DNA of 40,281 nt from Chloroflexota bacterium (GTDB taxonomy: Bacteria > Chloroflexota > Anaerolineae > UBA4142 > SHND01), in NCBI GenBank assembly GCA_029778615.1, contig JAKOPZ010000045.1, positions 1 through 40,281 on the forward strand. Direction: 5' to 3'. The number at the start of each line of letters is the position of its first letter. Within the stretch, counting starts at the first letter, position 1. The notes under the pieces are model-generated. The model ran no database searches. It was not told the DNA's origin and saw only the letters and a program-made list of their open reading frames with translations. This document shows positions 1-40,281 of this stretch, piece by piece. The translations under genes and the position numbers were made by a program.

Positions 1-131
1 ACGAAATCGCAGACGAAATGATATTGAGCGTATTGACGGTCGAAACACATCTCAAGCACATTTACGCCAAACTCAATTTGCGTTCGCGGACGGAACTTGT
101 GGCGTGGATTTTGGAAAATCATGTGTTGTGA
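1..131 (+). CDS. LuxR-type DNA-binding domain, C-terminal fragment (partial)
   Basis: The window opens inside a gene; the readable frame starts at base 3 and stops with TGA at 129-131, giving 43 codons. The peptide carries the second half of a LuxR/NarL-type helix-turn-helix: the pattern I-A-x-x-M-x-L-S followed by T-V-E-T-H-L-K-H-I-Y-A-K-L and a terminal S-R-T-E-L-V stretch is the recognition helix plus dimer helix of this family. Such domains usually sit at the C-terminus of response regulators or of large ATP-dependent regulators; which applies cannot be told because the N-terminus lies outside the window. It is followed by about 370 untranslated bases. Confidence 0.85.
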   Translation, partial: EIADEMILSVLTVETHLKHIYAKLNLRSRTELVAWILENHVL

Positions 132-158
132 CCAGAAATGGTCTGTACGACAAAAATA

Positions 159-345
159 CCTGATTTCAGGGATGCTTTTCAAGAACAAATGTGCTAGTCT
201 AATCCTGCGTTGATGCACTCGCTGGTTTGGCTGTTCCTCTCGCATGAGGAGGTGCCCATGTAACGACAAAAAATAAAACAGACGGAAGCACTGCTCGTAA
301 CAGCTCTTCCGTCCTAACCTGCCCGCTTGAAACGGCAAGCGCACA
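159..345 (+). other. Intergenic region with several hairpins, possible structured leader or small RNA
   Basis: There is no credible gene between 132 and 501. The stretch contains a 12-bp palindrome (159-170), a CCTC/GAGG hairpin near 236-249, an 8-bp stem GACGGAAG (281-288)/CTTCCGTC (306-313) with an inner CTG/CAG helix (291-293/301-303), and a perfect 6-bp hairpin CGCTTG-AAACGG-CAAGCG around 324-341. A terminator-like hairpin follows at 364-424. The row of stems ending in a terminator about 80 bases before the start codon at 502 fits either a regulated leader or a free-standing small RNA. I compared it by eye with 6S, SRP, RNase P and common riboswitch cores and recognised none. Confidence 0.3.
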
Positions 346-363
346 GGGTGAAAAAAGTATACT

Positions 364-424
364 ACAACGCATTCAAAAACTAAATTTTTGGTAGCGCGAT
401 GTCGGATGCGTTGTGTCTTTTTTT
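364..424 (+). terminator. Terminator-like hairpin with T tract
   Basis: ACAACGCAT (364-372) pairs perfectly with ATGCGTTGT (406-414), and an inner CAAAAA/TTTTTG helix (374-379/385-390) lies inside the loop. The stem is followed by GTC and a run of seven Ts. The long loop is unusual for a simple terminator. It lies upstream of the secreted-protein gene starting at 502, so it may end the preceding RNA or attenuate expression. Confidence 0.45.
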
Positions 425-501
425 CTCCTGCGCGCATTTATAGAAATGTTCCGCGATTTTTTCGCGGTCATTCCGACAACCAAAAAATCACAGGAGAAAA
501 A

Positions 502-2568
502 ATGAAAAGAAAAATTTTTGCCCTCACAGTACTTGTGTGCATGATGATGATTTTGGTCATCAGTAACGCACCGCCTGCACAGGCAGCCAATTTTAACCTG
601 ACGGTGCATGTGGACCAACGAGACAAAAACGGAAACATTGCACCTTTAGCGGGCGCAGCAATTTCAGTGCAGCGCTGCAATCACACTTCACCCAATGATG
701 AAGCTTGCACGGCATGGAGCGATACAATCAAATACAATACCACGGCTGCGAATGGGGAATACACCTTTGCGCTGGCACAAGATTATCGCTGGCGTGTGGT
801 TGCGACGATGGACAATCGCTGGTGTGATGTGCCAACAGACTGCAAACGCGTCGTTGTCCGCCATGACAGTACTGCGATTACGCCAACGATTCAACTGCAC
901 TACCCGCGTTATCCGGGTGACGGCACAGTTCCTTCGACAGAGATTTGTCCAACTCGTTCGCGCAATGGGGAAGTACAAAGAAAAGTGGTTGAAGGAGGCA
1001 TCGCTCAATCCCAGGTAGCAACCGAAAATACAAATTTTTCGGCATGGTATCATTCTTGGGAAGAGCTACCGACGAGCGGGATTTATGGCAATATCGTGAA
1101 AATTGACCCGCGTGACCCATTTACGACAACTCAAGTGCAACAGGCATCAGCGATTGCCCCGAACAGTTGGTGGATTATTGGCGAGGAACCAAATGCAATT
1201 CAGCGAGGCGGTCAAGACACAAATCACGATGGTACGCTATATTCTTCGGTAACGGTCTCAACGGGTTCATTCAATGTAAACATTGTCCCCAATACAGGTA
1301 CTACGAAATTCGCGACCGGTGCTTTGGCAGTTATTAACAATACAGTTAATGGGGGAACAGATGCTTATACACGTGTTGTTATTAACTCGTGGACGGACAA
1401 TGGAGCATATTGGACTTACAACGTTAGCTATAGTGGCGGTGCATCATCCGGAACATACCCGTCCAACACCACTTGGGGGTGGTGGCCCACTACTGCACAA
1501 ACACCGGAAGAATATGCAACATATTATCGGACAATGAGCCAAGCTATTCTTCAAGGTAGTTCCGGCGCAAAAATCATTATGGGCTATCTGGGGCAGTACT
1601 ATCCCAAATATATCGTGCGCCCATGGGAATATTTTGAACGCGTTGTTACAACATGGAAAGCGCAAAATGCTTGGTGCGCCGAACCGCCGATGGACGCGTT
1701 TCACAGTAACTTTTTTCCATTCCTTGACAAGAATGGCACTCCCGTATCTGGCACAGACCGGGCAGACCCGGCATATACAACCGACTATCTCAATTTATGG
1801 CGCGACCAATTCTTTGATGGGCAAGCGCAAGCATGGCTAACCAATGAACGATTTTCGCTCGGCACGAGTCAGACTTGGGAACAAGCGCCGCCCACACAAG
1901 AAGAAGCGAATCGTTATCTGCAATATACGGTAGGAAACTATCTGAATCCGAACAAGTATGATTGGCTCATCTTTCAGATGAACTTTAGCGGATATTCACC
2001 CATTGCGGGAATGGGGAATTTGCTAAACACGTGGTGCACCGCGCAGCCATGTGCAATGACAGATTACGGGGAGGTTTTTGCCAATGCGGTCTATGGCAAT
2101 GCAGGATGGGAGCTCGGTGACTTGAGTCGTTGGGAAACTTGCGTTGTGAACCCTCCGATGTTTAGTGTCCTCTCAGGAGGACCTTCTACTCCCATCAAAA
2201 GCAAATCTGTGCTCAAGTTCTATACCACCACAGCGTATGGCTGCGATATTGTTTCCGACAAATATCCGCTCAACGGAAGCTCTGGAACAAACCTCCTCGT
2301 AGAACTGGACTATCGAATCCTCCAAGGAAATTCCGATTCCGATTTCTATGTCGAATTCTACGATGCGAATGGTGTCAACTTGGGTTCGACGAATAGCTGT
2401 CCAATTGTCAGTGGAGTAACGGGTAGTTGGCAACACGCATCCTGCACCTTTCCGTTAAGCGCCTTTTCAGATGCCGCCTCAATTGAATTTGTGATTGTGG
2501 CGTTTCCATCAGGGAGTGGCACCAAAGACTTTCGGTTCGACAATGCATCGGTAATTGTGCTGCCTTAA
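502..2568 (+). CDS. Secreted glycoside hydrolase-like protein with C-terminal jelly-roll domain
   Basis: This encodes 688 residues. The start at 502 is preferred to an upstream in-frame ATG at 388 because AGGAG lies just before it and the protein then begins with a typical signal peptide (MKRK, hydrophobic core, cleavage near A-Q-A-A). After it come a prealbumin-like/CarboxypepD_reg-type beta domain (about residues 30-135), a TIM-barrel-like central region, and a beta-rich C-terminal domain (about 540-688) resembling a carbohydrate-binding module. In the central region the segment W-W-I-I-G-E-E-P-N resembles the strand-end N/G-E-P motif with the acid/base Glu of clan GH-A enzymes, followed by an E-Y-A-x-Y-Y helix. 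A roughly 75-residue beta-rich insertion (nt 1230-1480) interrupts this region. Substrate is unknown. Codon use is more AT-rich than in the genes from 4272 onward. Confidence 0.8.
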   Translation: MKRKIFALTVLVCMMMILVISNAPPAQAANFNLTVHVDQRDKNGNIAPLAGAAISVQRCNHTSPNDEACTAWSDTIKYNTTAANGEYTFALAQDYRWRVVATMDNRWCDVPTDCKRVVVRHDSTAITPTIQLHYPRYPGDGTVPSTEICPTRSRNGEVQRKVVEGGIAQSQVATENTNFSAWYHSWEELPTSGIYGNIVKIDPRDPFTTTQVQQASAIAPNSWWIIGEEPNAIQRGGQDTNHDGTLYSSVTVSTGSFNVNIVPNTGTTKFATGALAVINNTVNGGTDAYTRVVINSWTDNGAYWTYNVSYSGGASSGTYPSNTTWGWWPTTAQTPEEYATYYRTMSQAILQGSSGAKIIMGYLGQYYPKYIVRPWEYFERVVTTWKAQNAWCAEPPMDAFHSNFFPFLDKNGTPVSGTDRADPAYTTDYLNLWRDQFFDGQAQAWLTNERFSLGTSQTWEQAPPTQEEANRYLQYTVGNYLNPNKYDWLIFQMNFSGYSPIAGMGNLLNTWCTAQPCAMTDYGEVFANAVYGNAGWELGDLSRWETCVVNPPMFSVLSGGPSTPIKSKSVLKFYTTTAYGCDIVSDKYPLNGSSGTNLLVELDYRILQGNSDSDFYVEFYDANGVNLGSTNSCPIVSGVTGSWQHASCTFPLSAFSDAASIEFVIVAFPSGSGTKDFRFDNASVIVLP

Positions 2569-2604
2569 AGAAAAATTGAAGGGGCGAGAATTTCTCGCCC
2601 CTTC
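2569..2604 (-). terminator. Rho-independent terminator for the minus-strand gene
   Basis: GAAGGGGCGAGAA (2578-2590) and TTCTCGCCCCTTC (2592-2604) form a perfect inverted repeat. Read on the minus strand, the stem is followed by a T-rich tail (complement of 2569-2577), so it terminates the gene ending at 2619. On the plus strand no T tract follows, but the hairpin may also shield the convergent gene ending at 2568. Confidence 0.8.
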
Positions 2605-2618
2605 ACCAAGCTGTTAGA

Positions 2619-4007
2619 TTATTTCGGCACAAAGAACTGCCACCATGCGGAAGACCGACAACCCACTGAATTACATGCCCTCACCCGCCATGTGTACCAA
2701 TTGTTTCGCTTTAGTGGCTTGGTGATATATCGCACATTCGTCAGATTCATCTGCTTGTCAACAATTTTATCACCTTTTTTGACAATGACCTCGTACCAAT
2801 TTGCGCTACTTGCAGATTTCCACCGCAGCTTTACTTGATTGTTTGCAATGTTCGTGTGCTTTGAGGGAGATACTAATTCTGGTTTTGTGGGCTTGGTGGA
2901 TAAACAAGGAAGTATTCCGTGCATGACCGCAGAACCAATTGCCCAAACCTCTGACTCTGAAACCACAGATATACCACCAAGCGCATTTTGATTACCTTCT
3001 TGATATGGTAACTTGACAACGTTCCACTTGGTACCGTCCCAATGTTCAATTAGCATTTGGCGGGAATCCCCTGTCTCGTACCAACCAACTGCCCATGCAT
3101 CATCTGATATACGTCCCTGCACATCTGTTAGTATTCCAGCATAATCACCAGCTACAGTACGCCATTGCGTTCCGTCCCAGTGGGCAATCAACACCCTGTC
3201 GTACAAAACACTTCCTACTGCCCAAACATCATTGGAGCTAATGGCAGAAACGGCACTAAATGTCGCAAACAAGTCCAACTCCATTGGCATATAAGTCCAA
3301 GTTACGCCATCCCAATGCCAGACTAATACGTCCGAAAGGGCAGAGGAATGTCCTATAAATCCACCAACTGCCCATATATCATTCTCGGAAATCGCAGAAA
3401 TCGCAGAGACACGTCCGTAGCGCGCCCTGTTGTCTGAAAACGGCATTGGAACCATCTGCCAATCGTTGCCATTCCAATGTAAGGCTGTCGGTACGGGTTC
3501 GCTGTCATCTCTGTTCCCGATAATCCAAATGGAATTTGGAGATAAAGCCGCAATCCCATATATCGGTCCGATGTCAGGTGTTAGTACTTTGCTCCAGTTC
3601 GTACCATTCCAATGCATCACGAGAGAATGATCGACAGAATCGGTATTAGCCCATCCTACCGCCCAAATATCATTCGCAGACATCACAGCAATATCCAAGA
3701 GAGATTCATTATTCACATAGAGATCTTGAGTGATTGACCACATTGAACCGTCCCAATGCATAATCGCATTACCAATCCCCCATACATCATTCTGACTAAC
3801 AACTGCAATTTCGTTCCACAAACGCGCTGGAACCGTGACGGGCTTCCATGTAAGCTGGCATGAAGCATTTATCCTTGCCTGCGCAACACCAACTTTATGT
3901 ATGCCTGTGGAGCTAGGCAGCATCACAAGCAAATTCACCAAGACACATACGAAGAATATTTTGACTACTGACCAATCGTTTACTCGCCACTGTGTACGCT
4001 TGTTCAT
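2619..4007 (-). CDS. Exported seven-bladed repeat protein with C-terminal fibronectin III-like domain
   Basis: This encodes 462 residues, with AGAGGA six bases before the ATG. An N-terminal hydrophobic segment (about 15-45) is a signal peptide or anchor. The body is made of about seven repeats with the pattern N-D-V/I-W-A-V-G followed some 10-25 residues later by H-W-D/N-G-T-x-W. This fits a beta-propeller of extracellular type. The last 90 residues (P-x-x-P-E-L-V-S-P, then W-Y-E-V and W-x-W-R-V-R-A-C-N) look like a fibronectin III domain. A strong promoter lies at 4056-4084. It converges with the hydrolase-like gene and shares its AT-richer base composition. Function is unknown; a surface or carbohydrate-binding role is only an inference. 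Confidence 0.85.
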   Translation of the reverse strand: MNKRTQWRVNDWSVVKIFFVCVLVNLLVMLPSSTGIHKVGVAQARINASCQLTWKPVTVPARLWNEIAVVSQNDVWGIGNAIMHWDGSMWSITQDLYVNNESLLDIAVMSANDIWAVGWANTDSVDHSLVMHWNGTNWSKVLTPDIGPIYGIAALSPNSIWIIGNRDDSEPVPTALHWNGNDWQMVPMPFSDNRARYGRVSAISAISENDIWAVGGFIGHSSALSDVLVWHWDGVTWTYMPMELDLFATFSAVSAISSNDVWAVGSVLYDRVLIAHWDGTQWRTVAGDYAGILTDVQGRISDDAWAVGWYETGDSRQMLIEHWDGTKWNVVKLPYQEGNQNALGGISVVSESEVWAIGSAVMHGILPCLSTKPTKPELVSPSKHTNIANNQVKLRWKSASSANWYEVIVKKGDKIVDKQMNLTNVRYITKPLKRNNWYTWRVRACNSVGCRSSAWWQFFVPK

Positions 4008-4055
4008 AATTTTCCTCTCAGAAATCAGCAGCGGTGAGACGATATTGTTATTTCA

Positions 4056-4084
4056 AGTATAGGATAGTGAACTGCCATTGTCAA
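4056..4084 (-). promoter_or_regulatory. Sigma-70-type promoter of the repeat-protein gene
   Basis: Read on the minus strand, TTGACA (complement of 4079-4084) is followed after exactly 17 bases by TATACT (complement of 4056-4061). This matches the housekeeping consensus closely and points at the gene starting at 4007, leaving a 5' leader of about 40 bases. Confidence 0.75.
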
Positions 4085-4103
4085 AAGCAAATTTGAAAAA
4101 AAT

Positions 4104-4241
4104 CCAATTCGTCAACACCGCGCGCACGGCGGACGCGTTTTCGTCACCGCGAAACTTCCGCCCGCCGAAGCGTTCACCCGCATTACGCTGGTGAAAAAAT
4201 TAAAAGCGTGCGCGGATGATACGCGTTGGTTGAAAACATAA
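4104..4241 (+). pseudogene. 3' remnant of an unidentified gene
   Basis: An open frame with host-like CGC/GCG-rich codons ends at TAA 4239-4241. From 4110 it reads 43 codons, including the stretch G-G-R-V-F-V-T-A-K-L-P-P-A-E-A-F and a basic C-terminus ending A-D-D-T-R-W-L-K-T. The frame closes upstream at a stop at 4068-4070 and offers no ATG, GTG or TTG start, so this looks like the tail of a gene whose front is missing. Base composition changes abruptly near 4100, where the AT-rich minus-strand promoter region begins. The stop codon is embedded in a small palindrome, TAACGA-CTCAAA-TCGTTA. I do not recognise the family. Confidence 0.35.
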
Positions 4242-4271
4242 CGACTCAAATCGTTACTACGGAGTTTCTTT

Positions 4272-4613
4272 ATGGGACGCACATTACCTTCTTTTACGCA
4301 ATTGATTTTGCAAGAACAAACCGCGCTGACGAAATTTCGCCGCGCGTTACGCAAAACCGACCAACGCGCGCTCGACGATTTATTTCGCGCCGCGCGCGTG
4401 CACGTCCAAGCCGTCGCGTTTGCATCGCACTTGCTGCCGTTTGAAGCGATGCTGCTCGCGATGCTGTTGGAAGAACACAAACGCGTGCAGCAGTTGGAAT
4501 TAATCATCGAACGTTTGATGATGACGATACCGGACGGAGAAAATCCCACGCGCGCAATGCTCGCGCCGGATGATGGCAACGCATCTCAAAAATGCTCTGA
4601 CACATTTGAATGA
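4272..4613 (+). CDS. Small helical protein upstream of DNA polymerase B
   Basis: This encodes 113 residues, with GGAG eight bases before the ATG. The sequence is almost entirely predicted alpha-helical: S-F-T-Q-L-I-L-Q-E-Q near the start, then R-R-A-L-R-K-T-D-Q-R-A-L-D-D-L-F, then H-L-L-P-F-E-A-M-L-L-A-M-L-L-E-E-H-K-R and a final coiled-coil-like segment. There are no Cys pairs, signal peptide or membrane spans. It ends 70 bases before the polymerase start used here, or overlaps a longer polymerase reading. Codon use matches the polymerase gene, supporting a real gene in the same operon. I do not recognise the family; an accessory role with the polymerase is only suggested by position. Confidence 0.7.
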   Translation: MGRTLPSFTQLILQEQTALTKFRRALRKTDQRALDDLFRAARVHVQAVAFASHLLPFEAMLLAMLLEEHKRVQQLELIIERLMMTIPDGENPTRAMLAPDDGNASQKCSDTFE

Positions 4614-4683
4614 TTGGAATCACCAGTTGATTTTCGCAGATTCGCCTTTCGAATATCCATTTTTGAGATGCGTTGAAGTGACG

Positions 4684-7026
4684 ATGAACAAGCAGATTGA
4701 AGGTTGGTTGTTTGACGCGTATCCCGTCGCGGGCGGCATGGTGGTGTGGCTGCTCGATGGGGAAGGACGCGCGCATCAATTACGCGACACGCTCACGACA
4801 TCGTTCTTTGTGTGGGGCGAACGCGGTGAACTGCATACGTTGTGCGAACAAATTCGCGCGGCGCGTTTGCCCGTGCAACTGAAACGCGCCGAACGTTATG
4901 ATTTGTTTCAACGCGCCACGCTCGAACTTTTGGAAATCGTCGTGAGCGACCCCGCGCGCGTGGCGAACATTGTAAAAACCGTGACGCGGTTCAATCCCAA
5001 TCTCACATACTACAATTGCGACATTTCGTCCGCGCAACTTTATTTTTATGAACGCAACGTGTTTCCGCTCGCGCCCGTGCGCGTCGAGGTAAATGAACAA
5101 AATCAAATTTGCGCGATGGACGTACATGAATCGCCGTGGGAATTGAATTACGCGCTCCCGCCGTTCAAGGTAATGACGTTGAAACTCGAAGGCGATTTGT
5201 TGAATCCAAATCACGGCGTGCGCGCGCCGCTCGAAGTTGGGCTCGATGATTCGACGCGCGTGCTGGTGGACGATGACCCGCGCGAAATGCTGCTGCGCTT
5301 TCAAGAACTGCTCGTCGCGTACGACCCGGACATTATCGTGAGCGCGTGGGGCGATTCGTTTATCTTGCCGCGCCTCATCGAACTCGCGCGCAAATACCGC
5401 GTGCCGCTTTCGCTGAATCGTGACGCGACGCGCGATATTCAATTTCGCCCCGCGCGCTCGTATTTTTCGTACGGACGCATCGTGTACAAGACCGCGTCGC
5501 ATGTCTTGTGCGGACGCTGGCACATTGACCGCGAGAACGCGTTTTTGATTGACGATTACGGTTTGGATGGCACATTCGAACTCGCGCGCATTACGCAGGT
5601 TCCCGTTCAGCAAGTTGCGCGCACGTCAACGGGTTCGGGCATCAGCGCGATGGAAATGGCGACCGCGTACCGCAACAGCTGGCTCATCCCTTGGCAAAAA
5701 CGCGAACCCGAAGCGTGGAAAACGGCGGACGAACTGATTGCTTCGGACAAAGGCGGACTCGTCTTTCAACCGATTGTGGGTTTGCACGAAGAGGTGGCAG
5801 AACTCGATTTCGTTTCCATGTTTCCAACCATCATGGAAAAATTTAACGTGTCGCCCGAAACGGTCAATTGTCCGTGCTGTGGTGATGTGCGCGTTCCCGA
5901 ACTCGGCTATTCGATTTGTCGCAAACGCCGCGGACTTATTCCCGAAACGCTCGCGCCGTTGATTGAAAAACGCGTGCGCTATAAACAATTGGCGCGCGAA
6001 CTGCCAAAGGATGACCCACTGCGCGAACTGTACAAACGACGCGCCTCCGCGCACAAATGGCTGCTCGTGACCTGTTTCGGTTATTTGGGCTACAAAAACG
6101 CGCGCTTTGGCAAAATTGAAGCGCACGAAGCGGTGAACGCATACGGACGCGACGCGTTGTTGATTGCCAAAGAAATCGCGGAACTGCGCGGCTTTCGAAT
6201 GCTGCACGCGATTGTAGATTCGTTGTGGATTCACAAAGCAAACGCTCGTAATGAGGACTATGCCGAAATCACGCGCGCGATTTCCGACGCGACGCGGCTG
6301 CCGATTCAATTGGAAGGCATTTACAACTGGATTGCGTTTCTGCCGTCCCGTCAAGACCCGCAGATGCCCGTCGCCAATCGCTATTTCGGCGTGTTCCGCG
6401 ACGGCGAAATCAAAATGCGCGGCATCGAAGCGCGCCGTTCCGACACTCCCCCCTTTCTCCGCCGCGCGCAAGTGGAAATGATTAACGTACTCGCCACCGC
6501 GAAAAATCGCGCGGAATTTTTGGAACGCGCGCGCGATGTGTTGCTTTTGACGCTCGACCTGTTGGACAGATTGCACGCGGGGCAAATTCCGTTTGCCGAC
6601 CTCGTCATTTCCCAACATCTCTCGCGCGAGCCGCAAGCATACAAGACCAATCATCTCAATGCGATTGTCGCCAAAGAATTGTTGGGACGCGGTGTAAATC
6701 TCGCGGCGGGCGAAACGATTCGGTATGTGATTACGGAATATCGCGCACGTGCGCCATCGGACCGCGCCCGCGCGGTGGAACATCTCGACGGTTTGTACGG
6801 TTATGACGCCGCGCGTTATGCGGAACTCACCGCGCGAACGGTGACAACCTTATTCAGCGCGCTCGGCGTCAAACAAACCGCAATTCAAAAACGTCTCGAC
6901 CTTGCGCGTCAATTGCCTGCTGCGCGTCCGCGTCCCGCGCTCCCATCGCCGCAAATGGAACTGCCGTTGTTTGCGTGGCAAACACAGCAAACGTATCGAA
7001 TGAATCGTGCGCGCGTTTTTGCTTGA
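4684..7026 (+). CDS. Family B DNA polymerase
   Basis: This encodes 780 residues from the ATG at 4684; an in-frame ATG at 4570 would add 38 residues that overlap the preceding gene and look unstructured. Motif A is E-L-D-F-V-S-M-F-P-T, with metal-binding Asp at about 375. A Cys-containing finger (C-P-C-C-G-D, then C-R-K-R) follows. Motif B is H-K-W-L-L-V-T-C-F-G-Y-L-G-Y. Motif C is H-A-I-V-D-S-L-W, with Asp at about 512. The second catalytic Asp of the usual D-T-D-S is kept, but the first is Ile. The N-terminal half holds an exonuclease-like domain in which the usual D-I-E of Exo I reads L-K-L-E, while the Exo II region D-P-D-I-I-V-S-A-W-G-D-S is retained. Proofreading may therefore be lost. 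Role: template-directed DNA synthesis, probably repair or specialised replication beside PolC/DnaE. Confidence 0.9.
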   Translation: MNKQIEGWLFDAYPVAGGMVVWLLDGEGRAHQLRDTLTTSFFVWGERGELHTLCEQIRAARLPVQLKRAERYDLFQRATLELLEIVVSDPARVANIVKTVTRFNPNLTYYNCDISSAQLYFYERNVFPLAPVRVEVNEQNQICAMDVHESPWELNYALPPFKVMTLKLEGDLLNPNHGVRAPLEVGLDDSTRVLVDDDPREMLLRFQELLVAYDPDIIVSAWGDSFILPRLIELARKYRVPLSLNRDATRDIQFRPARSYFSYGRIVYKTASHVLCGRWHIDRENAFLIDDYGLDGTFELARITQVPVQQVARTSTGSGISAMEMATAYRNSWLIPWQKREPEAWKTADELIASDKGGLVFQPIVGLHEEVAELDFVSMFPTIMEKFNVSPETVNCPCCGDVRVPELGYSICRKRRGLIPETLAPLIEKRVRYKQLARELPKDDPLRELYKRRASAHKWLLVTCFGYLGYKNARFGKIEAHEAVNAYGRDALLIAKEIAELRGFRMLHAIVDSLWIHKANARNEDYAEITRAISDATRLPIQLEGIYNWIAFLPSRQDPQMPVANRYFGVFRDGEIKMRGIEARRSDTPPFLRRAQVEMINVLATAKNRAEFLERARDVLLLTLDLLDRLHAGQIPFADLVISQHLSREPQAYKTNHLNAIVAKELLGRGVNLAAGETIRYVITEYRARAPSDRARAVEHLDGLYGYDAARYAELTARTVTTLFSALGVKQTAIQKRLDLARQLPAARPRPALPSPQMELPLFAWQTQQTYRMNRARVFA

Positions 7027-7031
7027 CCTGA

Positions 7032-7283
7032 ATGACAAATCCCAAACGACGAAAACAAAACAAGAACCGCACACGGCGGTTCTTGTTTTCCACGAAACTT
7101 TCCAAACGCAAATCACATCTGCCCGAAGACTTGGTCGGCAAGTTTCTCTACAGCGTCGCGCTCATTGTCATGACCTCACTTGTCACGCTCGCGCTTGCGG
7201 GCATGATGCCCTGGGAATATGTTGTGATTGCGTTTCTGATTGAATTGCTGGTGTTGATTGTGTATCAGCAATTCAAAGCGTGA
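7032..7283 (+). CDS. Small basic membrane protein
   Basis: This encodes 83 residues, starting 5 bases after the polymerase stop. The first 35 residues are strongly basic (several K-R-R-K and R-R stretches). Two hydrophobic segments follow (about 39-58 and 63-80) separated by M-M-P-W-E-Y, as in a two-helix membrane hairpin with a cytoplasmic, nucleic-acid-like basic tail. The near contact with the polymerase gene suggests co-transcription. No family is recognised. A competing overlapping frame at 7007-7243 has no membrane pattern and is less likely. Confidence 0.55.
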   Translation: MTNPKRRKQNKNRTRRFLFSTKLSKRKSHLPEDLVGKFLYSVALIVMTSLVTLALAGMMPWEYVVIAFLIELLVLIVYQQFKA

Positions 7284-7304
7284 ACGCGCCTGATGCGTAC
7301 GCGC

Positions 7305-7380
7305 GGTCTCATTCATCTAGGATTCAATCGGGAACAACAGTTGATAGAGTTGTGCATAAAACACTCTACCAACTAAGACC
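7305..7380 (-). other. 76-nt tRNA-sized RNA-like fold (possible degenerate tRNA)
   Basis: On the minus strand the 76-base segment begins GGTCTTA and ends TGAGACC, which pair as a 7-bp acceptor-like stem. It is followed at once by GTTGGTAGAGT, which resembles a tRNA D-arm and pairs over 11 bp with ACTCTATCAAC across a 12-base loop. Both imperfect pairs are G-U on the minus strand but A-C on the plus strand, favouring a minus-strand RNA. The 3' third contains GATTGAATCC, reminiscent of a T-loop, but no T-stem forms and there is no CCA. This is not a standard tRNA; it could be a tRNA-derived relic or a different small RNA. The flanks (7284-7304, 7381-7467) hold nothing I recognise. Confidence 0.3.
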
Positions 7381-7467
7381 GATTTGTTGCGCGAGTATTT
7401 GCGAACGGAATTGCAGAATCCGCATGTCCGCGCCTTTCAATCTGTACAAGCCAAGTCCTATAAATAC

Positions 7468-7504
7468 AAAACGGCGCGGGAGTTATTTTCCGCCGCGCCG
7501 TTTT
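7468..7504 (-). terminator. Bidirectional terminator below the MFS gene
   Basis: AAAACGGCGCGG (7468-7479) and CCGCGCCGTTTT (7493-7504) are perfect 12-bp arms with a 13-base loop. The A/T ends give a short U tract in either direction. It ends 11 bases from the stop codon of the transporter gene at 7516. Confidence 0.75.
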
Positions 7505-7515
7505 CGCCTGTGTCG

Positions 7516-8856
7516 CTATGCCATTTCGGCGCGGGTCGGTTTGACCGCGCGCGTTGCAAACACCCACAGAAGCGCGGTGAGAAGCGCGGAAGCCCAGAAC
7601 GGCGCGCCCGCCCCGCCGAATTGAAACAACGTGCCCGCGAGTAACGGCGCGAGAAAATTCGCCCCGCTCAACATGGAGGTCGCAAGTCCCAACATGCCGC
7701 CGACCTCGTTTGGCGCAACGCGTTTTGTAATCAACGAATTGAGCGTAGGTTGAAGAACGCCCGCACCAATCGCAGTTGGAATTTGCGCGAGGAGCATCCA
7801 CGCGAAACCGAACCAGCCCACCGGCGTCGCGGGCGGAAGCGCAATGTTTGCTTCTTGACTGCCTTGCCGCAATGTTGCCGCAACCGCTTCGGGATTGTAC
7901 CACGGCGGCGGCAGCATCGGCGTCATCGCACTCAGAGCAAGACCGAGCGCGAGCAGCGCCATCCCCGCGAGCATTACGCGGCGGTCACCAAAGCGTTTGC
8001 TCCACGGTCCCACCAGTCCGCCCTGCACCGCGACGAGAATGACGCCAACCCAGACAAAGAGCGCGGCGTTTGCCGAAGCGTCCAATCCGAGCCGACTCAA
8101 GGTAAAGAGCGAAAAGAAATATTCGAATCCGCCAAAGGCGAGCTGCTGGGCAAACACGAGAATGAGGAGAATGCCCACGAGCGGATGCAGAATGCCGCGC
8201 CACAACGCGGCAAGCGAAAATGCTGCTTTGGTTTGCCGCGCGCCGCGCTGCGCGGGGGCGAGCGTTTCTCGAAACCAAAACGCGGTCAACAAAATGGACA
8301 GGACGGAAAATCCGGCGGCGACGAACGCGGGGATGCGATAATCGTTATGCGTAAGCGCGAGTGTCACAAACGCAATAATCGGTCCGATGATGAAACCGAG
8401 TCCGAACGCCGCGCCAATCAAGCCCAACGCTTGCGTGCGCGTTTTTTCGGTGGTGCTGTCGGAAATCGCCGCCTGCGCGGTGGAAATGTTCGCACCGGAC
8501 AAACCGTCAATCAAGCGCGAGAGAAATAACATCCACAACGCGCCCGCGAAACCGAGAATGAGGAATCCGATGAGGGTTCCGATTTGGCTCACAATCAAAA
8601 TCGGCTTGCGTCCGTATTGGTCCGAGAGCCGACCGAGCACGGGCGCGCCGATAAATTGCATGAACGGATACGCCGCGCTCAAGATTCCAATCACCAGCGG
8701 TTCTGCGCCGAACGCGGCGGCGTAAAAAGGCAGGAGCGGCAAGATAATTGTCACGCCCAATAAATCAATCAGGACAATGACAAAGATGGGAAGGATTCTT
8801 TTGAAATCTAATTTTTCATTATTACTTGATGATGGTGTGACGTGTGTTTCACTCAT
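7516..8856 (-). CDS. MFS drug/multidrug efflux transporter (TetA/DHA1-like)
   Basis: This encodes 446 residues from the ATG at 8856, chosen because GGAG lies seven bases upstream; an ATG eight codons earlier has no ribosome site. About twelve hydrophobic segments are visible. The loop between helices 2 and 3 carries the MFS signature G-R-L-S-D-Q-Y-G-R-K-P, and helix 5 has G-L-G-F-I-I-G-P, the DHA1 motif C of proton antiporters such as TetA. It probably exports a hydrophobic compound using the proton gradient; substrate unknown. A long central hydrophilic-to-aromatic loop (M-L-P-P-P-W-Y-N-P-E) is unusual. It lies 60 bases downstream of a small membrane protein gene on the same strand. Confidence 0.92.
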   Translation of the reverse strand: MSETHVTPSSSNNEKLDFKRILPIFVIVLIDLLGVTIILPLLPFYAAAFGAEPLVIGILSAAYPFMQFIGAPVLGRLSDQYGRKPILIVSQIGTLIGFLILGFAGALWMLFLSRLIDGLSGANISTAQAAISDSTTEKTRTQALGLIGAAFGLGFIIGPIIAFVTLALTHNDYRIPAFVAAGFSVLSILLTAFWFRETLAPAQRGARQTKAAFSLAALWRGILHPLVGILLILVFAQQLAFGGFEYFFSLFTLSRLGLDASANAALFVWVGVILVAVQGGLVGPWSKRFGDRRVMLAGMALLALGLALSAMTPMLPPPWYNPEAVAATLRQGSQEANIALPPATPVGWFGFAWMLLAQIPTAIGAGVLQPTLNSLITKRVAPNEVGGMLGLATSMLSGANFLAPLLAGTLFQFGGAGAPFWASALLTALLWVFATRAVKPTRAEMA

Positions 8857-8916
8857 TCCAAACTCCGGGCGCGCACGCAATTACCGTTGGCGCTCTTTTT
8901 GAATTTTACAAGACGC

Positions 8917-9294
8917 TCACCGCGTGTCCTGCTTGCCCGTCATCCAATAAGCAGCAACGAACAAGACGCCGAGAATAAAATCAATCGTCGCGGAAAACAT
9001 GATTTGCTGCGGCACGCGCGCTTGAAACGCCAACGCAATGACCGCCAGCACGAAACTGAATTTTTCGACGAGCGTAACGAGCATCAACATCCGATAACGC
9101 AGTGGGTCACGCGCGATGAGCAAAAATGCAAATTGCCACGCCAGCGTCAGTCCGACGAAACCATAATAGTATTCGGGATGATTGATGGCGGGCGGCATCA
9201 TTTCGCCAATCGCGCTTTCGGTAAAGTACAACGGCAGGGTGACGAGAATTCCATAAATTCCTGCGATGGCATAAACCCATTTTGCGAATCTCAT
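8917..9294 (-). CDS. Four-helix membrane protein of unknown function
   Basis: This encodes 125 residues from the ATG at 9294, with CGAGGAGC directly upstream; an ATG eight codons earlier lacks such a site. Four hydrophobic segments are visible, with P-L-Y-F-T-E and H-P-E-Y-Y-Y-G-F in the first external loop. Conserved polar residues within the membrane are few, so an enzyme is unlikely. It may be co-transcribed with the MFS exporter that follows. Family not recognised. Confidence 0.75.
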   Translation of the reverse strand: MRFAKWVYAIAGIYGILVTLPLYFTESAIGEMMPPAINHPEYYYGFVGLTLAWQFAFLLIARDPLRYRMLMLVTLVEKFSFVLAVIALAFQARVPQQIMFSATIDFILGVLFVAAYWMTGKQDTR

Positions 9295-9363
9295 AGTGCT
9301 CCTCGTGTAAAAGGTCAAGACAGCTAAACAATTGTAGCCCCAACAAAATAAAACGCCAACCTC

Positions 9364-9391
9364 TTGACGCCGCGCCGAGAGAGTTTATACT
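9364..9391 (+). promoter_or_regulatory. Sigma-70-type promoter before the LVIVD lipoprotein
   Basis: TTGACG (9364-9369) and TATACT (9386-9391) are separated by 16 bases. Transcription would begin near 9398, about 55 bases before the start codon at 9453, and could read through the four closely packed plus-strand genes up to 12897. Confidence 0.65.
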
Positions 9392-9452
9392 TGGTGTTCT
9401 GGATGGGAACGCCAATAAAATTCAAATGAACGCCGGTGCGGAGAACAATCTC

Positions 9453-10844
9453 ATGAAACAGAAAATCATCTTGTGCATCTTGCTCTTGAGCATTACCGCG
9501 TGCGCGCCCGCCGTGACACCAACCTCCGTTCCCACTGCCGCGCCGACGAGCACTGTACCGCCTCCAACCATTGAACCGATTTTCGCGGACACGCCTTTGC
9601 CGACACCATACGGCCGTCCATTTGAATTAAAGGCGGTACCGCAAGCCAAGCTGATTGGGGAATGTCCCGTTAAACTTTCGCCCGACTTGCCCGCGCATGG
9701 ATTGACGAAACTGGCGAACGTTCAATACATCGGCTGTCAGTACGGCGAAATCGGACTGTTCGAAATCGGCGACCGACTCTATGCGGCGCAAAGCGGGCTT
9801 GGGGTGACCGCGTTCAGTTTGACCGATGTGACGGACCCAACTGCACCACAGCCCATTGGTGTCTGGCTCGCCAGCGCCTTTGGTTTTGAAGCCGACCTTA
9901 AACCATTTCGTCAGGGCGAGCGTCATTTTCTCGCCCTCGCCTTTGACGACAGAGCGCCCAAGTGCGGCATTGCGATTGTCGAAGTGACAGATGTTCATTC
10001 GCCAAAGGTCATTGGGCACTACGATGGCAGCAAAGTTGGAGCCGAGACGCCGTGGTGCAACGTACACACTATCGAAATTGACCAAGACGAACAAGGCAAT
10101 GCCAATTATTTATTGGCGGCGGACACTGATACCAAGAGCATGCGCGTGCTCGATATTCGCGACCTGAATCAAATCCGTCAAATCAACACCTTCCACTTGC
10201 ACGCGCATCCACACGTCAATCCGAGTGGCGGTGAGTACCTCAACTTTGTGCATGACACCTCCATCTCCGCGCAGCATGTGTACGTTGCGTACTGGCACGC
10301 GCGTGCGGTGATTCTCGACAAGCAAAAATTGTACGCAGGCATTTCACAACAAGGCAACATCGTTGATCCCACCGACAACGTGCCACCTGCTGGCTTTCTC
10401 GCCCATTACGTCGCCGCAACGCCGGATGACAACTATCTCTTTTTAGAAGATGAAGTCAATGACGCGAATGGAGTGCGTATGTTTGATATTCACGACCCGA
10501 CACAGCCACGCGAGGTAGCGACGATTCAACTCGAACACCCAATTTTTGCGCCGCATAATTTTGTCGTGCAAGATAATTTACTGTACGTGGCATGGTATCA
10601 AGACGGCGTGCAAGTTTTTCGATATGACACCAGCAATCCGAATCAAGTACGAGTCCAGCCGGTGGCGCAATTTCCTGTACGCGCATCGTTGTCAACGGGT
10701 CCGTTTGGCAAATATACGGGACTTTGGGGCTTGCGCGTTCATGCGTGTCAATTGCGAGGCAAGCCGCGCACGTGCATTTATGCGTCAGATATCCAAGCGG
10801 GTCTCGTAATCTTTGCGTTAGACGAAGGAATTGCTGGGCAATAA
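9453..10844 (+). CDS. LVIVD-repeat lipoprotein (beta-propeller)
   Basis: This encodes 463 residues. The start at 9453 is preferred to the ATG at 9426 because it places GGAG upstream and gives a clean lipoprotein signal: M-K-Q-K, hydrophobic core, then L-S-I-T-A-C, with Cys as the lipidation site. A Pro/Thr/Val-rich linker follows. The remainder consists of repeats with the LVIVD-type pattern, seen as I-A-I-V-E-V-T-D-V-H-S-P, M-R-V-L-D-I-R-D-L and V-R-M-F-D-I-H-D-P-T-Q-P-R-E-V, each starting a propeller blade. Several His residues (H-L-H-A-H-P-H) lie mid-protein. It is probably a surface-anchored binding protein. The methyltransferase gene starts three bases after its stop. Confidence 0.88.
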   Translation: MKQKIILCILLLSITACAPAVTPTSVPTAAPTSTVPPPTIEPIFADTPLPTPYGRPFELKAVPQAKLIGECPVKLSPDLPAHGLTKLANVQYIGCQYGEIGLFEIGDRLYAAQSGLGVTAFSLTDVTDPTAPQPIGVWLASAFGFEADLKPFRQGERHFLALAFDDRAPKCGIAIVEVTDVHSPKVIGHYDGSKVGAETPWCNVHTIEIDQDEQGNANYLLAADTDTKSMRVLDIRDLNQIRQINTFHLHAHPHVNPSGGEYLNFVHDTSISAQHVYVAYWHARAVILDKQKLYAGISQQGNIVDPTDNVPPAGFLAHYVAATPDDNYLFLEDEVNDANGVRMFDIHDPTQPREVATIQLEHPIFAPHNFVVQDNLLYVAWYQDGVQVFRYDTSNPNQVRVQPVAQFPVRASLSTGPFGKYTGLWGLRVHACQLRGKPRTCIYASDIQAGLVIFALDEGIAGQ

Positions 10845-10847
10845 CAA

Positions 10848-11636
10848 ATGAGCAACCAAAACGACAACGGGTACGTAAATTCGGAATATCTCAACAAACT
10901 CGGCGCGGTGTTGGAAAATGTAAAACGCACGACGTACCAACGGATGCGCGTGATGGAAGGCAGTCGCGTGCTCGATGTCGGCTGCGGTCCCGGCACCGAT
11001 ACGATTCCGTTAGCGAAACTTGTCGGTTCGTGGGGACGCGTCGCGGGAATTGATACAGACGCGGCGATGATTGAACAAGCCAATTCGCGCGCGATTCAAA
11101 ACGGCGTCAGTGGATGGTGCGAACATCGCGTGGCTGAATCCGACGCGCTGCCGTTTGATGATGAATCATTCGACGCGGTGCGCGCGGAACGGCTCTTTCA
11201 ACATTTGCAAAATCCCGAGCCGACATTACGCGAAATGCTTCGCGTCACGCGCGCGGGCGGCTACATTTGTGTTCTTGATACCGATTACGCGAGCGCGTCT
11301 ATTGCGATAGATGAACACGAATTGGAACGCCGTTTCACGCGCGCCGTTTTGGAACACAGCGTCAAGAATGGTTACGCCGCGCGCGAAATGCCGTTGTTGT
11401 TTCAACAACACGAACTCGACGAAATTGATTTGGAAATTGTGCCTGTGGTGTACGCCGATTACGCGATGGCGCGCGAATTGGGACGCTGGAACGAAATCGA
11501 ACGCATTGCGTTGGAATTGAATTTGTTGAATGAGCAAGAAATTCAACATTTGCGCGCGAGCTGCGAACGCGCGGACGCGCAAGGCGGATTTTTATTGCAT
11601 GTGAATATGGTGATGGTGGCAGGCAGAAAAGGATAA
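10848..11636 (+). CDS. Class I SAM-dependent methyltransferase
   Basis: This encodes 262 residues. Motif I is R-V-L-D-V-G-C-G-P-G-T-D-T (about 44-56), followed by an acidic end of beta-2 in G-I-D-T-D, then S-D-A-L-P-F-D-D-E-S-F-D-A-V and L-R-V-T-R-A-G-G-Y. These are the standard cofactor-binding and post-motif elements of UbiE-like methyltransferases. The acceptor substrate cannot be told; the C-terminal 90 residues that would define it are not recognised. It sits between the lipoprotein and the DUF2277 gene, with gaps of three bases on both sides, so co-transcription is likely. Confidence 0.9.
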   Translation: MSNQNDNGYVNSEYLNKLGAVLENVKRTTYQRMRVMEGSRVLDVGCGPGTDTIPLAKLVGSWGRVAGIDTDAAMIEQANSRAIQNGVSGWCEHRVAESDALPFDDESFDAVRAERLFQHLQNPEPTLREMLRVTRAGGYICVLDTDYASASIAIDEHELERRFTRAVLEHSVKNGYAAREMPLLFQQHELDEIDLEIVPVVYADYAMARELGRWNEIERIALELNLLNEQEIQHLRASCERADAQGGFLLHVNMVMVAGRKG

Positions 11637-11639
11637 AAT

Positions 11640-11915
11640 ATGTGCCGAAGCATCAAACAACTGCGTCACCACGACGCGCAACCCACCGAACAAGAAATTT
11701 ATGACGCAGCGCGTCAATTCGTCCGCAAAGTGAGCGGCTATCGCGTGCCGTCCAAAAAGAATCAAGAGATTTTCGAGCAGACGATTCAAGAGATTGCAAA
11801 CACGACGCGCAAAATGCTCGATGATTTTGCCAAGCAATCTCCAGTCTCCAGTCTTCAATCCCCAGTCTCCAATCTCCAATCTCCAATCTCTCACAAGGAG
11901 CATACTCATGCGTAA
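11640..11915 (+). CDS. DUF2277-family protein with repeat-derived tail
   Basis: This encodes 91 residues. It begins M-C-R-S-I-K-x-L-R, the hallmark start of DUF2277, and continues with the family's helical body (A-A-R-Q-F-V-R-K-V-S-G-Y, then P-S-K-K-N-Q). The function of DUF2277 is unknown. The last 25 residues repeat L-Q-S-P-V-S-N and are encoded by a heptanucleotide array at 11835-11890 (three 7-bp units equal seven codons). The family body seems to end just before this tail. AGGA lies seven bases before the ATG, and the stop overlaps the start of the next gene by eight bases. Confidence 0.88.
   Translation: MCRSIKQLRHHDAQPTEQEIYDAARQFVRKVSGYRVPSKKNQEIFEQTIQEIANTTRKMLDDFAKQSPVSSLQSPVSNLQSPISHKEHTHA
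11835..11890 (+). repeat. Heptanucleotide tandem array (CAATCTC-like, 8 units)
   Basis: Eight consecutive 7-bp units vary around CAATCTC/CAGTCTC (for example CAGTCTC, CAGTCTT, CAATCCC, then three CAATCTC). The array encodes the C-terminal tail of the DUF2277 protein and ends just before the ribosome-binding site of the following oxidoreductase gene. It resembles the short tandemly repeated repetitive heptamers known from filamentous cyanobacteria. Confidence 0.9.
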
Positions 11916-12897
11916 AGTCCGTTGGGGTCAACTTAGCACGGCGGATATTGGTTTGAAAAAAGTTTTGCCCGGCATGAAACAGAGCAAACATGTCGAACTC
12001 GTCGGCATCGCGTCGCGCAATGTGGATGCGGCGCGCGCGGCAGCGAAACAGTTGAAAATTCCGAAAGCATACGGTTCGTACGAAGAACTGCTTGCCGACC
12101 CGGAAATTGATGCGATTTACAATCCCCTGCCGAATCATTTGCACGTGCCGTGGTCCATCAAGGCATTGGAAGCGGGCAAACATGTGTTGTGCGAAAAACC
12201 GATTGCGCTCACTGCCGCCGAAGCGCAAACGCTCGTGGACGCGGCGAAAAAATTTCCGCACCTCAAAGTGATGGAAGCGTTCATGTATCGCCATCATCCG
12301 CAGTGGCAAAAAGCAAAACAGTTGGTGCTGGATGGAAAAATCGGTGAACTGCGAACGATTCAATCCTTCTTTTCGTATTTTAACGACGACCCCAACAACA
12401 TTCGCAACATGGCGGATATTGGCGGCGGCGGTCTGATGGACATTGGCTGTTACAACATTTCGCTCTCGCGTTTTATTTTCGACGCGGAACCACATCGCGT
12501 TGTTGGCATTGTCGAATATGACCCAAAACTAAAAACCGACCGCCTCGCGTCGGGGATGCTCGATTTTGGACGCGGCACATCCACGTTCACGTGTTCGACG
12601 CAATTGGCGTCGTACCAACGCGTCAACATTTTTGGCACGCGCGGACGCATCGAAATCGAAATTCCGTTCAACGCGCCGCCCGACAAACCGTGCAAAATGT
12701 GGCATCAACACGACGGCAAAATTCAAGAAATTGTTTTGCCGACGACTGACCAATACACCGTACAAGGCGAATTGATGTCATTGGCAATTCTCAAAGACAC
12801 GCCCGTGCCGACGCCCATAAAAGATGCGGTGCAGAATATGCGCGTACTCGAAGCGGTTGTCGCGAGTGCGCGCGATAACGCGTGGGTGAAAATGTAA
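11908..12897 (+). CDS. Gfo/Idh/MocA-family NAD(P)-dependent oxidoreductase
   Basis: This encodes 329 residues from the ATG at 11908, which has AAGGAG seven bases upstream (11895-11900); upstream in-frame ATGs would translate the repeat array. The N-terminal Rossmann fold starts V-R-W-G-Q-L-S-T-A-D-I-G, a somewhat degenerate form of the G-x-G-x-x-G loop. The family hallmark C-E-K-P-I-A-L is at residues 95-101, and M-E-A-F-M-Y-R-H-H-P-Q follows near 140. The C-terminal half carries G-G-G-G-L-M-D-I-G-C-Y, containing the D and Y positions expected near the substrate. Members reduce or oxidise sugars, inositols or related polyols; the substrate is not determined. It overlaps DUF2277 by eight bases. 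Confidence 0.92.
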   Translation: MRKVRWGQLSTADIGLKKVLPGMKQSKHVELVGIASRNVDAARAAAKQLKIPKAYGSYEELLADPEIDAIYNPLPNHLHVPWSIKALEAGKHVLCEKPIALTAAEAQTLVDAAKKFPHLKVMEAFMYRHHPQWQKAKQLVLDGKIGELRTIQSFFSYFNDDPNNIRNMADIGGGGLMDIGCYNISLSRFIFDAEPHRVVGIVEYDPKLKTDRLASGMLDFGRGTSTFTCSTQLASYQRVNIFGTRGRIEIEIPFNAPPDKPCKMWHQHDGKIQEIVLPTTDQYTVQGELMSLAILKDTPVPTPIKDAVQNMRVLEAVVASARDNAWVKM

Positions 12898-12960
12898 AAA
12901 ATTGTTGCGTAACATTTTCGCGCGGGGAATGACGAATGAGTGAAAAAATTCAAAGGATGT

Positions 12961-13006
12961 TGTCATATCGAACGGAGTGAGATATCTCACTCCGTTCGAT
13001 ATGACA
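12961..13006. repeat. 46-bp perfect palindrome (TGTCAT...ATGACA)
   Basis: Arms of 23 bp (12961-12983 and 12984-13006) begin TGTCATATCGAACGGAGTG and meet at GAT|ATC without a spacer. The outer sequence TGTCATxTCGA is shared with the ends of the longer element at 26947-27058, suggesting one dispersed family. It ends 10 bases before the start codon of the glutaredoxin-thioredoxin reductase gene and replaces any visible ribosome-binding site. Confidence 0.95.
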
Positions 13007-13016
13007 TACGGCTAGC

Positions 13017-14264
13017 ATGGCAGATTCTCAAATCACTCTGTACGGCACGTATTGGTGTCCCGATTGCAAACGCGCGAAAAAATTTTTGGGCGAACAGCGC
13101 GTCCTGTACAACTATGTGGACATTGAAAAAGATGACGCGGCGCGCGCATACGTCGAACAAATCAATCACGGCAAACGCATTATTCCGACAATTGTTTTCC
13201 CCGATGGCAGTCTCTTGGTGGAACCGAGCAATGCCGAACTCGCGGCAAAACTTGGCGTGACGACCAAAGCCCAGCGTCCGTTTTATGACCTCATCATCGT
13301 CGGCGCGGGAATTGCGGGTTTGACTGCCGCGTTGTACTCGGCGCGTGAAGGTCTCGAAACGCTCATTATCGAAAAAAGCGGCATTGGCGGACAAGCGGGC
13401 ATTACCGAAAACGTAGAAAATTATCCCGGCTTTCCCGAAGGCATTCGCGGCGCGGAATTGGTGGAACGCATTCGCGCACAAGTGGCGCGCTATGATGTAG
13501 AGATTTTGCAGGCGCAGCACGTGCGCGAGGTTGGAATCAATGTGCCGTATCGTCACGTGCATACGGGCGACGACGCAATGTATTCTGCGAGCGCGTTGTT
13601 GATTGCGACGGGCGCGGACTATCGGCGTTTGAATGTGCGCGGCGAAGAGGAATACATCGGCGCGGGGATTCATTTTTGCGCGACGTGCGACGGACCGTTT
13701 TATAAAGGCGCGGAAAATTTGGTCGTCGTCGGCGGCGGCAACAGCGCGGTGGAAGAAGGACTCTTTCTCACGAAATTTGCGAAACAAGTAACGCTGCTCG
13801 TGCGCGGCGACAAGCTCTCTGCGAGCAAGACCGCGACCGATAAAGCCATGATGACACCGCAGCTCGATATCCGCTTGAATACGCGCGTGCAGGAATTTCG
13901 CGGGAACGGAAAATTAAACACCATCGTGGTGCAAAATACGCAAACGAACGTAGTGGAAGAATTACATCCCGCCGGCGCGTTCATTTTCATCGGACAAAAA
14001 CCCAACACGGAAATTTTTCGAGGGTTTTTGGAGTTGGACGAATACGGCTATATCAAAACGGGACACGATTTGGAACATGTGAAAAATCTCGTGTACTATT
14101 CCGATGAATGGCTCAAGCGCCATCCGTTTGATATGGAAACGTGTCGTCCGGGGATTTTTGCGGCGGGCGATGTGCGCGCGGGCGCGACGAATCAAATCGC
14201 GGCGGCAACGGGCGAAGGCGCAAGCGCGGCGATTTCGATTCGAGCATTTATGCGGGGAATGTAG
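13017..14264 (+). CDS. Glutaredoxin-thioredoxin reductase fusion flavoprotein
   Basis: This encodes 415 residues. Residues 1-85 are a glutaredoxin/NrdH-like domain with active site Y-W-C-P-D-C (C14, C17) and a cis-Pro in R-I-I-P-T-I. Residues 90-415 are a thioredoxin reductase-type domain: FAD loop I-I-V-G-A-G-I-A-G-L-T-A (about 94-104), redox pair C-A-T-C (C221, C224), NAD(P)H loop V-V-V-G-G-G-N-S-A-V-E-E, and the late FAD motif G-I-F-A-A-G-D-V-R. Electrons would pass from NAD(P)H via FAD and the CxxC to the fused thiol domain. A short insertion, H-D-L-E-H-V-K-N-L-V-Y-Y-S-D-E, lies near the C-terminus. ATG at 13017 has no clear Shine-Dalgarno because a palindrome abuts it. Confidence 0.93.
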   Translation: MADSQITLYGTYWCPDCKRAKKFLGEQRVLYNYVDIEKDDAARAYVEQINHGKRIIPTIVFPDGSLLVEPSNAELAAKLGVTTKAQRPFYDLIIVGAGIAGLTAALYSAREGLETLIIEKSGIGGQAGITENVENYPGFPEGIRGAELVERIRAQVARYDVEILQAQHVREVGINVPYRHVHTGDDAMYSASALLIATGADYRRLNVRGEEEYIGAGIHFCATCDGPFYKGAENLVVVGGGNSAVEEGLFLTKFAKQVTLLVRGDKLSASKTATDKAMMTPQLDIRLNTRVQEFRGNGKLNTIVVQNTQTNVVEELHPAGAFIFIGQKPNTEIFRGFLELDEYGYIKTGHDLEHVKNLVYYSDEWLKRHPFDMETCRPGIFAAGDVRAGATNQIAAATGEGASAAISIRAFMRGM

Positions 14265-14272
14265 CGGACAAG

Positions 14273-14309
14273 AACCGTCAAGCAAATTGCTTGGCGGTTT
14301 TTCTTTTTT
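14273..14309 (+). terminator. Rho-independent terminator
   Basis: AACCG-T-CAAGCAA pairs with TTGCTTG-G-CGGTT (14273-14299), followed by TTTCTTTTTT. It lies nine bases after the stop of the glutaredoxin-thioredoxin reductase gene and separates it from the PadR promoter. Confidence 0.85.
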
Positions 14310-14315
14310 ACCCTT

Positions 14316-14362
14316 TTGACGCGCAGTGTGGGTTGTGCTAATATGTCGTCTGATGACATATT
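14316..14362 (+). promoter_or_regulatory. PadR promoter with overlapping palindromic operator
   Basis: TTGACG (14316-14321) and TAATAT (14339-14344) are spaced by exactly 17 bases. Overlapping the -10 box is an inverted repeat, AATATGTC (14340-14347)/GACATATT (14355-14362), spaced by seven bases. PadR-family regulators bind ATGT-N-ACAT type palindromes, so autorepression of the downstream PadR gene is likely. Confidence 0.7.
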
Positions 14363-14388
14363 GCCGCACGGCATATAGGAGATAACGC

Positions 14389-14733
14389 TTGGCACAAGCA
14401 ACTGACAATCTGCCCTTGTCCGAAACGACGTTCTATATCTTGCTGGCGCTCGCGCCCGCGCCCAAACATGGGTACGCGATTATGAAAGAGGTGCGCGCGT
14501 TGAGTGATGAACGCATTGAACTCAGTACCGGCACGTTGTACGGCGCGCTCAAGCGGCTGCTGGAAACGGGTTGGATCGAACCCGTCCGTGAACGGAAAAT
14601 GCGCGCGTCACTGCGTCTGCGCCGCGCGTACACGCTCACTGCGCTCGGACGGAGTATGCTCGCCGCCGAGACGAAACGGCTTGAAGCACTCGTAAAGGTT
14701 GCGCGCACATTCACGGCAAAAGGGCGCGTGTGA
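14389..14733 (+). CDS. PadR-family transcriptional regulator
   Basis: This encodes 114 residues from a TTG start at 14389, supported by AGGAG at 14377-14381. The winged-helix domain shows the family signature L-S-E-T-T-F-Y-I-L-L-A-L, H-G-Y-A-I-M-K-E-V, then L-S-T-G-T-L-Y-G-A-L-K-R-L-L-E-x-G-W-I-E. The short C-terminal helix (E-T-K-R-L-E-A-L-V) is the dimerisation segment of subfamily-2 PadR proteins. It probably represses its own operon through the palindrome over its promoter. The membrane protein gene begins 10 bases after its stop, a pairing common for PadR genes. Confidence 0.93.
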   Translation: MAQATDNLPLSETTFYILLALAPAPKHGYAIMKEVRALSDERIELSTGTLYGALKRLLETGWIEPVRERKMRASLRLRRAYTLTALGRSMLAAETKRLEALVKVARTFTAKGRV

Positions 14734-14743
14734 GGTAACGACG

Positions 14744-15781
14744 ATGAACGCTGAACAGAGATTGCTGAAATGGGTGTACGCACTGCTCTTGAATCTGTAT
14801 CCGCGCGCGTTCCGCGACGAGTTTGCGTTCGAGCTGCAGGCGGACTTTGAGGACGCGCTGCGCGCAGCAGCCGAACGCGGGCGTTTTGCAGTGATTGTGT
14901 TTTTTCTGCGGGAACTGCGCGATGTGGTGCGCGCGGCGTTGGTGGAACGATGGAAGGAGAATTCGATGGATTCAAATCCCATACCTCGTTTGGGGCGGGT
15001 CGCCGTGGGCTTTGCCGTTGTCCCATTTGCCGTCCTGTTATTGATTACACTTCCGAACGCGTTCCGAATTTATTTGCCGCCGTGGATTGCGCCACCACTT
15101 TTAACCTTTTTTGGACTGATGATTTTGATTGGGTTGGCGCGCGGACTACCGGAATGGTGCTTGCCGTATGTGGGATTGTGTTTTGGGATTGCCGCGCTCT
15201 TTTCCGCAAATTTCATGTATCCAATCTTGCAGCCACTGTATCGCGTGAGTCAAGCCGCATGGTGGGTCACCGCGTTGAACGAAGGCGTGCTGTGGTGGGG
15301 CTGGCTCATCCTGCTCCCCGGATTGTTGCTTGTCACCGCGCTCGTGCCGCCGCTGCGTTCCTTTTATCGGCGCGTGTGTCAAGATTGGACCGTGCTTTCG
15401 TTTGCCGTGTACGGCGCAATTCCGATGGTGCTTTTGCTAACGTTTGATGAATACCTTGGCGAAGAATGGTATGTCGCGGCGGCATGTGCCGTTTTGATTT
15501 CGAGCGCGTATCTCTATTTGCAACGTCACCGTCACACGCAACGCGTCATGGTGCTTGTGTTTGGGCTTTCACTTTGCGCGGGAATTGTCATATTCGCCAA
15601 ATGGATTTTGCTGCCATATCAACTCTGGGGTGATGTGCCCAAGCCACCAACGCCCGATACGTTCGGGTATGAATTGGTGCGCGCGCTGGCAATGTGGGGC
15701 TGGATGATGTTGATGATTGTTGTCCTGCCCGCGCTGCTTGGAAAATTGCTTGCGCGTTTCACCCCAATGCGTGCCGTGTAA
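14744..15781 (+). CDS. PadR-linked integral membrane protein
   Basis: This encodes 345 residues; the ATG at 14744 follows a GAGGTAACG site, and upstream in-frame starts would overlap PadR. The N-terminal 75 residues form an amphipathic, cytoplasmic domain with L-Y-P-R-A-F-R-D-E-F-x-x-E-L-x-x-D-F-E, a motif often found at the N-terminus of permease-like proteins encoded next to PadR regulators. About eight hydrophobic helices follow. No transport or catalytic motif is visible. Control by the PadR repressor in response to membrane or antibiotic stress is an inference from context. Confidence 0.8.
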   Translation: MNAEQRLLKWVYALLLNLYPRAFRDEFAFELQADFEDALRAAAERGRFAVIVFFLRELRDVVRAALVERWKENSMDSNPIPRLGRVAVGFAVVPFAVLLLITLPNAFRIYLPPWIAPPLLTFFGLMILIGLARGLPEWCLPYVGLCFGIAALFSANFMYPILQPLYRVSQAAWWVTALNEGVLWWGWLILLPGLLLVTALVPPLRSFYRRVCQDWTVLSFAVYGAIPMVLLLTFDEYLGEEWYVAAACAVLISSAYLYLQRHRHTQRVMVLVFGLSLCAGIVIFAKWILLPYQLWGDVPKPPTPDTFGYELVRALAMWGWMMLMIVVLPALLGKLLARFTPMRAV

Positions 15782-15803
15782 TCAAAGCTACCGTCGTAAT
15801 TGC

Positions 15804-15838
15804 AAAAAAATCCGAACCATCGCGGTTCGGATTTTTTT
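15804..15838. terminator. Bidirectional terminator between convergent genes
   Basis: AAAAAAATCCGAACC (15804-15818) and GGTTCGGATTTTTTT (15824-15838) are perfect 15-bp arms around ATCGC. It serves both the PadR-linked membrane protein gene and the USP gene, whose stop codon (15837-15839) overlaps the last arm. Confidence 0.92.
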
Positions 15839-16256
15839 ATTTCACAATCAACACCGGACATTCGGCGCTCTGCAAAACCTTGTGACTCACGCTGCCCAGA
15901 AAGAGCGCGGCGGCGTTGCCCAACCCGCGCGAACCCATCACAATCAAATCACTCTGCCGCGTTTCTGCCACGCGCAAGACTGCATCGGCAGGCGGTCCTT
16001 CTAAAACCTCAATGTGCGGGTCGAGACCTGCAGCGCGCAATTCGGCAGCAATTTCTTCGGCGCTCGTGTTCGCTTGTGTGGTTTCGCGTTGAATCGCTTG
16101 CTCGAGCGCGGGATTGCCCAACAAACGCGAAATGGGATTGAACGCCGTCACCACGCGCAGTTCCGCGCCGAATTTCAATGCAATGGCTTGCGCGAGCTGC
16201 GCGGCGCGCTTGGCATGTTCGGAACCGTCATACGCGAGTAAAACTTTTTGAAACAT
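15837..16256 (-). CDS. Universal stress protein (UspA family)
   Basis: This encodes 139 residues from the ATG at 16256, with AAAGGAG upstream; longer readings would extend into the OsmC gene. It starts M-F-Q-K-V-L-L-A-Y-D-G-S, the usual first strand with the nucleotide-contacting Asp. The ATP-binding signature G-S-R-G-L-G-(9x)-G-S-V-S is present near residues 108-123. It ends with C-P-V-L-I-V-K. It is a cytoplasmic stress protein likely binding ATP. It follows the OsmC gene by 25 bases on the same strand, so the two are probably one transcript. Its stop codon lies within the shared terminator. Confidence 0.93.
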   Translation of the reverse strand: MFQKVLLAYDGSEHAKRAAQLAQAIALKFGAELRVVTAFNPISRLLGNPALEQAIQRETTQANTSAEEIAAELRAAGLDPHIEVLEGPPADAVLRVAETRQSDLIVMGSRGLGNAAALFLGSVSHKVLQSAECPVLIVK

Positions 16257-16281
16257 CTCACACTCCTTTGTGTTTTTAAAT

Positions 16282-16731
16282 TTATTCCGACGCGGCAGAC
16301 AAATTCGGCGCAAACGCGTTTTCGATTTCGTACTCTGAAGTAATGGTCGCGCACTTGCCCAACATGGCGCCGACGCCGCAGTACTTTGTCTCGGAGAGTT
16401 CAATCGCATGGGCGAGCGATTTTGGATTGACATTGCCGCGCACGCGGTACAAAACTTGAATGTCGGTGTACACGCGCGGATGTTCCTGCGCGCGCGCGGC
16501 GTGAATAATCACTTCGAATCCTTGAACCGGTTCGCGCTTTTTCTCCAAAATCGCCAGCACGTCCATCGCCGCGCAGCCCGCGAGCGCGGTGAGTAACAAT
16601 TCCATCGGACGCGCGCCGCGGTCATCGCCGTTCGGCGGCGCACTGTCAAGAATGAGCGAATGTCCGCTGTTGGTCGTCGCGTCAAACGTCATGCGTTCGC
16701 GCCAGATGACGTGGGTTGCTCGTTCTGTCAT
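16282..16731 (-). CDS. OsmC-family peroxiredoxin-like protein
   Basis: This encodes 149 residues from the ATG at 16731, with GGAG nine bases upstream. OsmC features: R-P-M-E-L-L-L-T-A-L-A-G-C (C53) on the central helix and the second redox Cys in T-K-Y-C-G-V (C118). A further Cys follows at 127. OsmC/Ohr proteins reduce organic or inorganic hydroperoxides with these two thiols; the arrangement is closer to the YhfA-like branch than to Ohr. It is paired with a universal stress protein gene downstream. An upstream in-frame extension of about 57 codons lacks conserved character. Confidence 0.92.
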   Translation of the reverse strand: MTERATHVIWRERMTFDATTNSGHSLILDSAPPNGDDRGARPMELLLTALAGCAAMDVLAILEKKREPVQGFEVIIHAARAQEHPRVYTDIQVLYRVRGNVNPKSLAHAIELSETKYCGVGAMLGKCATITSEYEIENAFAPNLSAASE

Positions 16732-16899
16732 GACTTGATGCTCCAGTAAAGATATGGAACGCATCCGAAAACGCTGTTCCAAGCATTGCAGGTCAAGTTG
16801 AGCGATAACGCCAAGTTCGTTAATGCTGCGCCAGGCAAATCGAAACCGGCGTGCGTGCTTGTTACACCTGCCCGCGCTATTGTATGCCAAGTCGGCGGA

Positions 16900-16938
16900 C
16901 AAAAAAAAAAGACAGAGAGCATCCTTGCAGCTCTCTGT
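16900..16938 (-). terminator. Terminator below the Cys-containing small gene
   Basis: ACAGAGAGC (16912-16920) pairs with GCTCTCTGT (16930-16938). On the minus strand the stem is followed by a run of ten Us (A tract at 16901-16910). It terminates the transcript whose last gene ends at 16972 and separates it from OsmC. Bases 16732-16899 hold the OsmC leader; I see no clear promoter hexamers there. Confidence 0.85.
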
Positions 16939-16971
16939 TTATGTTTATGCGTTTGTGTCGCGATGGTTGCG

Positions 16972-17316
16972 CTATTCCGTTTGAGGCGGCTCTTTTTTAT
17001 GCGCTTCATAATCGCGCAGCATTTGGCGATATTCATTCCAGCTCGGCGGTTTCACCTCAAACGCGTCGTCCGGAAAATCCGCGAATTTCATGTAACCGTC
17101 ATAGATAACTTCTTCGCGAATGTCGTCGGTAATGACGAGTTCGCGCGTGTACGGTCCCGATGTAATCACCGCCGTGACTTCGGGCTTGTTGTCGTCAATC
17201 ACATCCAACATGCAGCTGCGGTCGGGATACGCGCCCGTGCGCAAAAACTCGCCAAAACATTTTTCACAGGCGAACGGTGGATGTCCGCATAGATTTCGAT
17301 TGATAATAACTTTCAT
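16972..17316 (-). CDS. Small Cys-containing protein of unknown function
   Basis: This encodes 114 residues, with AGGAG nine bases before the ATG. The N-terminus has five Cys candidates in C-G-H-P-P-F-A-C-E-K-C-F-G-E-F and S-C-M-L-D-V, a spacing that could bind a metal or Fe-S cluster. The middle has beta-strand character (T-A-V-I-T-S-G, E-L-V-I-T-D-D-I-R-E-E-V). The acidic-aromatic C-terminus is P-S-W-N-E-Y-R-Q-M-L-R-D-Y. No family is recognised. It is the last gene behind the P1B-4 ATPase on the same strand, which suggests a metal- or redox-linked role, but this rests on position only. Confidence 0.75.
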   Translation of the reverse strand: MKVIINRNLCGHPPFACEKCFGEFLRTGAYPDRSCMLDVIDDNKPEVTAVITSGPYTRELVITDDIREEVIYDGYMKFADFPDDAFEVKPPSWNEYRQMLRDYEAHKKEPPQTE

Positions 17317-17328
17317 CGTCTCTGCTCC

Positions 17329-17445
17329 TCAAGACTCCTTCATCTTGTCGAGACGAATCATCTCGGCACCGCATCGAATGATTTCGGCAACTCCGATTGT
17401 GTCACCGCGCGTCTTTTTTTTCAAGGGGCAAGCGTCCCGTATCAT
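17329..17445 (-). CDS. Possible 38-residue peptide between metal ATPase and Cys protein
   Basis: An ATG at 17445, ten bases after the ATPase stop, opens 38 codons with a basic, partly helical peptide (K-K-K-T-R-G-D, then E-I-I-R-C-G-A-E-M-I-R-L-D-K-M-K-E-S) containing two Cys. Its stop lies in the ribosome-binding region of the next gene. Spacing fits an operon member, but no Shine-Dalgarno precedes it and the peptide is too short to judge by composition. It could instead be a plain intercistronic spacer. Confidence 0.35.
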   Translation of the reverse strand: MIRDACPLKKKTRGDTIGVAEIIRCGAEMIRLDKMKES

Positions 17446-17455
17446 TTGGGACAAT

Positions 17456-19489
17456 TCATTTCCCGCGCAGTAAACGCAGCCCATTCAGCACGACCAGCAG
17501 GGTACTGCCTTCGTGTCCCACAACGCCCAATGGCAGCGGAAGCGTAATCGCAAACACGGAAAGAATCAGCACCACAATCACCGTCAGCGCAAAAGCAATA
17601 TTTTGCCAGACGATGCGCCGCGCGCGTTTGGACAATTCAATCAAGTACGGCAGCCGCATCAAGTCATCGCGCATGAGCACCACATCGGCGGTTTCCAATG
17701 CCACGTCGCTGCCGATGGCGCCCATCGCAATGCCCAAATGACTAACCGCCAGCGCGGGCGCGTCGTTCACGCCATCGCCGACCATCGCGGTCTGTTCCTG
17801 TTGGGCGAGCCGCTCTACCAATTTCACTTTGTCTTCCGGCAAAAGGTCCGCATACACTTCGTCAATGTTCAATTCTTGCGCGACGGCGGTTGCCACGCGG
17901 CGCGTGTCACCCGTAACCATGATGATGCGCCGAATACCCTGCGCGCGCAACAAATCCAACGCCGTTTTCGCATTCGGGCGCAGCGTGTCTGCCAACGCGA
18001 GAAAACCGAGCGGATGATTGTTGCGGCTGACGCCTACCACTGTTTTGCCGTGCGATTCAAATTCGCGCGCCGCGCGGCGCAAGGGTTCGGGCCACACTTG
18101 ATTGGAACTTTCCATCATGCGTTTGTTGCCAATCTGAATCCACGCGCCGTCCACGCGCCCCATCACCCCGCGCCCCGGCACTGCCGAAACCTCACTCGCT
18201 TCCATCAAGTCCAAATTGCGCACGGTGGCTTGCGCGATAATCGCGTCACCCAACGGATGTTCGGAATGACGCTCCACGCTTGCGGCGAGCGCCAACATTT
18301 CATTCTCTGAAATGCGTTCGGGTGTGCTCGGACCCTGCGGGTCAAGATGGCGGAAAAATTCCGCGTCGAACCATTTTTCGCCCAACACCTGCGACGCCAC
18401 CAATACATCCGTCACGCGCGGTTTGCCCAGGGTCAGCGTCCCCGTTTTATCAAACGCCAACGCGCGCACACTCGCGGCTTGTTCGAGATACGTTCCCCCT
18501 TTGAACAAAATCCCACTGCGCGCGGCGTTCGCAATCGCGGACAGAATGGACGCGGGCGTGGAAATCACCAACGCGCACGGCGACGCGACGACGAGCAGCG
18601 TCATGGCGCGATAAAAGGATTGGTCCCAGGGATGATGTAATACAAAATACGAAACCAACAGCGCCACAAGCGACAAGAGCATGACGCCAATCGCATAGCG
18701 CGGTTCGAACTCGTCGAGAAAACGTTGGGTTGCCGCTTTACGCGTTTGCGCTTGTTCCACCAATTGAATTACGCGCGCCAGTGTGCTGTCCTGCGCGAGC
18801 CGCGTGACCGTCACTTCGAGCACGCCGTGCCCGTTCACCGTGCCCGCGTACACGTCATCGCCAACAAATTTTTCTGTTGGAAGCGCTTCGCCTGTAATGG
18901 CTGCCTGGTCCACCACGCTCGTGCCCGCCGAAACGCGTCCATCCATCGCGATACGTTCGCCCGGCTTGACGATGATGCGGTCGCCGATTTGCAAATCTTG
19001 AATCGGCACGAGTTTTTCGGAACCGTCGGGCGCGCGCCGCAGTGCCTCGTTCGGGCGAAGTTTCATTAACGCGCGAATCGCATTGCGGGAGCGTTCCATC
19101 GCGTACGTTTGCAGAGTGTTGGAAAGTGAAAACAAAAACAGCAGCGTCGCGCCTTCCGCCCAATAGTCAATGCTCGCCGCGCCGAGAGCTGCCACAATCA
19201 TCAGCACATTCACATCCAGCCGCCGTTCGCGGAGAGCGCGGAGTGCCGTCAGCGTTCCCACATAGCCGCCGGTCAAATACGCGCCAAGAAACAATGCGGT
19301 GTGAAACCAAAAGGGTGTGTTGAGCGCGTCGGCGATCCAGCCCGCGACGAGAAACACCGTACACAGCACAGTGAGAATTGCTTCGGCGCGATTGAATTGT
19401 GATGTGCCGGTTTCGCTCGGCGCCGTCGTCGTTTGTTGCGGTATACTATCTTGACGTGTTCGTTGAGGTTGTGTTTGTGTGTTAACCAT
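17456..19489 (-). CDS. P1B-4-type heavy metal-transporting ATPase
   Basis: This encodes 677 residues. P-type ATPase motifs: T-G-E (199-201, dephosphorylation), D-K-T-G-T-L with phosphorylated Asp347, S-E-H-P-L-G-D-A-I (nucleotide-binding HP) and G-D-G-V-N-D-A-P-A-L. The membrane metal motif is S-P-C (303-305) instead of CPC, and the last helix has H-E-G-S-T (659-663). Together SPC and HEG(G/S)T define the P1B-4 group, which exports Co2+, Fe2+ or related ions. There is no N-terminal CxxC metal-binding domain; the first 35 residues are a Gln/Thr-rich tail. It lies downstream of the DsbA-VKOR pair but behind a terminator, and leads into the small Cys gene. Confidence 0.95.
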   Translation of the reverse strand: MVNTQTQPQRTRQDSIPQQTTTAPSETGTSQFNRAEAILTVLCTVFLVAGWIADALNTPFWFHTALFLGAYLTGGYVGTLTALRALRERRLDVNVLMIVAALGAASIDYWAEGATLLFLFSLSNTLQTYAMERSRNAIRALMKLRPNEALRRAPDGSEKLVPIQDLQIGDRIIVKPGERIAMDGRVSAGTSVVDQAAITGEALPTEKFVGDDVYAGTVNGHGVLEVTVTRLAQDSTLARVIQLVEQAQTRKAATQRFLDEFEPRYAIGVMLLSLVALLVSYFVLHHPWDQSFYRAMTLLVVASPCALVISTPASILSAIANAARSGILFKGGTYLEQAASVRALAFDKTGTLTLGKPRVTDVLVASQVLGEKWFDAEFFRHLDPQGPSTPERISENEMLALAASVERHSEHPLGDAIIAQATVRNLDLMEASEVSAVPGRGVMGRVDGAWIQIGNKRMMESSNQVWPEPLRRAAREFESHGKTVVGVSRNNHPLGFLALADTLRPNAKTALDLLRAQGIRRIIMVTGDTRRVATAVAQELNIDEVYADLLPEDKVKLVERLAQQEQTAMVGDGVNDAPALAVSHLGIAMGAIGSDVALETADVVLMRDDLMRLPYLIELSKRARRIVWQNIAFALTVIVVLILSVFAITLPLPLGVVGHEGSTLLVVLNGLRLLRGK

Positions 19490-19498
19490 AGCTCATCG

Positions 19499-19534
19499 AA
19501 AAAAAATGCGGAACAGGGCGTTCGCCCGTTCCGC
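19499..19534 (-). terminator. Terminator between VKOR and metal ATPase genes
   Basis: GCGGAAC-A-GGGCG (19508-19520) pairs with CGCCC-GTTCCGC (19523-19534) with a single bulged A. On the minus strand a U tract (A tract 19499-19506) follows. It ends the DsbA-VKOR transcript 10 bases before the ATPase start codon, so either the ATPase has its own promoter inside VKOR or it depends on read-through. Confidence 0.85.
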
Positions 19535-19554
19535 AAATCCGGTGTTGTTTCAAC

Positions 19555-20025
19555 TCAGTTTCGTTCGGCATCGCGTAATTCCAATGCACTCAAAATCGCG
19601 ATGGCGGAGACAATTATAGCAGAAAGGACGCACCACGGACAAATTTCGTGCAGGACAAAAAGTTCAATGTAGGTGAGATACGCGGAAAAGGCGACCCCGA
19701 GCGCGGCGCCAAAAAATAACAAGCGCGTCGCCCACTCTGAATACGTCTGGCGCAAAACCGCCGCACTCGCCACAAACATTCCCACATAGGCGAGGATGCC
19801 CCACAGCGCGACCGGCACGCCGAGAAATTCCGAAAAGCGGCTGGTGTTTACGAGTTCGCAATCGCCGACGCCGAGACACACGGCATTCCACCAACCCCAA
19901 TGCACGGTGAGCAAATAAATAGACACCGCAATCCCGCCGAGCGCGAGCACGCAGATAATCAGCGGGCGCGAAAGTTTTAGCGAACCGGTGGGCAAAGAGG
20001 AACGCGGCATGGTTGTTCTGTTCAT
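19555..20025 (-). CDS. Vitamin K epoxide reductase family protein (VKOR)
   Basis: This encodes 156 residues from the ATG at 20025, eight bases after the DsbA stop; an earlier ATG at 20055 would overlap DsbA. There are four to five membrane helices. The loop Cys pair is C50/C56 in A-V-C-L-G-V-G-D-C, and the active-site pair C-P-W-C is at 129-132, as in bacterial VKOR homologues, which reoxidise DsbA-like partners and hand electrons to quinone. The S-x-F-S-E-F-L-G-V-P segment is family-typical. The gene lies directly behind a DsbA-like gene, the usual functional pair for disulfide formation outside the membrane. Confidence 0.95.
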   Translation of the reverse strand: MNRTTMPRSSLPTGSLKLSRPLIICVLALGGIAVSIYLLTVHWGWWNAVCLGVGDCELVNTSRFSEFLGVPVALWGILAYVGMFVASAAVLRQTYSEWATRLLFFGAALGVAFSAYLTYIELFVLHEICPWCVLSAIIVSAIAILSALELRDAERN

Positions 20026-20032
20026 TCGACTG

Positions 20033-20707
20033 TTATTGTCCTTGGAGCGAATCAATCAACGCGGTGAATTGGTCAATCGGCAGCAGCCCTTCAATGTAGC
20101 GTCCGTTGACATAGAACGACGGCGTGGCGCGAATGTTGCGCGCCTGCGCGTCGGCTTTTTCTTGTTGAATCAACGCCGCGTGCTTGCCGCTGTCGAAACA
20201 GGCGTTGAATGCGGTGGTGTCGAGTTTCAAATCCGCCGCAAAGCGCTTGAGATTATTTTGACTGAACGCGCCGACATTTTCGCCGGTCTGATTATCAAAG
20301 ACGAGGTACGCATATTCCCAGAATTTGCCTTGGTCGTTCGCGCATTCTGCCGCTTCGGCTGCCCATTCGGATTCTTGCCCGATGAACGCGAAATTGTGAT
20401 ACACCACTTTTGCCTTGCCCGTATCAATGTACGCGGGCGCGATTTGTCGAATTGTCTGTTCCGCGCGGCGGCAGATGGGACATTGAAAATCGGAATACAA
20501 ATCAATCGTCACGGGCGCGTTCGGATTGCCGAGCACGCGTCCCGCACTCGTCGCAGCGGGCGCGGAAGGCGGTTTCGCATTGGCATTCAAATTCACAAAC
20601 ACCAACACCAAAATCAGAACGGCGGCGGCGAAAACCCCTCCGATAATCCACAGCGAACTGTTGTTTTTCTTTTGTGCGCGTGATTTGCGCGAAACTGCTT
20701 TTGCCAT
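20033..20707 (-). CDS. DsbA-like membrane-anchored thiol-disulfide oxidoreductase
   Basis: This encodes 224 residues, with GAGGGA before the ATG. A basic N-terminus and one hydrophobic helix (about 18-42) anchor it, followed by a Pro/Ala linker and a thioredoxin-fold domain from about residue 57. The active site is F-Q-C-P-I-C (C76, C79), and the cis-Pro loop reads R-A-T-P-S-F-Y-V-N-G. An extra Cys pair (about 118 and 169) lies in the helical insertion. It introduces disulfides into exported proteins and is reoxidised by the VKOR encoded just downstream. Confidence 0.95.
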   Translation of the reverse strand: MAKAVSRKSRAQKKNNSSLWIIGGVFAAAVLILVLVFVNLNANAKPPSAPAATSAGRVLGNPNAPVTIDLYSDFQCPICRRAEQTIRQIAPAYIDTGKAKVVYHNFAFIGQESEWAAEAAECANDQGKFWEYAYLVFDNQTGENVGAFSQNNLKRFAADLKLDTTAFNACFDSGKHAALIQQEKADAQARNIRATPSFYVNGRYIEGLLPIDQFTALIDSLQGQ

Positions 20708-20744
20708 AATTTTCCCTCAAACCGCAACATAGAGTACTATCGTA

Positions 20745-20832
20745 ACGGGCGCTGTCAGCCCGTCTTAATCTATGCCAATTGGCAAGCGCTGCCAAAGGGC
20801 ATCTGTCACGCACAGCGCATGACGATTGCCCT
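20745..20832. promoter_or_regulatory. Divergent control region with stacked palindromes
   Basis: Between the divergent DsbA and ferritin-like/VIT1 genes lie ACGGGC-N7-GCCCGT (20745-20763), TGCCAATTGGCA (20773-20784), TTGGCA-AGCGC-TGCCAA (20779-20795) and an imperfect hairpin with arms AGGGCA...TGCCCT (20796-20832) enclosing GTCA/TGAC. A TATAAT box follows at 20855-20860, though no good -35 is seen. The overlapping TGCCAA/TTGGCA half-sites look like operator sequences; the regulator is unknown. Confidence 0.45.
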
Positions 20833-20887
20833 ACGCTCGCCGGCAAGTTTTCTCTATAATGGTTTTTGGCTTGCAGGAGTATATCAA

Positions 20888-22030
20888 ATGTCACAAGCAA
20901 CGCTTTCGTCGGGCGACCGCACACGTTATCTCGCAAACCTGCAAGACGAAATAGACAGCGCGTTTTTGTACAACGCGGTTGCCGACGCGGAAAAATCGCC
21001 GCAGCTCGCAGAGGTCTATCGTAAACTCGCGGCGACCGAAACAAAACACGCAGAATTTTGGCAAACGCAATTGCGCGAAACGGGACAAGCCGCCAACACA
21101 CCGAAACCGAGCTGGCGCGCGCGCACGCTCGCCGCGCTGGCAAAACGTTTTGGCGCGTCGTTCGTGTTGCCCACCATCACCGATTTGGAACGCGGGGACA
21201 GCAAAGGGTACGCCACACAACCGGAATCCAAAGACACGGCAATGTCCGCCGAAGAAAATTCACACGCGAACGTTTTGCGCGCGATTGTGACGCAAACGCG
21301 CGGCGGCATGGAAGGCAGCGCGGTGGCACAGCTCGAAGGACGACATCGCGCGGCAGGCGGCAACGCACTGCGCGCCGCCGTGCTCGGCGCAAACGACGGA
21401 CTCGTTTCCAATCTTTCACTCATCATGGGCGTCGCGGGCGCGGTCACGCAAGGACATGAAATTGTGATTGCGGGCATGGCGGGGCTCCTCGCGGGCGCGT
21501 GTTCGATGGCGATGGGCGAATGGATTTCGGTACAGTCGTCGCGCGAATTGTACGAACGCCAAATCAAAATCGAAGCGGCAGAGCTGGAGCACGCGCCGCA
21601 AGAAGAGCAAGAAGAGCTCGCGCTGATTTATCAGGCAAAAGGTTTACCGCAAGCGCAAGCGGAAACCTTTGCGGCAAAATTGGTAACGGACAAAAACAGT
21701 GCGCTCGATACCTTGGCGCGCGAAGAACTGGGCATTGACCCGCAAGAACTCGGCGGCTCGGCAATCGAAGCCGCCGCGACGTCATTCGTCCTCTTTGCCA
21801 TCGGCGCGGTCATTCCGCTGTTTCCTTTCTTTTTGCTTTCGGGGATTCCTGCTATCATCGTCAGCGTAATCGTCAGCACTTTTGGACTGTTTGGAATTGG
21901 CGCGGCGATTACGTTAATGACGGGGCGCAGTGTGTGGTTTTCCGGCGGGCGAATGGTGTTGATTGGACTCGGCGCGGCGTTGGTGACGTTCATCATCGGC
22001 AGAATTATTGGTGTGACGATTGCGGGGTAA
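20888..22030 (+). CDS. Ferritin-like/VIT1 fusion, metal (Fe/Mn) transporter
   Basis: This encodes 380 residues from the ATG at 20888, with GCAGGAG upstream. The N-terminal 145 residues form a rubrerythrin/ferritin-like four-helix domain with Glu/His ligands in [17 protein letters not shown] and S-A-E-E-N-S-H-A. The C-terminal 220 residues match the VIT1/CCC1 transporter family: [15 protein letters not shown], then [12 protein letters not shown], a long charged loop and three further helices. This architecture is that of membrane-bound ferritin (MbfA-like), which exports iron or manganese to limit oxidative damage. It begins a plus-strand unit with the radical SAM gene. Confidence 0.92.
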
Positions 22031-22031
22031 C

Positions 22032-23429
22032 ATGAAAATTTTATTGGTGTCACCGGAAGCGCGCGTGTGGAATTCGCGCACGCATATTCACAACGGACTC
22101 GGTTATCTCGCGGGCGCGTTACTGCACGCGGGGTATGCAACCGACATTTACGACGGCGCGGTAGAAGACGAATCGCTCGACGCGCGGTTGACGCGCGAGC
22201 CGTTCGACATTGTAGGCATCTCGGCGCCGACGCCGCTCATTAACGAAGCATGGGCATACGCGCGCATCGCCAAAGAACACGGCGCGATAACGATTCTCGG
22301 CGGTCCGCATTTGACGTTGATGCCCGATGAATCCATCGGGCGCGCCGATGTGGATTTTGTAGCGCGCGGCGAAGCGGAAGAGACGCTGGTTGAATTTGTA
22401 GAGGCGTTGAATTCAACGCCTCTACAAATTCAACACATTCGCGGCTTGTCGTGGAAAGACGCGGACGGCAAAATTTTTCACAACGTGGACCGTTCGTTGA
22501 ATCCGAATCTCGATGCTCTGCCCTTTCCCGCGTATCATCTTTTCAAAATTGACCGCTACACCAATTTGCAGCCGTTGACGGACGGACTCGACAAGCACGC
22601 GCGGTCGTACACGATTGTTACCTCGCGCGGCTGTCCGTACAAATGCACATACTGTTCCAAACCGATTACGGGCGATACGTGGCGCGCGCGTTCGGTGGAA
22701 AACGTTTTGCGCGAATGGAAAATGCTCGTCGAAGATTTGGGCGCGACAGAAATCGGCGTGACGGATGACATTTGGAATTTGGACCTCAAGCGCGCCAAAG
22801 AGTTGTGTCGCGGGCTCATTGAAATGAAATTGAATCGCGTGCCGTGGATTACCGTACACGGTATGAAAGTAAATCACACTGACGCGGAATTGTTTCGCTT
22901 GATGAAGCAGGCGGGGGCGAAACGCGTGGGCTTTGGCGTGGAAAGCGGCGACGAAGAAATTTTGAAACGCGTGGTGAAAAAATCCCAGACGTTTGAACAG
23001 GTGCGCGCGGCGTTCAAAAATGCGAAAGCGGCGCGTCTCCAGACGATGGGCTTTTTCATTTACGGCATGCCCGGTGAAACAGAAGCGACAATGGAAAAGA
23101 CGACGCAGCTCGCGTTGGAGCTCGACCCCGACCTCGCGCACTTTATGATTGCGGCGCCGTATCCCGGCACTGTGCTGTGGGACACGGTTCAGCGTCAAGG
23201 AAAATTGTACGCCAAAGATTGGGGCGATTTGGCGATACAGTCCGACCACGCGCACTTTGATTTTCCGGGTATGGACCCGCAGCTTGTGGAACGCAAATGG
23301 CACGAGGCGTACCGCCGCTTTTATTTTCGCCCCAAACGTTTGTGGAAACGCGCGACGAGTTTGGATACATGGAAAAATCTGCCCGAACGCGTCAAAGATG
23401 CGCAGAGGTTTTTTGTCGCATCGCAATAG
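22032..23429 (+). CDS. B12-binding domain radical SAM protein
   Basis: This encodes 465 residues, starting one base after the preceding stop. Residues 1-135 form a cobalamin-binding-like Rossmann domain (starts K-I-L-L-V-S-P, with G-G-P-H-L-T near 90). From about 190 the radical SAM domain carries [10 protein letters not shown] (C201, C205, C208) for the 4Fe-4S cluster, [10 protein letters not shown] and Y-G-M-P-G-E-T. The family includes methyltransferases and ring-forming enzymes acting on unreactive carbons; the substrate is unknown. Residues 120-135, linking the two domains, are encoded by a 46-bp perfect palindrome (22389-22434), which appears to be a mobile repeat fixed in frame. Confidence 0.92.
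22389..22434. repeat. 46-bp perfect palindrome inside the radical SAM gene
   Basis: Arms of 23 bp (22389-22411 and 22412-22434) read GTTGAATTTGTAGAGGCG and onward, meeting at GAA|TTC. The TAGAGGCG...CGCCTCTA core resembles dispersed TAGAGAC-type palindromes of Chloroflexota and cyanobacteria, as far as I recall them. It is translated without a stop as [16 protein letters not shown]. Confidence 0.95.
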
Positions 23430-23511
23430 ACCAAGACAAACCTTCGCCGCGATAGGGCGTCATTGTCAGCCCGTGCGGCAAATGCTTTGACCCCACACGG
23501 CCGTACATGAG

Positions 23512-23552
23512 ATAGCGGGCGAAAAGTTACTTTTTGCCCGCTATTTTTTTTG
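23512..23552 (+). terminator. Rho-independent terminator
   Basis: ATAGCGGGC (23512-23520) pairs with GCCCGCTAT (23536-23544), with an inner AAAAGT/ACTTTT helix and a run of eight Ts. It lies about 85 bases after the radical SAM stop. The bases between hold a weak GGGC/GCCC hairpin (23453-23473) and nothing else I recognise. Confidence 0.85.
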
Positions 23553-23652
23553 TTGCGCGGATGTCCCTTTGAACACATGACAAACGTCCGATGTGAGGCA
23601 GCGAGTTTTGTGGGAAACTAAACGCGGACTGGTACACCAACGGAGGTGCACA

Positions 23653-24102
23653 ATGTATAAAAAAATTCTTGTCCCACTTGATGGTTCTGAAGCATCCGAA
23701 GCGGTCCTGCCGCATGTGACGACACTGGCGCAGAGTTTGAACGCGCAAGTGGTGTTGCTGCGCGTGGTCACTGCGCCCGTGTATGAATTCAGCCGACCCG
23801 ATTTTGTGCCGCCGCTCGCGCCGAGGGATACGTATCCCGACCTCTTTGCGCAGGCGGATGGATATTTGCAGCGTGTCGCGTTTGATATGTTTCCTTCCAA
23901 TCTCCAAGTCGCGTATGAAGTGAGTGGCGGTCCGATTGCCGATTCTATTTTGGATATGGCGGACGCGTTGGATGTGGACTTGATTGCCATGTCCACACAC
24001 GGACGCGGCGGTCTGGCGCGTATGGTGTTGGGCAGTGTCGCCGATGAAATTGTGCGGCGTTCGCATTTGCCCGTGCTGTTGATTCGCCCACGCAACGGAT
24101 AA
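23653..24102 (+). CDS. Universal stress protein (UspA family), second copy
   Basis: This encodes 149 residues from the ATG at 23653, with GGAGGTGCAC just upstream. It begins M-Y-K-K-I-L-V-P-L-D-G-S-E-A-S-E, and the ATP-binding loop is M-S-T-H-G-R-G-G-(9x)-G-S-V-A-D-E-I near residues 118-136. It ends P-V-L-L-I-R-P. It differs clearly from the USP at 15837-16256, so the two are not recent duplicates. It forms a single-gene unit between terminators at 23512 and 24130. Confidence 0.93.
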   Translation: MYKKILVPLDGSEASEAVLPHVTTLAQSLNAQVVLLRVVTAPVYEFSRPDFVPPLAPRDTYPDLFAQADGYLQRVAFDMFPSNLQVAYEVSGGPIADSILDMADALDVDLIAMSTHGRGGLARMVLGSVADEIVRRSHLPVLLIRPRNG

Positions 24103-24129
24103 CACATTTTCAATACAAGTGGCACAACA

Positions 24130-24166
24130 AAAAAACGAGACGCTTGCAACAAGCGTCTCGTTTTTT
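24130..24166. terminator. Bidirectional terminator between convergent genes
   Basis: AAAAAACGAGACGCTTG (24130-24146) and its exact complement (24150-24166) surround a three-base loop. The A and T ends make it efficient in both directions, for the USP gene on the plus strand and the Thr/Pro-rich protein gene on the minus strand. Confidence 0.95.
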
Positions 24167-24193
24167 ATTTTCGTCCGCGCATCCTTTGTGTTA

Positions 24194-25270
24194 TCAGCGC
24201 GTGATGTATTCAAAATATAAAAAGTAACGCACGTGCGCGCGCGAGCCCCAGCCAAAGTTGACGCCGCAGAGACAAAAACCGCCAATGGCATCACTGGGCG
24301 CGCCGCGCACATTGATTTTTACATTCGCGGACTCGAACGCGTAATCACATTCGCACATGTCGCCCGGTTTTTTCTTGTCGCCGACAAAGGTCGGGTCATC
24401 TGCCACATTTTCACCGCCCGCCCAGACGTCAATCAAGTTGCCGTTAGACATGACATAGATGCTGGTGCCCGCGCCGCCGCCGGGACGTTCGTCGCAACCA
24501 AAGTTGTATTTGTTGTCGTCGCTCGGGTCAAAGGCATCGCAATACACCGCGTGCGCGAGATGCCAATATCCCTCTCCCGGTTGTACGTTCGCGGGTTCGA
24601 AATAAACGGTGCCGGGCCAACGACTGCGGTCCGGTTCAAAGATGGGCGCGGGCGGCGGCGGAATGTCGGTTGGCGTGAGCGTTTCCGTCGGCGTGGGAAC
24701 GCGGGTACTTGGGCGACGCGTATTTGTGATGGTCGGCGTATTTGTCGGCAAGACGACAAACGGATTTTGGTTCGGGACGACGACGTACACGGGCGCGGTG
24801 GTGTTTTTCGGTGTGGGCGTCGGCGCGTCGGTGGGCGCAGCGGTTGCGCGCACATTGCTAAAGACGGGCGCGTTGGCAGGTGTATGCGTCGGCGGCGGTG
24901 TCGGCGTCACGGTGACGACCATGGAAATCAGCGCGCTGTTTTCGGAACCGATGGCGACGGCGAGCTGCACCAGATGGCGTGCGGTTGCGTTTTTCTTGGA
25001 CGCGTAATTGATGGCGAATGCTTCAACGCGTGAGGCAATCTGCGGGTCGCGCAGGCGCGCGAGGCGGTCTTGCGCGAGTTTCAGGTTGCCGTCTATTGCG
25101 TACGCGTCGGCGACATTGACAATGTAATCCTCTTGGTCGGCGTCGGTGAGCTGCAACGATTGAGGCGTGGGAATGGCGGGGGTATCCTCGAACGAGGTGG
25201 CGAGATAGAGACCGAGCGCGCTTCCGGCGGCGAGGGCGAGAACGACAATGACGAGCGAAAGACGGTTCAT
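24194..25270 (-). CDS. Exported Thr/Pro-rich protein with Cys-rich C-terminal domain
   Basis: This encodes 358 residues. An N-terminal hydrophobic segment (3-25) is a signal anchor. Residues 35-120 form a helical region like a short TPR-type module (Y-A-I-D-G-N-L-K-L-A-Q-D-R-L). Residues 120-225 are a Thr/Pro-rich linker with many T-P-T-P and N-T-P-T runs. The C-terminal 130 residues form a compact domain with Cys in Y-C-D-A-F, F-G-C-D-E-R, M-C-E-C-D-Y and F-C-L-C-G-V-N, suggesting several disulfides made by the DsbA/VKOR system. It is probably displayed at the cell surface. Possible promoter: TTGACC-15-TAAAAT (complement of 25283-25309). Function unknown. Confidence 0.85.
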   Translation of the reverse strand: MNRLSLVIVVLALAAGSALGLYLATSFEDTPAIPTPQSLQLTDADQEDYIVNVADAYAIDGNLKLAQDRLARLRDPQIASRVEAFAINYASKKNATARHLVQLAVAIGSENSALISMVVTVTPTPPPTHTPANAPVFSNVRATAAPTDAPTPTPKNTTAPVYVVVPNQNPFVVLPTNTPTITNTRRPSTRVPTPTETLTPTDIPPPPAPIFEPDRSRWPGTVYFEPANVQPGEGYWHLAHAVYCDAFDPSDDNKYNFGCDERPGGGAGTSIYVMSNGNLIDVWAGGENVADDPTFVGDKKKPGDMCECDYAFESANVKINVRGAPSDAIGGFCLCGVNFGWGSRAHVRYFLYFEYITR

Positions 25271-25332
25271 GCGAGTGGGTTCATTTTACAATTGCGCGCG
25301 CGCGCGGTCAATAGGAGCAAAAGGTTCGGGTA

Positions 25333-25373
25333 AAAACCAAGCCCGTTGTCGCGACGACAACGGGCTTGGTTTT
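25333..25373. terminator. Terminator below the leucyl aminopeptidase gene
   Basis: AAAACCAAGCCCGTTGTCG (from 25333) pairs with CGACAACGGGCTTGGTTTT (to 25373) around a three-base loop. It lies 15 bases beyond the stop of the minus-strand aminopeptidase gene. Confidence 0.92.
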
Positions 25374-25388
25374 CAATTCAAAAATGGA

Positions 25389-26918
25389 TTACTTGGCGTT
25401 CGCTTGCTGTAACGCAAACTCTACAAACGTTCGCGTCGGCGTGCCGTTGCCCCATTTGTTGATATAGCCGCGCTCTTTGCCGTCACCCAAATTCACTGCG
25501 CCCGCAATGTCGAGGTGCGCCCATTTGGCGCCTTTTTCCACGAAACTGCGAATAAACCATGCGCCCGTGATGGAACCTGCGGAACGTCCGCCGCTGTTTT
25601 TCAAATCTGCCCAATCGCTTCGTAATGCGAGCAAGTACTCCTCGTCCATCGGCATCTGCCAGTTTTTCTCGCCCGTCTTTTCGCCGATTTCATACAGCGT
25701 TTCTGCGAGTTCGTCGTCGTTGGTGAATACGCCTGCGCGATACACGCCAAGCGCGACGACGACCGCGCCGGTCAGCGTTGCCGCATCGAGCACGGGTGAA
25801 AGTTTCAAATCTTTTGTCGCATAAGCGACTGCGTCCGCGAGGACGAGGCGTCCTTCCGCGTCCGTGTTGTTGATTTCAATCGTCATGCCGTTCATCGCGC
25901 GCAAAATGTCGCCGGGTTTGAACGCATTGCCGCCGGGCATATTTTCTGCCGCCGCGACAATACCCGTCACATTGATTTTGGGTTTCAACTGCGCGATAGC
26001 TTGCATTGCCGCAATCGTCGCTGCACCGCCCGACATGTCGCCCTTCATATTTTCCATGCCGTCGGCGGGTTTGAGCGAAATGCCGCCGCTGTCGAACGTG
26101 ATGCCTTTGCCAATGAGACCGATACCCTTGTCCTTGTGTTCCGCGTCGCCCCAGTAACGCATCACAATCATTGCGGGCGGATTCTGCGAACCTTGCGCGA
26201 CGCCAAGAAACGCGCCCATGCCTTTTTCTTGCGCTTTCGCGCGGTCAATCACGTAAAATTCCAGACCGTTTTTTTCGCTCATTTCGCGCGCGTGTTCCGC
26301 CAAGTGCAGCGGCGTCAAATGATTGCTCGGTTCGTTGGCGAGCGTGCGCGCGAAATTGTTCGCTTCGCCCAAAATTCTGCCGCGTTCCACCGCCGCGCGC
26401 ACCGTGTCCAACTGCGCCGCGTCGGGCACGAGAATGGTCACGCTTTCGATTTGATTGCGAAAATCATCTTCCCAGAGCGGGTCTGCCGCTTCGGTATAGT
26501 ATTTTTGAAAACGGAACAAGCCCATCACAATGCCTTCGGCGGTGGCTTGCGCGGCATCGGCAAGGTCGAGTCCGTCGGTGGTGACGGCGAGCGCAATGTG
26601 TTTTGCGCCGAGTTTGCGTAAATCTTTGGCGCCGTCGGCGGCGGCGCGTCGTGCGCGGTCCAACTTGAATTTTTCGCGTTTGCCCAAACCGACGACGGCG
26701 ACGCGCGCGGCGGGTAATGCGCCCATCGAGTAAAAAGCGTAATGTATAGTATAGCGCGCCGAAAATTCTTTGCTGTCCAGCGCGCGTTGAATGGCGCCGT
26801 TCAGCGCGCGGTCCACCTGAGCCGCGTCGCCGCTCAGAGATTCATTCTGAAAAACCGTTACGACAATGCCGTCGCCGCGCCATTGCGCCGGTGTGCCGAC
26901 CTCGACCTTGAGTTCCAT
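25389..26918 (-). CDS. pepA: Leucyl aminopeptidase (peptidase family M17)
   Basis: This encodes 509 residues from the ATG at 26918, with GAGGAA upstream; the longer open frame up to 27191 would translate a palindromic repeat. The C-terminal catalytic domain shows the M17 metal and active-site signatures: L-I-G-K-G-I-T-F-D-S-G-G-I-S-L-K-P, M-K-x-D-M-S-G-G-A, and the family motif N-T-D-A-E-G-R-L-V-L-A-D-A. The N-terminal 170 residues form the family's macro-like domain. Length is normal for PepA. The enzyme cleaves N-terminal residues from peptides in the cytoplasm with two divalent metal ions, usually as a hexamer. Confidence 0.96.
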   Translation of the reverse strand: MELKVEVGTPAQWRGDGIVVTVFQNESLSGDAAQVDRALNGAIQRALDSKEFSARYTIHYAFYSMGALPAARVAVVGLGKREKFKLDRARRAAADGAKDLRKLGAKHIALAVTTDGLDLADAAQATAEGIVMGLFRFQKYYTEAADPLWEDDFRNQIESVTILVPDAAQLDTVRAAVERGRILGEANNFARTLANEPSNHLTPLHLAEHAREMSEKNGLEFYVIDRAKAQEKGMGAFLGVAQGSQNPPAMIVMRYWGDAEHKDKGIGLIGKGITFDSGGISLKPADGMENMKGDMSGGAATIAAMQAIAQLKPKINVTGIVAAAENMPGGNAFKPGDILRAMNGMTIEINNTDAEGRLVLADAVAYATKDLKLSPVLDAATLTGAVVVALGVYRAGVFTNDDELAETLYEIGEKTGEKNWQMPMDEEYLLALRSDWADLKNSGGRSAGSITGAWFIRSFVEKGAKWAHLDIAGAVNLGDGKERGYINKWGNGTPTRTFVEFALQQANAK

Positions 26919-26946
26919 CTGTTCCTCGCTGAAATTGTAACTCGTG

Positions 26947-27058
26947 TTACGCAGAATTGTCATTTCGAGCGGTCTTGCGAGAAATCTCGGTGGAAAAAAC
27001 CGAGATTTCTCACAGAGTTTACCCCGAAGGATTGAGGAGTTCGAAATGACATGCGTAA
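26947..27058. repeat. 112-bp palindromic dispersed element
   Basis: Nested inverted repeats: TTACGC/GCGTAA (26947-26952/27053-27058), TGTCATTTCGA/TCGAAATGACA (26958-26968/27041-27051) and GAGAAATCTCGG/CCGAGATTTCTC (26979-26990/27000-27011). The pattern TGTCATTTCGAGC...GAGAAATCTCGG matches a palindromic family I know from many bacterial genomes. It lies in the leader of the aminopeptidase gene and shares its ends with the 46-bp palindrome at 12961-13006. Confidence 0.92.
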
Positions 27059-27156
27059 GGTGAAATTGTAATTTGAAAAATAATGTTGGGGTGCTATGCT
27101 GAGTGAACGCTTGCAGTAAAAACAACAAGATTATAGCACAGGGAAAAAAAATCGCC

Positions 27157-27185
27157 TTGTCAAACTTTTTATAAACGACTATACT
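27157..27185 (+). promoter_or_regulatory. Promoter of the sensor kinase gene
   Basis: TTGTCA (27157-27162) and TATACT (27180-27185) are spaced by 17 bases, placing the transcript start near 27192. The ATG at 27190 would then fall at or before the RNA start, which argues for translation from 27253. On the opposite strand a TATAAT (complement of 27130-27135) lies in a position to serve the aminopeptidase gene, with a suboptimal TTGACA 22 bases away. Confidence 0.6.
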
Positions 27186-27252
27186 TGCCATGAATTCACT
27201 ATTTCACTCCAACGCCAACCTTTCCTTACCGGTCACGGTTACCCTTTCCCCC

Positions 27253-29619
27253 ATGCCCACCGAGCGAATTCTCGTTCTTGACGACAACGAGGCACTGCGC
27301 CTCGAGACCGCCGCCACTCTCGCGCAAGCCGGGTATCAAGTCGAGTCTGCGGGAACGACGCAACAAGCGCTTGACCTCGCCCGTCAACATTCCTACGATT
27401 TGCTGCTTGCAGATATTTATTTGCCCGACGAAAATGGCATTGACGCGTTCACGCGCATCCGCGAGGTCTCGCCCGATATTGCAGGGATTGCGATGACGGG
27501 CTATAGCAGCTGGGAAGTTTCCATGCAGGCAGTGCGCGCGGGATTTGCTGGATTTCTCGTCAAACCCTTTCCCTCCGAACAGCTCTTATCCGCCGTTGTC
27601 GCCGCGCTGGAACAAGAACACTTGCGCCGCGAAAACGCGCGCTTGCATGCGCTGGTGCCGCTGTACGAGCTGGCGCGCTCGTTCATGGGCGCGACGGATT
27701 TGTCGCAAGTATTGAATCAAGTTGTGACGACGATTCGCTCGGAAACGCGCGCCGAGATTGCCTCGCTCATGCTGTTGGACGAAGAACACGCGGAATTGGC
27801 AATCGCCGCCGCCGATGGCTTGCCGCCGGAAATTATAGAGAACCAACGGCGCGCGGGCGTGGGCACGAGCATTTCCGGCATGGTGGTCGAACGCGGCGAA
27901 GCCGTATTGATTGCGGACGATGCGCCGATGGACCGCCAAGTCCAGGCATCGCTCGGCAAACCCGAACTCGGGTCCGCGCTCTCTCTGCCGCTCAAAGTGC
28001 GCGGCGAAGTGTTTGGCGTTTTGAACTTGTCGCGTTTGCGCGGCATCGCCCCGTTTACGCGCAGTGATTTGGAATTGGCAACCGTGCTCGCCGGACAAGC
28101 CGCCGTCGCGATTGACCAGGCGCGTTTGATTGACGTGATGCGCAACATGAGCGAGACCAGTCAACGCCTCGCGGGCGCATTTGATTTGGACGATGCGGCG
28201 ACGACGATATTGGAAGCGGCAACGCGCCTCGCCGCGAGCAAACGCGCGGTCTTGTGGCTGGTGGAAGATTTGTCGGGACAATTGACGCTCTTTAAATCTA
28301 CCGGCTTGGACCCGGAGCAAGAACGGCGTTTGAAACCGCCCGCGTTTGTTACACCCGCCGACGCGGTGAACGAACGCGAGCGCGTGCACCAAGACGTTTT
28401 GTGGCTGCCGATTATGCGCGGAGACCGCAAATTTGGTCTGCTGGAAATTCATCTTGTGCCCGGCAAAAATATTCGCCCCGACCGTCTGGGCGTTTTGAAA
28501 ACGCTCGCGCACACCGCCGCCGCCGTCATCGAATCGCACCGCCTGCGCGCGCGCGAAGCCATCGCGTTCCGCGAAATTGATTTGACCTTGCGCGGCGAAT
28601 CGAATTTACAAAATGTGCTCGAACGGCTCTTGCGTCAAATCGCGGAAGCGTGCGGCGCGCAAAACGGCGCGTTGTTTATTCGCAGTGGCGACAATGGCGA
28701 ATCGTCGGCGTTGGTGGAACTGGGCGAAGGCGCGCCGGGGGATATTGCGCTCGAAGCGATTGCGGCAAATCACGCGATTCTGCGTTCGAATCCCGAAGAC
28801 AGCGTGAACGGCATCGGTTCGCTCATCGCCGCGCCGCTGACGGTAGGCACACGCGTCGAAGGCGCGCTGGTGTTGACACATCGCGACCCGCGCATGTTTG
28901 GACAGCGCCATCTGAATTTGCTCACGGTCCTGTCCAGTTCCGCCGCGTTGATTGTGCGGAACGCGCAGTTGTACGCGTGGTCGGAAGAAAAAGTTATCAG
29001 CGAAGAACGCGCGCGCATGGCGCGCGAAATTCACGACGGACTCGCGCAGGACATTAACTTTATGCTGATGCGCGTGCAGACGCTGCAAACCGCCGCGCGC
29101 ATGGGCAGAGACATTGACTTGGGCAAAGAACTGGAGCAGTTAAATCAGACCCTGCGCCGCGATGTGCGCGAAGTCCGCCAAACGATTTTCGCGCTGCGTC
29201 CGGTCGAAATTGAAACGCTCGGCTTTGTGCCCGCCATCGTCAAGTTCGCTCAAGATTTTGGGATGGCGAACGAAATTCAAGTGCATCTCAACGTGCAGGG
29301 CGATGCTGCGCCGCTCGCGCCCAAAGCCCAGTCCGCGTTGTATCGTTTGGTGCAAGAGGCGCTGAATAATACGCGCAAACACGCGCGCGCGTCGAATGTA
29401 TGGCTCGATTTTTCGTGCGATGAGCAGACCGCGCGTCTCATCGTCGCCGACGACGGCAAGGGTTTTGACATGATGAAAGCGCTGGACGCGGCGCGCGGGC
29501 GCGGCAGTGTCGGCATTCTCCAAATGCGCGAGCGCACCGAACGCGCGGGCGGCACGTTTGAAATCGAGACCGATGTGGGCAAAGGCACCCGCATTGAGGT
29601 GAGCTTGCCGCTGCGCTGA
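27253..29619 (+). CDS. Hybrid sensor histidine kinase: REC-GAF-GAF-GAF-HisKA_3-HATPase
   Basis: This encodes 788 residues from the ATG at 27253; the ATG at 27190 lies at the inferred transcript start and its extension is not conserved in character, though leaderless use is possible. Residues 1-120 form a receiver domain (L-V-L-D-D-N-E, phospho-acceptor D54, M-T-G-Y, K-P-F). Three GAF-like domains follow (about 135-295, 300-440, 445-570). The NarL-type kinase core has H594 in R-E-I-H-D-G-L-A-Q-D and an ATPase domain with E-A-L-N-N-T-R-K-H-A-R-A-S, D-D-G-K-G-F-D and G-S-V-G-I-L-Q-M-R-E-R. No membrane helix is seen, so it is cytoplasmic. Its input is phosphorylation of the N-terminal receiver plus small-molecule or redox signals to the GAFs. 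No output regulator is adjacent. Confidence 0.93.
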   Translation: MPTERILVLDDNEALRLETAATLAQAGYQVESAGTTQQALDLARQHSYDLLLADIYLPDENGIDAFTRIREVSPDIAGIAMTGYSSWEVSMQAVRAGFAGFLVKPFPSEQLLSAVVAALEQEHLRRENARLHALVPLYELARSFMGATDLSQVLNQVVTTIRSETRAEIASLMLLDEEHAELAIAAADGLPPEIIENQRRAGVGTSISGMVVERGEAVLIADDAPMDRQVQASLGKPELGSALSLPLKVRGEVFGVLNLSRLRGIAPFTRSDLELATVLAGQAAVAIDQARLIDVMRNMSETSQRLAGAFDLDDAATTILEAATRLAASKRAVLWLVEDLSGQLTLFKSTGLDPEQERRLKPPAFVTPADAVNERERVHQDVLWLPIMRGDRKFGLLEIHLVPGKNIRPDRLGVLKTLAHTAAAVIESHRLRAREAIAFREIDLTLRGESNLQNVLERLLRQIAEACGAQNGALFIRSGDNGESSALVELGEGAPGDIALEAIAANHAILRSNPEDSVNGIGSLIAAPLTVGTRVEGALVLTHRDPRMFGQRHLNLLTVLSSSAALIVRNAQLYAWSEEKVISEERARMAREIHDGLAQDINFMLMRVQTLQTAARMGRDIDLGKELEQLNQTLRRDVREVRQTIFALRPVEIETLGFVPAIVKFAQDFGMANEIQVHLNVQGDAAPLAPKAQSALYRLVQEALNNTRKHARASNVWLDFSCDEQTARLIVADDGKGFDMMKALDAARGRGSVGILQMRERTERAGGTFEIETDVGKGTRIEVSLPLR

Positions 29620-29632
29620 ACGAGGTATGACC

Positions 29633-29664
29633 AAAAACTTGGGCATTTGCCCAAGTTTTTTTTG
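29633..29664 (+). terminator. Rho-independent terminator
   Basis: AAAAACTTGGGC (29633-29644) and GCCCAAGTTTTT (29649-29660) with loop ATTT and a run of eight Ts. It closes the sensor kinase gene. Confidence 0.92.
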
Positions 29665-29697
29665 TCTCTGTAATTTTTCCCCCCGTCTGTGCGCGCG

Positions 29698-29703
29698 TAT
29701 AAT
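29698..29703 (+). promoter_or_regulatory. -10 box of the glycan operon
   Basis: TATAAT at 29698-29703 with no strong -35 (TTTTCC at 17 bases). It lies downstream of the first in-frame start codon of the following gene, implying that translation begins at 29743. The five-gene glycan block has no other obvious promoter. Confidence 0.45.
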
Positions 29704-29742
29704 CTCCGCGCTGACCGCACACCGCGTCAGCGCGATGTTTTC

Positions 29743-32715
29743 ATGCAAGAGTTTGCTCCTTTTTCTCCCGGCACGTTTCGCCTTGTCCGTTCTCTGCGCG
29801 TTTGGCTCGTTTTGCTCCTTCTCGCGGCGTGGGCACTGCGCCTCTATCATCTCGATACCATGAGTTTGTGGTGGGATGAATCGCTCTCGTGGGACCGCGC
29901 CACCAATTCACTCTCTGCCATTCTCTCCAACACGATTCAAATTCAGACCATTACCACGCGCGACCTGCATCCGCCATTTTACTTTGTGCTGTTACATTTC
30001 ATGGTGCAGGCGGCGGGCACGGGCGAATTTGCCTTGCGCTTTTTGTCCGCCATCGCAAATGTGTTGACGCTCGCGTTGTTTGTGCCGTTCACGCGCGTTC
30101 TGTTTGGCAGACGCGGGCGCGCCATCGGGTTGCTCACTGTTTTGTTCGGGACAGTCTCGCCGTTTTATGTGTGGTACTCGCAAGAAGCGCGCCCGTACGC
30201 GCTCGCGCTGTTGTTGAGCGTGCTGTGTGTGTACGCGCTGTTGAAATGGCTCTACACCGCGCCGCAGACATGGCGCAATCTTTTTTCGCGTTGGTTTCTC
30301 TTGTTCGGCGCCGCGTTCGCGCTCGACCTCGCTACGCTGTATTTGTCCTTTGTGCTTTTGCCGTTTTTCGCCGCGACGATTTTGTTGTTTGCTTCCGGCG
30401 CGCGCACAGCCACCGCGCCGACGCAAGACGGCGCGACGAGATTGACCCAATCCATCGGCAGCGCACTGCGCGCGCGTCTCGAGAATCGCGCCCTGTTGTT
30501 TATCGCCGCCACGTGCGTGGTCGCGTTTGGTGTCATTTTGTTCTTGATGCCGCGCGAGACCGATTTGACCTCGTGGGACCAAGTGGGTCCGCGCTTTGTG
30601 CCGCTTTTCATCATGCTGCGCGATGTATGGAATTCATTCGCGGTGGGCTTGACGCTCACGCTCGACCAAGCCGCGCTGCTCGATTGGTTTTTGCTCGCGT
30701 GTTGGCTCGTCGGAATTTTTTCGCTCATCCGCGTCCGCGCGCGCGATGCGCGGCTCGCGCTCTTTTTTCTTTGTTACATTCTCCTGCCCGCGCTCGCGTT
30801 GAATCTCGGTTCGTACGTGCGCCCGCTGTATCTCAACTCGCGACATTTGATTACGACCAGTCCCGCGTTTTACATCGGGCTGGCGGTGGGCGTGGACGCG
30901 CTCGCGCAGCGCGTGAGCAAAATAAACGCGCCTGTCTTTTCGCGCGCGTCGTTTGTGCTTCGCCCCGCGCTGCTTGGTCTGGCATTGCTGCCTATCGTAG
31001 GCGGTGCACTCGCCTCCCTCGACAATTTGTATTTCAATCCCACGTTCGCCAAAGACGACCACAAGGCGTGGGCAGAATTTTTGCGCGAGCGCGTACGTCC
31101 CGATGATTATTTGCTGCTCGTCGCGCCGCAAGCGGAAAAGATTGTGGAATATTATTTGCCGCCGGGAATGCAGTGGGAATCCCTCCCGCATTTGGGGCGC
31201 ACGCAAGACTGGCAAGAATATTTGGACCGCGAAGCCATTCTCAACGCGTATCGCAATCACCCGCGCGTGTGGCTGTTGGAACTGCATCAACCGGTTGCGG
31301 ACCCGACGCTGCACATTACCGATTTGTTGAATCGTTGGGGGTACGCCACCGACAGCATAATTTTTCGCGGCATCAGCACCGAGATTCGTTTGCAAGCGTT
31401 CACCTATGGACGCACGCCGCAGGAACCCGCCGCGCAAGAGAGCCAAAGCAACACGGTTGTTTTCGACCACAATCTCGCGCTGGTCGGCTATACGACGCCG
31501 CCGCAAATCGAAGCGGGCGCGCGCGGCGTGGTCAATTTGTATTGGCGCGCGGAACGTCCGATGGCGCAGGATATTAACGTGTCGCTGCGCGTGGTGGACG
31601 CGCAAGGGAACGTGTGGGGACAAATGGATGCGCCGCCAATTGGAAATTTGTTTCCGCTCGCAAAATGGGAAACCGAGCGTACGTATTTGGACCAACACGA
31701 TTTCGCGGTGGACGCGGGCGCGCCGCCGGGGAAATATAAAATTGAACTCGGCGTGTACGAAACGGCGAGCAACACGCGCTGGCAAGTCTTTCGCGGACCG
31801 CGCAAAACGGATGCGCCGATTCCACTCGCCGAAATCACCGTCACGCGTCCGGACCCGCCGCGCAATCCGCAATCGTTGTTGCTGGACGGACATGCCGACG
31901 TTGCCTTTGGCGACGCGGTGCGTTTTGTCGGTTATGATTTGGAAGACCGCGCGAGCGCGCCGGGTAGTGAAATTCCATTGACGTTGTATTTTCAAGTGAC
32001 ACAGACGCGCCCGACGAACTTGCAGGGACAAGTGGAATTGCGCGCGCCGTGGTGGCAAGTGTGGAATCGCGCGCGCGCAGCCGCGCCGTTTACGCTCGAC
32101 CTGACGAATCGTCAAGCGGATGAAATTGTGCAGGCGCGCGTGAATGTGCGCGTGCCCGGCGATGCCAGCGCGGGCGCGTATGATTTGAGTGTGCGCTTGA
32201 ACGACCTTGCGCCGCAAACACTCCTTCCCGCGCAGGCGTACACCTTTGCCGATGTGAGCATCGCCGCGCTTGCGCGTTCCACCGAACTGCCCTCCATCGC
32301 GCATCCGTACAACGCGCGTTTTGGCGACTCGATTCAATTTCTCGGATACGACCTCGAAGCGCCGCAGCCGTTGAAACCGAACGCGCAGGTAAAACTCATT
32401 TTGTACTGGCGCGCGCTCAAGGCAACGGACACGCCGTATAAAGTGTTTACCCATCTCATCAACACGGAAAATAAAATTTACGGACAGCAGGACAAATTCC
32501 CGTTGGACGGCGCGCGCCCGACGACGAGCTGGGCGGCAGGTGAAATTTTTACCGACGTGTACGAATTTCAGGTGGCGCCCGATGCCCCGCCCGGGGCGTA
32601 CAAATTGGAAATCGGTTTTTATGACGCGGCGAGTTTGACGCGCCTCCCCGCGTTCGATGCGAACGGCGCGCCGCTTGGCGACCATCTCGTGTTTGAGGAT
32701 TTGCGAATTCAATGA
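29743..32715 (+). CDS. GT39-type membrane glycosyltransferase with three C-terminal beta domains
   Basis: This encodes 990 residues from the ATG at 29743, chosen because a -10 box lies upstream of the earlier ATG at 29689. The N-terminal 470 residues hold 10-12 membrane helices and the PMT/ArnT-type first loop, R-L-Y-H-L-D-T-M-S-L-W-W-D-E-S, with the catalytic-type Asp-Glu, then D-L-H-P-P-F-Y-F. Such enzymes transfer sugars from polyprenyl phosphate to an acceptor outside the membrane. The C-terminal half is soluble and contains about three related beta-sandwich units, each with V/L-G-Y-D/T, L-Y-W-R-A and a late P-G-x-Y-K/D-L-E-I-G-F/V-Y pattern. Its stop overlaps the methyltransferase start (ATGA). 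Confidence 0.9.
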   Translation: MQEFAPFSPGTFRLVRSLRVWLVLLLLAAWALRLYHLDTMSLWWDESLSWDRATNSLSAILSNTIQIQTITTRDLHPPFYFVLLHFMVQAAGTGEFALRFLSAIANVLTLALFVPFTRVLFGRRGRAIGLLTVLFGTVSPFYVWYSQEARPYALALLLSVLCVYALLKWLYTAPQTWRNLFSRWFLLFGAAFALDLATLYLSFVLLPFFAATILLFASGARTATAPTQDGATRLTQSIGSALRARLENRALLFIAATCVVAFGVILFLMPRETDLTSWDQVGPRFVPLFIMLRDVWNSFAVGLTLTLDQAALLDWFLLACWLVGIFSLIRVRARDARLALFFLCYILLPALALNLGSYVRPLYLNSRHLITTSPAFYIGLAVGVDALAQRVSKINAPVFSRASFVLRPALLGLALLPIVGGALASLDNLYFNPTFAKDDHKAWAEFLRERVRPDDYLLLVAPQAEKIVEYYLPPGMQWESLPHLGRTQDWQEYLDREAILNAYRNHPRVWLLELHQPVADPTLHITDLLNRWGYATDSIIFRGISTEIRLQAFTYGRTPQEPAAQESQSNTVVFDHNLALVGYTTPPQIEAGARGVVNLYWRAERPMAQDINVSLRVVDAQGNVWGQMDAPPIGNLFPLAKWETERTYLDQHDFAVDAGAPPGKYKIELGVYETASNTRWQVFRGPRKTDAPIPLAEITVTRPDPPRNPQSLLLDGHADVAFGDAVRFVGYDLEDRASAPGSEIPLTLYFQVTQTRPTNLQGQVELRAPWWQVWNRARAAAPFTLDLTNRQADEIVQARVNVRVPGDASAGAYDLSVRLNDLAPQTLLPAQAYTFADVSIAALARSTELPSIAHPYNARFGDSIQFLGYDLEAPQPLKPNAQVKLILYWRALKATDTPYKVFTHLINTENKIYGQQDKFPLDGARPTTSWAAGEIFTDVYEFQVAPDAPPGAYKLEIGFYDAASLTRLPAFDANGAPLGDHLVFEDLRIQ

Positions 32716-33491
32716 GTGAGAGGCAACCGGATTCGGTGGCAAGCATGGCGATGCTCCCGCGCGAGTATCACGTCATGTTTGAGACCGAGCAAGAATATTG
32801 GTGGTATCGCGGTTTGCGGGTGATGGTGAACGAACTGCTTGCGCGGTATGCGGCGGCGGACGGTTCGACGCGCATTTTGGACGCGGGTTGTGGCACAGGG
32901 AAAAATTTGCAAATGTTCCTCGAACGCGGCGACGCGTGGGGCGTGGACATTGCCGAGCAGGCGATTCGCTTTTGTCACCGGCGCGGGATTCCGCCCGAAC
33001 GCGCGCTCGTGGGTTCGGTGCTGGAGCTGCCGTTTCCAAATCAATTCTTTGAGCTGGCGTTTTCGTTCGACGTGATTTGCAATATTCAAAACGATGTCGC
33101 GGCAATGGCGGAAATTCAACGCACCCTGAAACCCGGCGGACGTTTGATTGCGCAGCTGCCCGCGTACGAATGGCTGTGGAGCGCGCACGATGTCGCGGTG
33201 GGACACAAATATCGTTACACCGCCGAATCCCTGCGCGCCAAATTGGAACGCGCCGGCTTGCAAATCGAAACGCTCACGTATGTCAATACGCTCCTGTTTC
33301 CGTTCATCGCGCTGCTGCGGTTGGCGCGCCGCCCCGCCGCGCGCGACGACGCGCAGTCCGACCTTGTGCCGCTGCCGCGCGTGGTGAATCACACGCTGAC
33401 GCGGTTGTTCACGGCCGAAATGCGCGGCGCGCTGGAGCGCCGCATGCCATTCGGAATTTCTCTGCTGGCGATTGCGCGGCGCGCAGATTGA
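32712..33491 (+). CDS. Class I SAM-dependent methyltransferase of the glycan cluster
   Basis: This encodes 259 residues, starting in a 4-bp ATGA overlap with the glycosyltransferase. It has E-x-E-Y-W-W-Y-R-G-L-R near the N-terminus, typical of methyltransferases next to surface glycan genes. Motif I is R-I-L-D-A-G-C-G-T-G-K-N-L (about 53-65), followed by G-V-D-I-A, L-P-F-P-N-Q-F-F-E-L and L-K-P-G-G-R-L-I-A-Q-L-P. A hydrophobic patch near 195-215 may contact the membrane. It probably methylates a sugar or lipid-linked intermediate; the acceptor is unknown. Confidence 0.9.
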   Translation: MSERQPDSVASMAMLPREYHVMFETEQEYWWYRGLRVMVNELLARYAAADGSTRILDAGCGTGKNLQMFLERGDAWGVDIAEQAIRFCHRRGIPPERALVGSVLELPFPNQFFELAFSFDVICNIQNDVAAMAEIQRTLKPGGRLIAQLPAYEWLWSAHDVAVGHKYRYTAESLRAKLERAGLQIETLTYVNTLLFPFIALLRLARRPAARDDAQSDLVPLPRVVNHTLTRLFTAEMRGALERRMPFGISLLAIARRAD

Positions 33492-33497
33492 GCCGTC

Positions 33498-35405
33498 ATG
33501 CGTTTATCCAAAGCGTTTATCTTGATTTTGCTGTTCACGCTCGCGGCTTTTGCGCTGCGCGTGTATCGGCTCGATTTTTTTTCCCTGCGCGGCGATGAAT
33601 CGTTCACCGTTTTGTTTGTGCAAAAACCGTTGGCGCAAATGTGGGCAGAGACGCTGACTGTCGAGCCGAATCCGCCGCTGTTGTATTTCGCCTTGCGCGC
33701 CTGGATTGACGCGGCGGGCGACAGCGAATGGGTGACGCGCTTTTTTTCTGTGTTCTTTGGCGTGCTGTGTGTGCCGCTGGTGTATCGTGTGGCGCGCGAA
33801 ATGGCGTCTGCCAAAGCGGTCGCGCTCGGCGCGGCGTTTCTCGTTGCGGTCAATCCGTACCAAATTTGGCATTCGCAAGATGTGCGAAATTATACGATGT
33901 GGCCCGCGTTCTCTTTGTTGGCATTGGTATTTTTTTGGAAATGGTATCGTGTAGCGGCAATGCCATTTGCCGCGCGCCCGTTAGAATCGCCGCGTGTCTC
34001 GGCGCAAAATGCTTTGCCCTTACTCTGGTTCGTTCTTGCAGAATTGGCGGCGTTGTACACGCATTATTACGAAGCATTCGTTTTGCTCGCGCTGAATGTG
34101 TTTGTGTTTGCGACGCTGTGGCGCGATTTGAAAAAATTGCTGCCGTGGCTCGGCGCGCAAGTTGTGTTGGCGATTTTGTATTTGCCGTATCCGCTCGTCC
34201 TATCGAATCGTGTTTCGGCGTACGGCGAAGGGAGTGGGCGGCAAGGTGTTGCGTTGTGGGACATTGCGCGCGAGACGTTCAGTGCGTTTGTGTTGAGCGA
34301 TACGTTGGATGAAAATTTGCGCGCGTGGCTCTGGGTTCCGTTTGCTTTGCTCGCGTTTGCGGGCTTGATTTTTTGGTGGACGCGTGATTGGAAACGCGGT
34401 CTCTTTTTTGTATTCTATGTCGCCGTGCCGACGCTGTGCGTGTTTGGCTTGAACACAATTCGTCCGTTGTATCTCGAACGCTATTTGAACGGCATCGCGC
34501 CCGCGTGTTATTTGCTGATTGCGTTTGGCGTGGTTGCCGTTTGGAATTTTTTTGACGCGCGCGCGCCGCGCCCATTTTCACGTTTCACGTTTTACCTCTC
34601 ACGCCTTGCGTTGGTTGTCGCCGTCGCGTTCATTGCCTATCTTGCGCTCGCGAATTATTGGACCAATCCCGCGTACGCCAAAGCGCCCGATTGGCGCGGC
34701 TTGACGCGCATCATCAACACGAACGCACAGCGCGGCGATATCATTGTGCAAAATTTTCCCGAAACGTCGCTCTTGTATTACGACACAAGCAAACTGCCGC
34801 TGGTCGTTTATCCCGAAACCTTTTTGCCGGATACAAAAACGGAACAGCAGTTGAACGCGATGAACGCCAATTACCAGCGCGTGTGGTTTATTCCCGCTGC
34901 GCCTGATTATTGGGACCCGTACCAATTTGTCGAGGCGTGGTTGCATCGCAAAGATGATTTGTTAAAGGATTGGCGCGCAGGCGAATTGCAATTGCAGCTG
35001 TACGGCACGCCGTCTTATTTTTTGAACGCGATGAATTCGAGCGGCACGGTATTTGGCGGAACGTTGCGCCTAAGCGGTTATCGCACCACACGCGATGGAA
35101 ATACATTGCGCGTCGTTTTGTATTGGCGCGCGCTGGAAACTCCAAACAAGAATTTCGAAATGGAGGTGCAAACCTTCCAAAGCGGCAAAGGCGCGCTCGA
35201 AACGATTCGCCGGATTCCCGTACGCGGCGAATATCCCACCACCGAGTGGCGCAAGAATCAGTTGCTCGTGGACCAATATGATTTTGAACATTCGGCAAAT
35301 GCGACAGACATTTTGCTTCGAGTTTGCGATGCGTTGACGAACGCGTGTTTGCCGATCGGCGATTCCACAATGGCAGGACCGTTGACTTTGCCCATCAAGC
35401 CATGA
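33498..35405 (+). CDS. GT39-type membrane glycosyltransferase
   Basis: This encodes 635 residues, six bases after the methyltransferase stop. It has ten or more membrane helices in the first 410 residues. The first external loop R-L-D-F-F-S-L-R-G-D-E-S carries the catalytic-type Asp-Glu of ArnT/PMT-like enzymes, followed by N-P-P-L-L-Y-F and N-P-Y-Q-I-W-H-S-Q-D-V-R. The C-terminal 220 residues are soluble and end in a beta domain (L-R-V-V-L-Y-W-R-A-L-E) related to those of the larger glycosyltransferase. A heptanucleotide array (34575-34602) encodes the loop P-F-S-R-F-T-F-Y-L-S before a helix. Likely role: sugar transfer from a polyprenyl phosphate carrier. ATGA overlap with the next gene. 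Confidence 0.9.
   Translation: MRLSKAFILILLFTLAAFALRVYRLDFFSLRGDESFTVLFVQKPLAQMWAETLTVEPNPPLLYFALRAWIDAAGDSEWVTRFFSVFFGVLCVPLVYRVAREMASAKAVALGAAFLVAVNPYQIWHSQDVRNYTMWPAFSLLALVFFWKWYRVAAMPFAARPLESPRVSAQNALPLLWFVLAELAALYTHYYEAFVLLALNVFVFATLWRDLKKLLPWLGAQVVLAILYLPYPLVLSNRVSAYGEGSGRQGVALWDIARETFSAFVLSDTLDENLRAWLWVPFALLAFAGLIFWWTRDWKRGLFFVFYVAVPTLCVFGLNTIRPLYLERYLNGIAPACYLLIAFGVVAVWNFFDARAPRPFSRFTFYLSRLALVVAVAFIAYLALANYWTNPAYAKAPDWRGLTRIINTNAQRGDIIVQNFPETSLLYYDTSKLPLVVYPETFLPDTKTEQQLNAMNANYQRVWFIPAAPDYWDPYQFVEAWLHRKDDLLKDWRAGELQLQLYGTPSYFLNAMNSSGTVFGGTLRLSGYRTTRDGNTLRVVLYWRALETPNKNFEMEVQTFQSGKGALETIRRIPVRGEYPTTEWRKNQLLVDQYDFEHSANATDILLRVCDALTNACLPIGDSTMAGPLTLPIKP
34575..34602 (+). repeat. Heptanucleotide tandem array (GTTTCAC-like, 4 units)
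   Basis: Units TTTTCAC, GTTTCAC, GTTTTAC and CTCTCAC lie head to tail in the glycosyltransferase gene. They encode a short basic-aromatic loop between two membrane helices. The unit is the same type as in the array at 37850-37877. Confidence 0.7.
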
Positions 35406-37789
35406 GCCAAACCGAAAAATGTTCGCGCGTGGATTTTGCGCTGCTGCTTTTGCTTGCGGCACTGGTTGCATTATTTTTTTGGCGCATTCTCACGCCAAAT
35501 CCGCTTGACCGCGCGCAATTTCCGGCAGGCGATTTCACGGACCAATTTTACGCGTTCCGTGTGTATGAAGCGCGCGCCTTTTCCGAAGGACGCATTCCAT
35601 TGTGGTCGGAAAATTTCAACAGCGGGCATCCGTTTCTCGCGGACATTCAGAGCGCGGTGTTTTATCCCATCGCGTTGTTGAACACACTTTTAAATCTCGC
35701 AGTATTCAAATCGTTTTCGTTGTTTGCGTTGGAACTTGAAGCGTTGTTTCATTTTTGGCTCGCGGGCGCGTTCACGTACTTGTTCGCGCGGCGAACGCTG
35801 CAGCGAGCGTTCGGTACGAATGCGCGGGTGGGCGCGTTCACGAGCGCGCTTGTGTTTACGTTCGGTGGATATTTAACTTCCTATCCGTCACTCCAGTTGG
35901 CGATTTTGGAAACGGCTGTGTGGCTGCCGCTTGCGCTGTTGTGCATTGACAAGGCAACGACGGACGAGCGACGACGGGCGACGAATTGGCTCATTGCGGC
36001 GGGAATGGTGTTGGGTGTTGCCGCGTTGGCGGGGCATCCGCAGACGTTTTTGTTTGTGTTTTGTGTTTCGGTTGTTTATTTCGCGTTTCGTATCCGGCAA
36101 CCAACAAATCAATCGAAAATCGAAAACCGAAAATCGAAAATGTTTTCGCGCGCGTTGGGTGCGATTCTTTTGCTTGGGGCAATCGCGTTCGGCATCGCGG
36201 CGATTCAACTCGTTCCCGCAATGGAATATCAACAGCTCTCGACGCGCGAGGCGTTATCGTTTGCGGACGCGGCAAAGGGTTTTCCGACGCTCGATATTTT
36301 GCAATTTATTTTGCCGGGCTATGCGAGCGCGTTCGCGTCGCCGTTGTATGTTGGGGTTTTTCCGTTATGGTTGGCAATCTTTGCCCTATTACAGGGGCGA
36401 ATAACGAATAACGAACAACGGAAAACGGATGTTGTTTTTTGGGGCCTCGTTGCGTTGGGCGCGTTGATTTTGTCGTTTGGGTTTTATGTGTTCGCGTATG
36501 TAATTTTTTATTTGTTTGTGCCGGGCGCGGCGTTATTTCGGCAGCAAGAACGTTTGGCGTTTGTCGTGAGTTTTGCGCTGGCGATGTTGGCAGGATATGG
36601 AATTACAGAATTGTTGAACGCGTTTGATTTGCAACGCGCGCGAAAGTTATTTTTGATTTTGCCCGTCGGCGCGGTGTTGATGCTGGCGTTGATGCTCGTG
36701 TTTTTTGTCGCGGGCGTACAAAATCCTGAAGGACGCCTTTCGTTTCTCGGCGACCGCGCAGGGTTGATGTTGTTGCTGTTTGCATTGGCAAGTTTGCTGG
36801 TCGGCTTGTATCTGCGACGCGCGCGCGAACAGGAACGTTACGGCGAACAGGAACGTTACGGCGAACAGGAACGTTACGGCGAACAGGAACGTTACGGCGA
36901 ACAGGAACGTTACGGCGAACAGGAACGTTACGGCGAACGTTCCCTACAGCTTTTTGTTGTGGGTGCGCTTGTTTTGATTTTGTTTGATTTGTGGAGTGTG
37001 AATGAGCCCGCAAACAAAGGCGAAGCGGTTGAGCGCTATGGTGAAAATCCACTTGTGAAAATTATCAAACAGGACACGGGGATTTTTCGCGTGGCGAATG
37101 AAAATCAATTGCCGCCTCATTCAGGCATTGTGTATGATTTTGAAGAAATCGGTGGAATTTCGCCTTTGCGCTTGGCGCGCTATGATGCGATTCTAGGATT
37201 CTCGCGCGAACGACTATGGCAGATGTTGAATGTAAAATATGTATTGACAGACCAACCCAAAATTTTTACAGGAAGAATTCTTGGACAAGACGGACGGACC
37301 AGCTTGGTGCGACTGGAAGAAGGTGTAATGCCGCGCGCGTGGTTCGTGCAAGAAGCAGAGCTTGAACCTCAAGCAAGTCCGCTCAATGTGGCGAAGGATA
37401 GTTTTCTGCCAAATGTTGCAATTGTGTCACCGCATCCGCCGTTCAAAATTGACCCGCGCTCGTGGGCAGAGGGAAAAGTCGAAATCACGCTTCATAGCGC
37501 GGAACACATGACTCTCGATGTCAACACGCCCGCCGACGGTTTGCTCGTCATCAGCGAAAATTTTTATCCCGGTTGGCGCGCGACAATTGATAATGAACCT
37601 GTTGAAATTTTGCGCGCGGATTGCACACTGCGCGCGATTCCGGTACGCGCGGGACAGCATCGAATTGAAATGTGGTACGAGCCGATGTCATTCAAAATTG
37701 GGGCGGGGATTTCGATGCTGATGGTGTTGTTGTGTGCGGGCGCGTTGGTGTTTGGGAGGCGGGCGAATAGTAATTCGTTGCGAACATAG
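35402..37789 (+). CDS. YfhO-type integral membrane protein with repeat-bearing loops
   Basis: This encodes 795 residues, start in an ATGA overlap. The early G-D-F-T-D-Q-F-Y-A-F-R, F-S-E-G-R-I-P-L-W, F-N-S-G-H-P-F-L-A-D-I-Q-S-A-V-F-Y-P and the late E-N-F-Y-P-G-W-R-A-T-I-D-N motifs are those of the YfhO/GtrII-like membrane glycosyltransferase family, which decorates teichoic acids or other envelope glycans in Firmicutes. About 12 helices are visible. Hydrophilic loops carry three heptanucleotide-derived segments (T-T-D-E-R-R-R-A-T-N; S-K-I-E-N-R-K-S-K; T-N-N-E-Q-R-K-T-D) and an (E-Q-E-R-Y-G)x6 repeat at residues 476-511. The stop codon lies inside a short palindrome. Confidence 0.9.
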   Translation: MSQTEKCSRVDFALLLLLAALVALFFWRILTPNPLDRAQFPAGDFTDQFYAFRVYEARAFSEGRIPLWSENFNSGHPFLADIQSAVFYPIALLNTLLNLAVFKSFSLFALELEALFHFWLAGAFTYLFARRTLQRAFGTNARVGAFTSALVFTFGGYLTSYPSLQLAILETAVWLPLALLCIDKATTDERRRATNWLIAAGMVLGVAALAGHPQTFLFVFCVSVVYFAFRIRQPTNQSKIENRKSKMFSRALGAILLLGAIAFGIAAIQLVPAMEYQQLSTREALSFADAAKGFPTLDILQFILPGYASAFASPLYVGVFPLWLAIFALLQGRITNNEQRKTDVVFWGLVALGALILSFGFYVFAYVIFYLFVPGAALFRQQERLAFVVSFALAMLAGYGITELLNAFDLQRARKLFLILPVGAVLMLALMLVFFVAGVQNPEGRLSFLGDRAGLMLLLFALASLLVGLYLRRAREQERYGEQERYGEQERYGEQERYGEQERYGEQERYGERSLQLFVVGALVLILFDLWSVNEPANKGEAVERYGENPLVKIIKQDTGIFRVANENQLPPHSGIVYDFEEIGGISPLRLARYDAILGFSRERLWQMLNVKYVLTDQPKIFTGRILGQDGRTSLVRLEEGVMPRAWFVQEAELEPQASPLNVAKDSFLPNVAIVSPHPPFKIDPRSWAEGKVEITLHSAEHMTLDVNTPADGLLVISENFYPGWRATIDNEPVEILRADCTLRAIPVRAGQHRIEMWYEPMSFKIGAGISMLMVLLCAGALVFGRRANSNSLRT
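35957..35984 (+). repeat. Heptanucleotide tandem array (ACGACGG-like, 4 units)
   Basis: ACGACGG, ACGAGCG, ACGACGG and GCGACGA lie head to tail in the YfhO-type gene and encode the charged loop T-T-D-E-R-R-R-A-T between two membrane helices. Confidence 0.75.
36113..36140 (+). repeat. Heptanucleotide tandem array (TCGAAAA, 4 units)
   Basis: TCGAAAA, TCGAAAA, CCGAAAA, TCGAAAA. One unit differs by one base. It encodes S-K-I-E-N-R-K-S-K in a loop preceding a membrane helix of the YfhO-type protein. Confidence 0.9.
36397..36431 (+). repeat. Heptanucleotide tandem array (ACGAATA-like, 5 units)
   Basis: GCGAATA, ACGAATA, ACGAACA, ACGGAAA, ACGGATG. It encodes the hydrophilic loop R-I-T-N-N-E-Q-R-K-T-D between two membrane helices of the YfhO-type protein. 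Confidence 0.8.
36827..36934 (+). repeat. 18-bp in-frame tandem repeat, 6 units
   Basis: Six identical copies of GAACAGGAACGTTACGGC encode (E-Q-E-R-Y-G)x6 in a cytoplasmic or external loop of the YfhO-type protein. Identity of all copies, including third codon positions, indicates recent expansion. Confidence 0.97.
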
Positions 37790-37846
37790 TTCGCGAGCAA
37801 CAAAAACGCAAAATCGCCCTACGGCGATTGAACGAATAAATTCGTT
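37780..37846. repeat. Cluster of three short palindromes
   Basis: GCGAAC-ATA-GTTCGC (37780-37794), AATCGCC-CTAC-GGCGATT (37812-37829) and AACGAAT-AA-ATTCGTT (37831-37846). The first contains the TAG stop codon of the YfhO-type gene. The cluster fills most of the gap to the next gene, has no T tract, and is unlikely to be a terminator. The word AATTCGTTG recurs just before the first palindrome (37772-37780) and ATTCGTTG at the end of the third. Confidence 0.85.
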
Positions 37847-37849
37847 GTT

Positions 37850-37877
37850 ACGTTTCACGTTTCACGTTTGACGATAC
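37850..37877 (+). repeat. Heptanucleotide tandem array (ACGTTTC-like, 4 units)
   Basis: ACGTTTC, ACGTTTC, ACGTTTG and ACGATAC directly precede the start of the O-antigen ligase-like gene and abut the three-palindrome cluster. It may occupy the ribosome-binding region of that gene. Confidence 0.8.
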
Positions 37878-37882
37878 GCGAT

Positions 37883-39337
37883 ATGCGAACAAATTTCACT
37901 GACCGCTTGATTACAAACAATACGCTGGCGTGGATTCTCGCGCTGGGGCTTGGCTGTGCGCTCGCGCTGTTTCTCGCGGCGGCAGTTTCGTTTTCGTCGC
38001 CCGCGATTGTGATTGCGGGGATTGTTGCATTGGCGGCGGGCGTGGTGATTATGACCAGCATCGAGTTCGGATTGTTCGCGGTGTTGGGCGTGGCAATACT
38101 TTTGCCGTTCGCTTCCATTCCCGTCAATCTCGGTTTCAATCCGACGTTTCTCGACCTCGCGCTGCTCGCGTTGTTTGCGATGTGGTTCACGCGCGCCATG
38201 ACGCGGCAAGACGAATTGGATGCAGACAGCGCATCCCACAAATTTCAATTCACATTTCTTGGCGTGCCGATTGTGGCATTTATGGTGCTTGCCATTTTTT
38301 CATTTGTGATTGGAATGTCGCACGCGGGTCTGCAAACGCAAATCGTTCGTCGCTTTGCCGAAATTCTGTTAGCAATTGCGACATTTTTTTTGATTGTGAA
38401 TGTGGTGAATACACGCGAGCGTTTGGAGCGCGTGATGCGAGTCATTCTCATCGCAGGAACGATTTCGGCGGTATTGGGCATCGTGTTTTATTTTTTGCCG
38501 CGCGATGTGACGATTCGCATTCTCTCGCTGCTGCGCTATGTAAAATATCCCGATGGTCCCGGTGTTTTGCGTTTTATCAACGACGATGTGGAAGGGACAA
38601 TGCGCGCGGTTTCGACTTCGGTTGACCCGAATGTGTTGGGCGGCTTGATGATTTTGATGGCGGGCTTGGCAACACCCCAAGTGTTTGCGTCCAAAACATT
38701 GCTGCCGCGTCCGCTGATTTTCGCAAGCGTCGCCGCGATGTTTTTGTGTTTGGTGCTGACGTTTTCACGCGGCGCGTTTTTGGGATTCGGCGTTTCGCTC
38801 GTCGTCATCGCATTTTTCAAATATCGCCGACTCATTCCGATTCTTGCAATTGGAGCAATTTTGTTTTGGTTCATTCCCATCACGCAAGAATACATCGCGC
38901 ATTTGCTGGATGCGTTCGCGGGCGCAGACCGCGCGACGCAAATGCGCATCGGCGAATATCAAGACGCGTTCACGTTGATTTCGCGCTATCCAATTTTTGG
39001 TGTTGGCTTTTTGGGTTCACCCGATTTGGATACGTACATCGGCGTCTCGTCCGTGTATCTTTTGATGGCGGAACAAATGGGACTTGTCGGCGTTGCCACA
39101 TTTCTTGTGACGATGGGAATTTTCTTTTATCGTTCTCTATTGGCGTGGCTTGATGGTTTGCAAAATGATTCAACACTCTCGCCGATTTTGCTCGGCGTGT
39201 GCGCGGCGTTGATTGGCGCGATGACGGCGGGCGTCGTGGACCATTATTTCTTCAATTTAGATTTTCCGCACTCGGTGACATTGTTTTGGATTTTTGTGGG
39301 GTTGGGGGTGACGACTGTACTCATTCACAGGCGATGA
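37883..39337 (+). CDS. O-antigen ligase/polymerase-like membrane protein
   Basis: This encodes 484 residues from the ATG at 37883; a TTG at 37868 lies within the heptanucleotide array and would add five residues. No Shine-Dalgarno is visible at either. About 12 hydrophobic helices flank a long external loop. Wzy/WaaL-type features: L-T-F-S-R-G-A-F-L-G-F-G in a helix, then the loop with R-I-G-E-Y-Q-D-A-F-T-L-I-S-R-Y-P-I-F-G-V-G-F-L-G, and a following N-x-Y or H-Y-F-F-N-L-D region. Such proteins ligate or polymerise undecaprenyl-linked glycans. It is the last gene of the plus-strand glycan block. Confidence 0.9.
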   Translation: MRTNFTDRLITNNTLAWILALGLGCALALFLAAAVSFSSPAIVIAGIVALAAGVVIMTSIEFGLFAVLGVAILLPFASIPVNLGFNPTFLDLALLALFAMWFTRAMTRQDELDADSASHKFQFTFLGVPIVAFMVLAIFSFVIGMSHAGLQTQIVRRFAEILLAIATFFLIVNVVNTRERLERVMRVILIAGTISAVLGIVFYFLPRDVTIRILSLLRYVKYPDGPGVLRFINDDVEGTMRAVSTSVDPNVLGGLMILMAGLATPQVFASKTLLPRPLIFASVAAMFLCLVLTFSRGAFLGFGVSLVVIAFFKYRRLIPILAIGAILFWFIPITQEYIAHLLDAFAGADRATQMRIGEYQDAFTLISRYPIFGVGFLGSPDLDTYIGVSSVYLLMAEQMGLVGVATFLVTMGIFFYRSLLAWLDGLQNDSTLSPILLGVCAALIGAMTAGVVDHYFFNLDFPHSVTLFWIFVGLGVTTVLIHRR

Positions 39338-39443
39338 CAGCTCCCGCGACTTTGTGCCAGCCCTATGCGATTGCCCCATAGCTATTAACAATCTCAAGAA
39401 TGTTAATACAATCTATCCAAATATCATTTAAGGAGGCTTCAAA

Positions 39444-39983
39444 ATGAAAAAGATCGTTGGTGTGAGTTTTTTGCTGATTCTGCTAGTTGGAATAACAGTA
39501 ACCTCTATCTTGGCTTCATCGCCTGCTGCACAGACACAGTGCAATACTCTTGTTCCCGCTGCTGACAATGAGGTATCCGCAAGTGAATTTCACGCCACCA
39601 TTCAGCCAACCGGGGTCACAGTTGAGGGACAAACCTCAGGCTCGCTAAATGCACAACTATCCAGATTCGAGTGGTCCATAAATTTGTCGAACTGCAGCTT
39701 TAGAACGACGCGCCTGCCTGGGTTGAACAGCAATCCAAGTGGGGGATCGATCATTAATCAAGAATTCAACCAAGATCGTTCTAATGGAGAAATAGACGAA
39801 GAGGGGACAGCTTCCCCCAATGCTAACTTTCAAGTCGGTTTTACTCTTATCACCAAGGACCCGCCTGGGTTCTGGCTTGCCACAACGAAGAACCACCTCT
39901 GGTGGAAAAATAAGGCTAATGGAAAGGTACGATGGCAAAGAATGAGTAAGGGATGTACTGCATTTACCACACCCCACCTCTGA
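39444..39983 (+). CDS. Exported protein of unknown function, 5' part of a frameshifted gene
   Basis: This encodes 179 residues, with AAGGAGG before the ATG and an N-terminal signal peptide (M-K-K-I-V-G-V-S-F-L-L-I-L-L-V, cleavage near S-S-P-A-A-Q). The mature part has beta character with Cys in T-Q-C-N-T-L, L-S-N-C-S-F and S-K-G-C-T-A. The frame stops at 39981-39983, but a second frame, open from 39950, continues to 40234 with similar aromatic-rich, AT-rich coding character. A one-base change in the C run at 39972-39975 would join them into a protein of about 263 residues. No family recognised. AT-richer codons than the glycan genes. Confidence 0.7.
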   Translation: MKKIVGVSFLLILLVGITVTSILASSPAAQTQCNTLVPAADNEVSASEFHATIQPTGVTVEGQTSGSLNAQLSRFEWSINLSNCSFRTTRLPGLNSNPSGGSIINQEFNQDRSNGEIDEEGTASPNANFQVGFTLITKDPPGFWLATTKNHLWWKNKANGKVRWQRMSKGCTAFTTPHL

Positions 39984-40234
39984 ATACACATTGGTTTAAT
40001 ATCGCATGCTCTTTTGCAGACCCTGTGTACCAGAACAAGAGATTGGAAGTACTCTCAAATATCTGGGCGAAGTATCGGAACTTTGACTTTAATGACGCGA
40101 ATTTGAGTACTGATGCAGAACACTATAGTGAAATTACTGGGTTCAACAATAATACGTTTCGCCATAGATGGAGCATTACGCATAGTGGAGATGCCTTCTG
40201 GCTCTTACGAGGCGAGGTGCGGCGTGACTTTTGA
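39950..40234 (+). pseudogene. 3' part of the frameshifted exported-protein gene
   Basis: This frame is open from 39950 (a stop at 39947-39949 lies before it) to TGA at 40232-40234. It reads P-P-L-N-T-H-W-F-N-I-A-C-S-F-A-D-P-V-Y-Q-N-K-R, then S-N-I-W-A-K-Y-R-N-F and R-W-S-I-T-H-S-G-D-A-F-W-L-L-R-G. The ATG at 39953 has no ribosome-binding site. The content resembles a continuation of the upstream product. Bases 40235-40281 show nothing further. Confidence 0.5.
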
Positions 40235-40281
40235 GAGGGAGATGCCAGATTTCATATGTTGTTGAGGTAAAGGTGCAGAGT

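Follow-up and report, generated by a model that had tools for sequence, protein, structure and literature searches.

The core of a palindrome within a Chloroflexota B12-binding/radical SAM protein gene is very probably a copy of a small mobile GTAG...CTAC repeat

RESULTS

A perfect palindrome lies in frame inside a gene for a B12-binding/radical SAM protein, and its core is, we conclude with good confidence, a copy of a small mobile GTAG...CTAC palindrome family of this Anaerolineae lineage, most likely moved by RAYT transposases, that landed in the interdomain linker together with a 9-nt inverted copy of its flank. The features concerned, numbered along the window (the whole 40,281-nucleotide stretch of DNA analyzed), are as follows.

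22032..23429, + strand: B12-binding/radical SAM protein gene, 465 aa (Pfam PF02310 and PF04055), with orthologues in relatives
22089..22397, + strand: B12-binding domain (PF02310), residues 20-122, a Pfam match that stops just 5' of the core
22614..23111, + strand: Radical_SAM domain (PF04055), residues 195-360, Pfam match
22389..22434, no strand: whole perfect palindrome, 23-nt arms, spacer 0, protein residues 120-135
22389..22397, + strand: left outer arm GTTGAATTT, coding for V-E-F and ancestral to the gene; congener G002 (L074) has the identical sequence and G003 has GTGGAATTT
22398..22425, no strand: 28-bp core GTAGAGGCGTTGAATTCAACGCCTCTAC = GTAGAGGCG-TTGAATTCAA-CGCCTCTAC, one of the dispersed GTAG...CTAC repeats, encoding VEALNSTPL(Q)
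22426..22434, + strand: right outer arm AAATTCAAC, complementary to 22389-22397, with no counterpart in congeners

The two 23-nt arms (22389-22411 and 22412-22434) are 100% complementary without a spacer, and only ~1e-7 such palindromes would be expected by chance in 6.0 Mb. A sequence-only reading of this DNA had pointed to a perfect 46-bp palindrome translated as residues 120-135, and on both counts, including the reading frame within the 465-aa protein, it was right. Spacerless palindromes with 23-nt arms numbered two, this one included, in 1.35 Mb of the genome, a non-random sample taken partly around repeat matches. The other one, at 12961-13006 (TGTCATATCGAACGGAGTGAGAT plus its complement), immediately precedes a glutaredoxin-like gene and comes from another repeat family than the 22398-22425 core. 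A larger dispersed family (TGTCATTTCGAGCGGAGCGAGAAATCTC...), with 124 matches in the genome at ≤2 mismatches, includes it as a short form, and two more of the short 46-bp forms occur at L126 and L259. The window also holds long near-perfect hairpins near gene ends at 25333-25373 and 24130-24166 (19- and 17-nt arms, 3-nt loops), whose A- and T-rich ends suggest terminators.

The unit that recurs in the genome is the 28-bp core and not the 46-bp whole. Searching for GTAGRGRCG N0-30 CGYCYCTAC gave 18 copies in this genome (6.0 Mb) against 0 in the control, and 2-57 copies per genome in 19 of 19 relatives; a broader pattern gave 32 copies here, with 11 in the control. The copies are mostly 28 or 29 bp long (units of 26-29 bp) and share the consensus GTAGRGRCG, a self-complementary middle, and CGYCYCTAC, the ends being conserved and the middles variable yet still self-complementary. 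The core agrees with the family at all conserved positions and has its standard 28-bp length. An exact genome search for TAGAGGCG...CGCCTCTA, the check proposed along with the sequence-only reading, returned the window copy and no second one, because A/G positions in the stem vary; the 18 copies emerged with a pattern that let the stem vary. The proposal that a mobile palindromic repeat had inserted into the gene stands as regards a dispersed and apparently mobile family, but has to be narrowed to the core. No exact copy of the 28-bp core was present in the viral contigs searched.

Of 395 other genomes of the class that were searched, two (G008 and G009, both of other genera) have the exact middle TTGAATTCAA, and there it is read in frame in unrelated genes as VGALNSTPL and VGTLNSTSL, compared with VEALNSTPL in the window. 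No other evidence speaks as strongly for arrival of the core as an element. Two other ideas were set aside. Variable middles do not seem to derive from the target, because the middle ATTCATGAAT of the copy in L276 recurs elsewhere. Inverted copying of coding sequence, considered at first for the entire palindrome, was rejected for the core once the family and the shared middle had come to light, but is retained for the outer 9 bp.

In-frame copies are not confined to the window gene. At least 10 of the 32 broad-family copies in this genome lie in frame inside conserved genes, the window gene included; the others are listed here by locus.

L117: aminotransferase
L218: O-antigen ligase (Wzy_C)
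L251: HEAT-repeat protein
L281: TrpE
L285 and L287: two nSTAND1 NTPases
L374 (contig C337): glutamate synthase, two elements
L371: serine-carboxypeptidase-like protein
L276: conserved protein with no Pfam match

Hosts of in-frame copies in relatives comprise prolyl-tRNA-synthetase-like, HemC-HemD, amine oxidase, nitrilase-family, LytR, alpha-amylase, and glutamate synthase genes, and the HemC-HemD copy is positioned between two Pfam domains, as in the window gene. An assembly artefact of this metagenome-assembled genome, with its 372 contigs and with hairpins able to confuse assembly, has a probability that we regard as negligible: the frame and the gene are intact across both sides of the element, and many genomes that were assembled separately have similar elements in frame, the corresponding sites being empty in congeners.

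Those empty sites reveal what an insertion adds. The O-antigen ligase gene is 11 codons longer than in 5 of 5 congeners. The glutamate synthase gene has gained 12 codons at one site relative to G001, G002, G003, and G005, and G004 has its own family element there (both element sites of L374 are in fact occupied in G004, and neither is in the other congeners). TrpE carries elements in this genome (G000) and G001 (+6 codons) that are absent from G003, G004, and G005. In G009 (L421), the same TrpE loop holds an in-frame TGTCATTGCGAGG-type repeat; one loop is therefore used by different repeat families.

Each net gain is a multiple of three, never 28 or 29, and bases must therefore have been lost or added around each insertion. 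Of 74 copies, 16 have arms that extend outward by 5 to 11 nt into sequence specific to the locus, and the rest extend by 0-3 nt, with the proviso that a few of the extensions are inflated by adjoining repeat copies and that others, A-tracts between genes among them, may have arisen differently. Glutamate synthase, with 36 nt gained in all (29 + 7) and an outward arm extension of 8 nt, favors inverted copying of the flank over insertion into pre-existing palindromes. The Wzy_C and aminotransferase gains of 33 nt each are ambiguous between the two.

In the window gene, the palindrome sits at the edge of the B12-binding domain and the linker, the former ending at residue 122 (nt 22397) and Radical_SAM starting at residue 195 according to Pfam. 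We aligned orthologues from ~50 distinct genes of the class. After a conserved glutamate, EF-[VML]-x-[AV]-L is common in homologues, where its codons are ordinary and non-palindromic; G002, for example, has GTTGAATTT ATG CAG GCG TTG where the window gene has GTTGAATTT GTA GAG GCG TTG. This conservation, and the presence of GTTGAATTT in G002, identify the left outer arm as ancestral. The left half of the core (V-x-A-L) also coincides with conserved homologue residues, and part of the core could be ancestral. The sequence-only reading had named as contrary evidence homologues with the same residues in non-palindromic codons, and such homologues exist for the left-arm half (EF-V-x-A-L) only. The right outer arm probably arose by inverted copying of the left flank, making the outer 9 bp local and not family sequence. 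The window copy would then be consistent with flank copying, its left 9 nt being ancestral and its right 9 nt the inverted copy.

The linker 3' of EF-V-x-A-L is extremely variable between species, and other species have different, often repeat-like sequence there (for example, CTCACCCCTGACCCC... in G001 and AGTCAACAGTCAAC... in another genus). Repeat-like fillings that are read in frame and differ by species occur in orthologues L032, L034, L033, L037, L041, L042, and L044. Over the compared span, the linker measures 44 residues here; homologues have 42-95, and two of the congeners have 46. No congener offers a clean empty site for the host gene, since their linkers all differ and the window linker is no longer than theirs. 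Given these lengths and this variability, there was no simple 15-residue gain, and the expectation that the linker would be shorter by about that much in some homologues was not borne out. Old variable linker sequence was instead probably replaced in the window gene, and the linker is a place of arrival and loss for foreign repeats.

A replication template switch at the central short palindrome TTGAATTCAA, copying the ancestral left arm backwards, could account for an alignment of that arm with conserved EF-V-x-A-L coding sequence, for a linker without length gain, and for an outer right arm resembling an inverted copy; there would be no mobile element, and the likeness to GTAG repeats would be coincidental. 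We consider this unlikely, as such a coincidence would have to supply a core that fits the family at every conserved position at its standard length, with a middle shared by unrelated genes of two other genera, and we roughly estimate its probability at ~1e-3 to 1e-4. A template switch may nonetheless be the source of the outer 9 bp of a palindrome whose core arrived as a family copy.

As RNA, the palindrome is predicted to fold into a hairpin of very high stability (-42.5 kcal/mol, z -8.8), which would suit a regulatory RNA or DNA structure of the gene kept by selection, such as a translational pause or attenuator, as would the fact that another gene retains palindromes at one site in five species despite sequence change. 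Set against this, no aligned orthologue of the host gene has a matching palindrome at the site, all Rfam matches to the hairpin were sub-threshold with no family reaching its gathering score, and the copies lie in unrelated genes at unrelated positions. A regulatory origin therefore seems very improbable to us.

The other gene just mentioned, which encodes a STAND-like ATPase, carries palindromes at a shared codon site in five species, which represent four genera; their middles are as follows.

G008: TTGAATTCAA
G012: CAAAATTTTG
G006: TTTAATCAAA
G009: CAATTAATTG
G011: TTTGATCAAA

Three of these palindromes are perfect; that of G006 has one mismatch and that of G011 two. G009 has an identical 28-mer at two sites of the gene. 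At a second site of the same gene (L337 1102-1129; L408, L410, and L411), four species have nested or longer palindromic inserts. The first site is either an insertion hot spot or a place where resident copies are overwritten, and since under either reading it holds different palindromes in five species, perfect arms do not date an arrival. The suggestion that the perfect arms of the window palindrome betray a recent arrival is accordingly given up.

The genome has four Y1_Tnp matches. One of these, a RAYT-like gene between mutS and mutL (L293 1417-2261, contig C164), matches NCBIfam NF047646 in two pieces, being broken by a TGTCAT-family repeat, and has the perfect family palindrome GTAGCAACGGAACCAGGTTCCGTTGCTAC on both sides. 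The RAYT of G009 is intact, scores above the NF047646 cut-off, and stands between two identical copies of a perfect 28-bp palindrome, GTAGGACAAATTTATAAATTTGTCCTAC. The flanking palindromes differ from the core in middles and stems (GGAACC type in this genome, GGACAAATTT type in G009); none of the RAYT-flanking palindromes found is of the exact GTAGRGGCG subtype, and flanking family palindromes are absent from most other Y1_Tnp genes examined in the order. From the two flanked genes, we infer that RAYTs likely mobilize the family.

DISCUSSION

REP elements take their name from an extragenic location, and the best-known setting for palindromic insertions in frame is Rickettsia, in which they are readily explained by genome decay. 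In the present case, large-genome Chloroflexota hold palindromes inside conserved enzymes such as TrpE, glutamate synthase, HemC-HemD, and a prolyl-tRNA-synthetase-like protein, and small mobile palindromes would thus be adding short peptides to the proteins of these bacteria. The empty sites in congeners and the same-site replacement across genera make two questions testable, namely, by what steps RAYTs insert hairpins and whether palindromes regularly give rise to new peptide loops.

We propose that the family copies are non-autonomous and are moved, most likely, by RAYTs, which recognize GTAG-tagged hairpins in single-stranded DNA. Copies would land both within and between genes, and those keeping the frame in loops or linkers would survive. 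The window copy would have inserted where the B12-binding domain ends and replaced variable linker sequence, with a 9-nt inverted copy of flanking gene sequence bringing the palindrome to 46 bp. A broader view, which we advance tentatively and with doubts that slightly outweigh our confidence, is that small, fully paired, RAYT-mobilized GTAG...CTAC palindromes of Anaerolineae insert in frame, time after time, into the same loops of conserved genes, each with a variable inverted copy of its flanking target. The version active in a genome would overwrite residents, and one codon site would thus keep a palindrome over the age of several genera while the sequence of that palindrome changes.

RAYT genes with GTAG-headed REPs on their flanks have been described (Nunvar et al. 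2010, PMC2817692), and both intragenic REPs and GTAG repeats in Chloroflexi have been reported (Di Nocera et al. 2013, PMC3733652). The present family resembles GTAG REPs, which are 20-40-bp palindromes with a terminal GTAG (26-29 bp here), in being dispersed in multiple copies, in having subfamilies with complementary stem changes, and in flanking RAYT genes (intact in G009, broken in this genome), albeit with subtypes other than that of the window. It differs in that the GTAG of described GTAG REPs is an unpaired tag at one end, whereas here it is paired with CTAC and the element is symmetric, although our search pattern required both ends. Its copies number in the tens and not the hundreds, and the intragenic share is large (at least 10 of 32) compared with described GTAG REPs, some of which are reported inside genes.

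The intragenic CGTC repeats of R. conorii correspond to RPE-4 and RPE-6 (PMC3733652). With the Rickettsia palindromic elements (RPE-1, RPE-4, and RPE-6), the family shares palindromic repeats lying in frame in many unrelated functional genes, and its in-frame copies uphold the comparison that the sequence-only reading had drawn. The host is a different one, however, and the likeness drawn here is one of analogy. RPE-1 is longer, whereas copies of this family encode only ~9-12 residues, and the RPE trait of a host longer than its element-free homologues holds for other family copies but not for the window gene. Cyanobacterial small dispersed repeats, which Elhai et al. are said to have described in 2008 as very small (~21-27 bp) and mobile in free-living bacteria, are alike in size and in having free-living hosts, a likeness of description. 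Perfect inverted repeats likewise lie inside functional coding genes in the mitochondria of Nematomorpha (PMC6649704); these are longer, conserved protein is encoded by each of the arms, and the abstract of that account mentions no dispersed mobile family. In summary, the element is best filed as a fully paired variant of the GTAG-type REP elements that behaves, by analogy, like the Rickettsia palindromic elements.
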